Source: Phycisphaerales bacterium
GTDB taxonomy: Bacteria; Planctomycetota; Phycisphaerae; Phycisphaerales; UBA1924
Reading direction: 5' to 3'
Length of the DNA: 64,000 bases
Assembly (NCBI GenBank): GCA_027019265.1
Contig: JALUWX010000119.1
Location: 62,001-126,000, forward strand
In this document: positions 1 to 64,000 of the stretch, piece after piece
How positions within the stretch are numbered: the stretch's first letter is position 1
Layout: each line of letters opens with the position of its first letter
Notes under the pieces: generated by a model
What the model saw: only the letters and a program-made list of their open reading frames with translations
Told to the model about the DNA's origin: nothing
Databases searched by the model: none
Made by a program: the position numbers and the translations under genes

Positions 1-451
1 CTCTCCGGGGTTCGTCTTTGTCCACGGCTCCGGGTTTCCCGGTTTTGACGTTGCAGAACCCGCACGCGCGGGTGCAGGTGTCGCCGAGGATCATGGTGGT
101 CGCGACCCCACGGGACCAGCACTCCCCGAGGTTGGGGCAGGCCGCTTCCTCGCAGACGGTGTGGAGCGCGTGTTTCTTGACGGTTTCGCGGGTGCTCCGG
201 AAGCCCTCGCCGTGGGGGAGTTTGGCTCGGAGCCAGGAAGGTTTTTTCTTGGGGTTCAGGTGATGGATCGCGCCGTCCTGGTTGTCGAGGATCATGGCGC
301 TGAGCGAGACACTCGGACGGAGGGTCCGGATGGGGTCGCCACCGAGGGGTCTGGGGTGCCGTTCGAGGGTCCGCGCGATCCCGGTGCTGGGTGTTGGATT
401 GGGCGCGGACGGGGTGGTCGGCGAGTGCTCGGATGCGGATTCGGAGGGCAT
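1..451 (-). CDS. lipA: lipoyl synthase, C-terminus cut by window start
   Basis: Reverse complement from ATG at 451 reads [13 protein letters not shown]...[53 protein letters not shown], with the LipA cysteine cluster and radical-SAM CxxxCxxC. Missing from the ORF track because it has no stop inside the window. Confidence 0.93.
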
Positions 452-688
452 AACGGAGTTTATGTCGGCGGGTTGGGCAATTCTCGAACGATCCGGGATC
501 GGGGGCGTACGGAGAACACGCGGAATCTGCGCGGCTCGATGAGGTGTGGCCCGGATCTTCGAGATGAGTCGAGCCGGAGGATGGAGAGGACCGAAAAGAA
601 CCTGATCTTCGGGTCTGGATCAACAGACAGGGTCTCGTGGTCGATGGCGAGACGGGCTCGGGCGCACTGGCGTGCGTGGTGACCCGGC

Positions 689-694
689 TACACT
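689..694 (+). promoter_or_regulatory. putative -10 element (ggcTACACT) upstream of the export lipoprotein gene
   Basis: TACACT lies about 55 nt before ATG 748; the same ggcTACACT string occurs upstream of carB. No convincing -35. Confidence 0.3.
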
Positions 695-747
695 GCGTTT
701 GCGGCGGATGGCGTCGCTTGGATCGAGCTTTGAGGAGCGATTCGGAC

Positions 748-2292
748 ATGGGTTGTCGAGACGAGAATACGAGCGGGCTGAAAGGCCTTGGCGCACGCAC
801 GATCCGGACACTTACGGCCGGGGGCGCGTGCTTGCTCGCGCTAGGGGGGTGCAACACATATGACTCGTTCCTGAACCCGTCCGTGACGGGTCGCTGGGAA
901 CGGACCCCGACCCGGGTTCCGATTCTGGAGCACCTTGCGGCGATCGAGGATCCGTCTGACCAGTGGGTCGAGTTCTCCGAGATCACGCGCGAGGATCTGA
1001 TCCCGCAGTCGGATGTGTACCGGGTTGCGCCGGGGGATGTGCTCACGATCACGGTCTGGGACCTGATCCAAGCGAACCAAGCGGAAACGCTCCCCCGTGT
1101 GGTGGACCCGAACGGGTATATCGAGATCCCCCAGCTCGGGCGGATTTTCGTGACGGGACGGACGGAGAAGGAAGTCGCGGACGCCGTCGCCGACGCGATG
1201 ACGGTTCTCGTGCTGGACCCGACGGTTTCGGTCGTGGTCGAGCAGCGCCGGGACCAGACGTTCCACTTGATGGGCAATGTCGCCGGACCCGGCGCGTATG
1301 TGATCCCGAGCGCGGACTACCGGTTGCTCCAGGGTCTGGTGGGCGCTGGGGGGATCCCGGCGTTCATTAAAGAGGTCTATGTCATCCGTCAGGTCCCGCT
1401 GAGCGATGATGCTGGACGGATCGCGCCCGAGGCGCAGCCCCAGCTCCCCGATTCTGGGGGTCCGAGCGGGGATGATCTGCTCGATGTGATCGATGATCTC
1501 TCGAGCCCGGCCGTGATGTCGGGACGGGCTTCAAACGGGCTTGTCGCGCCGAGTATGAACGTGCGCGATGAGGATCCCCCGATCGACCTGATCGATTCGG
1601 GGTCCGCGCCTTCGAGGACTGCTGCCCAGAGCGCCCAGAATCAGGGCGGATCGGAGTCGCAAGCGGTTCAGAACTCGCTCAGCCCGACCTGGCGATTCGT
1701 GGACGGGGAGTGGGTGCGCGAGTCGATCCCGGTGACGACTGGACGGACGATCGCGCGGGATGAATCGATGACCCCTCAGGATCTCCGGGGTGATCTGTTC
1801 ACCCAGCGTGTGATCCGGGTTCCGACGGAGCCGTTGCTGGCCGGCGATGCGCGGTACAACATCGTGCTCCGTCCTGGTGACATCATCAATGTGCCCCCTG
1901 CTCCGGCCGGGAACGTGTATGTGGACGGCGAAGTGAACCAGCCCGGGGTGTTTAACCTCCCGACGCTGGGCCGGCTGACCCTGACCCGGGCGCTCACGAG
2001 CGCGGGCGGGTTGAACGGTCTTGCGGTCCCGGAACGGGTGGATCTGACCCGGATCGTTGGACACAACGAGCAGGCGACGATCATGCTGAACCTCCGCGCG
2101 ATCGAGGAGGGGACCCAGCCGGATGTGTACATCAAGCCTGACGATCGGATCAATGTGGGGACGAGCTTCTGGGCGACCCCGCTCGCGGTGGTCCGATCGG
2201 GTCTCCGTGTGAGCTACGGGTTCGGGTTCCTTTTGGATCGGAACTTCGGGAACGATGTGTTCGGTGCACCGCCGACGCGGACCCGATTCTGA
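748..2292 (+). CDS. polysaccharide biosynthesis/export lipoprotein (Wza-like, SLBB domains)
   Basis: Lipobox LLALGGC after a hydrophobic stretch; VAPGDVLTITVWD; PNGYIEIPQLGRIFVTGRTEKEVADAV; VYVDGEVNQPGVFNLP. Start moved from 637 to 748, with a GAGGAG SD. Confidence 0.9.
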   Translation: MGCRDENTSGLKGLGARTIRTLTAGGACLLALGGCNTYDSFLNPSVTGRWERTPTRVPILEHLAAIEDPSDQWVEFSEITREDLIPQSDVYRVAPGDVLTITVWDLIQANQAETLPRVVDPNGYIEIPQLGRIFVTGRTEKEVADAVADAMTVLVLDPTVSVVVEQRRDQTFHLMGNVAGPGAYVIPSADYRLLQGLVGAGGIPAFIKEVYVIRQVPLSDDAGRIAPEAQPQLPDSGGPSGDDLLDVIDDLSSPAVMSGRASNGLVAPSMNVRDEDPPIDLIDSGSAPSRTAAQSAQNQGGSESQAVQNSLSPTWRFVDGEWVRESIPVTTGRTIARDESMTPQDLRGDLFTQRVIRVPTEPLLAGDARYNIVLRPGDIINVPPAPAGNVYVDGEVNQPGVFNLPTLGRLTLTRALTSAGGLNGLAVPERVDLTRIVGHNEQATIMLNLRAIEEGTQPDVYIKPDDRINVGTSFWATPLAVVRSGLRVSYGFGFLLDRNFGNDVFGAPPTRTRF

Positions 2293-2465
2293 TCGATTTG
2301 ACGAACAAGGCGCAAGAGCTGCCCGTACGACTCGGGCCGGCGCTTTTGTGCGCGCTGGATCCGAGTACAAGATGAGCGTTGCGACGGGTTTGTGCGTCAT
2401 TGACCCCCTACCGTCGATGCTCACGAAAGATCCCTTGCGTAGGTGCCGATCGAACGCCTGACACG

Positions 2466-3443
2466 ATGACGAACGACACACCCAGAGTGAGCGCAACGAG
2501 CGGTACGGCCGCGATGAACGCCGGGAACGGCGGGGGCGATCTCGTGCTCGGGATGTTCACTCGACGCGGGCTCGCGATGATGATCGCGCTGGGCGCGGCG
2601 TTGGTCTGGCTGTTCTGGCGATGGTTCGATTACCAGTTCCGGGTCAGCTGGGAGCACATGGAGGACTGGGGTCACTCGTTCGTGATCCCGTTGATCTCCG
2701 GGTATCTGCTGTGGCAATCGCGCGAGCAGATCGCGAAGACCGATGTCCGGGTGTTCTGGGTGGCGCTTGTGCCGTTCCTTGTGGGGATCCAGACCTACGC
2801 GGTGTCGTTGTTCATCGTGAGCAACCCGATGCTTCAGGGGTTCTCGATGATCCTGACCCTGGGATCGTTGGTGCTGCTGCTGACGGGTCCGGCGATGCTC
2901 CGGTACACGTTCCTCCCCGTTGCGTACCTGATCTTGATGGTCACGATCGCGGAATCGATCATGCTCAAGATCACGTTCAAGCTCCAAGCGATCGCGACCC
3001 AGGGGTCGTGGGTGATGCTGAATCTGATCGGTGAGCCCTTCGGGTGGTTCACGGTCGATATCGACGGGAACCGTCTCGATATCTTGACGAGTTCCGGCGC
3101 GATCCATCCTCTGAATGTCGCTGAAGCGTGTTCGGGGATGCGGATGGTGGTTGCGTTCTACGCGCTGGCCGGCGCTGTGGCGCTGCTCGGGTGTTCGCAG
3201 TGGTGGCAGCGGATCATGCTGTTGCTGCTCGCGGGTCCCGTGGCGGTGTTCATGAACATGATCCGGGTCGTGGTGCTCGGTCTGCTGACGCTCGAGGACC
3301 CGAACCTCGCGGCCGGGGACGCGCACACGCTGATCGGGACGATCCTGCTGATCCCGTCGCTCGGGCTGTTCATCGGGATCGTGTGGGCGCTCAACAAAAT
3401 CGTGGGCGGGAATGAGCCGGAGACGAAGGGGGTTGCGGCGTGA
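2466..3443 (+). CDS. exosortase (multi-pass transpeptidase-like membrane protein)
   Basis: Conserved Cys/Arg/His pattern: AEACSGMRMV, NMIRVVVLG, GDAHTLIGTILLI; multiple TM segments; followed directly by an EpsI-like gene. Confidence 0.9.
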   Translation: MTNDTPRVSATSGTAAMNAGNGGGDLVLGMFTRRGLAMMIALGAALVWLFWRWFDYQFRVSWEHMEDWGHSFVIPLISGYLLWQSREQIAKTDVRVFWVALVPFLVGIQTYAVSLFIVSNPMLQGFSMILTLGSLVLLLTGPAMLRYTFLPVAYLILMVTIAESIMLKITFKLQAIATQGSWVMLNLIGEPFGWFTVDIDGNRLDILTSSGAIHPLNVAEACSGMRMVVAFYALAGAVALLGCSQWWQRIMLLLLAGPVAVFMNMIRVVVLGLLTLEDPNLAAGDAHTLIGTILLIPSLGLFIGIVWALNKIVGGNEPETKGVAA

Positions 3444-4339
3444 ACGGATCATCGGGGACCAAGGATCGGGGTTCGATCGTCGCTGGGGTGCTTGCGCTGG
3501 TGATCATGCTCGGTGCGGGGATCGGGCTGACGGTCTTCGTGAAGGTCTACGACCTGCACATGCAGAAGATCCCGATCTATCCCCCCGGGAACCGTCAGGT
3601 GAGCGCGATCCCGACGGAGACGGAACACTGGAAACAGCTCGGTGCGGATCGGATCTCGTCGGCGGAGATCGTCGAGACCCTCGGGACGGAGAACTACCTC
3701 TCGCGCGATTACGTCCGGAAGGACTCGGAGGGGACGAAGGCGCCCAGCATCGTCGAGTTTCACGCGGCGTATTACACGGGGATGATCGATACGGTCCCCC
3801 ACGTTCCCGAACGGTGTTTTGTCGGGGGCGGGCTCCAGCAGTCTTCGTCGTCCCGTGTGATCGAGCTCGAGCTCGACACGAGCTCGTGGGCCCCGGACCC
3901 GAGTGTCCCGGAGGAACTCGGTGGGCTCGAGGGCGCGATCTACACGACCCGTTTGAGCAACAACAGCGCGTGGACCGACGCGCCGGGACGGAGAGTCCGG
4001 CTCCCGCGCGGGGTGACCCCGGACTCCGGGATCAAGATGCGCTGTTCGGAGTTCTTTTTGAGCGAAGGGCGCAAGATCTATGCGGGGTACTTCTTTATCG
4101 CGAACGGGGGGACGCGCGCGAACGCGGACGAGGTCCGTGCGCTCGCGTTCAATCTTTCCGACGATTACGCGTACTACCTGAAGGTTCAGATCAACAGTGT
4201 GACGGCGGACTCGTTCGAGGAGTTTGCGGAGCAATCGGCATCGCTCTTGAGCGATATCATCGGCGAGGTCATGCGCTGCACCCCCGATTGGATCGAGGTG
4301 CAGGAGGGGCGTTACCCGCCTGAGTCACAGAACGAATAA
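3440..4339 (+). CDS. exosortase-associated EpsI-like protein (DUF3485)
   Basis: GTG start overlaps the exosortase stop (GTGA). N-terminal TM; AAYYTGMIDTVPHVPERCFVGGGL resembles the EpsI HxPxxCxxGxG motif. Confidence 0.82.
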   Translation: MNGSSGTKDRGSIVAGVLALVIMLGAGIGLTVFVKVYDLHMQKIPIYPPGNRQVSAIPTETEHWKQLGADRISSAEIVETLGTENYLSRDYVRKDSEGTKAPSIVEFHAAYYTGMIDTVPHVPERCFVGGGLQQSSSSRVIELELDTSSWAPDPSVPEELGGLEGAIYTTRLSNNSAWTDAPGRRVRLPRGVTPDSGIKMRCSEFFLSEGRKIYAGYFFIANGGTRANADEVRALAFNLSDDYAYYLKVQINSVTADSFEEFAEQSASLLSDIIGEVMRCTPDWIEVQEGRYPPESQNE

Positions 4340-4347
4340 GGCACAGA

Positions 4348-4404
4348 CGGGGTGTCGTCTCCAGACACCCCGAGAGATCCGGCCCGGATCGGGGTGTTGC
4401 CCCG
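4348..4404 (+). other. tandem hairpins between epsI and the TPR gene
   Basis: CGGGGTGT(4348-4355)/ACACCCCG(4365-4372), then CGGGG(4390-4394)/CCCCG(4400-4404); no U-tract. Confidence 0.5.
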
Positions 4405-4438
4405 GCCTGGTCTGAAGAGATAGCAAAGGACGAATGCG

Positions 4439-7400
4439 ATGGCATCTCGGGTGAATACAAAGTTTGTGGTGATCCTGATCGCGGCGGTGATCGCGATGCT
4501 CGCGGCGGTGTTCGCGGCGTACACGATCGTGCTCAAGTCCGCGGCGGATCTGTCCGCGCGGGGTGACGCGGCGATGGCCGCGGGCGAGATCGAGCAGGCG
4601 GTCCGCGCGTATTCCCGAGCGGTCAACAAGGAGCCCACGAACGACATCTACTTCGAGAAGTGGATCGATGCGCTGGGGCAGTGGGTTCCCTCGCCCGAGA
4701 CGGTGTATCGCGATACATTCCGGAACGATTACCTCCTCGCGATCAACCACGCTTCGACGGTGCAGCGCACGAACGTGGAGGCGTACGAGCGTGAGCTCTC
4801 GACCAGCTTCAAGATGCTCGATCTCGGGTATTCGCGGGGGCTCGCGGATTCGCTGATCAAGCGGACGACCGAAGCGCTCGGCCCGTTCGATGGTGTTCCT
4901 GGGGTAGACGAGAACTGGCCCAAGCTCCGTCGTTTCCGCGGGCTTGCTTGGCAACGGATCTCGGCGCAGGACGGGATCGTCGAGGAAGCGCAGTACGAGC
5001 TTGTCGATGAGGACCTCCGCGCGGCGTACGCGATCGTTCCGGAGGATCCGGATCTTGCGGCGGCGATCATGCGTTGGATGACGTACGTGGCGCAGCAGTC
5101 GTCGAGCGATGACAACATCGCGCCCCTCCAGACGGCGCGGGCTGAAGCGATCGAGTTCGCTGATGAGCACCTCGCGGCGCACCCGGATTCTCCGATGGTG
5201 GCGTTGACCCGTCTCGCGATCGCGATGGAGATCGAGCGCACCGATGCTGCGGTTTCCAACGAGGGGATGGCGCGGACCCAAGCGATCCGCGCGGTGCTCC
5301 AGTCTTTCGCTTCCGATTTCATGTCGATCCGCGATTCGTTGATGGAGATGGATCCGTCCAAGATCACGGTCGCGGTGGTCCAGAACTTCCAGCTTCTCGA
5401 GGCGCTGACGTACCCGGAGAGCGGGTTCGAATACTCGCACGATCTGATCAAGCGTGTGGTCGATGCTCGCGCGGACGATGCGGAGATGCTGCGTTTGTAC
5501 GCGTCGCTGCTTGGTCGTCAGGGGCGGGTCGATGAGGCCGCGGCTGCGTACGACCGTCTTGTCGCGATGCCGATCCCTCCGCTGTCGGTCGAGGGATGGC
5601 GTCTGTTCGACATCAAGCGCGAGTCGTATCTCCAGAGCGCGTCGATGCAGCTCGATGAGTACGAGCGTCTCAGCTACGAGGAAGAGCCCGACACGGCGCG
5701 GATGGACGAGCTGCTTCAGCGTGCGGAGTCTCAGCGTGCGACGTATGCGTCGCTGGTGTCGGAGGATGACCGGGCGCTCATGCTTCTGGACGGTCGGATC
5801 GCGTATGCGAACGACGACGTGGACAACGCGCTCCGGCTTTTCAAGCGGTTCAACGAGCAGACCCAGAGCAGGAGCTGGCAGGGTGTGTGGCTCGAGGCGA
5901 TGGTCTCGCGCGAGCTCAACCAGCTCGGCGCGGCGCGCGAAGCGCTCCAGCGTCTCCTCGAGCTCGACAACAACAGCGTGCGCTGTCTCCTGATGCTCGC
6001 GGATGTCGAGGTGCGTCTGCAGGAGCTTCGTTCCGCCAAGCTGCACTTCGAGCGGGCGCTCCAGGTGGACCCGGATAACCGGACGGCGCGTGACGGGATC
6101 GCGAATATCAACGCGCTCCAGAACCCCGACCTGGTCGAGGACCCGGTGCTCTCGCTGATCCTCAAGGCGCGTCAGCTGCGCCGTGGTACGGAGGACACCC
6201 CGGGGGACCTCTCTTCGGCGATCGATCTGCTCCAGGGGGGGATCGCTTCGCTCAACTACGCGCCCGACGCGACCCGCGAGCTCGCTTCGCTCCTGCTCGA
6301 TGCGGGTGATGTTGCGGGTGCTCGGGTGGTGATGGACAAGGCCGTCCAAGAGAACCCGGACGACGAACAACTCAAAGAGATGCAGCAGGCGATGCTGCAG
6401 GACGATCCGACGGACATCCTGATCGACCTGATCGGGCGCACCCAGGACGACCCGGTGGAGGCGAAGATCGCGATCGCGAATGTCGCGTTTGCCCGTGGGC
6501 GCGAGGCGCTGCTCGACCAGACGGTGACGGAACTTCTGACGCTCGCACCGAACGATCCGCGTGTGATCGATATCGCGTTTGTCCGCTCGCTCGGGCGAGC
6601 CGACATCAACCTCGCGAAGGATCTCGCGGAGCGTGCGACGAAGGGGAACACGGACCGGGTCGGTGGTTTGAGCTACCAGGCGCGTGTCGCTTCGTTCGAG
6701 GACGACCACATGCGCGCCGTGCAGCTGCTCGAGCAGGCGGTCGCGATGGGGACGGCGGATTCGGCCGTCTTCCGGATGCTCGCGATCGAGCAGCGTTTGA
6801 TCGGGCGTTTGGATTCGGCGATCGAGTCGTTCGAGCGTTCGCTCTCGATCCGTCCCGACGACCAATCGAGCATCATCGAGTACATGGGGACCCTGATCCA
6901 GTCGGGTCGCTTGGATGATGCGCTCGACGTGGCGCGTCGTTTCCAGCGCTACGCGATGGACAACACCCAGTTCGTCACGACCTGGCTCACGCTCGAGTCG
7001 AGCCAGGGCGGAGAGGAGGGTCGCGACTTCGCGATCAAGCAGCGTGAGAAGTTCCTCGAGCTCAACCCCGGGGACGTCAGCAATAAGTTCGCGCTCGCTT
7101 CGCTCTACATCGAAGCGAAGCGTTGGGACGAGGCACAGACCCTCATCGACAACCTGGTCTCGAGCGAGGGTGAATCGCTCCGCACGGTCGGGCTCAAGGC
7201 ACGCTGGTACGCGGACCAGGGACGCGTGGGCAACGTGAACGGGCTCGCTGCGGCGCGTCAGGTCTTCACCGATTTCATCGAAGCGCAGGGCGAGAACGCG
7301 GACGCGACCCCGTACATCGCGATGGCGCGGTTCATGCTCCAGCGTGGTCGTCCGGACCTCGCGGTCCAGGCGGCCGCGGACGCGGTGGAGCGTGAGGACC

Positions 7401-9058
7401 CCGAGACCCTCGAGGGTTCCAAGCTCCTCGGCGACCTGCTGCTCTCGCTGAACCAGTACACGAACGCGGCGCAGGCGTTCGAACGGGTGATCGATGCTGG
7501 GGTCGATGAGAACGACCAGTACCGGCTCCGGCTGATCGACATGAACATCCGGACCCGTCAGTTCAAGAGCGCCCGCGAGAACTTCGATGCGCTCGACGAG
7601 AAGAACAAAGGCACGATCGTCGCGATGCTCCAGAACGCGGAGATCGAGGAGGGCCTTGAGAACACGGCGAAAGCGCGGGAACTGCTCGACCAGGCGGTGG
7701 CGGCGTATCCCGAGAACCCGATCGTGTACATCAAGCGTGCGGAGTTCCTGGCCGGGGACGAAGCGACGATGACGGACATGCTCGCGGATATCGATGCGGC
7801 GCTCCGGATCAGCGCGGACGATTGGCGCGCGTACCGGGTGCGTGCGGCGGGCTTCTTCGCGGTTGATCGTCGGGACGAGGCGATGCGGGACCTGCAGCGC
7901 GCGGTCCGTCTGAACCCCGCGCTCGACCAGGCGCTCTTCGGGATCATCAACGAGATGATGATCGACGGGCGGAACGCTGAGGCGTACGACTTCGCGCTCG
8001 AGATCGTCGAGCAGCGTCCCCGTGACGGCTCGCTCGTGAACTCGCTCGGTCAGCTGTTCGCTTCGCGCGACGACTGGGAGAACGCGACGGCGATGTACAA
8101 GCACGCGTGGGAGATGCAACGATCCCCCACGGCCGGCGCGACCCTGATCGACGCGATCGTCCGGACGCGCAACCCGGATACGGCGTTGGCGAATGAGGTG
8201 ATCAACGACCTGACGCAGATCGCTGGGGATATCAACAAATCCCCGGGGCTGCTCGCCGCTCAGGCGCTCGTGCTCCAGGCGCGTGGCCGCAACGAGCTCG
8301 CGTTGCAGCAGCTGACGAAGGCGTTCGATATCTCCTCGAACGACGACACCGCGCTGATGCAGTGGTCGGGGAACCTATCGCGATTCTTCGAGAGCGGGAC
8401 CAACCGTGAGCAGATCGCGTATATGGAGGAGCTCAAGCGCCGGAACACCAACCCGGAAGTGCTCAACTGGCTCGACCTCTTCATCGCGCAGCGGATGGTC
8501 CGTTCGAACACCGATGTCGAACGCGCGAACCAGATCTTCGATCGTCTCGAGGGGATGAGCTCGCAACCCAACATCCAGCGGATCGCGTTCCAGTCGCACG
8601 GGACCACGCTCTACACCCAGGGTCGCTACGAGGAAGCGGCGGAAGTCTGGGGCAAGGGCGCGGACCTCTACCCGAACGATTGGGAGATGGCGAACAACCT
8701 CGCGTACGTGCTCTCGAGCGAGCTCGGGGACAACGAGCGGGCGCTCGATCTGGCGGAGCGTGCGATCGCGGCGAGCCCGGATCGTTCCGAACCCTACGAC
8801 ACGATCGGGAAGGTCTACACCCGGATCGGCCGGTACGACGAGGCGGAGCAGATGCTGAACCAGGGGATGCGATTCGCGTTATCGGTCCGTTCCCGGATCA
8901 CCCTGATGCTCGCGCAGATCGAGCTCGATCTCGCACGAGGGAAGGAAGATGCGGCGAAGAGCACGCTTTTGGACATCCGCTCGCTCCTGAGGGCGATGCC
9001 GACACGCGATCCTGGGCTCGAAGCGGATGTCGAGGCGATGCAGGAGAGAATCGGCTGA
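4439..9058 (+). CDS. giant membrane-anchored TPR protein of the exosortase/EPS locus
   Basis: 1539 aa; N-terminal TM helix; many degenerate TPR units; co-directional with exosortase genes. Confidence 0.85.
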   Translation: MASRVNTKFVVILIAAVIAMLAAVFAAYTIVLKSAADLSARGDAAMAAGEIEQAVRAYSRAVNKEPTNDIYFEKWIDALGQWVPSPETVYRDTFRNDYLLAINHASTVQRTNVEAYERELSTSFKMLDLGYSRGLADSLIKRTTEALGPFDGVPGVDENWPKLRRFRGLAWQRISAQDGIVEEAQYELVDEDLRAAYAIVPEDPDLAAAIMRWMTYVAQQSSSDDNIAPLQTARAEAIEFADEHLAAHPDSPMVALTRLAIAMEIERTDAAVSNEGMARTQAIRAVLQSFASDFMSIRDSLMEMDPSKITVAVVQNFQLLEALTYPESGFEYSHDLIKRVVDARADDAEMLRLYASLLGRQGRVDEAAAAYDRLVAMPIPPLSVEGWRLFDIKRESYLQSASMQLDEYERLSYEEEPDTARMDELLQRAESQRATYASLVSEDDRALMLLDGRIAYANDDVDNALRLFKRFNEQTQSRSWQGVWLEAMVSRELNQLGAAREALQRLLELDNNSVRCLLMLADVEVRLQELRSAKLHFERALQVDPDNRTARDGIANINALQNPDLVEDPVLSLILKARQLRRGTEDTPGDLSSAIDLLQGGIASLNYAPDATRELASLLLDAGDVAGARVVMDKAVQENPDDEQLKEMQQAMLQDDPTDILIDLIGRTQDDPVEAKIAIANVAFARGREALLDQTVTELLTLAPNDPRVIDIAFVRSLGRADINLAKDLAERATKGNTDRVGGLSYQARVASFEDDHMRAVQLLEQAVAMGTADSAVFRMLAIEQRLIGRLDSAIESFERSLSIRPDDQSSIIEYMGTLIQSGRLDDALDVARRFQRYAMDNTQFVTTWLTLESSQGGEEGRDFAIKQREKFLELNPGDVSNKFALASLYIEAKRWDEAQTLIDNLVSSEGESLRTVGLKARWYADQGRVGNVNGLAAARQVFTDFIEAQGENADATPYIAMARFMLQRGRPDLAVQAAADAVEREDPETLEGSKLLGDLLLSLNQYTNAAQAFERVIDAGVDENDQYRLRLIDMNIRTRQFKSARENFDALDEKNKGTIVAMLQNAEIEEGLENTAKARELLDQAVAAYPENPIVYIKRAEFLAGDEATMTDMLADIDAALRISADDWRAYRVRAAGFFAVDRRDEAMRDLQRAVRLNPALDQALFGIINEMMIDGRNAEAYDFALEIVEQRPRDGSLVNSLGQLFASRDDWENATAMYKHAWEMQRSPTAGATLIDAIVRTRNPDTALANEVINDLTQIAGDINKSPGLLAAQALVLQARGRNELALQQLTKAFDISSNDDTALMQWSGNLSRFFESGTNREQIAYMEELKRRNTNPEVLNWLDLFIAQRMVRSNTDVERANQIFDRLEGMSSQPNIQRIAFQSHGTTLYTQGRYEEAAEVWGKGADLYPNDWEMANNLAYVLSSELGDNERALDLAERAIAASPDRSEPYDTIGKVYTRIGRYDEAEQMLNQGMRFALSVRSRITLMLAQIELDLARGKEDAAKSTLLDIRSLLRAMPTRDPGLEADVEAMQERIG

Positions 9059-9172
9059 GATCGAACCCTCGGAGTGCCGATGGAGTAGGTGAGGAGAGAG
9101 AACCTGGCGCAGGCCGGCACGGTGTCGGCGACGATGCGCAGTCTCTGGGGATGACGAAGGAATGAGATACGA

Positions 9173-11431
9173 ATGAACGCAACACCCACGACATCCTCAC
9201 CCCGTCCGGGCCCCCAGGGGGGTCGTCCATCCCCGAGCGGCGCGGGCGCTGCGACGGCGGGTGTGACCCTCGACCCGCTCAAGATCCTCCAGAAGTACAA
9301 GTACGTGCTTGTCGCTTCGGTGGTGATCGGGATGATCATCGGTGTGATCGGGCACAAGGTGCTGATGCGGGTTGCTCCCCGATACACCTCCCAGGTCATC
9401 TTCAAGGTGAACCCGGCGGAAACCGAGCTCCAACGCACCAGTGTGTCCACGGTCGATGAGACCGAGATGGATCGCTTCATGGGGTCGGAAGTCGAGAGCA
9501 TGAAATCCAAGCTCGTGCTGAGCAAGGTCGTCGCGGATCCGCGCTTGCCGCAGCTCGCGCCCGAATGGGCTTCGAACTACATGAAGGGCGGGCGGATCGA
9601 CATCGTGGATTCGCTCGACGATCTCAAGGACATGGTGTCCGCGGGGATCATCCCGAAGACCTTCTACATCCGGATGGCCGTCACCACGAGCAACAAGACC
9701 GACGCGGCGGGGCTGGTCTCGCTGGTGAAGGAGACGTACCTCGCCGAGCTCGATACGCGCTACAAGCGTGACGTTGTGTCGCGTCGTACGGCGATCCGGG
9801 ATTCGATCCAAGCGGCGAACAGCCAGATCGAAGAACTCACGGCCAAGAAAACCCGCTTGGTCCGCGAAGAACGCATCGATTCGATCAACTCCGAATCTTC
9901 CACCACGGCGGGCCAGATGAACATGGTGAACGCCCGTCTGGTCGAGATCCAGCAATCGCTCGAGGCGCTCGAGGTCGCGAGACTCCGGGACGAATCCCAG
10001 CTCAACCGTGAGACAGGGATCGAGTACGACTCGACCCTCCGCGCCGAGGTCGAGCTTCTCCCGATGATGCAGACGTTCCGACAAGAGCTCAAGTCGCTCG
10101 AGACGGCGTTGCTCTCGCTCAAGAACCAGGGGATCCAGCCCGGGCATCGATCCTACAAGCAGATCACCAACCAGATCGAGGCGCACGAGCGCAAGATCGA
10201 GAAAGCGCGGGAGGAGCTCCTCCGCGAGCGATTCGAATCGCGTCTGCAGCAGACGGTGATCACGATCGCGCAGCTCCGAGCACAGGAAGCGGATCTGCTG
10301 ACCCAGAAGGAACAGCTCGAAGAGAAGCTCACGGAGCTCACCCGGATCTCCGAGGAGATCAACGACATCGACCGCCTGATCGACACGACGATCACACGCA
10401 AGGGCAGCCTTGAGCAGGACCTGACGGAGCTCCAAGCGTCTTCCGCGCTCTCGTCGGCGCAGCGTGTGTCGGTGATCGAAGCGGAGACCGTCCCGGATCT
10501 TCCGTCCTTCCCCAAGATCATCATCATGGTCCCGGCCGGTGTGCTGCTGATCGTGGGCCTGACGGCGGGTGTGATCGTCGCGTTCGAGCTGCTCGACCAG
10601 CGGATCAAGAGCGCGAGCGATATCCGGATGATCCCCAGACTCAACCCCCTCGGGATCGTGATGGACGCTTCCGAGGATCCCGTCAAGATCGCGGATGTCG
10701 CGACGGCGTTCAACGATGCGCCTGATTCGGTGTTCTCTGAATACTTCCGTCAGCTCCGCGCCACGCTTGCGAAACGCATGGACCACGCGGGTCACAAGAC
10801 CCTGCTGATCTGCGGGGTGAACCCGGGATCGGGCGCGACGTCCGTCTCGACGAACCTCGGGATCGCGTGTGTCGCGACGGGGATCAAGACCCTGATCATC
10901 GACGCGAATATGCGCCGTCCGCGGATCGCGGAGTCCTTCGGGCTCGAGGACTCGCACCCGGGTCTGAGCGACATCCTGACCGGGAAGTCGGACTTCGCGC
11001 AGAGTGTTCGGAGCATCGAGAACGGGCCGGACATCATCGGCGCAGGGACGAAGGAGTTCCGTCAGATCGAGCGGCTCGGGTCCCAGGACATGAGAGCCCT
11101 GCTCGCGAAAGCGTCTGCGGAGTACGACATGGTGCTGATCGATGTCGCGCCGGCGGTTGTCGCCGGGGACGCGGCGGTGCTCGCGAACCAATGCGACGCG
11201 ACGGCGCTCGTGGTCCGCGCGATGAGCGCGAAGCGTGGTCAGGTCGCGCGTGTCGCGCGTGAGCTGGGCGAGTGCCGAGCGGAGTTCTTCGGCGCGGTCG
11301 TCAACGGCGTGAAGAGCGCCGCCGGCGGATACATGCGGAAGAACATCCGTGAGTCGTTCGCGTATCTCGTCAACCCCGACGAGAAGAAGGACAAGGACTC
11401 GAAGAAGACAGATCAGGATAAGGCGGCGTGA
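9173..11431 (+). CDS. Wzz/Wzc-like polysaccharide co-polymerase with C-terminal BY-kinase-like ATPase domain
   Basis: N-terminal Wzz-type TM domain, coiled coil, second TM, then LLICGVNPGSGATSVSTNLGIA...LIIDANMRRPRIAESFGL...MVLIDVAPAVVAGDAAVLA. Confidence 0.87.
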   Translation: MNATPTTSSPRPGPQGGRPSPSGAGAATAGVTLDPLKILQKYKYVLVASVVIGMIIGVIGHKVLMRVAPRYTSQVIFKVNPAETELQRTSVSTVDETEMDRFMGSEVESMKSKLVLSKVVADPRLPQLAPEWASNYMKGGRIDIVDSLDDLKDMVSAGIIPKTFYIRMAVTTSNKTDAAGLVSLVKETYLAELDTRYKRDVVSRRTAIRDSIQAANSQIEELTAKKTRLVREERIDSINSESSTTAGQMNMVNARLVEIQQSLEALEVARLRDESQLNRETGIEYDSTLRAEVELLPMMQTFRQELKSLETALLSLKNQGIQPGHRSYKQITNQIEAHERKIEKAREELLRERFESRLQQTVITIAQLRAQEADLLTQKEQLEEKLTELTRISEEINDIDRLIDTTITRKGSLEQDLTELQASSALSSAQRVSVIEAETVPDLPSFPKIIIMVPAGVLLIVGLTAGVIVAFELLDQRIKSASDIRMIPRLNPLGIVMDASEDPVKIADVATAFNDAPDSVFSEYFRQLRATLAKRMDHAGHKTLLICGVNPGSGATSVSTNLGIACVATGIKTLIIDANMRRPRIAESFGLEDSHPGLSDILTGKSDFAQSVRSIENGPDIIGAGTKEFRQIERLGSQDMRALLAKASAEYDMVLIDVAPAVVAGDAAVLANQCDATALVVRAMSAKRGQVARVARELGECRAEFFGAVVNGVKSAAGGYMRKNIRESFAYLVNPDEKKDKDSKKTDQDKAA

Positions 11432-11505
11432 TCCGAGCGTATCGGGCGCGGAGCTACGCGTAGGATCGGTCTGCACGATCCACGTTTCGGAGCGCAGGAG
11501 ACCCC

Positions 11506-12513
11506 ATGAGCGAGCACGAGGACACGGGCGCGGCCCAACGTTCGCGCGTCCTCGTCACGGGGGGCGCGGGCTTTATCGGCTCGCACCTTATCGATCGGCT
11601 CATCGCGCAGCACGCTGACATCGTCGTCCTCGACAACCTCTCGACGGGATCACGCGCGAATCTCGAGGCGCACGCCGGTTCGATCCGGGTGATCGACGAG
11701 CCCGTCCGAACGGGTCTCGACACGATCCGGGGCGAGCGATTCGATCGGATCTACCACCTCGCGGCGGCCGTCGGCGTTGATCTCGTGCTCCGGGATCCGA
11801 TCGGGGCGATCCGCTCGAACGTGATGGAAACGGACACGGTGCTCGAGTTCGCGCGGAGCGTGGGGTCCCCCCCGACCCTGATCGCGTCGTCGAGCGAGGT
11901 CTACGGGAAACCGGGCGCGAGCGTGTTCTCCGAGGAGGACGACGTGCTCTATGGGCCGACCTCCGTGACCCGATGGTCGTACGCGTACACCAAAGCGATC
12001 GATGAGCATCTCGCGCTTGCGTATCACGGGCAGCACGCTCTTCCGGTGGTCGTTGCGCGGTTTTTCAACACCGTGGGTCCGCGCCAGACGGGCCGATACG
12101 GGATGGTCCTCCCGAGGTTTGTCGAGTCCGCGCTCCGGGGTGATCCGCTCCGGGTGTTCGGGGACGGGAAGCAGACCCGCTGTTTCTGCGATGTCCGGGA
12201 TGTCGTCGGGGTGCTCCCGAAGCTGCTTGATGAACCGAGCGCGCACGGGAGGGTGTTCAATGTCGGGTCCGACGATCCGATCTCGATCCGGGACCTGGCG
12301 CAGCTCGTGATCCGGACCCTCGGGTCCTCGTCGAATGTCGAGCTCGTCGAGTACGACGATGCGTACCCGGACGGGTTCGAGGATCTCCGGCATCGCAAGC
12401 CCGACCTTTCGCGCTTGCGCGGGTGTGTCGGGTTCAGCCCGGAGCACTCGCTGGTTGATACGATCCGGGACCTCGCTTCGCAGATGTCGCCGAGGATGGA
12501 GACGTCGTCGTGA
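11506..12513 (+). CDS. NAD-dependent epimerase/dehydratase (extended SDR)
   Basis: VLVTGGAGFIGSHLIDRL, ASSSEVYG, YAYTKAIDE, RFFNTVGPRQTGRYGMVLPRF. Confidence 0.92.
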   Translation: MSEHEDTGAAQRSRVLVTGGAGFIGSHLIDRLIAQHADIVVLDNLSTGSRANLEAHAGSIRVIDEPVRTGLDTIRGERFDRIYHLAAAVGVDLVLRDPIGAIRSNVMETDTVLEFARSVGSPPTLIASSSEVYGKPGASVFSEEDDVLYGPTSVTRWSYAYTKAIDEHLALAYHGQHALPVVVARFFNTVGPRQTGRYGMVLPRFVESALRGDPLRVFGDGKQTRCFCDVRDVVGVLPKLLDEPSAHGRVFNVGSDDPISIRDLAQLVIRTLGSSSNVELVEYDDAYPDGFEDLRHRKPDLSRLRGCVGFSPEHSLVDTIRDLASQMSPRMETSS

Positions 12514-13874
12514 GTGTCCCGGGAGTCAGCACCGCGCAAGAGGCCGCCGATGGGCTTGTCCATCGCGCGATGAACTCCGAGCTCGGGGTGATCCAGGGGT
12601 ATCTCGGGGTGTTCGTGGTCTCGTTCCTCGTGACGGTGCTCATCACCCCGCTTGTCCGACGTCTTGCTGTTGCGAACGGGATCGTGGATCGTCCGGACGA
12701 GGCGCGGAAGATGCACAAGATGCCCATCGCGTATCTCGGCGGGGTCGCGGTGTATCTGGGGATCATGGCCGGGCTGTTGTTCTCGTACATCGCGGACAAG
12801 GTGCCCGGGCTGATCGAGTTCCACGAGATCGGGAGGGAGAACCTGACCGACGGCTTGTTCATCCCGATCGTCCCGCCGTGGATCGCGCTGGGGATGACGG
12901 CGATCGTGGTGGTCGGGCTGATCGACGATGTGACGGGGATCGCGCCCCGGGTGAAGCTGGGTGGTCAGCTGATCGCGGCGGCCGCGCTCGCGATCGGCGA
13001 CATTGGGGTGAAGGTCGCCGCGGGTGTGCTGACACCCACGATCGGGAAGCTCCTCGACAATCCGGATCTGGTCTACCAGATCCCGCTCCCGTTTGATGTG
13101 CCCGGGTTCGGGACGGAAATGACCCTCGATCTGATCTATTGGTCGGGGACGGTGGTCATCGCGATCTTCGTGCTCGGCGCGACGAACGCTTCGAACCTGA
13201 TCGACGGGCTCGATGGCTTGCTCACGGGTGTGACCTCGATCACGATGGTGGGGTTGATCATCATCGCGGCGGGGATGGCGCTCGTGGATGATGGGCCGTT
13301 CGATGGTCCCCGGATGATCATCGGGCTCGCGATCCTCGGCGCGTGTCTCGGGTTCCTCCCCCACAACTTCAACCCGGCGGTGATCTTCCTCGGGGACACG
13401 GGGTCCTTGCTGCTCGGATACTGCTCGGCGCTGATGATTTTGTCGCTGGGGGATACGGGTGACACGGCGCTCGTGTTCGCGGGATTGATCATCTACGCGA
13501 TCCCGATCATCGACACGATCCTCGCGATCGTGCGCCGGAAGCTGGCCGGGAAGAAGATGTCCGACCCTGATGCGGACCATCTCCACCACATGCTCAAACG
13601 GGCGCTGGGTGTGAAGGGCGCGGTCTTCGCGCTCTACGGGATCGGGATCCTGTTCTGTGTGCTCGGGATCCTGCTCTCGGAGCTCCGGGCGCGGTTCATC
13701 TACGCGCTCGTGCTGCTGCTCGCGTCGTACATCGGGGTGTACGCGATCAAGATCGCGCGTCGGTCCCAGATCGAGGCGCAGGTGCACTCGAACGAGAAGC
13801 CCGAACCCGCGGCGACGCGCCCCGATTCAGTGGACCCGTCGTCGGAGCCCGATCAGAGCGCCTCGATCGGGTGA
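12510..13874 (+). CDS. WecA/MraY-family undecaprenyl-phosphate sugar-1-phosphate transferase
   Basis: GTG start overlapping the previous stop; RKMHKMPIAYLGGVAVY, GLIDDVTGI, NLIDGLDGL, FLGDTGSLLLG, ADHLHHML. Confidence 0.92.
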   Translation: MSVPGVSTAQEAADGLVHRAMNSELGVIQGYLGVFVVSFLVTVLITPLVRRLAVANGIVDRPDEARKMHKMPIAYLGGVAVYLGIMAGLLFSYIADKVPGLIEFHEIGRENLTDGLFIPIVPPWIALGMTAIVVVGLIDDVTGIAPRVKLGGQLIAAAALAIGDIGVKVAAGVLTPTIGKLLDNPDLVYQIPLPFDVPGFGTEMTLDLIYWSGTVVIAIFVLGATNASNLIDGLDGLLTGVTSITMVGLIIIAAGMALVDDGPFDGPRMIIGLAILGACLGFLPHNFNPAVIFLGDTGSLLLGYCSALMILSLGDTGDTALVFAGLIIYAIPIIDTILAIVRRKLAGKKMSDPDADHLHHMLKRALGVKGAVFALYGIGILFCVLGILLSELRARFIYALVLLLASYIGVYAIKIARRSQIEAQVHSNEKPEPAATRPDSVDPSSEPDQSASIG

Positions 13875-13880
13875 GCCCTC

Positions 13881-15635
13881 TTACACATCCGCGAACTTGA
13901 AGCTCACCCCGGCTTGCTCGACGGCTTTCCGTCCCTCTTCCGCGCTCCGGATCATCTTGCCCTGACCCGTCTCGAACGACAGGGTGGGTCGCTTCTTGTT
14001 GAGCTTCCCGATGATCCACCCCTCGACGAGCATGGCTTCGAGGACCTGGACGTACTGGAAGATGTTGATCCCCCCCGAGTTCTTCTGGAGGGCTTCGCAG
14101 ATCTCCTGGAGATCGTGGTGCTTCTCGAGGACGGCGATGACGCGCTTCCAGAGCCCGGTGTTGGGGAGGAAGGTATCGCCGCGTTTCCAGCACTCCACGG
14201 GGGTGATGCGCCCGTCGCGCATCGCGCCCTGGGTGACTTCCTGCGCGTTCGCGAGGTTGAGCTTGAGCTCGTTGACTTTGCTGAGCGCGAACTTAGCTTC
14301 CTTCCCGGAGAAGACCTCGACGAGCTTCTTCGAGGACCCGAGGTCGAACGCGCCGAAGGCGGCCGTCTCGATCTCCTGGTTCGAGAACCCGCCCTGCGCG
14401 AGCCAGCGCCAGGCTTGCTGGGGGGTGAGCTTGAGCCCGGCGTCTTTCGCGATCTGCTTGCAGTGGTCCTGGAGGTCGGTGAAGCACCCGTTGGCGGCGT
14501 ACCAGTACTTCGCGAATCGGATGTGCTGACCGATGTTGCGCCGGTTCTTCTCGTCGTAGAAGCTCTTGACCCATTCGGGGTCCTGCTCACCCCGTTCGAC
14601 CTCGAGGATCGAGTAGGCGCAGTGGCGCGCCGAAGAATGCGCGAGGGTCATCCCGGCGGCGAGGATGGGGTCGGCGAACCCGGCCGCTTCGCCCATGATC
14701 CACCAGTTCTCGCCGGAGAGCCGGTTCGCGAGGTGGGACCAGTTCTTGGTCGTCAGGACGTTCCCCCCCGTGGAGCTCTGCGCGTCCTTGATGAGCGCGT
14801 GGATCTCCTTCTGCTCCTCGATCGCGCGGAGGTAGACCTCCTTCGGGGAGAGCCCGGTGGACTTGTAGTACTCGCTCGGGCAGATGAGCCCGATGCTCGC
14901 ACGCTTCGGACCCAGGGGGATGAACCAGATCCATCCGTAGGGGAGCGATCGCACATGAACGCGCGTTCCCCCCACCCCGATCTCGACGGCCCAGTCCGCG
15001 TTGTCCCAGTAATCCCAGAACGCGACGTTGCGCAGCTCCTCGGGCGCTTCGGACTCGACCCCGAGGGCGCGGCGCAGGAGCGCGACGTGACCCGACCCGT
15101 CCACATAGTGCTTGGCTGTCAGGGTTTCGCCCGAATCGAGGACGAGCCCTGTGACCTTGTCCCCCTCGACCTTGATCTCCCGGACCATGGTCTCCTCACG
15201 AACCTGCGCGCCCCAGTGGTGCTCGGCGTGGCGCAGGAGGATCTCGTCGTAGCGATCCCGCTCGACCTGGAACGCGGTGTGTCGGCGTTGTCCGACGAAC
15301 TTGGCCGGGCGTTCCTCGTCCTTGAAATCCTCGGCCGGGTAGAAATCGAAGTCCCAGACGTCGTTGTTCTTGCCCCAGGTGTAGGACCCCCCGAGTTTGA
15401 TGGGGAAGTTGGCTTCCTCGATCTTGTCCCAGACCTCCATCTCGTCGAGGATCGCGCTGATCCCGGGGAGCTGGGATTCCCCCACGTGCTCGCGCGGGAA
15501 CTTCTCCTTCTCGAGGATCAGGACCGAGAGATCTGGGTTGTATTTGCGGAGGAGCGACGCGAGGGTGGACCCGGAAGGGCCGCCCCCGATGATGATGACG
15601 TCCGCGCTGTGTGTGTACTCGGGCTGGCTGATCAT
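13881..15635 (-). CDS. FAD-dependent oxidoreductase of the flavin-dependent halogenase superfamily
   Basis: GxGxxG (IIGGGPSGS), HVGESQLP, FPIKLGGSYTWG and YGWIWFIPLG (WxWxIP motif). Confidence 0.82.
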   Translation of the reverse strand: MISQPEYTHSADVIIIGGGPSGSTLASLLRKYNPDLSVLILEKEKFPREHVGESQLPGISAILDEMEVWDKIEEANFPIKLGGSYTWGKNNDVWDFDFYPAEDFKDEERPAKFVGQRRHTAFQVERDRYDEILLRHAEHHWGAQVREETMVREIKVEGDKVTGLVLDSGETLTAKHYVDGSGHVALLRRALGVESEAPEELRNVAFWDYWDNADWAVEIGVGGTRVHVRSLPYGWIWFIPLGPKRASIGLICPSEYYKSTGLSPKEVYLRAIEEQKEIHALIKDAQSSTGGNVLTTKNWSHLANRLSGENWWIMGEAAGFADPILAAGMTLAHSSARHCAYSILEVERGEQDPEWVKSFYDEKNRRNIGQHIRFAKYWYAANGCFTDLQDHCKQIAKDAGLKLTPQQAWRWLAQGGFSNQEIETAAFGAFDLGSSKKLVEVFSGKEAKFALSKVNELKLNLANAQEVTQGAMRDGRITPVECWKRGDTFLPNTGLWKRVIAVLEKHHDLQEICEALQKNSGGINIFQYVQVLEAMLVEGWIIGKLNKKRPTLSFETGQGKMIRSAEEGRKAVEQAGVSFKFADV

Positions 15636-15785
15636 GACTCTCTGGGACTCCCACGGCGCGTCTGCGAGCGCTGAAGGACCAGAATACACGATCCGGGCCC
15701 GGAGACAACCTATGTTTCCCCGGACGGATCACGCATGGTCCGGATATCACCGGTACACACCAACCCTTCTGAGCGAGCCCCTCCC

Positions 15786-16553
15786 ATGAGCACGAGAAAA
15801 CCATTCGTCGGCGGCAACTGGAAGATGAATACGGACCTGAACGGCGCGGCCGAGCTCGCCGCTGGGGTCGCTTCGGCCGTTGGATCGGATTCGGGGGTTG
15901 AGGTTGCGTGCTATGTCCCGTTCCCGTACCTCGTCAGCGCGGGTCAGAAGCTCGGATCCAATGTTCGTCTGGGGGCGCAGGACGTCTGGACCCAGGACAA
16001 CGGCGCGTTCACGGGTGAGGTCTCGACGGACATGCTCAAGGACTGCGGGGTCACCACGGTCCTGACGGGTCACTCGGAGCGTCGGCATGTGATCGGGGAG
16101 TCGGACGAGCTTGTGGGGGAGAAGACCCGTCGCGCCCTGATCGCGGGGCTCCAGGCCGTGCTGTGTATCGGGGAGACGATCGAGCAGCGCGAAGCGGGGG
16201 AAACCGATGCCGTCAACGAGCGTCAGATCCGGGCCGGGCTCGACGGGGTCAGCGCTGAGGATCTGAAGAACGTGGTGCTCGCGTACGAACCGGTCTGGGC
16301 GATCGGGACGGGCAAAACCGCTACCCCCGAGGACGCGCAGGACGCGCACAAGAAGATCCGAGCCCTGATCGGGTCCATGTACGACGAAAGCGCTGCGGGC
16401 GCGATCCGAATCATCTACGGCGGGTCCATGAAGCCCGGGAATGCGCCCGAGCTGATGGCGATGGACGACATCGACGGCGGGCTCATCGGGGGCGCGTCCC
16501 TCAAGGCCGACGATTTCGGCGCGATCATCGAAGCAGCGACTTCCCGGGTCTGA
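15786..16553 (+). CDS. tpiA: triosephosphate isomerase
   Basis: FVGGNWKMN, TGHSERR, AYEPVWAIGTGKTATPE, YGGSMKPGN, GLIGGASL. Confidence 0.97.
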   Translation: MSTRKPFVGGNWKMNTDLNGAAELAAGVASAVGSDSGVEVACYVPFPYLVSAGQKLGSNVRLGAQDVWTQDNGAFTGEVSTDMLKDCGVTTVLTGHSERRHVIGESDELVGEKTRRALIAGLQAVLCIGETIEQREAGETDAVNERQIRAGLDGVSAEDLKNVVLAYEPVWAIGTGKTATPEDAQDAHKKIRALIGSMYDESAAGAIRIIYGGSMKPGNAPELMAMDDIDGGLIGGASLKADDFGAIIEAATSRV

Positions 16554-16706
16554 GCGTGTTCGACCCGGGTTCGGGTCCCCCCGAGGGAGGATCCGACCCT
16601 GATGGGGTCCGGAGGGATCCCCTGAAGCAAGGGCATGAGCCGCCTAGACTTGCCTTCCCGATTTTGAGCCCTGATGAGCGGCGGAGTTCGCCGGAGACGA
16701 CCCTTG

Positions 16707-17228
16707 ATGACCCCCCAAGCATTGCTCGCGATGACCCCCTCGATCACCCTCGGGATGTCCCCGATCGTCGTGAACCTGCTCGTGGGTCTCTTCCTCCTCG
16801 TCTCGATCGTCATGATCCTGATCGTGCTGATCCAGCGCCCTCAGGGTGGCGGGCTCGGGGGCGCGTTCGGCGCGGGTGGGGGATCCGGCGCTGGACAGAC
16901 GGCCTTCGGGACCAAGACGGGTGATGTCCTCACGGGGGGCACCATCGCGATCTTCGTGTGCTTCCTTCTGCTCGCGATCGGGCTCAACTTCGTGACCCGT
17001 CCCCAGTCGATGGAAGCGACCCAGCCCACGCTGGCCGCGCCCGCCGACGAGGAGGCCGTGGACGGATCGATCGAGGACAGCGCGGGCGACATCATCGACG
17101 AGAGCGTCGAGGGCGCGAGCGATGTGATCGACGAGACGGGCGATGAGATCCTCCCCGAAAGCACGACGGATGTCCCCGAGACGGACACACCGAGCGAACC
17201 CGACACCACGTCCACCGACGACAACTGA
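16707..17228 (+). CDS. secG: preprotein translocase subunit SecG with acidic C-terminal tail
   Basis: VLIQRPQGGGLGGAFGAGGGSGAGQTAFGTKTGDVLTGGT between two TM helices. Confidence 0.9.
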   Translation: MTPQALLAMTPSITLGMSPIVVNLLVGLFLLVSIVMILIVLIQRPQGGGLGGAFGAGGGSGAGQTAFGTKTGDVLTGGTIAIFVCFLLLAIGLNFVTRPQSMEATQPTLAAPADEEAVDGSIEDSAGDIIDESVEGASDVIDETGDEILPESTTDVPETDTPSEPDTTSTDDN

Positions 17229-17259
17229 GCGCACCCGCGCGAGATGTGAGGACCGACCC

Positions 17260-18144
17260 TTGATCCGAAGCATGACCGGTTTCGGCGACGCGAGCGGCTC
17301 GTCCGCGCACGCGCATTTCCATGTCGAGATCCGCGCCGTCAACAACAAGTACCTGAAGTCGAGCGTGAGACTCCCCGAGTCGATCGCCGCGCTCGAGCCC
17401 GAGTTCGAGCAGATCATCCGCGCGACGATCTCGCGCGGGTCGGTGGTGCTCACGATCGCGTGCTCCGAGCAGGGTGAGCACGCCGCGCTCACGATCAACA
17501 AGGACGCGCTCCGCGCGTACGCGAAGCAGATCGCGGACTCGATCGGGATCGATATCAAGGATGTGGACACGTCCTCCCTCGTCACCCTCCCGGGGGTGCT
17601 CCAGCAACCCGGGGACGAGGAGGAGCGGCTCGCTTCCGCGCGGGAGACGATCAAGCCCCTCCTGATGCTCGCGATCGAGCACATGGTCGCGATGCGTGAA
17701 CGCGAAGGGATGGCGCTCAAGAGCGATCTGACAAACAATCTCGCGTTTATCCGTGAGCGCCTCGACAAAATTCAGGAGCTCGCGCCGAGCGTTTCGGGGG
17801 ATTACGAGAAGCGTCTGAAGTCGAGGATGGAAGCGCTCCTGAGCGAGTTCGATGTGCAGACCGAGCAAGCGGACGTGATCCGAGAAGTCGCGATCTACGC
17901 GGAGAAGACGGATATCGCTGAGGAGATCGTCCGTCTCGGGGAGCATCTCACCCATTTCCAGGAACTGCTCGACTCGGACGACGAACGTCCGATCGGACGG
18001 ACGATGGATTTCGTGGCGCAGGAGCTCCTGCGCGAAGCGAACACCATCTCGTCCAAGAGCCCCGACGCGACCATCAGCAAGCTGATCGTCGAGGTGAAGG
18101 GCGCCATCGATCGGATCAAGGAACAGGTCCAGAACGCGGAGTAA
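17260..18144 (+). CDS. yicC: YicC family endoribonuclease-like protein
   Basis: TTG start gives MIRSMTGFGDASG; EIRAVNNKYLKSSVRLPE; C-terminal DFVAQELLREANTISSKSPDATISKLIVEVKGAIDRIKEQVQNAE. Confidence 0.93.
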   Translation: MIRSMTGFGDASGSSAHAHFHVEIRAVNNKYLKSSVRLPESIAALEPEFEQIIRATISRGSVVLTIACSEQGEHAALTINKDALRAYAKQIADSIGIDIKDVDTSSLVTLPGVLQQPGDEEERLASARETIKPLLMLAIEHMVAMREREGMALKSDLTNNLAFIRERLDKIQELAPSVSGDYEKRLKSRMEALLSEFDVQTEQADVIREVAIYAEKTDIAEEIVRLGEHLTHFQELLDSDDERPIGRTMDFVAQELLREANTISSKSPDATISKLIVEVKGAIDRIKEQVQNAE

Positions 18145-18147
18145 CGC

Positions 18148-19146
18148 GTGACGCAGACGAACACGAGCACAGCAGCGCCGATCGACGACGGGCGCGAGCA
18201 CTTCGCGCGTCGGGAGATCACGGACGTGCTCTCGCGCTACGAGACGGGGACGATCACGAGTGTGCGCGAGATGATCGCGGGGTCGTCGATCGCTCCTAAG
18301 GCCGTCATCGAGAGCGAGCGCGGGAAGCTGCTGCTCAAGCGGCGCGCCCCGGGTCTGGAGCACGCGCCGTTGGTGGGGTTCGCGCACTCGGTCATCCTCG
18401 GGCTGCTCGCGCGTTCGATCTGTGTCCCACCGATCATCGGGACGAAGAGCGACAACAACTCGATGTGCCAGATCGCGGATCGGACGTACGAGCTGTTCGT
18501 GTTCATCGACGGAACCCCCTACGCGCGGACCGTAGCCCAGGCGTATTCCTCCGGGCAGCTCCTCGCGCAGATGCACAACGCGATGGACACGATCGAGACC
18601 GAGTTCGAGACCCCGCGCGAAGCGGATCCCGTCTCCCCGAATCGCGCAGACGGCGCGGGGCTCACCGATCGTGACGCGCAGGACACCAAGCGGATCCTCT
18701 CGTACGCGCTCGAAGCGCACCAAGCGAACGCGCGCCCCCAGGCGCTCGTGCACGGGGACTGGCACCCGGGGAACATGATCTTCGAGGGGGACGAGATCAT
18801 CGGTGCGTGCGATTTCGACAACACGCGCCTCGGGTCGCGCGATCGGGAGTTGGCGCAGGCGCTGGTCTATTTCTCGATGAAACGCGCGAGCGACACGGAC
18901 AACCCGGACGCGCCGCTGATGGATCTGCTCACGAGCGTGTGGCGCGGGTATCGGGATACGTCGAACTCCCCCACCAATCCTCGGCTTTGCGCATCCATGC
19001 TCCCGGCCGTCATCCTCGACGAGGCGCTCGCGGATACGGGGATCGATCACGAGTCCCGCGCGGCGCTCGTGCGGCTCGCGCTCCAAAAGGCGCGGGTGCT
19101 CGATGAGAAGATGGGCGAGATCGAGGGCACGCTCTCCCGAGCGTGA
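18148..19146 (+). CDS. aminoglycoside phosphotransferase (APH)-fold kinase family protein
   Basis: LVHGDWHPGNMIF and GACDFDNTRLGSRDRELA motifs. Confidence 0.82.
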   Translation: MTQTNTSTAAPIDDGREHFARREITDVLSRYETGTITSVREMIAGSSIAPKAVIESERGKLLLKRRAPGLEHAPLVGFAHSVILGLLARSICVPPIIGTKSDNNSMCQIADRTYELFVFIDGTPYARTVAQAYSSGQLLAQMHNAMDTIETEFETPREADPVSPNRADGAGLTDRDAQDTKRILSYALEAHQANARPQALVHGDWHPGNMIFEGDEIIGACDFDNTRLGSRDRELAQALVYFSMKRASDTDNPDAPLMDLLTSVWRGYRDTSNSPTNPRLCASMLPAVILDEALADTGIDHESRAALVRLALQKARVLDEKMGEIEGTLSRA

Positions 19147-19147
19147 T

Positions 19148-19681
19148 TTACTCTTCGAGCTCGCGCTCCAGGTCCTTGATCACCAGATTCACGAGTTCGA
19201 TCGCACGCTGGAACTCCTCGCGCTTCTTGTCCTCGGGCTGGATGAGCTCGAGCGCGCGTTTGCAGCGTTCGAGCGCCTTCTTCCGGATCCCCGGACGGGG
19301 GATGTCGTTCGCGTTGTCGAAGACATCCGCGAGCTTCACGATCCGAGCCTGCCAAGGACCCGTCCGGAGGCGCTCGTCGTACTCGGGCTCGCGCTCGGGT
19401 TCGCGCAGGAACATGTTCTTGGTCATCGCGGCCGTCGCGTGCGCGACGTCGATCCCGAAGCGTTTCTCGAGATCATCGAAGTCCGTGCGTGTGTCCTCGA
19501 TCGTGTCGTGGAGCAGCGCGCAGCAGATCGCGACCTCGTCGTTGCACCCGTAGAGCCCCTGGAGGACCATCGCGACCCGGAACGGGTGCGCGATGTAGGG
19601 GGTCTTCTTGTCCTTGCGGAGCTGCCCGTCGTGCTGACGCGCGGCGTATGACGAGGCTTTGAGCCAGAGCGGTGTGTCCAT
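19148..19681 (-). CDS. HD-domain small alarmone hydrolase-like protein (RelA/SpoT hydrolase superfamily)
   Basis: TPYIAHPFRVAMVL, CCALLHDTIEDTRTDFDDLEKRFG, KLADVFDN: RSH-type HD motifs, no synthetase domain. Confidence 0.8.
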   Translation of the reverse strand: MDTPLWLKASSYAARQHDGQLRKDKKTPYIAHPFRVAMVLQGLYGCNDEVAICCALLHDTIEDTRTDFDDLEKRFGIDVAHATAAMTKNMFLREPEREPEYDERLRTGPWQARIVKLADVFDNANDIPRPGIRKKALERCKRALELIQPEDKKREEFQRAIELVNLVIKDLERELEE

Positions 19682-19738
19682 ACTTCGCTCCCCTTCTCTC
19701 TCACGATTGAGCTGCCCGGGATCGACCCGGAAAGCCCA

Positions 19739-22501
19739 TCATACGCGCTCGGTGTTGAGCTTCGCTTTGCTGGGCGATGCGCCGTGCTCGTCGAAGATGA
19801 GGAGCTCGTTCATCGCGTCCTCCTTGAGCCAGGATCTGGGGATCGCGAGCTCGAGCGCGGGGGGAACGGATTTGCCCGTCTGGGTGGATCCGAAGTAGCG
19901 CCCCAGAGCCCGTCCGTTCACGTAGACCATGCCTTTGGAGAGCCCGCTCGTGTCGAGCGAGATCGCGAGATCCTGCGCCGGGACCTCGAACGTCGTGCGC
20001 CACCAGGTCGGAGCGCCGACCTTGGTGATCCGAGCGCTGGTGACAAGGTCGAAGTCCGCGTCGCTCGGGGGCTCCCACTTCGCGAAGGACCACTCGCCCT
20101 TGTCGGTGAGGGGTTCCGCTTCCTCCGTGAAGATAATCTCCTTGGTCAGGGTCTCAAGGATCGAGGACACCCGTTCGTCGGCGAGATCCGCGCTGAGCGC
20201 GTCCACGTGGAACGCGAGCTCGAGCACGTTGTTTCCGCGTTTGGTCGCTTCATCGTCGAGCTCGACGACGCGCCTCCGGTTCGCGCCCAGGAGCATAATG
20301 GGTTCGTCGTTGAGCACGACCACGATGCGCGCATCGACGGGGGGGATCTCGAGGAAGATCGACGACTTCTTGAGATGCTTGAACGACCACTGGAGTCGGC
20401 TGTGGTGGGTCGTGTCCCCTTCACGGACCCCGAAGACGGGGGTCTTGAACCCGAGGACATCGATCGGATCACAGGTTACGACGGAGCTGCGCCCGACCTT
20501 GAAGGATGTCTCGTGGAGCAGGTGTCCGTAGAGCCCCTTCTTCTCGTTCATCACCGAACCGGAGGAGACGCGCCCCATGTTGTCCACGAGCGCGGTCACG
20601 GTGTGATCGCCCTTCTTGAGCTGGACGGGGAGGACACGCTCAGCGCCGGGTCCGGACCCGAGGATCCCGACGGGCTCGCCATCGACGAAGAGCTGCGCAC
20701 GATCCGCGGACTGGGGCGCATGGATCTTCGCTTTGTGGTTCGATCCTGATTTGATCGTCGCTTGATACCACCCGTACCCGTAGGGGGTCCCGAGCTCCGA
20801 CAGATCCGCCGGGCCGGGGATGACGGCGTAGCGCGGGCTCGACCCGTCCACATACGCATCGGTGTGCGCGACTTCCCAGTCCCCGAGCTTGAGCTTGGGG
20901 AGGCGCGATCCGGGGTCCCGATCGCTGGGTTTGGGGGTCATGCTTTTGACTTTGGCATCGGGGTGAACGACGGCCGTCGTCTTCGTGTGGCGCGAAGGAA
21001 GGGGCTCTCCCTCGGCATCGACACTCGAAGCGCCGACATAGACCTTGTCTCCGACGAGGAAGGTTTCGTCGGCCGTCTCGTCGCTGACCACGGTCACACA
21101 GATCCCCTCGTGCATCATGCTGACGGGTTTGCGCCCCTTGGGGACTTCCACGACGAGGGGGGACGCGTTGATCGAGACTTCGCCGATCGATCCGGGCGCG
21201 CCGAACACGACCAGGTGCTGGTCGTTCGAGGTCAACGCGCAGAGCGAGGTGTAGTCGAGCGTGTGCTTGGGGGAGAGGGTGACATCCATCAGGAACCAGT
21301 GGATGCGCTGCTTCCCGAGCTGGACGGGGAGGGACGAACCGTCGCTGAGGAGAAGGTTCATGGACCCGGGCTTGGCTTTGGGGGGGGAGAACACGAAGAG
21401 CACGGAGCCCTGGGATCCGCCGAGCTGGTTGACGATGTGACCCTGGATCATGGATTCATCGACGGCCGGATCGATCACCACGGGGGGTTGCGCGGGCTCA
21501 GCATTCGCGAAGACCCGTGAGAACGAGGACGTAAAGCTCAGGAGACGACGGACGGGTCCCATCGCTTCCGAAGCGCGTCCGTGCTCATCGACGAGCGACG
21601 CGAGATTGTGGGTGGGCGCGAACGTCGAGGGTTCTTCGATCCCGGACTGTCCACCCCAGAACCCGAACGAGGTCCCCGTGCAGAAGTTCGCGAGGTTGAA
21701 CTGACCCCCGGCGCTGAGGATCTCCCCGAGCTGGCGCTGGAGCTCGAGCCCGTCGATGGAATCGGGCGCGTCCTGGCCGAGGATCGGCGCGCGGAGCGGG
21801 CCGTAGTCGATGACGATCGTGGGCTGACCCGGACGGACGGTGCGGAGCTGGCGCATGGTGGCGAACATGTCGCCTTCACCCGACCACCCGTCGATCTCGC
21901 CCTCGACCCCTTGCCAGAGGTTGTTGGAGTTGATGCGCGGGACCGTGAACCCGGCTTCGCGCATGTACCGCGCGAGTTCGCCCAGATACTTGGGCGCGGT
22001 CTCGGGGTCGTCGCAGTCCCACTGAGACTCGTTCTGGATCATGATGAGGGACCCGCCGGACTTCGACGAGGCCTGGAGGTTCTTGACCTGCTTCGCGAGC
22101 GCGTTGAAGTATCGACCCACGGCTTCGAGGAAGGGCTGGTTCGCCGTCCGGAGTTCGAGCTCGGGGAGATTCAGAAGCCAGGACGGGAGCCCACCCAGAT
22201 CCCACCCAGCGCCGACGAACGGGCCGGGACGGAGGATGGCGTGGAGCCCGAACTCTTCGCAGAGCCGGAGGAAGTGCGCCACATCGTTGTTGTCGTTGAA
22301 GTCGAACGACCCGGGGCGCGGCTCGATCAGGTTCCAGAAGAGCGGGGTCTCGATCGTGTTCAGACCCGCGAGCTTGGCTTGGTGGATCCGATGGCGCCAC
22401 TGCTCGCGCGGGACGCGCTGCATGTGGATCGAGCCGGAGACAATCCAGATCCGGCGGCCGTCGATGGAGAGGGTTCGTGAATCAAAGCTGACCGATGGCA
22501 T
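19739..22501 (-). CDS. beta-galactosidase-like GH35 family protein (divergent)
   Basis: GSIHMQRVPREQWRHRIHQAKLAGLNTIETPLFWNLIEPRPGSFDF, LRPGPFVGAGWDLGGLPSWLL; C-terminal jelly-roll-like regions. Confidence 0.8.
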   Translation of the reverse strand: MPSVSFDSRTLSIDGRRIWIVSGSIHMQRVPREQWRHRIHQAKLAGLNTIETPLFWNLIEPRPGSFDFNDNNDVAHFLRLCEEFGLHAILRPGPFVGAGWDLGGLPSWLLNLPELELRTANQPFLEAVGRYFNALAKQVKNLQASSKSGGSLIMIQNESQWDCDDPETAPKYLGELARYMREAGFTVPRINSNNLWQGVEGEIDGWSGEGDMFATMRQLRTVRPGQPTIVIDYGPLRAPILGQDAPDSIDGLELQRQLGEILSAGGQFNLANFCTGTSFGFWGGQSGIEEPSTFAPTHNLASLVDEHGRASEAMGPVRRLLSFTSSFSRVFANAEPAQPPVVIDPAVDESMIQGHIVNQLGGSQGSVLFVFSPPKAKPGSMNLLLSDGSSLPVQLGKQRIHWFLMDVTLSPKHTLDYTSLCALTSNDQHLVVFGAPGSIGEVSINASPLVVEVPKGRKPVSMMHEGICVTVVSDETADETFLVGDKVYVGASSVDAEGEPLPSRHTKTTAVVHPDAKVKSMTPKPSDRDPGSRLPKLKLGDWEVAHTDAYVDGSSPRYAVIPGPADLSELGTPYGYGWYQATIKSGSNHKAKIHAPQSADRAQLFVDGEPVGILGSGPGAERVLPVQLKKGDHTVTALVDNMGRVSSGSVMNEKKGLYGHLLHETSFKVGRSSVVTCDPIDVLGFKTPVFGVREGDTTHHSRLQWSFKHLKKSSIFLEIPPVDARIVVVLNDEPIMLLGANRRRVVELDDEATKRGNNVLELAFHVDALSADLADERVSSILETLTKEIIFTEEAEPLTDKGEWSFAKWEPPSDADFDLVTSARITKVGAPTWWRTTFEVPAQDLAISLDTSGLSKGMVYVNGRALGRYFGSTQTGKSVPPALELAIPRSWLKEDAMNELLIFDEHGASPSKAKLNTERV

Positions 22502-22530
22502 GCGGTTGTCGCTCCGATCGAGATGTGCAA

Positions 22531-22747
22531 ATGCTTGCGTGTGCGTGTGTTGTCGTCGTGACGCGCCCGAGCGCCCCGTCGCCGCCTGGTGGATCGAATT
22601 CCCTAGGGGGGGATCGAGATTCCACCAATTCGTGCGGACCTAGACCGTAGGCGGGATCCTTCAAAAGGCAATTCGAGCCCCACCAACCATGACCCGAACC
22701 CGAGAATGCGGGTTGACGACCTCGGCCGCAACAACACACGCAAGCAT
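22531..22747. repeat. 217-bp segment bounded by 17-nt inverted repeats (MITE-like or structured RNA candidate)
   Basis: Left atgcttgcgtgtgcgtgtgttgt; reverse complement of right arm (22731-22747) is atgcttgcgtgtgttgt; left arm carries one extra gcgtgt. Confidence 0.5.
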
Positions 22748-22885
22748 ATGTCAATTCGAGATTTAGAAGACGCAGGGTCGATTTTGAGCGATGATCCCTG
22801 CGCGCCAACAAACCGCTCAATGGAGCGCGGAAATCTGAAAGAATTTTGGGATTCGTCGATCCGACGGAGACGTCAAGTTTGGTCT

Positions 22886-23500
22886 TTAGTCGGATCGGCG
22901 ATAGATGAACTCGTGGTGGCGGATCAGGGCACCGTTGATATCGAAGAGATCGGTCCGCCCTGTCGGGATGAACCCGAGCCGGGTGGCCACCGTGTGGGAC
23001 GCGACATTGTCCATACAGATATGCGCCCGGATCGTATGGAGACCCAATCCCACGGGGACATCCGCGCATCCGTAGTCGATCATGGCACGGATCGCGTGGG
23101 TCCCGAGACCCTGACCCTGGAGTCGTTCATCGAACCATGCGATCACTTCCGCGCTCCATTCGAGGCCCCGATCGATCTTGATCAGGTTCACGACCCCGAC
23201 GAACTCGTCGTCGTGGGTGAAGACACCCCGGCGTTGCGCGGAGCCCTGGTGGTCCCCGATCGCGCCCATATCGACCAAACGATCGAAGTAATCGAACTCG
23301 TCCTCGTTGAGCTGTTCGAGTGGGATCCATCTCCGGAGCGATTCGCGCGATCGGCGGAGCGCATCGATGAACACCCCCTGGTCCGATCGGACCAACGGGC
23401 GCATGTAGATCCGATCCGTGCTGGGCTCGCGCATCGGCACGACTTCGCGCCTCTGGGCGCGATCGAGCTCGGTTCGGGTTCTGCGGCTGATGATGCTCAT
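22886..23500 (-). CDS. GNAT N-acetyltransferase (RimJ/RimL-like)
   Basis: IYMRPLVRSDQGVF, EVIAWFDERLQGQGLGTHAIRAMIDY, DNVASHTVATRLGFIPTG. Confidence 0.9.
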   Translation of the reverse strand: MSIISRRTRTELDRAQRREVVPMREPSTDRIYMRPLVRSDQGVFIDALRRSRESLRRWIPLEQLNEDEFDYFDRLVDMGAIGDHQGSAQRRGVFTHDDEFVGVVNLIKIDRGLEWSAEVIAWFDERLQGQGLGTHAIRAMIDYGCADVPVGLGLHTIRAHICMDNVASHTVATRLGFIPTGRTDLFDINGALIRHHEFIYRRSD

Positions 23501-23653
23501 ACAGGTCCAATATCACTGGATCTGCGCATCATCGGACGTTGAGCCCTGGCGCTTGAGTGCTCGGATTGATTTCTCGGATGTTGGGATGAACGTCCGTGGG
23601 ACGTTATCGCCCGATCCAACAGCGGAATCAGTATCCGGGACTTTCGACTCGGA

Positions 23654-25495
23654 TCACTCCACCGTCACGGACTTCGCGAGGTTCCGGGGTTTGTCCACAT
23701 CGTGCCCGCGCATGAGGGCGGCGTGGTACGACAGGAGTTGGAGCGGGACCACGGTCACCATCGGGCTCAGGCACTCCTCGACCTCGGGGACGTAGAGCAC
23801 GTCCTCGGCGAGGGTCGCGATCTGCTCGTCGCCCTCGGTCGCGACGGCGATCACGTGACCCCCGCGCGCCTTGACCTCTTCGATGTTGCTCAGGACCTTG
23901 TCGTACTGGTTGCCCTTGTTCGCGATGAAGACGACGGGCATCCCTTCGTCGATGAGCGCGATCGGGCCGTGCTTCATCTCGGCGGCGGGCATCCCCTCGG
24001 CGTGGATGTAGGAGATTTCCTTGAGCTTGAGCGCTCCTTCCATCGCTGTCGGGTAGTTGTACCCGCGCCCGAGGAAGAGCCAGTTGTCCCGGTTGACGTA
24101 CTTCTCCGTGACCTTCCGGATGTGGTCGTTCGTCTCGAGGACCCGCTCGATCATGTCGGGGACACGTTCGAGCTCGCGCATGAGTCGTGCGCTCGCTTCG
24201 GGGGACATCATGCGCCGACGCGCCATGAACAGGGAGATCATGGTGAGCACCGCGACCTGACCCGTGAAGGCCTTGGTCGAAGCGACCCCGATCTCGGGAC
24301 CCACACGGAGATACACCCCAGCATCGGTTTCCCGGGTGATCGTGGATCCGACGACGTTGATGACCCCGAGGGACAGCGCGCCCCGGTCCTTGGCTTCTTC
24401 GAGCGCGGCGAGGGTGTCGGCCGTCTCCCCGGACTGGGACACGGCGACGACCACCGAGCGGTCCTCGATGAGCGGGTTCCGGTAGCGGAACTCGCTCGCG
24501 TATTCGCACTCGGCGGGGATTTTGGCGAGGTCTTCGAGGAGGTACTCCCCGATCATCGATGCGTGGAGGGCCGTCCCCTGGGCCGTCAGGATGACGCGCC
24601 GGGATTTGACGAGTTCCTTCGCATACGCATTGAGCCCCCCGAGCACGACCTTGCCCTCGTTCTTGTCGAGTCGGCCCTTGAAACAGCGGCGGAGCGCGTC
24701 GGGCTGCTCGTAGATCTCCTTGAGCATGTAGTGCTCGAAGGACCCGAGCTCGATCTGGTCCAGGTCCATCTCGAGCTGGGAGATCTTGGGGGAGAGTTCG
24801 ACATCATCGACGGTGCTCGTCCGGAACCCGTCCCGGGTGATGCGCACGACGGAGTAGTCGTCCAGGGTCATCGCTTGGGTGGTGTGCGCGATGATCGCGC
24901 TCGCATCCGAAGCGATGATGTACTCACCCGACCCGATCCCGACGAGCAGGGGGGAGCCCTTGCGCGCACAGACCATGACGTCGGGTTCCTTCTCGCAGAT
25001 GACGGCGATCGCGTAGGCGCCGCGCACCTCGCGGAGCGCGGACTGGACGGCTTTCTCCAGATCGACCCCGTTCTCCGGATCATAGAGGTGGGAGATGAGC
25101 ATCCCGAGGACCTCGGTGTCCGTCTCGGACTCGAAGGTGTGCCCCTTCTCTTCGAGGAGACGGCGGATGGAGGCGTAGTTCTCGATGATCCCGTTGTGGA
25201 TCAGCGCGATCCCGTGGTCCCGATCCCGGTGGGGGTGCGCGTTGAGCTTGGTGACACCGCCGTGGGTGGCCCAGCGGGTGTGCGCGATCCCGATGGAGCC
25301 GTGGATTCCCCCCAGGGATTCGAGTTCGTCTTCGAGGTTCGCGACCCGTCCGACGGCTTTGGCGATCTGGAGCCCGTTCCCGTTGATGGCGGCGACCCCG
25401 GCGGAGTCGTAGCCCCGGTACTCGAGTCGTTTGAGCCCTTCGACGAGGAGGGGCTGGGCTTGTTTGTTGCCGATATACGCGACGATCCCGCACAT
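23654..25495 (-). CDS. glmS: glutamine--fructose-6-phosphate aminotransferase (isomerizing)
   Basis: MCGIVAYIGNKQAQ; LEYRGYDSAGVA; VSQSGETADTLAAL; C-terminal DVDKPRNLAKSVTVE. Confidence 0.97.
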   Translation of the reverse strand: MCGIVAYIGNKQAQPLLVEGLKRLEYRGYDSAGVAAINGNGLQIAKAVGRVANLEDELESLGGIHGSIGIAHTRWATHGGVTKLNAHPHRDRDHGIALIHNGIIENYASIRRLLEEKGHTFESETDTEVLGMLISHLYDPENGVDLEKAVQSALREVRGAYAIAVICEKEPDVMVCARKGSPLLVGIGSGEYIIASDASAIIAHTTQAMTLDDYSVVRITRDGFRTSTVDDVELSPKISQLEMDLDQIELGSFEHYMLKEIYEQPDALRRCFKGRLDKNEGKVVLGGLNAYAKELVKSRRVILTAQGTALHASMIGEYLLEDLAKIPAECEYASEFRYRNPLIEDRSVVVAVSQSGETADTLAALEEAKDRGALSLGVINVVGSTITRETDAGVYLRVGPEIGVASTKAFTGQVAVLTMISLFMARRRMMSPEASARLMRELERVPDMIERVLETNDHIRKVTEKYVNRDNWLFLGRGYNYPTAMEGALKLKEISYIHAEGMPAAEMKHGPIALIDEGMPVVFIANKGNQYDKVLSNIEEVKARGGHVIAVATEGDEQIATLAEDVLYVPEVEECLSPMVTVVPLQLLSYHAALMRGHDVDKPRNLAKSVTVE

Positions 25496-25653
25496 GCTCT
25501 GGAACTCCTGGGCGTGTTCGCGGCGATGAAAGGGAGGGGATCGCCGCGCGTTGTGGATTCTACGAAGTCGGCTCGTCGGTGTTCGCTGCTCAGAAAGATT
25601 GATACGAGCGCGTCAGAGGGCCCGAATTCGCGCCGTGCGACTCGGATCAGGGC

Positions 25654-25659
25654 TACACT
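25654..25659 (+). promoter_or_regulatory. putative -10 element (ggcTACACT) upstream of carB
   Basis: Same string as at 689; about 63 nt before ATG 25722. Confidence 0.3.
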
Positions 25660-25721
25660 CGTCCAGTTTATCCGGACCCGATCCAGATCCACCCCACTCC
25701 CCCCTCGCGAGACGCTTTCCC

Positions 25722-28700
25722 ATGCCCAGACGCGACGACGTGCGGACCATCCTCCTCATCGGATCCGGACCCATCGTCATCGGACAAGGCTGCGAGTTCG
25801 ATTACTCGGGGACCCAGGCGTGCAAAGCGCTGAAGGACGAGGGGTACCGGGTCGTCCTGGTCAACTCGAACCCGGCGACGATCATGACGGATCCGGCGAT
25901 GAGCGACCGGACGTACATCGAGCCCATCACCCCCGAATCCGTCCGGAAGATCATCGAGAAGGAGCGCGAGCTCGGGACCCCGATCGATGCGGTCCTCCCC
26001 ACCCTGGGGGGACAGACGGCGCTGAACTGCGCGTGCGAGCTCCACGACCAGGGTGTCTTCGAACAGTTCGGGATTGAGATGATCGGCGCGGACCGGAAGG
26101 TCATCCATCGCGCGGAGGATCGCAAAGCGTTCTCCGACATCTGTCACGAGATCGGGCTCGCGACCCCCGAATCGCGCACGTGCGAGACTCTCGAAGAAGC
26201 TGAAGCGTTCGTCGAGACGATCGGGCTCCCGGCGATCGTGCGCCCCGCGTTCACACTCGGGGGATGGGGCGGGGGGATCGCGTATAACCGCGCCGAGTTC
26301 GAGGAGCTGGTGACGCGCGGGATCAACGCTTCGATGATCAACCAGATCCAGGTCGATCGTTCGCTCATCGGGTGGAAGGAATACGAGCTCGAGGTCGTCC
26401 GGGACAAGAACGACAACTGCGTCATCGTGTGCTCGATCGAGAACATCGATGCGATGGGTGTGCACACGGGGGACTCGATCACCGTCGCGCCCCAGATGAC
26501 CTTGACGGACAAGGAATACCAGAAGCTCCGTGATGCTTCCCTCGCGATCATGCGCTCGGTCGGGGTGGAGACGGGTGGGTCGAACGTGCAGTTCGCTGTG
26601 AACCCGAACCCGGAGCGCCCGAGCGACGGGTCCGAGCCCCCGTTCGAGTTTGTGGTGATCGAGATGAACCCGCGCGTGTCGCGTTCGTCGGCGCTGGCGT
26701 CGAAGGCGACGGGCTTCCCGATCGCGAAGATCGCGGCGAAGCTCGCTGTGGGGTACACGCTCGACGAACTCCGCAACGACATCACGGGGACGACAAGCGC
26801 GTGCTTCGAGCCGACGATCGATTACGTCGTGACGAAAATGCCGCGATGGACGTTCGAGAAGTTCCCGGAAGCGGACGAGACCCTGACGACCCAGATGAAG
26901 TCCGTCGGGGAGGGGATGGCGATCGGGCGCACCTTCAAGGAATCGCTCCAGAAGGTCATCCGCTCGATGGAGGTCAAACGCTTCGGGCTCGGGCTCGACA
27001 AGAACGATGCGTGGCTCAACGCGCAGTCCCCCGACGCGGACGATGAAGCGAAAGCCGCTTGGCCGATCGACAACGACAAGCTCATCCGGAAGCTGAGTGT
27101 TCCGTCGCAGGGCCGACTGTACTACGTTCGCTATGCGTACAAGATGGGGTGGACGACGGCGCAGATCCACGAGCACACGAGAATCGATCCGTTCTTCCTG
27201 AATCAGATGCGCGAGCTTGTCGAGTTCGAGGACGAACTGGTCGGCGCGGGATCGCTCGAGAACGTGAGCTCCGAGCTGATGCAACGCGCGAAGTCGCTCG
27301 GGTACTCCGATCCGCAGCTCGCGCAGCTGTACCTAGGCGCGATCACGACGGAGACGATCCTCCAGGTCCGCGCGACGCGCGATGCGCTCGGGGTTCGGGC
27401 CGTGTTCAAGTGCGTGGATACCTGCGCTGCTGAGTTCGAAGCGATCACCCCCTACTACTACTCGACGTACCAGCGCGGGCACCGGATGGTTGATGAGAGC
27501 GGGACGGTCCGCGAAGTCGGACCCGAGTGCGAGCTGCGCGAACGTCTGCTCAACGATCCGGACAACAAGGAGAAGGTCGTCATCCTCGGGGGTGGTCCGA
27601 ACCGGATCGGTCAGGGGATCGAGTTCGATTACTGCTGTGTCCACGCCGCGATGAGCGCCCGCGCCCTCGGGCACGATGCGGTCATGATCAACTCCAACCC
27701 CGAGACCGTCTCGACGGACTACGACACGAGCGACCTGCTCTTCTTCGAGCCCCTCACCCTCGAGGACGTCCTCAACGTCATCGAGCGACTCAACGGCGAT
27801 CACCTCAAGCCCGACCCCTCCAACCCCGGGCTCGTCATGGGCGCGATCGTCCAGTTCGGGGGGCAGACCCCGCTGAACCTCGCGCACGGGATGTCCAGCG
27901 CGGGGGTCCCCATGCTCGGGACCTCGATCGATGCGATCGATCGCGCGGAGGACCGGGACCGGTTCGACCAGCTCTTGACGACCCTCGATCTCAAACGCCC
28001 CGGGTCGGGGATCGCGCGTTCGATCGATCAGGCCGTCGAGATCGCGAAGGGGATCGGGTACCCCGTGCTCGTCCGTCCGTCGTACGTGCTGGGTGGGCGG
28101 GGGATGGAGATCTGTCCGGACGAGAAGGCGCTGCGTCACTACATGACGACGGCCGTCGATGTGTCGGGGCTCGATGACGCGCCGATCCTGATCGATCACT
28201 TCCTCGACAGCGCCACGGAGCTCGATGTCGATGTCGTCGCGGACTACGGGAACTCGGACACACCCAAAGCGCTCGTCTGCGCCGTGATGGAGCACATCGA
28301 GCAGGCCGGGGTCCACTCGGGGGACTCGACGTGCATGATCCCGACGACGACGCTGCGCCAAGCGATCCTTGACGAGGTGAAGGACACCGCGCGGAAGCTC
28401 GCGAAGGAGCTCGGGGTGTGCGGGCTCATGAACGTCCAGATGGCGATCAAAGACGACGAGGTCTACATCATCGAAGTGAACCCCCGCGCCTCGCGCACGG
28501 TTCCGTACGTCGGGAAAGCGAAGAACACTCCGTGGGCTTCCATCGCCGCTCGCGCGATGATGGGGGTCTCGCTGACGGAGCAGAGCGCCAAGGAGATCCC
28601 CGACGCGGGGTTCTACGCCGTCAAGGCGCCCGTGTTCCCGTTCCGGAAGTTCCCGGGCGTGGACTTCGTGCTGGGTCCGGAGATGCGTTCAACGGGCGAG

Positions 28701-29204
28701 GTGATGGGGGTCGATGTCTCGCTCGCGATCGCGTACCTCAAAGCGCTCGAGTCCTCCGGGACCACGCTCCCCAAGGAAGGCGGAGTGTTCGTCTCCGTCC
28801 GGAAACAGGACAAGGACGCGATGACCCCCATCGTGCGATCACTGATGGCGATGGGGTTCACGGTGTACACCACCCAGGGGACGGCCGATACCCTCTCGAA
28901 GCACGGGCTCCGACCCAAAGTGCTCCAGAAGATCCAGGCCGGGGCGCGTCCGAACGTGATCGATCTCATGCAGAACGGGGACATCGATCTCGTGATCAAC
29001 ACCCCGACACGGACGGGTTGGCAGACCGACGAGGGTCGGATCCGCGCGACGGCCGTCCGTTTGGGGATCCCCATGATCACGACAGCGACGGCTGCTGGTC
29101 AGGCGATCCACGCGATCGAGTCGCTCCGGGCCGGATTCTGGGGTGTCAGTGCCCTTCAGGACCTCGCAAAGTCCGAATCTGCGGCTCCCGTCAGTTCCAT
29201 ATAA
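25722..29204 (+). CDS. carB: carbamoyl-phosphate synthase large subunit
   Basis: [37 protein letters not shown]; duplicated ATP-grasp halves; MGS domain. Start moved from 25551. Confidence 0.97.
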
Positions 29205-29284
29205 ACAAGTGAACACTATCTGAATACCCACTTGTCGCAATTCTCTTGTGCAACACGCGGGATGTGTGGTAGTTTGTTCGTCGC

Positions 29285-29403
29285 GATACCCTGTGCCGAC
29301 TTCTGGAGACGGCACAGTTCATTGCCGATCGTGAGGGCTTCCGCCCTTGCGATCGCTTGTCGGGTTCAGGGCAGGGGTTCCCTCCTCGTGCGCTCATGAG
29401 CGC
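29285..29403. ncRNA. candidate structured RNA or terminator region 3' of carB
   Basis: CTGTGCCG(29291-29298)/CGGCACAG(29310-29317); 12-13 bp stem 29326-29355 with UUCC loop; 14-nt palindrome gcgctcatgagcgc at 29390-29403. Confidence 0.35.
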
Positions 29404-30350
29404 GCGTTGAGATTCGAAGCCGTGAACACGCTCGCTGTTGCGTCACGTTCCCACTGATGCGCCGGCCCGGCTTTCGACTCATAGAAATCCCAGAGCTCGA
29501 ACCAGTACGCACGGAACTTGTGTTCCCCGAACGGCTCGTAGTGCGCGCCGAGCTGCTTGTACAACTGCGCGTCCGTCCCGTCCATCCCAAGAACGGACTT
29601 GGCATGTCGGATCGACTCGGTGTCGAGCGCGAGGCGCGAGTAGCGACCCATGAGCTGCATGATGTTGCCCGCCGCGTAGGGACCGATCCCGGGGAGGGTC
29701 AGGAGAAAGGTGAACGCTTCCTCGTCGGTTGCTTTGGTTTCGAGCCACTCGACATCGACCGAACCCTTCGCGAAGAGCTTCGCGAGCTCGACGATGCGCG
29801 TGTCCCGGTACCCGACCCGGCAACGGGCGCGGAGCGTGCCGGGCTTGATCCGCGCGAGCTTCTTCGGGGTCGGGAATCCCCGGGCTCCGGAGACGGCCTT
29901 GCGCCCGCAGACCTCGCAGATCCGGGTGTTCATATGGACCGTGGATGGCCAGGTCACGTTGCAGCTCGTGACCGTCTTGATCACGTCCTCGAACAAAGTC
30001 GGGGAGCGGAAGAGCCGCGCCCGTCCATCGCGTTTCCATCGCGGATCAACCCTGTGGAATGCGCGGACATCCTTGGCGCTCGTGTCCAGACTGAGCATGC
30101 GTGTGATTTGGGTCCGCGCGTGGGCTTGCTCGGTGCGCGAGAGAGCGCGATCGAAGCGAGCCCGGAGCTTCCCCGAGTCGAGCTGTGTGATCGTGCAGGC
30201 GCTGGGGCCGTCGTCGAGTTCGAGGACCCGGAGCATGCGCGAGCGGGGGACGTCCCAGTGGTTGGGCGCGAGGAGGAAGTAGCCGTAGGAACAGACGTCA
30301 CGTGCGAGGTCGTAGTCGCGCGGGGTGTTGATGTTCAGAATCGTGCCCAT
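29394..30350 (-). CDS. HhH-GPD superfamily DNA glycosylase
   Basis: LLTLPGIGPYAAGNIMQLMGRYSRLALDTESI helix-hairpin-helix/Asp motif; TLFEDVIKTVTSCNVTW. Confidence 0.85.
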   Translation of the reverse strand: MGTILNINTPRDYDLARDVCSYGYFLLAPNHWDVPRSRMLRVLELDDGPSACTITQLDSGKLRARFDRALSRTEQAHARTQITRMLSLDTSAKDVRAFHRVDPRWKRDGRARLFRSPTLFEDVIKTVTSCNVTWPSTVHMNTRICEVCGRKAVSGARGFPTPKKLARIKPGTLRARCRVGYRDTRIVELAKLFAKGSVDVEWLETKATDEEAFTFLLTLPGIGPYAAGNIMQLMGRYSRLALDTESIRHAKSVLGMDGTDAQLYKQLGAHYEPFGEHKFRAYWFELWDFYESKAGPAHQWERDATASVFTASNLNARS

Positions 30351-30420
30351 GGGTGCGGATCCTATGATCGTCGAATCGGTACGACACACGACGTGAGATG
30401 ACACCCAAGCGGAGCCCGTG

Positions 30421-31908
30421 ATGACCCGAACCCAGTCCCTGTTTGTTTCCCTCCTGATCGCGCTCGTCGCGCTGAGCACGAACGTTTCCGCGCAGGAGGT
30501 CCGTGACTCGGTCGTCAAGATTTTCGCGACCTATCGGGGTCCGGACTTTGGGCGTCCCTGGACCAAGCTCCCCCCCCAGGAACTCTCGGGAACGGGGTTT
30601 GTCATCGAGGGTGATCGGATCCTCACGAACGCGCACGTCGTCGAGCAGACGAACCGGATCTATGTGCAGCCACCGAACAGCGCGGACAAACTCCGCGCGG
30701 AAGTGATCGGGATCTCCCAAGCGATGGACCTCGCTGTCATCCGGATCAGGAAGGACTCGGAGCGTGACGAGTTCCACGCAAGCCATCCTCATCTCGAGAT
30801 CGCGGACGCGCTCCCCTCGATCGGATCGACGGTCCAAGCGATCGGGTACCCGATGGGTGGGGAGCAGGTCTCGATCACCGAGGGTGTCGTCTCGCGCATC
30901 GAGTACGCCGACTACAACATGGACACCCAGGGGCTCCGGATCCAGGTCGATGCGGCCCTCAACCACGGGAACTCCGGAGGACCCGTGATCCTCGACGGCA
31001 AAGTCACGGGGGTCGTCTTCTCCGGGATCGAGTTCGCGGAGAACATCGGGTACGTCATCCCATCCGAAGAGGTCCATCTGTTCCTCGAGGACATCGAGGA
31101 CGGGTCGTACGACGGGCAGCCCCGTCTGTACGACGCGCGGTTCCAGACCTGCGAGAGCGACTCGCTCCGTGACTACCTCGGGCTCGAGCGCGAGCAAACG
31201 GGGATCGTCTACACCCGCGCGGACGACGACTCGGACCTCCCGCTCAAGCATTGGGACGTGCTTGACAGGATCGGGGATTACGACATCGACAACGCGGGGC
31301 TCGTGACGAGCGATGATGATCTGCGCTTGCACTGGCGCTACTTCATCCGTGAACTCGCGGATGATGGATCCATCCCCGTCACGGTGATCCGGGACGGCGA
31401 AGAGGTTTCGCTCTCGCTCCCCGTGACCAACCAACGCGACGATCTCGTGCCCTGGATCGGGGACGGGTACCCCGAGTACTTCATCGTCGGCCCGATGATC
31501 TTCACCCCCGTCCGGCGCGAGCATTTCTATGAGCTGTATCTCGGGTACGGGATCGTGGACGGCTCGCCCGTCGGGCTGCGCATCAACGACGAACGCGAGT
31601 TTGAAGGGGAGGAGTACGTCGTCCTCGCCGGACCCATGCTCCCCCACCCCATCACCAAGGGCTACGAGATTCTCGGGAACCCGACCATCAAGTCCGTCAA
31701 CGGCGAGAAGGTCACATCCCTCGCGCACCTCGTCGAGCTCGTCCGGGACAACGACGAAAGCTCGATCATCTTCGAGTTCTACGACCGATCCCAGGAGACC
31801 CTCGTCTTCAACGCGCAGGACCTGATCGACTCCACGGAGGAGGTCCTCGAGGACAACTCCATCCGTGACCAAGGCTCCGATCGGTTCATGGACATCTGGG
31901 AGGAGTGA
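30421..31908 (+). CDS. trypsin-like serine protease with PDZ-like domain (DegP/HtrA family)
   Basis: SGTGFVIEGDRILTNAHVV, MDLAVIRI, NHGNSGGPVI catalytic triad; signal peptide. Confidence 0.92.
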   Translation: MTRTQSLFVSLLIALVALSTNVSAQEVRDSVVKIFATYRGPDFGRPWTKLPPQELSGTGFVIEGDRILTNAHVVEQTNRIYVQPPNSADKLRAEVIGISQAMDLAVIRIRKDSERDEFHASHPHLEIADALPSIGSTVQAIGYPMGGEQVSITEGVVSRIEYADYNMDTQGLRIQVDAALNHGNSGGPVILDGKVTGVVFSGIEFAENIGYVIPSEEVHLFLEDIEDGSYDGQPRLYDARFQTCESDSLRDYLGLEREQTGIVYTRADDDSDLPLKHWDVLDRIGDYDIDNAGLVTSDDDLRLHWRYFIRELADDGSIPVTVIRDGEEVSLSLPVTNQRDDLVPWIGDGYPEYFIVGPMIFTPVRREHFYELYLGYGIVDGSPVGLRINDEREFEGEEYVVLAGPMLPHPITKGYEILGNPTIKSVNGEKVTSLAHLVELVRDNDESSIIFEFYDRSQETLVFNAQDLIDSTEEVLEDNSIRDQGSDRFMDIWEE

Positions 31909-32288
31909 TGAGCACACAGCACGACCCGGGTGTCGTCAATCTGCGGGACAAGCTCGCGCGTTTCGATGAGACCTGGACCCCCAAACTCATCGGCGCGCTC
32001 AACGGGCAGCTCGTCAAGCTCGCGAAACTCGAGGGCGAGCTCATGTGGCACGCGCACGAGGATGAGGACGAGCTGTTCCTTGTCCTCGAAGGCGAGCTCA
32101 CGATCCAGCTGCGCGATCGGGACGATGTGCACCTCAAGGTGGGGGACATGTACATCGTCCCCAAAGGGGTCGAGCACAACCCCGTGACCACCACGGGCGC
32201 GTCGGTGCTGTTGTTCGAGCCCGAAGCGACGAAGCACACGGGTGAGCACATGACCGAGCGCACGGTCATCGATCAGCAGTGGATCTGA
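31908..32288 (+). CDS. cupin domain protein
   Basis: MWHAHEDEDELFLVLEGELTIQLRD...VGDMYIVPKGVEHNP; start overlaps the protease stop (TGATG). Confidence 0.92.
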   Translation: MSTQHDPGVVNLRDKLARFDETWTPKLIGALNGQLVKLAKLEGELMWHAHEDEDELFLVLEGELTIQLRDRDDVHLKVGDMYIVPKGVEHNPVTTTGASVLLFEPEATKHTGEHMTERTVIDQQWI

Positions 32289-32292
32289 ATGA

Positions 32293-32949
32293 TCAGTCCT
32301 GCTCGGGGACGCGCATCAGGATGGTGCAGTCATGCCCGCGCAGGTGGTCGTGGCTCATCCGCACGAGCGGGGTCCGATCCAGCGCCCAGTCCAGCATCCG
32401 GACCGTGTCGAAACGGACGGCCGGCGGATGCGCGGGGGTCCGTGCTTTGTCCATCCGATCCGAGAGGAAGTTGAACACCAAGCGCCCGCGCCCCGCGCGT
32501 TCGAGCGCGTTGTAGTACCGATCCAGCACGTCGATCGCTTGATCCATCGGGAGGGTGTTGAGCGATCCCGAGAACACGAAGACCTCCGCGCCCCCGTGCT
32601 CGACGAGCTGCTGCGCCAGATCCGTCTCGCTCACGAAATCGTGGCGCGACATGACCCCATCGACTTCCAGCTCCGACGCGCGGGCGCACGCGAGCTCCGC
32701 CATCTGGGGCACCCCCTCGATCCCGAGGTACCGATCCGGGAGGTTGTCCCGGTCCTGGAGGTACACGAGCAGGTCCGCGACCCCGCACCCGATGTCCGCG
32801 AGCACCTTGCCCTTGGGGCGCGCGAAGCGCTCGATGACCCGGAACCGGCGTTTCTGCGCGTCGCGCGAGAGCCAGAGCTGGGACTCGAACCCCGCGCCCA
32901 TCTGGCGCACCGCGTCGGTGTACGGATCGAGGTACGGAGTCTCGCTCAT
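32293..32949 (-). CDS. class I SAM-dependent methyltransferase
   Basis: GKVLADIGCGVADLLVYLQ motif I; FVFSGSLNTL. Confidence 0.87.
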   Translation of the reverse strand: MSETPYLDPYTDAVRQMGAGFESQLWLSRDAQKRRFRVIERFARPKGKVLADIGCGVADLLVYLQDRDNLPDRYLGIEGVPQMAELACARASELEVDGVMSRHDFVSETDLAQQLVEHGGAEVFVFSGSLNTLPMDQAIDVLDRYYNALERAGRGRLVFNFLSDRMDKARTPAHPPAVRFDTVRMLDWALDRTPLVRMSHDHLRGHDCTILMRVPEQD

Positions 32950-32970
32950 GGGATTCCGATCAAACTCGCC

Positions 32971-33894
32971 TTAGGTGGCGAGGTGCATCATCTTCGCGTA
33001 GTCGTTGAAGCGGGCATGGACATCGTCGATCGTCAAGCCCTGGAGGCGCTCGAGCGAGAACGACTCGACGTTGAACGACGCGAGGATCGTCCCGTGCGCC
33101 ATCGCATCACGGACGGCGCTGTACGAACCGGGATCGTTCCCGCCGGCGACGGCCAGACGCCCCATCAGACCCCCGGCGAAGGTATCACCCGCGCCCGTGG
33201 GATCGACAACTTGCTCGGTCGGGTACGCCGGGAGCGCCGCGAGCCCGTCCTTGTGGACCAGGATCGACCCGTGCTCGCCCTTCTTGATGACCACGAAGCG
33301 GGGTCCGAGTTCGAGCAGGTGCTTCCCGGCCGTCACGGGGTTCCGATGACCCGTGAACTGCTCCGCTTCGTCGAAGTTCAGGACCAACCCGTCGATCTTC
33401 CCGAGGAGCTGGGTCAGCTCGGGCTTCGCGATGTCGATCCAGAGATTCATCGTGTCCGCGACGCTCAGCTTGACGTTGTCGAGCTGATCGAGCATCCCGA
33501 TCTGGACCATGGGGTGGGAGTTCGCGAGGAACACGAACTCGGAGTCCTTGTACGACTCGGGCACGGGAGGCGGCGCTTCTTCGAGGATCCCCAGCTCCGT
33601 GAAGAGGGTCTCCCGATCGTCCATGTTGTCCATGTACTTCCCGCCCCAACGGAAGGTTTTGGACCCCGCGCGTTTCTCGAGCCCTTCGAGATCGATCCCC
33701 TTGAAGGAGGAGAGCGTGTCCATGAAGGAATCCGGGAAGTCGTCCCCGACGGCCGCGACGAGGCGCGGCTTCGCGTAGAACGACGACGCGGCGCAGAAGT
33801 ACACGGCCGAACCCCCGAGGAGGTCCTCACGACGACCCGCGCCGGGAGTCTCGACCGTATCAATACCGATGGTGCCTGTAACGATGAGATTCAT
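32971..33894 (-). CDS. PfkB family carbohydrate kinase
   Basis: GGSAVYFCAASSFY...; VVDPTGAGDTFAGGLMG. Confidence 0.93.
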   Translation of the reverse strand: MNLIVTGTIGIDTVETPGAGRREDLLGGSAVYFCAASSFYAKPRLVAAVGDDFPDSFMDTLSSFKGIDLEGLEKRAGSKTFRWGGKYMDNMDDRETLFTELGILEEAPPPVPESYKDSEFVFLANSHPMVQIGMLDQLDNVKLSVADTMNLWIDIAKPELTQLLGKIDGLVLNFDEAEQFTGHRNPVTAGKHLLELGPRFVVIKKGEHGSILVHKDGLAALPAYPTEQVVDPTGAGDTFAGGLMGRLAVAGGNDPGSYSAVRDAMAHGTILASFNVESFSLERLQGLTIDDVHARFNDYAKMMHLAT

Positions 33895-33968
33895 GGTCGA
33901 TCATAGCGAGAACCCTGCAACCGATCGCCGTGTGAACTGTTCAATCATGAACGCAAAGGAGAACAGTC

Positions 33969-34883
33969 ATGACCCGAACCACCCGCGCGATGCGCGCCCG
34001 TTGTCTCGTGCTCCCCCTGATCCTCGCGCTCACGGGCGCGACCCAACGTGCGAGCGCGGACGAGTCCAGAACAGAACGAGCCGTGGAACGCGCGATCGAG
34101 CAGTACGTCCGTGCTCGGTATGAGGGGGATGTGGACACCCTCAAGTCCCGGGCGCACCACGACATCGCGCGCCGTGTCGTTACGGATCAGTACTGGGGAC
34201 GGCCGAGCGACGAATGGGTGCGCCCGATCTCGCACGATCACCTCGGGTTTTTCGGGACCGAGCACACGGATGCGCACCGGGACGACCCGGAGAACGGGCG
34301 CTGCGACATCGAGATCTTCGATCTGGAGGAACGGACGGCCAGCGCGGTCGTCGTGATGGATGACGCCGTCGATTACCTCCACATGATCTACTTCGACGGA
34401 CGATGGATCATCGGGGACTCGGCCGTCCTCTCACTTGATGACCCGGACGATGTCCCAGAACCCTCCACCGATGATGCGGAAACCATCGAGCGGATCGCGC
34501 GGGATTACTGCGTCGGGTTCTATGAAATCGACGGCGACAAGGTCCAGGACACCTGCCACCCGAGTCTGTCGAAGCGCTCCGTCGAGCACGCCCCGGATAC
34601 GGACTTCGATTTCTTGAGCGAGATCACGTGGGAGGAGATCCGGATCCTCGGGAACACGTTCAACCGCGGGTGGGGATTCGATCCTGATGTCAAGTGCGAG
34701 GTCGAGGTCTACGAGATCCGCGGGAACGTGGCAGCCGTCAAGATGACGGGGACCGTGTGGTTCGACTACTTCCACATGATGCGCGTCAACGGGGAGTGGA
34801 GCATCGTGAACATCATGTACGAGTCGCTCGACGAGTCTCGCTGGGTTGATGTCCCGGCGGATCATCGCTATCGGAACGGGTAA
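33969..34883 (+). CDS. secreted protein with tandem NTF2-like/putative lumazine-binding domains
   Basis: Signal peptide; two related halves sharing ...YLHMIYFDGRWIIGD... and ...YFHMMRVNGEWSIVN.... Confidence 0.65.
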   Translation: MTRTTRAMRARCLVLPLILALTGATQRASADESRTERAVERAIEQYVRARYEGDVDTLKSRAHHDIARRVVTDQYWGRPSDEWVRPISHDHLGFFGTEHTDAHRDDPENGRCDIEIFDLEERTASAVVVMDDAVDYLHMIYFDGRWIIGDSAVLSLDDPDDVPEPSTDDAETIERIARDYCVGFYEIDGDKVQDTCHPSLSKRSVEHAPDTDFDFLSEITWEEIRILGNTFNRGWGFDPDVKCEVEVYEIRGNVAAVKMTGTVWFDYFHMMRVNGEWSIVNIMYESLDESRWVDVPADHRYRNG

Positions 34884-34886
34884 GAC

Positions 34887-35768
34887 TCAGGGCGCGCCGA
34901 GCTCGATCGCCGGGGACCACTCGAGCCATGAATCCTTGGGCTCGTCCTCGAGCTCGAAGATCTGGTTCGGAGCCGGTGCTTCGGGCTTGCGCGTTTCCGG
35001 GGTTGCGAACGAGACGGACGAGCTGAGCACGCTCTCAAGCGAGTCGGCTTGGACACTGAGCCCGCTGAATATCCCGAAATCGACACCGACACCCCCGGAG
35101 CGCCAGAACCGTGTGTCGCGACGGATCAACGGCGCATAGCGGGGCTGGATCTGGATCTCCACGAGCACGCGCGTCGAGTCGTGATCGAGTCGCGCGGAAC
35201 GGACCGCGCCGACCCGGATCTCTCGGTAGAGCACCGGTGCGCCAGTCTGCAATGTCCCGAGTCGATCCGTCGAGAGGGTCAGGATCAGAAGCGACTTCTC
35301 GCTCGGGTCGAGCACGGGCTCGCTCGAACGACCCTCGAACGCGCGGACCCGCGCCCCCGTCGGATCCCCGGGACGGAGCGCGATGTAGTTCGGGCCGATG
35401 AGCGTGTCGAGCCCAGAGACCTGCTGCAAGCTCAGCTGGGGGCGCACCACCCAGAACTCCGAACCCTCCACAGCGAGCGTGCCCGCGCTCGGATCGAGCT
35501 CGGCAGTCACGACGGCATGGTTCAGATCGAGCGACAACTCCACATCGCGCACGATCCCCACCCGGATCCCCCGGTGCACGATCTCAGAATCGGGCTCGAT
35601 CCCCTGCGCGTTGTCGAACGAGATCGTGATCATCGTCCCTCGGGTGCGGTTCACCTGCTGGTACACGACGTACCCGAGCACGACCAGCGCGATGAGCGGG
35701 ACGATCCAGGTGAACGAGAACCTTCGGCGCCGGACCTTCGCGCGGGGGATGGTGTCGGGCTCGCTCAT
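34887..35768 (-). CDS. MCE/MlaD-family protein, PqiB-like with two MCE domains
   Basis: N-terminal TM; ISFDNAQGIEPDSEIVHRGIRVGIVRDV and VLYREIRVGAVRSARLD. Confidence 0.85.
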   Translation of the reverse strand: MSEPDTIPRAKVRRRRFSFTWIVPLIALVVLGYVVYQQVNRTRGTMITISFDNAQGIEPDSEIVHRGIRVGIVRDVELSLDLNHAVVTAELDPSAGTLAVEGSEFWVVRPQLSLQQVSGLDTLIGPNYIALRPGDPTGARVRAFEGRSSEPVLDPSEKSLLILTLSTDRLGTLQTGAPVLYREIRVGAVRSARLDHDSTRVLVEIQIQPRYAPLIRRDTRFWRSGGVGVDFGIFSGLSVQADSLESVLSSSVSFATPETRKPEAPAPNQIFELEDEPKDSWLEWSPAIELGAP

Positions 35769-36364
35769 GAACGCTCCTCTTCCCAGATCGCGTGGGGATC
35801 GAAGACGAACCCCGAGACCAGACTCAGAATCACCACAGCGCCGAAGAACGCGACCCCCGGCCCGGGTGTCACGCTCACCAGATCACCCAGCTTCACGAAC
35901 GCAACAAGAATCGCAACGAGGAGCACATCGACCATGCTCCATCGCCCGATGAACTCGACGAGTTTGTAGATGCTCGTCCGGTCCCGCTGACCCACGTGCC
36001 TTGTCGGGGCGCTGAGCACGAAGAGCAGGACCAGCTTCGTGATCGGGACCACGATCGAGAACAGCAGCACCGCGATCCCCACGACCCACTCGCGCTCAGC
36101 CAAGAGCCCGACCATCCCGGACCAGATCGACGAATCCCGCTCGTACCCCAATCGTTCGATGCGCATCACGGGGAGGGTGAGCGCGAGGGGATACAGGATC
36201 AGCGCCGAGAGCGCGAAGGCGGCCGTCCGCGCGCGGGAGCGCGGGTTCGCGCCGTGCTTGATGACCGTGTTGCAGCGCGTGCAGCACGCGACAGACCGCG
36301 CGTCCACATCCGGGACCCGGTGCACCAACCCGCAACAATGGCACGCGCCGAGCGGCTCCATCAC
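35765..36364 (-). CDS. PqiA-like paraquat-inducible membrane protein
   Basis: N-terminal zinc-ribbon cysteines (CHCCG...CCTRC), ALTLPVMRIERLG, FIGRWSMVDVLLVAIL; overlaps the pqiB-like start by 4 nt. Confidence 0.87.
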   Translation of the reverse strand: MMEPLGACHCCGLVHRVPDVDARSVACCTRCNTVIKHGANPRSRARTAAFALSALILYPLALTLPVMRIERLGYERDSSIWSGMVGLLAEREWVVGIAVLLFSIVVPITKLVLLFVLSAPTRHVGQRDRTSIYKLVEFIGRWSMVDVLLVAILVAFVKLGDLVSVTPGPGVAFFGAVVILSLVSGFVFDPHAIWEEERS

Positions 36365-36394
36365 CCCATGATACGGAAAACCGCGCTCACGATG

Positions 36395-38176
36395 TCAGCG
36401 GTTCTGCTTCGACCACGAGTCCTTGAGGGTCGCCGTCCTGTTGAACACGGGCGCGTCGATCGTCGACTCCCGGTCCACACAGAAGTACCCGATCCGCTCG
36501 AACTGGAAACGACGGATCCCGTCGACCCAGTCGGGCTCGTCGGGGGTGCGCTCCAGGATCGAAGTCTCGATCTTCGCGTTCGTGTTGATCACGAGCGAAT
36601 CCGGGTTCAGATCGTCGAGGTGGTTCCCCGTCGCTTTCCCGGGCTTCTCCGCGTTGTAGAGACGATCGAAGAGGCGCACCTCCGCGTTCACACAGTCCCC
36701 GGCGTAGACCCAGTGCAGGGTCCCCTTCACCTTCCGGACCTTGCCCTCTTCATCCGGGGGCGGGTTGTTGCCGCCTTTCGTCTCAGGGTCGTAGGTGCAG
36801 TGGATTGTTGTGACGTTGCCGTCGGAATCCGTCTCGTAGTCGTGGCAACGCACCCAGTACCCGCAGCGCAGGCGCACTTCACGATCCGGGCCCAAACGGA
36901 AGAACTTCTTCGGGGGATCGATCATGAAGTCCTCACGCTCGATCCACAGCTCTTTACCGAACTTCACGGAGCGTTTACCCGCGCTGTCGTCCTCGGGGTT
37001 GTTGATGACGTCCATCATCTCGACCCGGCTCTCATCGCCGCCGTCGCCCCAGTTGGTGATGACGAGCTTGATCGGATCGAGGACGGCCATCCGTCTCGGA
37101 GCCCGCTTATTCAGGTCATCCCGGATCGCGCCCTCGAGGCGTGACACATCCATGACAGCGTTGAACTTCGTCACCCCCACGATCGACACGAAGTCCTTGA
37201 TCGCTTTCGGGGTGTACCCGCGACGACGGTGCCCGGCGATCGTGATCATCCGGGGGTCGTCCCACCCGGACACGTGATCCCCCTCGACCAGCTCGCGCAT
37301 ATAGCGCTTCGACATGTTGGTGTACGACATCGCGAGGCGCGCGAACTCGATCTGCTGGGGATGGTGGATCGGCTCGTCCCGCTCCGTGTTGATCGCGTTG
37401 ATGAACCAGTCGTACAACGGACGATGATCCTCGAACTCGAGCGAGCACAGCGAATGCGTGATCCCCTCGATCGAATCCTCGAGCCCGTGCGCCCAGTCGT
37501 ACATCGGGTAGATGTGCCAGGTCGACCCGGTCCGGTGGTGGGGCGCGTTGAGCACCCGGTACATGACCGGGTCCCGGAGGTTCATGTTCGGCGACGCCAT
37601 ATCGATCTTCGCGCGGAGGACCATGGAGCCGTCGGGGAACTCCCCGTTCTTCATGCGCGCGAACTGAGCCTTGGATTCCTCGATCGGGCGCACCCGGTAC
37701 GGGGACGGGGTCCCCGGGACCTCGACGGACCCGCGCATCGATCGGATCTCCTCGGGGGTCGATTCATCGACGTACGCGAGGTCCTTCTCGATCAGCTCCA
37801 TCGCCCATTCGTACATCCGATCGAAGTAGTCCGAAGCGTACTTGATCTCCCCGTCCCACTTCGCGCCGAGCCATTCCAGATCCCCGGCGATCGACTCCAC
37901 GTAGTGGGTCTCCTCCTTCACGGGGTTCGTGTCGTCGAAACGCAGGTTGAACGTCCCCCCGAACTCCTGCGCGATCCCGTAGGAGATATGGATCGCCTTG
38001 GCGTGCCCGATGTGGAGGTACCCGTTGGGCTCCGGAGGGAAGCGCGTCTTGACGACGGACCGATCCCCCGGGCTCCCCCACTTCCCCGATTCGATGTCCG
38101 AATCGACGATCTGCTGGATGAAATGGCGCTGGGGTTTGTCGGTCTCGGGCGCGCGTTCGGTGGGTGTGTTGGACAT
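36395..38176 (-). CDS. glnS: glutaminyl-tRNA synthetase
   Basis: TRFPPEPNGYLHIGHAKAIHISYGIA, FRYRV-type anticodon-binding C-terminus, GWDDPRMITIAGHRRRGYTP. Confidence 0.96.
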   Translation of the reverse strand: MSNTPTERAPETDKPQRHFIQQIVDSDIESGKWGSPGDRSVVKTRFPPEPNGYLHIGHAKAIHISYGIAQEFGGTFNLRFDDTNPVKEETHYVESIAGDLEWLGAKWDGEIKYASDYFDRMYEWAMELIEKDLAYVDESTPEEIRSMRGSVEVPGTPSPYRVRPIEESKAQFARMKNGEFPDGSMVLRAKIDMASPNMNLRDPVMYRVLNAPHHRTGSTWHIYPMYDWAHGLEDSIEGITHSLCSLEFEDHRPLYDWFINAINTERDEPIHHPQQIEFARLAMSYTNMSKRYMRELVEGDHVSGWDDPRMITIAGHRRRGYTPKAIKDFVSIVGVTKFNAVMDVSRLEGAIRDDLNKRAPRRMAVLDPIKLVITNWGDGGDESRVEMMDVINNPEDDSAGKRSVKFGKELWIEREDFMIDPPKKFFRLGPDREVRLRCGYWVRCHDYETDSDGNVTTIHCTYDPETKGGNNPPPDEEGKVRKVKGTLHWVYAGDCVNAEVRLFDRLYNAEKPGKATGNHLDDLNPDSLVINTNAKIETSILERTPDEPDWVDGIRRFQFERIGYFCVDRESTIDAPVFNRTATLKDSWSKQNR

Positions 38177-38240
38177 AGTCCGGGATCGTAGATCGATCAG
38201 CGCCCCCGGAGCAGGGCCCCTCGGGACCGATTCCTTGGGT

Positions 38241-39383
38241 TTACGCCGTCGGAGTTCCCGAGAGCGCGGGATAGTCCGTGTACCCCCGCGCATCGCCGCC
38301 GTAGAAGGTATCCGAGTCCCACTCATTGAACGGTCCGCCCACCCCGATCCGCGCGGACAGGTCCGGGTTCGCGATGAACGCCTTCCCGAACGCGATCGCG
38401 TCCGCCCAGCCCGAGTCGATCATCGCCGCCCCGCGCTCCGGGTCGATGTCCCCGTTCGCAACATACAACGAGCCCCCGCCCTCCTTGAACGCGCGGACGA
38501 TCCGAGGGATCACCGTCTCGATACGCGGATCCGCGTTGCTCCGGTCCCAGGTCTCCACGGCGTGCAGATACCCGAGCCCGAGCGCCCCGAGCTCCCGCGC
38601 GAGGGTCGAGAACGTCAGCCCCGGGTCCGAGTCCCGAACATCCTTGTGCTCGCTCAGCGGCGAGATCCGATACCCGACCCGGCGCGCGTCCCCCCACGCA
38701 TCGACGACCGCGCGCGCGACCTCAATCGGGAACCTCAATCGCTTCTCGAGGGTCCCGCCGTAGTCGCCGTCTCTGGTGTTCACCCCGTCGCGCGTGAACT
38801 GGTCGAGGAGGTACGAGTTCGCGCCGTGGATCTCGACCCCGTCGAACCCCGCGCGCTTCGCGTTGCGCGCGCCCCGCGCGAACTGCTCGACGATCCCCGG
38901 GATCTCGTCGTCCCGGAGCGCCCTCGGGACCGAGTTGTCCACCCGGGTCCCCGAATCATCGACATACGTCTTGGACCCGCTGGGCACATCCGTCGGCCCG
39001 AGCGGCGAATCGCCGTTGGGCTGGAGTTCCGAGCTCGAGACCCGGCCCACGTGCCAGAGCTGGAGCACGATGTGCCCCCCGCGCGCGTGCACCGCATCGG
39101 TGACGAGCTTCCATCCCTCGACCTGCGTGTCCGTGTGGATCCCCGGGGTCGCGTAATACCCGTGTCCCCGATCCGACACGGGGGTCGCCTCCGCGATGAT
39201 CAGCCCAGACCCCCCCACCCCCGCACGCTGCTCGTAGTACTCGGCCATGAGCGCATTGGGTACATTCCCAGGCATCGACGAGCGCGACCTCGTCAGCGGC
39301 GCCATCCACACCCGGTTCGTCAGCTCAAGATCACCCAGCCCGATCGGCGTCAGCAGCGGGTTTGTCGTTGCGTTTGATGTCAT
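38241..39383 (-). CDS. alkene reductase, Old Yellow Enzyme family
   Basis: NRVWMAPLTRSRS, LQLWHVGRVSS, FDGVEIHGANSYLLDQF, YGGTLEKRLRFPIEV. Confidence 0.95.
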   Translation of the reverse strand: MTSNATTNPLLTPIGLGDLELTNRVWMAPLTRSRSSMPGNVPNALMAEYYEQRAGVGGSGLIIAEATPVSDRGHGYYATPGIHTDTQVEGWKLVTDAVHARGGHIVLQLWHVGRVSSSELQPNGDSPLGPTDVPSGSKTYVDDSGTRVDNSVPRALRDDEIPGIVEQFARGARNAKRAGFDGVEIHGANSYLLDQFTRDGVNTRDGDYGGTLEKRLRFPIEVARAVVDAWGDARRVGYRISPLSEHKDVRDSDPGLTFSTLARELGALGLGYLHAVETWDRSNADPRIETVIPRIVRAFKEGGGSLYVANGDIDPERGAAMIDSGWADAIAFGKAFIANPDLSARIGVGGPFNEWDSDTFYGGDARGYTDYPALSGTPTA

Positions 39384-39431
39384 CGTCGCACCTTTCTCAA
39401 TCCGGGATCCTGCGCGACGAGCAATCCGCGT

Positions 39432-41120
39432 TCAGACCTGGCTCGCGCAGTGCTCGACACACCGATCAATGCGCGCCAGCACCGAATCCTTCCCGAGCAC
39501 GCCCAAAGTCACACCCAATGGGGGAGACACCGCATCCCCGGTCACCGCGACGCGCAAGGGCTGGGCGAGTTTGCCCATCCCGACCTCGCGCGATTCGCAG
39601 AACTCTTTCACGTGCGCCTCGATCGCATCGGGCGCAAAGTCCGCGAGCGACGACAACGCCTCCCGATAGTCCTTGAGCAGCTCGAGCCCCTTGGCTTCGC
39701 CCTTGATGAGCGCCTTGTGGACCGCTTTGCCCTCGAACTCGAACCCCTGGTCTCCGACAAATGCGAACCCGATCACCCCACGCGCGTCCTTCAGGGTCTT
39801 GCAGCGCGTCTTGATGGCCGGCGCGAGCACCCGCATCGTCGCTTCGTCGAATCGATCGACGATCTCCGTGTCGTACGCGCTCGCCCATTCGCGCCAGCGT
39901 GTTGCGAACTCGTCGTCCGAGAGGGCCGCGATGTCGTCCGCGCTGAACGCGAGCAGCTTCACCCGGTCGAACTTCGCCTGACCCTTGCCCATCCCCTCGA
40001 ACCCGTAGTGGTCCGCGAGGTAGTCCATCGAGAACCGTTCGAGGTCCGTCCCATCCTCGTTCTTCGCCTTGGGGTTCCACCCGAGGAGCGCGAGGTAGTT
40101 GTTCAAAGTCCCCGGGAGGTATCCCGCGCGCCGGAAGTCCTCGACGTCGATCTCGGGAAGATCCACACCCACGACCCGCGCGAGCTCAACGAGCGTGCTC
40201 GATTCGAGCTGCTTCGTCTTGTTCTTGAGCCACTCCGCGAAGTCAGCATCGGACAACGAGGACACAGGGGATGAGGTCAGCCCCTCGTCCTTGCACGCTT
40301 TCTTCGCCGCTTTGTCCTTGTCCCGCTTGCTCATCTTCGATCCGTCCGGATTGAAGATCAGCGGCATATGCGCATACGTCGGTTCATCGAAGCCCAGCGC
40401 CCGCTGGATCGCGACGTGCCTCGGGGTGTTGATCAGGTGCTCCTGACCACGGAGCACGTGGGTCACCCCCATCATCGCATCATCGACCGTCACCGCAAGG
40501 TGGTAGGTCGGGAACCCGTCGCGCTTCCGGATGATGAAGTCGTCGAACTCCTCGGGCTCGAGGGTCACGTCCCCGAGGATCTGGTCCTTGACCGTGATCG
40601 CGGTGTCGGGCATTTTGAACCGCACGACGTGCTCATCGCCGCGCGCGAGCCGTTCCGCGCGTTCTTCGGACGAGAGCTCGAGGGCCGCGCGATCGTACTT
40701 GTACCCCACCTTCGCGTCGATCGCTTCCTTCCGTTTCGCTTCCAGCTCGTCCGGGGTCTCGAAGGCCGGGTACGCATGACCAGACTCGATCAGTTTCTCG
40801 ATCGCGGCGTTGTAATGCCCGAGCCGCTCCGATTGGAAGTACGGCCCAACCCCGCGCTCGTCCCCGCCGAAGCGCTTGCCATCGAACTCCAGCTCCGGCC
40901 CGTCCTCCCACGCGATCCCGAGCCACGCAAGGTCCTCCAGGATCCCCTTCGTGGACGACTCGCTCGATCGTTGCTGGTCCGTATCCTCGACGCGCAGGAG
41001 GAATCGCCCCCCGTTGCGTTTCGCGAACGCCCAGCACAGGAGCGCCGTCCGCGCGCCCCCGATGTGAAGATGACCAGTCGGCGATGGCGCAAAGCGAGTG
41101 ATGACAGGGGTGTTGCTCAT
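39432..41120 (-). CDS. gltX: glutamyl-tRNA synthetase with insertion after KMSKR
   Basis: RFAPSPTGHLHIGGARTALL, KMSKRDKDKAAKK. Confidence 0.94.
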   Translation of the reverse strand: MSNTPVITRFAPSPTGHLHIGGARTALLCWAFAKRNGGRFLLRVEDTDQQRSSESSTKGILEDLAWLGIAWEDGPELEFDGKRFGGDERGVGPYFQSERLGHYNAAIEKLIESGHAYPAFETPDELEAKRKEAIDAKVGYKYDRAALELSSEERAERLARGDEHVVRFKMPDTAITVKDQILGDVTLEPEEFDDFIIRKRDGFPTYHLAVTVDDAMMGVTHVLRGQEHLINTPRHVAIQRALGFDEPTYAHMPLIFNPDGSKMSKRDKDKAAKKACKDEGLTSSPVSSLSDADFAEWLKNKTKQLESSTLVELARVVGVDLPEIDVEDFRRAGYLPGTLNNYLALLGWNPKAKNEDGTDLERFSMDYLADHYGFEGMGKGQAKFDRVKLLAFSADDIAALSDDEFATRWREWASAYDTEIVDRFDEATMRVLAPAIKTRCKTLKDARGVIGFAFVGDQGFEFEGKAVHKALIKGEAKGLELLKDYREALSSLADFAPDAIEAHVKEFCESREVGMGKLAQPLRVAVTGDAVSPPLGVTLGVLGKDSVLARIDRCVEHCASQV

Positions 41121-41154
41121 GGGACCCAATCGTAGCGGGCCAACCCATCAAGAC

Positions 41155-41898
41155 TCAGTCCCGATCCCGCCCCCGGACCCCGTCGATCGTGTGGTGGACG
41201 GGCGTCCCCACGACCCTCGTAGATCCGATCCACTCCCCCTCGCCGTTGGGGTACCCCGGATGGAGCTCCGATCGCCTAGCCCGCTCGGCGTGCCCATCCA
41301 CATAGCCCACATCCAGCTCGTCGCCGGCGATCTCTGATTCGCCGATGTCCGTGTAGATCAATCGACGCAGCATCCCTTTGGCCGAGGGGTACAGGACCTG
41401 CGAGCTCCGCGTCGCGTGCCACTGGGTCGGTCCCGTCCGGGTCTCGGCGGCCCAGAACTCGGGCGCCGCGATAAAACACGCCGCGTACCGATAGTCCGGA
41501 ACGAACGACACCACCTCCCGTGGCGCCCGGAACACCTCATCGAGCACCGACTCCGCGTACCCCCCGGGGACCATCGCGAAGTTCCAGAAAACCGTCGCAT
41601 CGAAATATCGCGCCGCGACATCACCAGCATCAGATCGGAGCACGCTGTAATCCGCCCGCGGGTCCGTCAGGTACGGATGGATCCCGCGATGGTCCGTCGT
41701 GTACATCCCCACCATCGCTACATTCTGCCGGATCCGCGACAGGCTGGCCGCCTCGTCTGCGCGCCCCATCGCCCCCGAGATCGCCGGCATCACAAACGAC
41801 GCGAGAACCGCGACGATCAAGATCACGATGATCAGTTCGATCAACGAAAACCCACGCCTCCCGTATCCCAGCCCCGCACGCGCCTCGCCCACGATCAC
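41155..41898 (-). CDS. prepilin-type pseudopilin (type II secretion G/H-like)
   Basis: GYGRRGFSLIELIIVILIVAVLASFVMPAI; GTG start at 41898 overlaps the upstream gene's stop (GTGA) with a ggagg SD. Confidence 0.87.
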   Translation of the reverse strand: MIVGEARAGLGYGRRGFSLIELIIVILIVAVLASFVMPAISGAMGRADEAASLSRIRQNVAMVGMYTTDHRGIHPYLTDPRADYSVLRSDAGDVAARYFDATVFWNFAMVPGGYAESVLDEVFRAPREVVSFVPDYRYAACFIAAPEFWAAETRTGPTQWHATRSSQVLYPSAKGMLRRLIYTDIGESEIAGDELDVGYVDGHAERARRSELHPGYPNGEGEWIGSTRVVGTPVHHTIDGVRGRDRD

Positions 41899-42995
41899 CC
41901 CCTCCGATGCTTGACCCAAAGCCCCACCGCGATCAGCAGACACCCAATCAGCACGCCGCGGATCACCCACACCGACCCCCCACCCCCCCCACGCCCCCCG
42001 TCACCGAGCGCACCCTCGGACTCCACCACTCGATCCGCATCGAGAAACACCACCCTGTCCGATTCCGCGCGGTGGTCATACACCGACGCCACCGTCACCT
42101 TCCCCCGCACCGGATCAGCCCCCAGCGCATCGGGCACCCCCACGATCGCATCGAACGCGTCCTCGGACAACGCCCGCACATCCTGCAGCCGGAACTCGAA
42201 GTCGTCGCCGAACTGCCGGACGTGCACCGCGTCCGCGACCCATCGCTCGAGCGCTTCCGAGTACGACCACCCCTCCACCCGATACCCCGACCCCACTAGA
42301 TCCGGATCACCCGATCGGACATACTCGACCGACTCGACAAACCCCCGCCCGAGCGAGCCGTCCCATCGGAACTGGACCTCCGCGTCCCAGTCCTGGTCCG
42401 CGTTTGTGAGCCGCGCGCGGTACGCGTCCGGCGACGATTCATTCAGTTCCACGATCTCGACCGACCCCGCCGGGAGAAACCGTAATCCACCATGAAAGAA
42501 CCACGACACGTACACATCGACCACCCCGCGCGCCGACGCGAAGTCCTTCGTCATCGGCGCCCGATCCGGATCGACGATGTTGAGCTGCGCCCCGGTCAGC
42601 GACCACGCGGCCCGCCCGTCGAAACCGATATCGCTGTAGGCTCCGTCCCACTTCTGGGTCGTCGAGTACCGGAAACGCTCGTCGTCCCTCGTAGCGCAGC
42701 AGATCAGAAAGCGGTCGCCGCCGTTCGTGAGCCGCCGCGTTTCGATCTCGAGAAGCGAGCGATCCGGATGGTCCGGGCGACCCTCGATCCGCGCCGCGAT
42801 CTCGCGCAGCTGATCCGCCGAGCGCGATGGGCGATAGATCTTCTCGAGACACACCTGATAACCAACGGTCTCGATGGGCCCTGCCGCTTCCGCGAGCTCA
42901 CGCTCGAGCCAAGCCCCGACTTCATCCGATGCCGCGCACGGCGAGATCGCCACCGCGGACAGCAACACCCCAACAATGACGATAATGATCTTCAC
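41895..42995 (-). CDS. secreted hypothetical protein with Gly-rich + TM + basic C-terminus
   Basis: N-terminal signal MKIIIVIVGVLLSAVAISPCAA; C-terminus GDGGRGGGGGSVWVIRGVLIGCLLIAVGLWVKHRRG. Confidence 0.7.
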   Translation of the reverse strand: MKIIIVIVGVLLSAVAISPCAASDEVGAWLERELAEAAGPIETVGYQVCLEKIYRPSRSADQLREIAARIEGRPDHPDRSLLEIETRRLTNGGDRFLICCATRDDERFRYSTTQKWDGAYSDIGFDGRAAWSLTGAQLNIVDPDRAPMTKDFASARGVVDVYVSWFFHGGLRFLPAGSVEIVELNESSPDAYRARLTNADQDWDAEVQFRWDGSLGRGFVESVEYVRSGDPDLVGSGYRVEGWSYSEALERWVADAVHVRQFGDDFEFRLQDVRALSEDAFDAIVGVPDALGADPVRGKVTVASVYDHRAESDRVVFLDADRVVESEGALGDGGRGGGGGSVWVIRGVLIGCLLIAVGLWVKHRRG

Positions 42996-43164
42996 CGCGA
43001 CAATCTAACATCCCGACTCCGCCCGCAGGGCCGCGGGTACGCCCCCGATCGAAAGTTTCCACCCGCGGACCGCCCGGATCGCCCCCGACACGAACACCGT
43101 GCAAACGGGGAGTGATTCCCCCTCCCCGACCCTTCCAATTCGTCCGGGTTGTGTTTAGGATGAA

Positions 43165-43273
43165 GGTTGCTGGTGCGCCAACGCGCCAGCAGACAACCAA
43201 CCCGCGGGCGATGCCGGCCCGCGACACTTCCTGGGCCGACGCGTCCGCCTGACAATCCGAAAGGCGGCCCCCC
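43165..43273 (+). promoter_or_regulatory. candidate structured 5' leader of the EF-G paralog (three hairpins)
   Basis: Possible promoter TTCCAA-17 nt-TAGGAT immediately upstream; hairpins at 43165-43198, 43203-43223 and about 43233-43270, the last covering the SD-like aaaggcgg. Confidence 0.5.
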
Positions 43274-45337
43274 ATGCGTCCCACTGCAGATATCCGCAAC
43301 ATCGCGCTCGTCGGACAAACCGGTTCCGGCAAAACGCTCTTGGCTGAGCGGCTCCTCTTCACGACGGGCGCGATCACCCGGATGGGATCCATCGAAGAGG
43401 GGAACACCTTCTCCGACTGGTCCGATGAAGAGCGCGACCACAAGCACTCGCTCCGGACCACCATGCTCCACTTCGATCACGAAGGGCACATGGTCAACAT
43501 GATCGACACCCCCGGGCTCGCGGACTTCGCCGGACACGCGATCTCGGTCTTCCCGGCCGTCGAAACCGTCTGTGTCGTCATCGACGCCAACAAGGGCATC
43601 GAGCCCATGACCCGGCGCATGATGAAGATCGCGCAGCAACGCAAGCTCCCGCGCATGATCATCGTCAACAAGATCGACGACGACCAAGCGGACCTCGAAG
43701 CCCTCACCGAATCCATCCGGGAATCCTTCGGACCCGAGTGCCTCCCGATCGCGCTCCCCAACCCCGATCGCTCGAACACGGTCTCGGTCTTCGATTCCGA
43801 CCAGAGCGGGGACACGCTCTTCTCGTCCTCCGATGGTGCGCACCAAGCGATCATCGAGCAGATCGTCGAGATGCAAGACGACCTCATGGACACCTACCTC
43901 GAGGACGGCGACGAGCACAACATCAGCAAACAGCAGCTCCACGATGTTTTCGAGAAAGCGCTCCGTGAAGCGCACCTTGTCCCGATCACCTACGTCAGCG
44001 CCAAGTCCGGCGCGGGGGTTGACAACCTGCTCCACGTCGTTGCCTCCCTCCTCCCCAACCCCCTCGAAGGGAACCCGCGCCCGTTCCTCAAGCGCGATTC
44101 CGAGGACACGTCCGAGGTCGAGTTCGCCGCCGACGAACAACCCAACTCCCCCGTGATCGCGCACGTCTTCAAGTGCACGACCGACCCGTTCGTCGGGAAG
44201 CTCGGGGTCTTCCGGGTCCACCAGGGGACCCTCAAGTCCAAGTCCGAGGTCATCATCGGGGACCAGAAGAAACCCGTTCGGATCGGGCATCTCCTCAAAC
44301 GACAGGGCAAGGAATCGCACGAGGTCGATGCGATCGGACCCGGCGACATCGGAGCGATCGGGAAGATCGACGACGTCCACTTCGATGCCGTCCTCCACGA
44401 AGGGCACGATCTGGACTCCGTCCACCTCAAACCGCTCCCCCTCCCCAAGCCCATGTACGGGCTCGCGATCGAGCTCAAGAACCACGCCGACGAGAGCAAG
44501 TTCTCGACCGCGCTCCACAAGCTCCTCGCTGAGGACCCGTGCCTCGCGCTCGATCGGATCAAAGCGACGGGTCAGACCGTGCTCCGGGGTCTCGGAGAGC
44601 TCCACCTGCGCATTGTGCTCGAACGACTGAAGGAGTCCCAAGGGATCGAGCTGGTTACCTCGCCTCCGAAGATCGCGTACAAAGAGTCGATCCAAGGCAA
44701 AGGTGAAGCGTCGTATCGGCACAAGAAGCAAACGGGCGGCGCGGGTCAGTTCGGGGAAGTCCATCTCCGGGTCGAGCCCCTCCCCCAGGACCACGAAACC
44801 GGGTTCGAGTTCGTCAACGCGACCGTCGGCGGCTCCATCCCCAGACAGTTCATGCCGGCCATCGAGAAGGGGGTCCGCTCCGTCCTTGAGCACGGCGCCG
44901 TCGCCGGATACCCGATGTCGGGTGTGCGCGTCGAGGTCTTCGACGGCAAGCACCACCCCGTGGACTCCAAGGAAGTCGCGTTCATCACGGCCGGGAAGAA
45001 AGCGTTCATCGAAGCCGTCGCGAAGGCGCACCCCGTGCTCCTCGAACCCTTCGTCCATCTGGAAGTCACGATCCCCAACGACAAGATGGGCGACATCGCC
45101 GGGGATCTCTCCACCAAGCGTGGGCGCGTCCAGGACACCCAGATGCTCCCCGGCGACATGTGCACGGTCATCGCGCAAGCGCCCCTCGGAGAACTCCAGA
45201 ACTTCTCGACCGAGCTCAAGTCCATCACGGGCGGCGCGGGGTCGTACACCATGGAGTACTCCCACGATGAACTGACTCCCCCCCACATCCAGCAGGATGT
45301 GATCAGCGCCTTCGGTGGGCACGACGACGACGATTAA
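43274..45337 (+). CDS. elongation factor G-like translational GTPase (paralog type)
   Basis: GQTGSGKTLLAERLLF, DTPGLADFAG, VNKIDDD, SAKSG; domain IV/V region GGAGQFGEVHLRVEPL, DIAGDLSTKRGRVQD. Confidence 0.93.
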   Translation: MRPTADIRNIALVGQTGSGKTLLAERLLFTTGAITRMGSIEEGNTFSDWSDEERDHKHSLRTTMLHFDHEGHMVNMIDTPGLADFAGHAISVFPAVETVCVVIDANKGIEPMTRRMMKIAQQRKLPRMIIVNKIDDDQADLEALTESIRESFGPECLPIALPNPDRSNTVSVFDSDQSGDTLFSSSDGAHQAIIEQIVEMQDDLMDTYLEDGDEHNISKQQLHDVFEKALREAHLVPITYVSAKSGAGVDNLLHVVASLLPNPLEGNPRPFLKRDSEDTSEVEFAADEQPNSPVIAHVFKCTTDPFVGKLGVFRVHQGTLKSKSEVIIGDQKKPVRIGHLLKRQGKESHEVDAIGPGDIGAIGKIDDVHFDAVLHEGHDLDSVHLKPLPLPKPMYGLAIELKNHADESKFSTALHKLLAEDPCLALDRIKATGQTVLRGLGELHLRIVLERLKESQGIELVTSPPKIAYKESIQGKGEASYRHKKQTGGAGQFGEVHLRVEPLPQDHETGFEFVNATVGGSIPRQFMPAIEKGVRSVLEHGAVAGYPMSGVRVEVFDGKHHPVDSKEVAFITAGKKAFIEAVAKAHPVLLEPFVHLEVTIPNDKMGDIAGDLSTKRGRVQDTQMLPGDMCTVIAQAPLGELQNFSTELKSITGGAGSYTMEYSHDELTPPHIQQDVISAFGGHDDDD

Positions 45338-45377
45338 TCGTCGTTCGGGTCCTTCATACAAACCGAACAGTCCCGAG

Positions 45378-45398
45378 CCCCGCGCCAGCGGGGTTTTT
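45378..45398 (+). terminator. Rho-independent terminator after the EF-G paralog
   Basis: CCCCGC-gcca-GCGGGG followed by TTTTT. Confidence 0.88.
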
Positions 45399-45467
45399 CG
45401 TTTGATACTTGTTCATGGATCCCGCTTCTGCGAAGATAGGAAACCACGGCCAAGAGGGGAACCCGAG

Positions 45468-47576
45468 ATGCTCAACGACAAAGCAACGACAGCGTTGATC
45501 GCGATTCTCACCATCGCGATATCGATCACGCACGCACATGCTGACGGGCTCCGATGCGAGACACGGGTCTTCGATTCGACCATCCCGAGCTTCGCCGTGT
45601 ACGACACCGCGATCGGGAACAGCACGATCTACAGCACATCGTTCTTCAGCGAGGGGATCTCCATCTATGACATCTCGGACATCGGAGACCCGGCCGAGAT
45701 CGGGTTCATCCCGATCGAATCCGGGGACTTCATCAAGCTTCTACTCAGGGAGGGCTATCTCTACGCGCTTTTCGACGCGGACGGGCTCGGGACCCACAGC
45801 ATGCACGTGTACGACGTCCACAACCCCAGCGCCCCGGTCCTCACCCATGAGTATGAGCTCAACCGATTCGTGAGGGACATCGAGTTCGAGAACGGGCTGC
45901 TCTGTGTCCTCGATTCGACCACGCTCCACATCTTCACCCTCGAGGATCCAGCAATCCCGACCAAGATCGGGGAGCACCCCATCCAGGGCACCGGGGTCGA
46001 GTTCGAGCTCAATGACAGCGCCGCATTCGCGTACATCCGTTTGTACAACGCGCTCCGCCGGATCGATCTCTCCGACCCGAGCGCGCCGGTCCGGACCGGG
46101 TCGATCCCGACGGGCAACTCCGACTTCGAGCTCAGCTACGACTCCGGATACCTCTACCTCGCGAACACCAACGGGGATCTGAAGGTTTTCGATACTACGA
46201 CCCCGAGCTTCACACTCAGCGACACCCTCGACCTGTGGATCTCACAGTACTCGACCGTTCGGGACGGGATCGTCTACTCCCAGGAGGACCAAGCGCTCCG
46301 TCTGATCGATATCCACGACCAGAACAACCCCGTGGTCATCGGGTCGCGCCCGGGCGTCTCCCGTCCGGATGTGTGGTTCAACGATGATCTCGTGCTCTTC
46401 GAGAGTTCGTTCGGGCTCATGCTGACCAAGCACGACCGGCTCCTCGAGCCCTACGACCCCCAGACATCGACCTTCGACATCACGGGCATGTACAACGCCA
46501 ACGGGCGCGCGATGGCGGCCGCCGGCGACCACCTGTACCTCCCCAACGATGGGCTCGGGATCGGACGCATCGATCTCACGGACCCCGCAGCACCGATCTT
46601 CTCAAGCTTCAGCCCTTCCACAAACGCGCCGATCCAGCTCGAACGGATCGATGATCTCCTTCTCGCCGTCACCGGGCTGGGGGAGTTCCTGATCTTCGAT
46701 GTCTCGAACCCCGCGAACCCGACCCTCCTGAGCACGACGACATTCGGCGCGATCCACGGGAAGATCGCGATCGACGGATCCCGGGTCGCCTGGATCGACA
46801 GCACCGACACCCTCACCATGCTCGACATCACGGACCCGAGCAACCCCGCGCTCTCCGCGCCCATCCCGCTCGACCTCGGGTCCTTCTTTCAGTTCAATGT
46901 CTACACCGCGCTCAAGGACGACACGTTCTACCACACGACGAACGAAACACTCCGCTCGATCGATGTCTCCGATCCCATGAACCCCATGCTGATCGAAGAG
47001 GTCCCGCTTGTGCAGTTCGGCTACCCCGACGGGCTCGAACGGATCGGGGACACCCTCTTCCTCGCGCAGGGCGGCGAGTGCGTCACCGAGATCAGCGCGA
47101 TCGATATCAGCAACCCCAGCGCCATGAACGAAGTCGGATCCTTCGACCTCGAACAGTGCTACGAGATGACGCTCTCAACCGACGGCGAATCCCTGTACGC
47201 CTCCTCCGAAAGCATCCTCTACATCCTCGACCCGTCCGACCCGAGCGACATGCGCGTGGTCGGGTGGCACTGGCACGACGGCGCGATCTTCACCGCCCAC
47301 GCGACCCACAGCAATGTCGTCCTCACAAAGCACTACTTCGATACGGGCTCGAACGGGTTCGTCACGATGTTGTCGCCGATCGATCAATCCGACTGTCCGT
47401 ACAAGTACTGCAGAGCCAACCTCTTCCCCGACCAATCGCTCGACATCTTCGATATCCAGATCTTCCTCTCCATGCTGACCTCCTCCGATCCCGGCGCGGA
47501 TCTGAACCGAGACGGCGATCTCGATTTCTTCGATCTGAGCCAGTACCTCCGTGATTTCCAGGACGGGTGCGAGTAA
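45468..47576 (+). CDS. secreted LVIVD-repeat beta-propeller-like protein with C-terminal GC-type dockerin-like domain
   Basis: Repeated 'xDISDPxxPxxxG' units; C-terminus CRANLFPDQSLDIFDIQIFLSMLTSSDPGADLNRDGDLDFFDLSQYLRDFQDGCE. Confidence 0.85.
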   Translation: MLNDKATTALIAILTIAISITHAHADGLRCETRVFDSTIPSFAVYDTAIGNSTIYSTSFFSEGISIYDISDIGDPAEIGFIPIESGDFIKLLLREGYLYALFDADGLGTHSMHVYDVHNPSAPVLTHEYELNRFVRDIEFENGLLCVLDSTTLHIFTLEDPAIPTKIGEHPIQGTGVEFELNDSAAFAYIRLYNALRRIDLSDPSAPVRTGSIPTGNSDFELSYDSGYLYLANTNGDLKVFDTTTPSFTLSDTLDLWISQYSTVRDGIVYSQEDQALRLIDIHDQNNPVVIGSRPGVSRPDVWFNDDLVLFESSFGLMLTKHDRLLEPYDPQTSTFDITGMYNANGRAMAAAGDHLYLPNDGLGIGRIDLTDPAAPIFSSFSPSTNAPIQLERIDDLLLAVTGLGEFLIFDVSNPANPTLLSTTTFGAIHGKIAIDGSRVAWIDSTDTLTMLDITDPSNPALSAPIPLDLGSFFQFNVYTALKDDTFYHTTNETLRSIDVSDPMNPMLIEEVPLVQFGYPDGLERIGDTLFLAQGGECVTEISAIDISNPSAMNEVGSFDLEQCYEMTLSTDGESLYASSESILYILDPSDPSDMRVVGWHWHDGAIFTAHATHSNVVLTKHYFDTGSNGFVTMLSPIDQSDCPYKYCRANLFPDQSLDIFDIQIFLSMLTSSDPGADLNRDGDLDFFDLSQYLRDFQDGCE

Positions 47577-47639
47577 ACCCGGACCAGAACGCGCAGCGTT
47601 TGCCGACGTTTTCCCTATTCCGCGCGTCCGCACGCAGTT

Positions 47640-47660
47640 ATCACGCGATCCGCGCGTGAT
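47640..47660. promoter_or_regulatory. inverted repeat near putative promoter of the 47743 gene
   Basis: ATCACGCG-atccg-CGCGTGAT, 20 nt upstream of -10-like TACCCT (47680-47685). Confidence 0.4.
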
Positions 47661-47742
47661 CGCCGACCATGTTCTGTGGTACCCTCGCTTCCGCGCCGGC
47701 ACGGAGGCCGAAGCGAATCACGATCCCACGAGAGCAATCCCG

Positions 47743-48120
47743 ATGGACCGAATCAACCCCTCGATCATCAATCCCGCCATCCAAGCGATGCGCGCCTACG
47801 CCCAGACCCCGACCACCCAGGGTGTCACCCCGACCCGCGCCACCCCGTCGACAACCCCCGCCCGATCAACCCAGCCCGTCCAGCGCACCGAGCCCGTGGG
47901 GAGGATCAACCCCGCGCCCTCGCGCCAGCTCTCCAGCGCCGACAAACTTGTCGCCGCGAAGGTCGATCCGATCAACCTCGCGACGGATGTCGCCACCATC
48001 TCCGGCCCGCGCCCCATGATGACCAGCGCCGGGACCTACTCCATCCACCCCAGCGCCGTCGATCGCAACGCGGCCGCCACCGGGGTCAAGCTCGGACGAT
48101 CCCTCGACATCCAGGGTTAA
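47743..48120 (+). CDS. small hypothetical protein, Thr/Pro-rich linker
   Basis: MDRINPSIINPAIQAMRAYAQ...SSADKLVAAKVDPINLATDVATISG; function not recognised. Confidence 0.6.
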   Translation: MDRINPSIINPAIQAMRAYAQTPTTQGVTPTRATPSTTPARSTQPVQRTEPVGRINPAPSRQLSSADKLVAAKVDPINLATDVATISGPRPMMTSAGTYSIHPSAVDRNAAATGVKLGRSLDIQG

Positions 48121-48154
48121 CGCGCCAACCCCCCGTGCTCCATAGCATGGGCTC

Positions 48155-49357
48155 ATGAGCCCCCCCCTCACAACCCTCCCCGACCCGTCCGGTTTCGCGC
48201 CCCACTTCGTCATCGACCCGGACATCGTCTACCTCAACCACGGCTCATTCGGCGCATGCTCCGAAGAGATCCTCCGCGCCCAGGACACCCACCGGCGCAA
48301 CGCCGAGCGTGAGCTTGTGGATTTCTACGTCCACAACGCCTGGCCCCTCCTCGACCGTTCGCGCCGCGCCCTCGGGTCCCTCGTCAAGTGCGCCCCCGAG
48401 GACCTCGTCTTTGTCCACAACGCGACGACCGGGGTCGCGAGCATCGCCACCAACCATCATCTGAACCCCGGCGATGAGATCCTCATCACCAACGCCGCAT
48501 ACCCGGCCTGCGCCAACAACCTCCGTCGCGCGGCAGATCGCGCGGGCGCGTCCGTCAACGTCGTCAACCTCCCCTGGCCCAACGTCACCGAAGACCTCAT
48601 CATCGACACCATCATGGGCGCCGTCACCCCCAAGACGAAGCTCTGCATGCTCTCGCTCGTCGTCAGCTCCCTCGGGTACCGACTCCCCGTCGAGACCCTC
48701 ATCCCCAAACTGCGCGAACAGGGCATCGAGACCATCCTCGATGCCGCCCACGGCCCGGGCTGCATACCGATGGACATCGAAACCTGGAACCCCGCCTACA
48801 CCACGGGCAACGCGCACAAGTGGCTCTGCGCCCCCAAAGGCGCCGCCTTCCTCCACGTGCGCAAGGACCTCCAGCATGGCTTCCGCCCCCTCGTCCTCTC
48901 CAACGACGCGCGGAATCCGGAGGAAGCCGGGAAGCGCACCGGGCGCAGCGCCTTCAACCACGAGTTCGACTACGCCGGCACCGACGACGTGAGCCCCTAC
49001 CTCACCATCGCGGATGCGATCCAGTGGCTCTCGTCTCTCTTTGACGACGGGATGGAAGGGCTCATGGCGCACAACCACGCGCTGTGCATGCGCGGGCGCG
49101 ACGCGCTCCTCGACGTCCTCAACATCGAAGCCCCCGTCCCCGAGTCCATGCTCGGCCCCCTCTGCACCCTCCCCATCGGATCGCTGAGCCAAAACGTCAA
49201 CGACATCAAAGCCGCCCTCAGGAAAGACCACAAGATCGAGGTCCCCGTCTGGACCGCGCCCGATGGCTCCCCCATCCTCCGGATCTCCGCGCAGCTCTAC
49301 AACACCGAAGCGCAGTACACCTACCTCGCTCGCGCCCTCGACACTCTCCGCGCTTAA
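48155..49357 (+). CDS. class V aminotransferase (isopenicillin-N epimerase-like)
   Basis: YLNHGSFGACSEEI, NPGDEILITNAAYPA, LDAAHGPGCIP, GNAHKWLCAPKGAAFL. Confidence 0.9.
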   Translation: MSPPLTTLPDPSGFAPHFVIDPDIVYLNHGSFGACSEEILRAQDTHRRNAERELVDFYVHNAWPLLDRSRRALGSLVKCAPEDLVFVHNATTGVASIATNHHLNPGDEILITNAAYPACANNLRRAADRAGASVNVVNLPWPNVTEDLIIDTIMGAVTPKTKLCMLSLVVSSLGYRLPVETLIPKLREQGIETILDAAHGPGCIPMDIETWNPAYTTGNAHKWLCAPKGAAFLHVRKDLQHGFRPLVLSNDARNPEEAGKRTGRSAFNHEFDYAGTDDVSPYLTIADAIQWLSSLFDDGMEGLMAHNHALCMRGRDALLDVLNIEAPVPESMLGPLCTLPIGSLSQNVNDIKAALRKDHKIEVPVWTAPDGSPILRISAQLYNTEAQYTYLARALDTLRA

Positions 49358-51840
49358 CGCGCGGGCTCGAGTGTCTCCACGAACAGGTCGTTGATGCGCC
49401 GATACTCATCGAGCCACGAGCTGGGCTCTTTGAAACCGTGGGGCTCGATCGGGTACAGCATCATGTCCCAGTTTTGTTTCTCCAGTTCAATGAGTCGCTG
49501 CGACAACCGGATCACGTCCTGCGCGACCACGTTGTCGTCCACGAGCCCGTGAAGGATCAACAGGTGTCCTTCGAGCCCTTCCGCATGCTCGATCGGGGAA
49601 GAACGCTTGTACACCTCGGGGTCCAGCTGCGGCGTATTCAGAATGTTGCTCGTCCACCCGTGGTTGTAGTGCATCCAGTCCGTCACGCTCCGGATCGCCG
49701 CGCCCGAGGTGTAGGTCTCGGGTTCGAGGAACAGCGCCATCAGGGTCATGAATCCCCCGTAGGACCCGCCGTAGATCCCGACGCGCGATGTGTCCACGTT
49801 CGCGTTCTCTCCCGACCACGCGATGATGTCGTCGAAGTCCTCGAGCTCCTTGTACCCGAGCTCCCGGTACACGCTCGTGCGCCAATCGCGCCCGTACCCC
49901 TCGGAGTGCCGATAGTCGGGCTCGAGCACCACGAACCCCTGGTTCACCAGGATCGTGTGGAACATGTGCTCCCGGAAATAGTGCGACCACCCGTTGAACA
50001 CGTCCTGCAGGTACCCCGCGCCGTGCACGAAGATCACCACGGGTCGGGGTCCGTCGAACTTTGAAGGGTCCGGGCGGTACACGCGCGTGTGGATGGGCTG
50101 CGCCCCGTGCGATGACGGGATCATCACGAACTCCGGGAGCACCCAGCCGAACGTCCCGAACTCGTCCGTCGCCGTGTCCGTGAGCTTCGAAGCATCGCCC
50201 CCGCGCGATCCGACGACGTACACCTCCCTCGGGGTAAACGACTCCGAGTAGGAGAACACCACGCGCGACTCGTCCGGGCTCACCGTGTACGACTCGACCG
50301 TCCCCCCCATCGCCGTCAGCGGGGTCAGCTCGGTGCTCTCAAGGTCGAGACGCTCCAATTCGTACACCCCCGGGTTCGTCCGGTTCGTGCGCATGAACGC
50401 GCCCGATCCGTCGCGCGTGAAGCGGACATCACGGACCTCCCAGTCTCCGTCCGTGCGCTTCGTCGTTTCTCCATCCTCAAACGTGTACAAATGACCGTAC
50501 CCCTCGTGCTCCGACAGGAACCACCCCGTCTCCGTCCCCGGCACAAACCCCATATCCCGGAACCCCCACCCCACCCACGCGAGGTCCCGCTCGTGGAGCA
50601 CCGTCGTCAGGGCGGGCTCCTCATCCCCCATCTCCCCGACACCGGGCTCCACCATCACGATCCACCGATCCTTGTTGTCGTGCGACTCCACCTGGATCAG
50701 CACCCGCTCCCCCGAGTCCGACCACGACACGCGCGACACCGACACCCCCCGTGCCTTCCCGGGCTTGGACTCCGCTTCCTCCGGCTCATCGCCCTCGGAC
50801 TCCTCCCCTTCCGGGTCCTCATCCACATCCTCTTTGTCATCCTCACCCTTGAGTTCCGCTTTCAGATCCGAGAGCGGATCATCCGAGATCATCGGGAGCA
50901 CCGACAGATCCAGTTCGTGCACCGTCTCCGACTCCAAGTCGATGAGCACGAACGACACCGCTTTCCGGGTCTCGTTCCCCACCTTCGCGCGGAGTCGCTG
51001 GGTCGTCACGTACCCGTCGTCCGTCACGTAGACGGGCATCACATCCCGCTTGTCCCCGCTCGCTTTGCTCGATCGGGTCCCCACAAGCAGGTGCTTCCCG
51101 CTCGGGCTCAGCCAACGACCAGCATCCTCCGTGTCCTTCCCCAGATAGAACGGCCCAGGAACCGCGCCCGGATCTGCTTCCCTCCACGCGCGACCCTTCG
51201 CCTCCCGCGCTTCCTTCCGTTCCTTGTTGAGCCGAATGAAGTCGAAGAGCCGCTCCTGCTGATCCTTCAAGTAGTCCGACTTCTCCTCCTTCGCCTCGGG
51301 GTCTTCCGAGAACCGGACATCCGCAACCTGCGCCACGAACCCCGTCTCGACATCCCGAACGAACCACGACGACCCGCTCCGGTACCCGATCGATCCGTCC
51401 ACCATCCACATCGGGCTCCCCTCCCACCCCTGGGTGCGCGTGAGCCGATCCGCCGTATCCGTCGCGCGGGTATAAAGGAAGAGATCACCCCCCTGAGACA
51501 CGATCGACACCGACCCGTCCGGGTTCCACACCCCCGAGTCGCGCAGGATCCCCGCATCCGTCGCGTCATCGAGCACCACGGGCTCTCCCAACGCGCCCAG
51601 CGCCCCGACCCCCAAAATCGACGTCTCGCGCAGGTCGCGCCCCACCAACCCGGGGAGGCGCTGGTCAAACACGATCGCCGAACCATCGATCGTCCACTGG
51701 ACCCGTTCCGGGGAGCGCGCGATCCAGTCGGGCTCGCGCATGATCTGTTCCAGGGTCGGGCCGGAGGCCGCCCCGGTTCCGACAAACGAGCTCAGGGACA
51801 TCAAGAACGCAGTCAGGATTCGTGTGGATGATCGGTGCAT
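49354..51840 (-). CDS. S9 family peptidase (prolyl oligopeptidase/DPP-like), secreted
   Basis: Beta-propeller N-terminal part; GIYGGSYGGFMTLMALF nucleophile; signal peptide from Met at 51840. Confidence 0.93.
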   Translation of the reverse strand: MHRSSTRILTAFLMSLSSFVGTGAASGPTLEQIMREPDWIARSPERVQWTIDGSAIVFDQRLPGLVGRDLRETSILGVGALGALGEPVVLDDATDAGILRDSGVWNPDGSVSIVSQGGDLFLYTRATDTADRLTRTQGWEGSPMWMVDGSIGYRSGSSWFVRDVETGFVAQVADVRFSEDPEAKEEKSDYLKDQQERLFDFIRLNKERKEAREAKGRAWREADPGAVPGPFYLGKDTEDAGRWLSPSGKHLLVGTRSSKASGDKRDVMPVYVTDDGYVTTQRLRAKVGNETRKAVSFVLIDLESETVHELDLSVLPMISDDPLSDLKAELKGEDDKEDVDEDPEGEESEGDEPEEAESKPGKARGVSVSRVSWSDSGERVLIQVESHDNKDRWIVMVEPGVGEMGDEEPALTTVLHERDLAWVGWGFRDMGFVPGTETGWFLSEHEGYGHLYTFEDGETTKRTDGDWEVRDVRFTRDGSGAFMRTNRTNPGVYELERLDLESTELTPLTAMGGTVESYTVSPDESRVVFSYSESFTPREVYVVGSRGGDASKLTDTATDEFGTFGWVLPEFVMIPSSHGAQPIHTRVYRPDPSKFDGPRPVVIFVHGAGYLQDVFNGWSHYFREHMFHTILVNQGFVVLEPDYRHSEGYGRDWRTSVYRELGYKELEDFDDIIAWSGENANVDTSRVGIYGGSYGGFMTLMALFLEPETYTSGAAIRSVTDWMHYNHGWTSNILNTPQLDPEVYKRSSPIEHAEGLEGHLLILHGLVDDNVVAQDVIRLSQRLIELEKQNWDMMLYPIEPHGFKEPSSWLDEYRRINDLFVETLEPAR

Positions 51841-51950
51841 GACCCGAGGATACCCGCGCGCCCCGTTCGATCGGAAAAACAAGAACAAAAGAGTGCGTCC
51901 GATCGTTATCGAGTGTGCGACTTCTCCCCCCCCTGTCGATATCGTTTCCT

Positions 51951-53249
51951 ATGACCCAAACGAGCACACGGATGAGCACCCACCCCTCCCCCACCACGGC
52001 CGAAACCCCCACCCCCACGGATCCGATCGCACAGTCGGCCCAGCGCCCGACCCCGATCCTCGAGGTCTTCAAGGACAGACTGGGTGAAACCGCCGACTTC
52101 CCCGTCCGGGAAGGGCTCACCCAGCTCAACAACGGGTCCTACGGCTGCGCCCCCGTCGTCGTCCGCGCCGCGCAGGAATACCTCCAGCAACAGCTCGAAG
52201 GGGACGCCGTCCGCTTCTTCAAGCGCGACCTCGAGTTCTACTCCGACGACGCGCGCCGCGCCCTCTCCGAGTTCGTCGGCGCCCCCCTCACCGACCTCGC
52301 GCTCGTCCCCAACGGGACCTTCGCCGTCTCGACGATCCTCGCGAACCTCGACCTCAACCCCGGCGACGAGATCCTCATCACCGACCACGAATACATGGCC
52401 ACGATGAACGAGCTCGAGCGCGTCTGCAAACGCTCGGGCGCGTCGCTCTCCATCGCCAAGCTCCCCTTCCCCGAGATCACCGAGGACCTGGCCGTCGAAC
52501 GGATCCTGGGCGCGATCACCCCCAAGACCAGGTACGCGCTGCTCTCGCACATCGCGAGCGCCAGCGCCTACATCCTCCCCCTCGAGCGCATCATCCCCGA
52601 ACTCAAAGCCAAGGGGATCAAGGTCATCATCGACGGCGCCCACGCGCCGGGACAGCTCAAGCTCAACATCACCCAGCTCGGGTGCGACTGGTACGCGGCC
52701 TCCTGCCACAAATGGCTCGCGACCCCCAAGGGCACCGGGTTCGTCTACGCGCACCCCGACGTCCAGAAGGACTTCAAACCCCTCGCGCTCTCGTGCAGAG
52801 TCCACGAGAATCGCATCGATCGCGCCCCGTTCCTGTGCGATTTCGACTACGTCGGGACCAACGACTACAGCGCCAACCTCTCCATCCCCGTCGCGATCGC
52901 GCACCTCGGCGCGCAGTTGCAGGGCGGTTGGGACGCGCTCTACCAGCGCAACCACGACCTCGTCATGCAGGGCGCCTCGATCGTCCGTGACGCGCTCGGG
53001 ATCACCACCGCCCCCCCCGAGTCCATGACCGGGTCGATGGTCTCCATCCCCATCCCGGGCACCCCCACCAAGGGCACCATCTACGACGACTCGCTCTGGG
53101 ACGCGCTCTACGCGAAGCACAACATCCAGGTCCCGGTCTGGGCGATCCCGAACGTGCACCCGCGCGCGATGCGCATCAGCGCCCAGCTCTTCAACACGAT
53201 CGAGGACTACGAGAAGCTCGCCAAGGCGCTCAAAGCCGAGCTGGGCTGA
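51951..53249 (+). CDS. class V aminotransferase (isopenicillin-N epimerase-like), paralog of 48155-49357
   Basis: QLNNGSYGCAPVVV, NPGDEILITDHEY, IDGAHAPGQLKL, SCHKWLATPKGTGFV. Confidence 0.9.
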   Translation: MTQTSTRMSTHPSPTTAETPTPTDPIAQSAQRPTPILEVFKDRLGETADFPVREGLTQLNNGSYGCAPVVVRAAQEYLQQQLEGDAVRFFKRDLEFYSDDARRALSEFVGAPLTDLALVPNGTFAVSTILANLDLNPGDEILITDHEYMATMNELERVCKRSGASLSIAKLPFPEITEDLAVERILGAITPKTRYALLSHIASASAYILPLERIIPELKAKGIKVIIDGAHAPGQLKLNITQLGCDWYAASCHKWLATPKGTGFVYAHPDVQKDFKPLALSCRVHENRIDRAPFLCDFDYVGTNDYSANLSIPVAIAHLGAQLQGGWDALYQRNHDLVMQGASIVRDALGITTAPPESMTGSMVSIPIPGTPTKGTIYDDSLWDALYAKHNIQVPVWAIPNVHPRAMRISAQLFNTIEDYEKLAKALKAELG

Positions 53250-53277
53250 TCCCGAAGCCCCATCCCAAAAAGAGAGA

Positions 53278-53307
53278 GGGTCGGCGCTCCCCCGCGCCGA
53301 CCCTTTT
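53278..53307. terminator. bidirectional terminator between convergent genes
   Basis: GGGTCGGCGC-tccccc-GCGCCGACCC followed by TTTT on + and preceded by AAAAAGAGAGA (U-rich on -). Confidence 0.9.
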
Positions 53308-53330
53308 GCATGTCCTGATGACTCGGAAGG

Positions 53331-54872
53331 TCAGAGCCCGTACGCCGGCCGCACCCGCGACTCCAGATGTCTCATCAAGGGCTCCGGATCCAGCGCCCGA
53401 CCCGTCGCGCGTTCGATGATCTCACCCGCGCTGTAGCGACGGCCGTGCACATGGATATGCGCCCGGGTCCACGCGAGCAGTTCACCGAACTGACCCTTCG
53501 CCATCTGTTCATCGAGGTCCGTGATCGTGTCGTTGATCGTCTCCCACATCTGGGCCGCGTACAGGTTCCCGAGCGTATAGGTCGGGAAGTACCCGACGAG
53601 CCCGAAGGACCAGTGCACGTCCTGGAGACACCCGCGCGCATCATCGGGCACATCGAGCCCGAGCATGTCCTTGAACTTCGTGTTCCACGCTTCGGGGAGG
53701 TCCTTGATGTCCAGGTTCCCGCTGATCATCGCGCGCTCGAGCTCGAAGCGGAGCATCACGTGCAGGTTGTACGTCGCTTCGTCGCTCTCCACCCGGATGA
53801 AGCTCGGGGTGCACGTGTTCATCGCGCGCACCATCGGGTCGAGCGCCACATCGTCCATCGTCGGGGAGAACATCTCCTTCGCGATGGGGAGCGCCCACGA
53901 CCAGAACGCGCGGGACCGACCCACCATGTTCTCCCACATCCGGGACTGGGATTCGTGGATCCCGAGCGAGATCGCTTGGGTCAACGGGGTCCCGAAATCC
54001 CCCGTCTCCTTCGGGAGCCCCTGCTCGTAGAGCCCATGCCCGCACTCGTGCATGGTGGACCCGATCGCATCGGGGAAGTTCGTCAGCGCGTAGCGCGTCG
54101 TCAATCGCGTGTCCCCCGGCGCGAACCCCGAGCAGAACGGGTGGGTCGTCGTGTCCAAGCGGCCCCGATCCGTGTCGAACCCGAACGCCTTGATCACCTT
54201 CATCCCGAACCCGTGCTGCTTCTCCGTCGGGATCTCCCGATGGACGAACGACACGTCCGGCGCGTCCCCGTTGTCCGCGACCTCCTGGATGAACGCGCTC
54301 AGCTTCCCACGGAGCGGCGTAAAGATCGACTCGATCTGGGCGGCCGTCGCGTTGGGCTCGTACTCATTGAGCAGCGCGTCGTACAGTTCCCCGCCCTCCG
54401 GGATCCCCAGACACTCCCCCTTGCGCCGGGTCAGGCTCATCACCTCGGTCAGCGCGGGGACGAAGCTCTTGAAGTCGTTGTTCTTCCGCGCGGACTTCCA
54501 GACGTCCTGCGCCTTGGACTGCGCCTTCGCGAGCGCCGAGACGAGATCACCCGGGAGCTTCGTCGCTTTGTCGTAGTCGATGCGCATCTCGCGCACGTTC
54601 GCGAACTCCGCGTTCGTCGGGTCCTGAAGATCCGGGTCCGACTCGCACACGCTGATCATCTCACCCAGCTTCGGGTCCGTCGCGCGTTCGTGCATGAGCT
54701 TCGCGAGGAGCGCGGACTGGTCCGAGCGTGCCTCCGTCCCCTTGGGGGGCATGTACGTCTCCTGATCCCACCCGACGAGCGCCGAGATCGAGCCCAGGGT
54801 CCCGAGTTCGTGCATCGCCGCGCACAGGTCGTTGTAGCTCGAAGGCCGGGTCGTTGTCGCCGCCGTGGTCAT
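53331..54872 (-). CDS. M32 family carboxypeptidase (Taq type)
   Basis: STMHECGHGLYEQGLP (HExxH), LGIHESQSRMWENMVGRS, DVHWSFGLVGYFPTYTLGNLYAAQ. Confidence 0.95.
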   Translation of the reverse strand: MTTAATTTRPSSYNDLCAAMHELGTLGSISALVGWDQETYMPPKGTEARSDQSALLAKLMHERATDPKLGEMISVCESDPDLQDPTNAEFANVREMRIDYDKATKLPGDLVSALAKAQSKAQDVWKSARKNNDFKSFVPALTEVMSLTRRKGECLGIPEGGELYDALLNEYEPNATAAQIESIFTPLRGKLSAFIQEVADNGDAPDVSFVHREIPTEKQHGFGMKVIKAFGFDTDRGRLDTTTHPFCSGFAPGDTRLTTRYALTNFPDAIGSTMHECGHGLYEQGLPKETGDFGTPLTQAISLGIHESQSRMWENMVGRSRAFWSWALPIAKEMFSPTMDDVALDPMVRAMNTCTPSFIRVESDEATYNLHVMLRFELERAMISGNLDIKDLPEAWNTKFKDMLGLDVPDDARGCLQDVHWSFGLVGYFPTYTLGNLYAAQMWETINDTITDLDEQMAKGQFGELLAWTRAHIHVHGRRYSAGEIIERATGRALDPEPLMRHLESRVRPAYGL

Positions 54873-54947
54873 CCGGATCTCCTCAGAAAGGGTGGTGTTT
54901 CAGATCAGTTTAGGGGCGCACGGGGGAAGCCGCCGAATCACCCAGCG

Positions 54948-55685
54948 TCACGCGCCCCGGAGCACGATCGACGCGCCCACCACACACGCCGTCTCGATCC
55001 GGAGCACGTGCGGGGTCATCCGAACAACGCGCGCCCCCGAATCCCCGATCCGCGCCAGCTCCTCATCGCTCCATCCCCCCTCGGGACCCACGACGAGCCG
55101 GACCTCACCCCCACCGTCCCCCGGGGTTTCGAGCACGTCATCCACCCCGCCCTGACACACGAGCGTCGGGACCTCCCCCGACTCCCCGAGCACATCATCG
55201 AGCACAACCGGATCCCTGATCTCCAGCGCGTGCGCCCGGACACACTGCTTGCACGACTCGAGCACGATCCGCTCGAGTTTGTCCGTCCTCAGCGCATCGG
55301 GGTTCCGCTCCGAGCGATCCGTCACGATCGGGGTGTAGCTCGTCACCCCGATCTGGGTCAGCGCGTCGAGCATCGAACCCAACCGATCCCCCTTCGGCGC
55401 GGGCGCGAACACCCGGACCACGGGGGACACCCGATCGATCCGCTCGATCGATCCCAACGTCGCCGCAACGATCGGCCTCTGTCTCGACCCGGCGATCTCC
55501 ACGATCTCGCACACCCCCACGAGCCCGTCCCCGTCCATCACGAGCAGCGACTCCCCAACCCGCGCCCGCTTCACCCGCGCGAGATGGTGCGCCTCGGGTC
55601 CCTCGAGCGTGATCAACGACGGCGCGGCGCACCCGGATAGGTCCGAGAAGATCGCACGATGATCACCCTGAGGACACTCCTGCAT
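54948..55685 (-). CDS. rsmE: 16S rRNA (uracil(1498)-N(3))-methyltransferase
   Basis: EGPEAHHLARVKRARVGE, ESCKQCVRAHALEI, LVVGPEGGWSDEE, LRIETACV. Start could be 55697. Confidence 0.9.
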   Translation of the reverse strand: MQECPQGDHRAIFSDLSGCAAPSLITLEGPEAHHLARVKRARVGESLLVMDGDGLVGVCEIVEIAGSRQRPIVAATLGSIERIDRVSPVVRVFAPAPKGDRLGSMLDALTQIGVTSYTPIVTDRSERNPDALRTDKLERIVLESCKQCVRAHALEIRDPVVLDDVLGESGEVPTLVCQGGVDDVLETPGDGGGEVRLVVGPEGGWSDEELARIGDSGARVVRMTPHVLRIETACVVGASIVLRGA

Positions 55686-55771
55686 GGTTCTCCCCACAAC
55701 ACGCGCAATCCCCCAAGGAACGGCCGATATCCCTTGAGTTCAGCCCGTTTACGACCGATCATACTCCCGCC

Positions 55772-57373
55772 GTGTCCGATCAGAACGATTTCAACATCGA
55801 AGACGAGCTCCTCGGAGCCATCGATGAACTCCTTGAGCAAGTCGAGGAGCAGAAACGCACGCGCGAACCCGATCAAAGCAATGCCATGCTCGACGGCCCC
55901 CTCGACGACGGGGGCGAAGTCGCTGAGCCGCTTGCCCCTTCGCCCGAGCCCAAGAGCGACGATCTGGAACAGGACACCCCCGACAACGAGGCGCAGTCAG
56001 AAGCCCTCAACGAGGACGCGCCGTCCGCCGCGCCCGAACACGAGTCCACCCAAGAGTCGGAAGAGGCGACCGAACCCACCCCCGACCCGGCCCAGGACGC
56101 CCTCGACGCGATCGAGCAGGTCGAATCCAACGCCGAATCACTCCTCGAAGAGAGTCTCGACGCGCTCCTCGAAGACGTCGAGAACAACACACCCGAGGAA
56201 CAGGACGATCCGGGATCGAACGATCCCGAGGATTCATCCTCCGAAACCGAACCCGATCCGGAACCCGAGATCGCGTCCGAACCAGCGGACGACTCGGAGG
56301 AAGCCCAGGTCGATCCTCAACCCGAACCCACCGACAGCGACGAGCCCTCGGAGCCGGAGTCCGAGTCCGAGCCGACTGAGCCCGAAGCCAAGATCGAAAC
56401 CGAGCCCGAGGCCGAAGCCGAGCCCGAGCCAACCCCGGACGACGACGTCTCCCTCGACGACGCCATCGATGCCATGCTCGGTGAAAATCGCTCCCAAGAC
56501 GATTCACTCCAGACCCCTCCCGAGGAGGAAGCAGCAAACGATCCGTCCGAGACAGACGAACCGGTGCTCGAACACGACGACGAGCCCGAAGCCCAAGCCG
56601 CGGATCCCGAGCTCGCCGGATCGATCGATTCCTCGATGGATCAACTCGACGAAGCCCTCGCCGGAGCGGCCGAGGAAATCATCGACAGCGCGGCTCAACC
56701 GAGCGATTCAGAACTCGTAGACGAGGACCCCGATTCATCCGCGGCCAGCGCCGTCGTCGAAGCCATCATCCAAGAGGAAGACGAAGACGCCCTCATCGAA
56801 GACGCCGCCTCGTCCATCGACGATGATCTCAACCTCGACGACGCGCTCGACCAAGCACTCGAAGGCACGAGCGAACCCCCGAGCGCATCGCCCGACGATG
56901 CCGCTCCCGATCCAGATCCGACCCCGGAACCCGCCCCTGCCGCCGCCGTCGCAGAAGCCCCCCAGGACGAACCCGACCCCACGGATTCCGAGCTAGGGAT
57001 CACGGTCCCGGCCTGGTTCGTGCGCTTCGTCGAGATCGTCCGTCCAAAGCTCGACAACATCGATCCACGCAAGGGCAAGAGCGTCGATCTTCTCGCGCAA
57101 GGGATCGGATGGACCCTCGGCGCGATCTGGTTCTACACCCCGAAATACGCGTTCAAAGTCTCGTCGATCATCTCCAAACCCATCGACAAGCAGCCCCCCC
57201 AGATCCGCGCCGCCATCGGCTACGTCGGGCTCTGGACCCTCATGCTCGCGCTCGTCGTCTGGTTCTACGCGATGTTCGTGCGGACCCCGATCGTCCCGGA
57301 ACCAAGCGAAGCGCCCACGCGCGTCCTCGACGAAAGCCCGGACACCACCCACGCGGCCTCCCAAGACCTCTGA
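55772..57373 (+). CDS. acidic, mostly disordered protein with C-terminal membrane domain
   Basis: About 400 aa of D/E/P/S-rich sequence with recurring DDAIDxxL motifs, then ELGITVPAWFVRFVEIVRP...AIGYVGLWTLMLALVVWFYAMF. Confidence 0.78.
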   Translation: MSDQNDFNIEDELLGAIDELLEQVEEQKRTREPDQSNAMLDGPLDDGGEVAEPLAPSPEPKSDDLEQDTPDNEAQSEALNEDAPSAAPEHESTQESEEATEPTPDPAQDALDAIEQVESNAESLLEESLDALLEDVENNTPEEQDDPGSNDPEDSSSETEPDPEPEIASEPADDSEEAQVDPQPEPTDSDEPSEPESESEPTEPEAKIETEPEAEAEPEPTPDDDVSLDDAIDAMLGENRSQDDSLQTPPEEEAANDPSETDEPVLEHDDEPEAQAADPELAGSIDSSMDQLDEALAGAAEEIIDSAAQPSDSELVDEDPDSSAASAVVEAIIQEEDEDALIEDAASSIDDDLNLDDALDQALEGTSEPPSASPDDAAPDPDPTPEPAPAAAVAEAPQDEPDPTDSELGITVPAWFVRFVEIVRPKLDNIDPRKGKSVDLLAQGIGWTLGAIWFYTPKYAFKVSSIISKPIDKQPPQIRAAIGYVGLWTLMLALVVWFYAMFVRTPIVPEPSEAPTRVLDESPDTTHAASQDL

Positions 57374-58494
57374 TCATTCGTCGGCCGAACCCGACTCCCG
57401 ATCGTCCTCGTGCGCCAGCGCCATCTCCCGCATCGCGCGTGTCCACTCCAGATCGAGCTCGTCGAACCACATCCCCAACACCTCACGGGACGCTTCATCG
57501 ATCGTCGCGCCCTCACCCATCCGAGCGAACCACGCGTTCCGCGCGTCGCGTCCGAACTCGTCCCCCACGAACCGAACCATCGACCACCCCTGGGTATATA
57601 CGAAGCGCACGTGGTTCATCGCCGCGCCCCTGAAATCCGCGAGGTCATCCCAATCCCGGCGTTCCCCGCGCGACACCAACCGCGCCACCCCGAGCTGACG
57701 CTCCTGCGCCCCCGTGTCCTTGTACGGATCCGACACGATCTCCGCGATCCCCTCGAGCGACCACCACGGCGCATCGATGATCGACTCCCCGTACATGAAG
57801 CTCACCCCATGACCCACCTCGTGCGCGACCAGCGCCGAGACCCGATCCGGGGTCGTCCCGTCGCGCCCCAGAATCTTGATCGACTCATCGGGCTCGTTCC
57901 ACCCCGACAACGGATCGGTATACGCCGGCGAGATCGAATGACGGATCTCGTCCACCGTGTCGTACACCTTGATCACGAGCACATCATCGAGCTCGCGTCC
58001 CAGCTCCTCCTGAGCCACGCGCACGATCCCCGGGGTCACCTCAGCGAGCACCTCGATCAGATCCTCGCGCCCCACACCTCCCAGGATCCGAATCCGCGGC
58101 GACTCCACCCAACGCTCCACCCCCCAGTCGCGCCCGGAGTACACGTACACATCCGACCCACCCGCGAACGGCGCAAACCGCGCATCGTACGCCGATGACT
58201 CCGCGCGTCCCTTGTAGACCCACGACACCCGGATCGGTGCAACCACCGATCCGTCATCGCCCGCGCGCTCCGGACCCACGATCTCGATCCGGAGATCCCC
58301 GACCCCGCGCTCGATCGCGTCGTTGATCCACGCACGCTGCTCGTGCGCGAGCTGGTGATCCCGCGCGTCCACGCACAGCATGTACGCGCCCGAATCCCCG
58401 CGCTCGATCGCGCGGTTCATCGCATCAACCGTCCGATCGACCTGCGCCGCGCACACGCTCGCGCAGACCAACGCGCCCGTGCCGAGCCCTCGCA

Positions 58495-58495
<1 letters not shown>
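57374..58495 (-). CDS. secreted HExxH metallopeptidase-like protein (peptidase MA-like)
   Basis: VAHEVGHGVSFMYGE, WWSLEGIAEIVSDP; N-terminal signal; ATG overlaps the asnS stop. Confidence 0.75.
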
Positions 58496-59913
<1,418 letters not shown>

Positions 59914-59986
59914 ACGGTCGATCCTCCAAGATCTCGAGCTCGATCCCCCGATCGTAGTCCCCTCCCCTCGTCCTACCCTTCCCCGT

Positions 59987-61168
59987 ATGCCTCCCGCCGA
60001 CGACATCGCGCCGATCGACCCCCTCGGGATGACCCACGAGCAGTTCGTCCGCGCGTGCGCCGAGCACGGGATCAAATCCGGGCGCGCGATGAACGCCTAC
60101 CGCGCCGTCTTCAAACAGGGCAACACCGACGCCCCCCCCGCGCGAACCACCATCCCCCCCATCGTCCATCGCCTCACGGAAGACGTGGACGAGGGGACCA
60201 CCACCAAGTTCGTCTCCAGACTCGACCGACCCGACGACGAATCCCGCGCGCACGACACCCTCGGCGCACTCGCAAAGGACCTCCGGGTCGAGCACCTCGA
60301 CATCGAGTCCGTCATCATCCCCATGGTCGGGCGTACCAAGAAGAAAACCCACACCCTTTGCGTCTCCTCCCAGATCGGGTGCGCCATGGGCTGCGGGTTC
60401 TGCGAAACCGCGCAGATGGGGCTCGTCCGCTCCCTCACCCCGCGCGAGATCGTCGCGCAGTGGTACAGCGCCACCCACCACGAACACACCCACATCGACA
60501 ACATCGTCTTCATGGGCATGGGCGAACCCCTCGACAACTTGGACAACGTCCTCAGCGCCATCGCGTGTCTCACCGACCACCACGGCCCGGCCGTCCCCAT
60601 GAGCGCCATCACCATCTCCACCGTCGGCCGGGTGGACGGGCTCCGCAAACTCGCCCAGGTCGTCCAGCAGCCCGGATGGAAACGCCTGGGTCTCGCGCTC
60701 TCCCTCAACGCGTCCAACGACCACGTCCGCAACCAGATCATGCCCCTCAACAAGAAATGGGGGATGGACGAGCTCCGCGACACCATGATCGAGCTCATGC
60801 ACATCCGGGGCTCGCGCAAGATCCTCTTCGAATACGTCCTCATCCCCGAGGTCAACGACTCCCCCGACCACGCGCGCGAGCTCGCGCTCTGGCTCGAACC
60901 CTTCATGCGCACCGAAAAACGCGGACACATCGGGCTCCTCAACGTCATCCCCTACAACCCCAGAAGAGACTCCCCCTGGCCGGCCCCCGACGAAGCCAAC
61001 GTCAAGCACTTCGTTGACCAGCTCGCCGACCTCGGGGTCTTCGTCAAGCGCCGGCGCACCAAAGGCCGATCCACCATGGCCGCCTGCGGGCAGCTCGGCA
61101 CCGCCTCCATCCGCAAACGCAAGTACGTCGACCTGAGCACCAGCGCCACGAACGAGGGCCATGGCTGA
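59987..61168 (+). CDS. rlmN: 23S rRNA (adenine(2503)-C(2))-methyltransferase family
   Basis: [58 protein letters not shown]. Confidence 0.92.
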
Positions 61169-63662
61169 CGACCCGTCGCACCAGACACCAACCCACACCC
61201 GACGCGCATCCAAACGCCGTCCGTCGCGCCTTGCGCTCGTCCTCCTCTACCTCATCATCCTGATCCCGAGTTCCCTCTCCGGATCCGCAGCACGACTCCA
61301 GCGCATCTCCGACATCCCCGACCGGGCCGACGTCCCGATGCGCCGCGCCGACGGCTCCATCATCGACCACCGATCCGTCCTCATCGATTGGGATCGGTAC
61401 CCACCATCCGAAACCGACCAAAGCCTCCCCCCCATCCTCCTCATCCACGGCGCCCCCGGCGACAAATCCAACTTCCGCGAACTCGCCCCCCTCATCGCAC
61501 AGCACGGGTACCCCGTCTATTCCATCTCCCTCCCGGGCAATGGAGACTCCTCCTCCGCGCCCAACCTCTCTATCGAGACCCAAGCCCGCTACGCGCTCGA
61601 CTTCCTCGCGCATTTCGACATCGAACGCGCCCACGTCCTCGGATGGTCCAACGGCGGCGCCGTCGCGATCCACATGGCGCACCACGCCCCCGAACGCATC
61701 GCCTCCATCACCATGCTCGCGTCCATCGGGGTCCAGGAGACCGAGGGCTCGGGCTCCTACACCTTCGAACACTTCAAATACGCTGTCGGGCTCGCACTCA
61801 TCGGGTACGCGCCCGAGCTCATCCCCCACTTCGGACACCTCGGCTCCATCGAATCCCGCACCGGGTGGCTCTGGGGATTCTGGGACACCGACCAGCGCCC
61901 CATGCGCAACCTCATGTCCTCCAACACCACCCCCACCCTCATCCTCCACGGCGACGACGACTTCCTCGTTCCCTATTGGGCGGCGCGCACCCACCACGAG
62001 GTCATGCACACCTCGTCCCGGCTCGTCATGATCGACGGGACCCACTTCATGCCCTTCCTCCAGCCCGAACTCGCCGCCGAACACATCGTCGCGCACCTCG
62101 ACCGACACAACGAACCCGGAGTCTCGCCCCTCACCGGCACCCTCGACCTCTCCTCGATGAATGGGCTCGACCGTCCCCCCGGGCTCCTCCACACCCTCGG
62201 CGCATGGATCGGATCCGTCCCCTGGTTCATCCAGATCCCGATCATCACGCTCCTCGCGCGCCGCTTCCCGTTCGTGACCCTCACCATCACGACCCTCTTC
62301 GTCGGGCTCCTCCGCATCGACTTCGGGGTCGCGCTCCTCGCGCTCCTCATCGCACGCGCCTGGTACCTCACGACCACCTCCAACATCCTCGACCGACCCC
62401 GCTCGACCCTGAGCTTCATCCGCGCGATTGTGTTCTTCGTCGTCGCGTATCTCATCGCAACGATCGCGCTCTCCCCGTTCGCCGCCCCGGCGCGGGAAGC
62501 GAACATCGTCGTCTCCTTCAGCGCCGCGATCGTCCTCGCCGCGCTCCTCAACCTCCTCCGCCTCCTCCCCACCACACTCGGCCGCGCCCGAATCCGCGGC
62601 GCCCTCGACCGCATCACCCACCCCGAGTACTGGCCCACCCTCCTCCTCTACCTCCCCGTCCTCCGGCGCGGCGCGTCCCTCATCCTCCGAGGACAAGGGC
62701 TCGCCTTCCTCACCAACGTCAACCCCGGGTTCGGTTGCGGCGGCGGCATTGTGGACGAACGCAAATCCGACCTCCACCCCCGCTTCGCCCCATCCCCCGA
62801 ACTCCTCGACCTCGAGCCCCTCCGCGCAAACGACCCCGACCGACTCACCCGCGCCACAACCCTCGCGTCCACCCTCGGGGGTTACCCGATCATCGCCAAA
62901 CCCGACTCGGGACAGCACGGGGTTGGGGTTAAACTCTGCAACAACGAACCCGCGCTCCTTGCCCACCTCCGCGCCTCTACCCAAGACCTCGTCCTCCAGC
63001 GCTACCACCCCGGACCCATCGAAGTCGGGATCACCTGGGCGCGCGACCCGCGCACCATCACCGACCCCGACTTCACCGGACCCCAGGGCTCCATCATCGG
63101 GATCAACCTCAAGCACCTCCCCACGATCACCGGGGACGGCAAGCGCCCTATCCGCGCCCTCATCATGCGCGACAAACGACTCCGCCGACAGATGAACGTC
63201 CTCTTCCGGGCGATGCGCCCCCGGCTCGACGACATCCCCGATCAGGGCCAAACCGTCGTCCTCGGCGCCGCAGCCAACCACGCGCAGGGCGCCACCTTCC
63301 TCGACGGCTCACACCTCATCACCCCAGAGCTCAACGACACCATCACGCGCATCGCCTCGTCCTTCGCCGACGACCAGGACAGCCCCTTCGACATCGGGCG
63401 CTTCGATGTGCGCTGCACCTCCCTCGAAGACCTCGCGCACGCGCGGAACCTCGGGATCATCGAGCTCAACGGGATCACCGCCGAGCCCGCGCACCTCTAC
63501 GACCCCGACAAACCCCTCCGCTGGCGCTGGGCGCAGCTCTCTGACTACTGGAACCGGGTGCACGACCTCGCGCGCGCGCGACAAGCCACGAGCACGGGCA
63601 ACCCCATCTCCCACGCGCAGATCATCACCATGACTGCGCGCAACGCCTCGGCCTTCATCTGA
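61161..63662 (+). CDS. fusion: alpha/beta hydrolase + multi-TM segment + ATP-grasp (D-Ala-D-Ala ligase-like)
   Basis: LLIHGAPGDKSNFRELAPLI, LGWSNGGAVAIHMA; then TM helices; then YPIIAKPDSGQHGVGVKL, VLQRYHPGPIEVGITWARDP, FDIGRFDVRC, IIELNGITAEPAHLYDP. Start overlaps the rlmN stop. Confidence 0.88.
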   Translation: MADDPSHQTPTHTRRASKRRPSRLALVLLYLIILIPSSLSGSAARLQRISDIPDRADVPMRRADGSIIDHRSVLIDWDRYPPSETDQSLPPILLIHGAPGDKSNFRELAPLIAQHGYPVYSISLPGNGDSSSAPNLSIETQARYALDFLAHFDIERAHVLGWSNGGAVAIHMAHHAPERIASITMLASIGVQETEGSGSYTFEHFKYAVGLALIGYAPELIPHFGHLGSIESRTGWLWGFWDTDQRPMRNLMSSNTTPTLILHGDDDFLVPYWAARTHHEVMHTSSRLVMIDGTHFMPFLQPELAAEHIVAHLDRHNEPGVSPLTGTLDLSSMNGLDRPPGLLHTLGAWIGSVPWFIQIPIITLLARRFPFVTLTITTLFVGLLRIDFGVALLALLIARAWYLTTTSNILDRPRSTLSFIRAIVFFVVAYLIATIALSPFAAPAREANIVVSFSAAIVLAALLNLLRLLPTTLGRARIRGALDRITHPEYWPTLLLYLPVLRRGASLILRGQGLAFLTNVNPGFGCGGGIVDERKSDLHPRFAPSPELLDLEPLRANDPDRLTRATTLASTLGGYPIIAKPDSGQHGVGVKLCNNEPALLAHLRASTQDLVLQRYHPGPIEVGITWARDPRTITDPDFTGPQGSIIGINLKHLPTITGDGKRPIRALIMRDKRLRRQMNVLFRAMRPRLDDIPDQGQTVVLGAAANHAQGATFLDGSHLITPELNDTITRIASSFADDQDSPFDIGRFDVRCTSLEDLAHARNLGIIELNGITAEPAHLYDPDKPLRWRWAQLSDYWNRVHDLARARQATSTGNPISHAQIITMTARNASAFI

Positions 63663-63679
63663 CCCCACCTCGATCTAGA

Positions 63680-64000
63680 TCAGGGCTGGAGTCGCGTCGC
63701 GCTCCACGATCCGAAGCTGAAGTCATCCCCCTCGCGCGTCATCTCTCGCGTCCACAGCGCCCGATCATGGATCCGACCCGTGTCCCCGCACCACAGCTCC
63801 ACGCGCCGCGGGTACAACCGGAACCCGCCCCAATGCGGCGGCCGTGCAATCTCCGGCGCCTTCTCGTCCCCGTGCACGATGGAATCGAGATCCAGCCCCA
63901 TCTCGTCCATCTTCTTCGCGACTTTGTCGAGCATCGCCTGACGAGACCCGATGGGCTCCGACTGATCGCTCGCCCACGCCCCGAGCTGCGACTCCCAGCG
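63680..64000 (-). CDS. pdxH: pyridoxamine 5'-phosphate oxidase, N-terminus cut by window end
   Basis: Reverse strand reads RWESQLGAWASDQSEPIGSRQAMLDKV...PPHWGGFRLYPRRVELWCGDTGRIHDRALWTRE...SATRLQP; continues past the ORF-track start to the window edge. Confidence 0.94.
   Translation of the reverse strand, partial: RWESQLGAWASDQSEPIGSRQAMLDKVAKKMDEMGLDLDSIVHGDEKAPEIARPPHWGGFRLYPRRVELWCGDTGRIHDRALWTREMTREGDDFSFGSWSATRLQP

Follow-up and report, generated by a model that had tools for sequence, protein, structure and literature searches.

The gene for an EF-G2-type paralog of elongation factor G in this Phycisphaerales genome is almost certainly preceded by a real, selected and structured 5' leader. 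The leader joins a promoter, a hairpin where the transcript is inferred to begin (hp1) and five short sequence elements, named here a to e, the last of which lies in the Shine-Dalgarno (SD) region of the gene (Table 1). It probably controls translation of EF-G2 through the stem that encloses the SD. The window, i.e. the whole stretch of DNA that was analysed, is 64 kb long, and all positions refer to it.

Table 1 Features of the EF-G2 leader and gene in the window
Feature	Position	Strand	Remarks
-35-like element TTCCAA	43133..43138	+	TTCCAATT/TTTCAATT-like -35 in 15/18 same-genus leaders
-10 element TAGGAT	43156..43161	+	17-nt spacer to the -35-like TTCCAA; TANNNT in 18/18 same-genus leaders
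Hairpin 1 (hp1), at the inferred transcript 5' end	43166..43198	+	hairpin kept in 21/21 leaders despite sequence divergence
Element a, GCGGGC	43204..43209	+	invariant in 18 same-genus leaders; partner b or d
Element b, CGGCCCGC	43215..43222	+	GCCCGC partners a; CGGCCC (43215-43220) partners c
Element c, GGGCCGA	43233..43239	+	partner b; 93% identity; retained in the sister genus
Element d, C+GTCCGCC	43242..43249	+	43242-43248 partners a and 43210; 43245-43249 partners e
SD region AAAGG and element e GGCGG	43260..43267	+	same-genus leaders all GGCGG; sister-genus form GGAGGG, with compensatory change in d
EF-G2-type elongation factor G paralog	43274..45337	+	687 aa; ATG at 43274

A conserved layout from the promoter to the Shine-Dalgarno

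The genus includes 21 genomes; the EF-G2 ortholog has a readable start in 18 of them, one of these 18 being split across two contigs. All 18 readable orthologs carry the leader, with promoter and hp1 followed by the five elements in a fixed order. The same-genus consensus is GCGGGC for a, GGCCCGC for b, GGGCCGA for c, GCCCGCC for d and, together with the SD, GGCGG for e. Mean pairwise identity among these leaders is 1.00, 0.94, 0.93, 0.94 and 1.00 for a, b, c, d and e respectively, while loops and linkers reach only 0.30-0.49 and the fourfold-degenerate sites of the EF-G2 gene 0.46. Elements that are 93-100% identical against such a background therefore indicate selection on the elements, with linkers that are under no strong constraint.

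A promoter-like TTCCAA-17-TAGGAT, first proposed in a sequence-only reading of this DNA, is present, and its position is backed by the comparison of orthologs. The -10 element (TANNNT) stands exactly 4 nt 5' of an RTYG motif in every same-genus EF-G2 leader (18/18), the latter being GTTG at 43166 in the source genome, and a -35-like element accompanies it in 15 of the 18. A promoter scan did not report TTCCAA-17-TAGGAT, which is too far from the consensus. The EF-G2 transcript would begin near 43166.

The region 43160-43300 has a minimum free energy of -60.1 kcal/mol, against an average of -48.8 for shuffled sequences (z -3.1), and none of 200 shuffles was as low. Hairpin 1 (43165-43198) is predicted to form 10 pairs and a GGTTG/CAACC base. 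Its sequence has a random-like mean pairwise identity of 0.31, and its hairpin z is negative in 21/21 leaders, with a mean of -2.5. It would cap, and probably protect, the 5' end of the EF-G2 mRNA. Hairpin 2 pairs CGCGGGC (43203-43209) with GCCCGCG (43217-43223), and hairpin 3 pairs CCGCC (43245-43249) with GGCGG (43263-43267) over the SD-like AAAGGCGG. The three hairpins thus lie where the sequence-only reading had placed them, and the leader is structured from the transcript start onwards, with the SD enclosed in a stem; the same layout recurs in 18/18 same-genus leaders and in three species of a sister genus. Conservation of the stems, on which that reading had staked its proposal, was found in the comparison between species.

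Two mutually exclusive folds

Three of the elements have a choice of partners: b or d for a, a or c for b, and a or e for d. The pairings make up two folds that exclude each other and recur across species, fold 1 consisting of a:b and d:e, and fold 2 of b:c nested inside a:d. Competing stems had been proposed before, for hairpin 3, and such stems do exist among the orthologs, although not all with the partners first assigned to them. The pairing CCGCC/GGCGG is conserved. Its suggested competitor, GGGCCG (43233-43238) with CGGCCC (43265-43270), is complementary in the source genome, but the sequence at 43265-43270 is not conserved elsewhere and was rejected as the partner of c; the conserved competitor for GGGCCGA is the CGGCCC within b, at 43215-43220. 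In this genus the first two positions of d (d0-d1, GC) take no part in d:e, yet they are conserved; a:d makes use of them.

According to constrained ensemble energies, fold 1 and fold 2 are at most about 5 kcal/mol apart in nearly all species. In most species a generic refolding score fails to surpass that of dinucleotide shuffles, and it was left out of the evidence. GC-rich sequence refolds to the same extent after shuffling, and near-equal fold energies alone therefore prove nothing. When growing transcripts were folded as prefixes at 37 C, those ending after d formed a:d with a probability of 0.83-1.0 in 17/17 species, and at full length 15 of the 17 moved away from it. In L012, L017 and the sister genus the full-length prediction is still mostly a:d, and there the SD of L147 remains paired. 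The predicted opening of the SD in the presumed "on" fold is inconsistent among species, and the start codon opens in some only. L008 and L016 have a broken b:c pairing and L146 and L147 a shortened one, and four others carry an internal mismatch in c. In L008 and L016, which do not group as sisters in the tree, b is replaced by GCCGCCTC, a sequence complementary to the SD region GAGGCGGC.

Conservation, promoter spacing, hp1, the complementarities and the near-equal energies are results of computation and comparison between species. That the leader acts by switching between the two folds is a model to which we give slightly less than an even chance.

Covariation and the sister genus

Covariation was tested against a tree-based null that allows for relatedness, with P values uncorrected for the number of pairs tested. 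In the SD stem, d4:e2 changes on both sides from G-C to U-A in two species of the sister genus and is broken in the third (P 0.03, uncorrected). The pair a6:d-1 occurs as G-C, U-A, A-U and G-U and is standard in 14/21 leaders; its uncorrected P value is 0.03 for pairs plus types and 0.19 for pairs alone. The remaining stem pairs are too conserved to inform on covariation. Once relatedness is allowed for, covariation is weak.

The sister genus is represented by three species (G183-G185; loci L146-L148, the same as L080, L077 and L079), which are 77-81% identical over the N-terminal query. All three leaders have the same layout with altered letters: CCGGGC for a, GCCCG for b, GGGCCGA for c, GCCCTCC for d and GGAGGGC for e. 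In this genus a:d is extended into the end of c (GGGCGTTG:CGACGCCC) and constitutes the minimum-energy fold.

These results bear on the most serious alternative, a static leader in which hp1 guards the 5' end from decay and a:b with d:e fix translation at a low level, the complementarity of a to d and of b to c being a by-product of GC-rich repeated stems and no regulated switch existing. Such a leader would explain why the refolding score does not exceed that of shuffles, why hp1 is conserved as a hairpin without its sequence, as expected of a stabiliser, and why the clearest compensatory change is found in d:e. It leaves c without a partner, yet c is nearly invariant; d0-d1 are maintained although they lie beyond d:e, a6 and d-1 tend to be able to pair, and the sister genus favours a:d energetically. 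We consider the static leader unlikely, if deserving of real weight.

Distribution of the leader

More distant relatives that were inspected lack elements a-e. A covariance-model search of 61 genomes gave strong matches solely at the EF-G2 leader; the search model, R1, passes over most of lineage A and is an incomplete detector. The weaker matches that were read were taken as chance, two of them (L061 and L062) apparently lying in coding sequence and one (L060) before an unrelated gene. Rfam 15 gave no match in the 64 kb window at the gathering score, and nothing credible down to an E value of 5, the best hit having 18.4 bits against a gathering score of 52.5 (E 3.8) on the opposite strand. 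With no counterpart in Rfam 15, the leader is a candidate for a new RNA family. A further genus of the same taxonomic family (L151 and L153) has a conserved hairpin of its own before EF-G2, GGGCTGCCCTTCGGGAAGG, followed by TGGGCAG; this hairpin has no sequence relation to the a-e leader.

The restriction of the covariance-model matches to the EF-G2 gene would fit a leader bound by protein, in which one fold is fixed by the binding of EF-G2, a ribosomal protein or some further factor to the conserved c/b region. The outcome would be autoregulation, which the sequence-only reading had suggested beside a ribosome-linked signal. The conservation of c (GGGCCGA) would fit it too, as it exceeds what pairing with b needs, because c persists where b drifts (L008, L016, L146 and L147). 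The leader, however, resembles no ribosomal-protein leader in Rfam, and we regard control by a bound protein as improbable.

The EF-G2 gene and its neighbourhood

The protein encoded at 43274-45337 has the complete set of EF-G domains (Pfam) and scores 861 bits with NF009891 (PRK13351.1-1, EF-G2 type GTPase), above the curated cut-off of 597. The catalytic residue of translational GTPases is the histidine of the DTPGHVDF motif. The paralog has DTPGLADF, whereas a separate EF-G in this genome (G000:C49:58449-60542) keeps DTPGHVDF. The position of the catalytic histidine is variable among EF-G2 relatives, being occupied by Leu, Met, Tyr, Arg, Phe, Thr, Ser and others, with His in none of those counted. 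One of the solved structural relatives of EF-G2 is 1WDT, a Thermus EF-G homolog.

Adjoining EF-G2 on the opposite strand, glnS, an old-yellow-enzyme gene and gltX follow one another in this order, both at 36395-41129 and in the related loci L067-L081. Several relatives have gltX directly divergent from EF-G2 at a distance of a few hundred bases, so that the leader and the gltX promoter share one intergenic region. Between gltX and EF-G2 (41155-42995) the source genome has two ORFs, one pilin-like and one of 366 aa without annotation; neither had a match in a search of 18 related loci. Planctomycete-type EF-G2 loci also occur under the record titles Cyanobacteria, Vicinamibacteraceae and Alphaproteobacteria (L086, L138 and L142), which probably reflects mis-binned or mislabelled MAGs, or else transfer.

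Proposed mechanism

In the proposed switch the two folds would interconvert in cells and alter translation. Fold 1, where the start region would also be contacted by c or by its neighbour, would leave the SD and start codon partly closed and translation low. Fold 2 would withdraw d from the SD and allow higher translation, which would make it the putative on state. The predicted order of folding begins with a:b, passes to a:d with b:c once d has been transcribed, and ends mostly in a:b with d:e once the SD is out. With this order, early ribosome binding would favour expression.

No terminator-like site was found on the + strand in 42000-44000. Control would be translational rather than by a terminator, because d:e is not followed by a T run. 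A leader-peptide attenuator was rejected, since the linkers vary in length by amounts other than multiples of three and the leaders have no ATG in common.

An SD held in a stem together with alternative folds is typical of both small-molecule riboswitches and RNA thermometers, and either might act through the two folds described here. A conserved unpaired core resembling an aptamer was not seen, the only conserved sequences outside the stems being c and a short ACAWC stretch. As for a thermometer, fold shares predicted from 4 to 50 C move in opposite directions in different species, a temperature effect of inconsistent sign on which, as a prediction, this candidate was set aside. The chance that the leader is one or the other is accordingly very small. 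It is hardly credible that the GCGGGC/GCCCGC and TCGGCCC/GGGCCGA boxes are half-sites of a transcription-factor DNA operator without any RNA structure: they form inverted repeats 3' of the promoter and the divergent gltX is nearby in relatives, but the b-c spacing ranges from 9 to 36 nt among leaders without helical phase, and the compensatory change falls in the SD stem.

Returning to the two-fold switch, its fullest form can be put forward only tentatively, and as a whole we think it more likely to fail than to hold. The leader may represent a previously undescribed class of cis-regulatory RNA, so far limited to two sister Phycisphaerales genera. In this class the alternation of a:b and d:e with a:d and b:c would set the time at which ribosomes gain access to the mRNA for an alternative EF-G without the catalytic histidine, linking its supply to the state of translation.

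Comparison with known systems

Over 55 riboswitch classes are mentioned in a review (PMC10907184). The EF-G2 leader is similar to translational riboswitch platforms and SD-sequestering leaders in having two predicted exclusive folds, one of which would occupy the SD/start region, and differs from translational riboswitches in that it has no recognisable aptamer and no match in Rfam. With the autogenous leaders of ribosomal-protein and translation-factor genes the EF-G2 leader shares a folded structure ahead of a translation factor gene; in contrast to them, it matches no such Rfam family and is found on an EF-G paralog, outside a ribosomal-protein operon.

In the type I toxin mRNA aapA3, short-lived hairpins that form during transcription govern ribosome access by metastable sequestration of the SD (PMC6733600). 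The EF-G2 leader likewise has a predicted transient co-transcriptional fold that would affect ribosome access, but the transient fold of aapA3 hides the SD whereas that of the EF-G2 leader is predicted to free it. The antisense RNA and mRNA processing of aapA3 are not evident for the EF-G2 leader.

The supply of the Bacteroides alternative EF-G (fusA2/EF-G2) is strongly regulated, in response to carbon limitation, and this is done transcriptionally by BT4338/Cur (PMC10294740, PMC10994844). Both systems concern an alternative EF-G and they differ in that the known control in Bacteroides is transcriptional; the protein encoded at 43274-45337 scores 478 bits in the comparison with Bacteroides EF-G2, far below the cut-off of 1000 bits. 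The Bacteroides system is the regulation of an EF-G paralog found in the literature searched, and a planctomycete leader dedicated to EF-G2 would show a second, post-transcriptional route. The leader also supplies concrete base pairs with which to probe when and why bacteria turn on an alternative translocase. It belongs to no described RNA family among those tested (Rfam 15) and, by analogy, would work as SD-sequestering leaders generally do.
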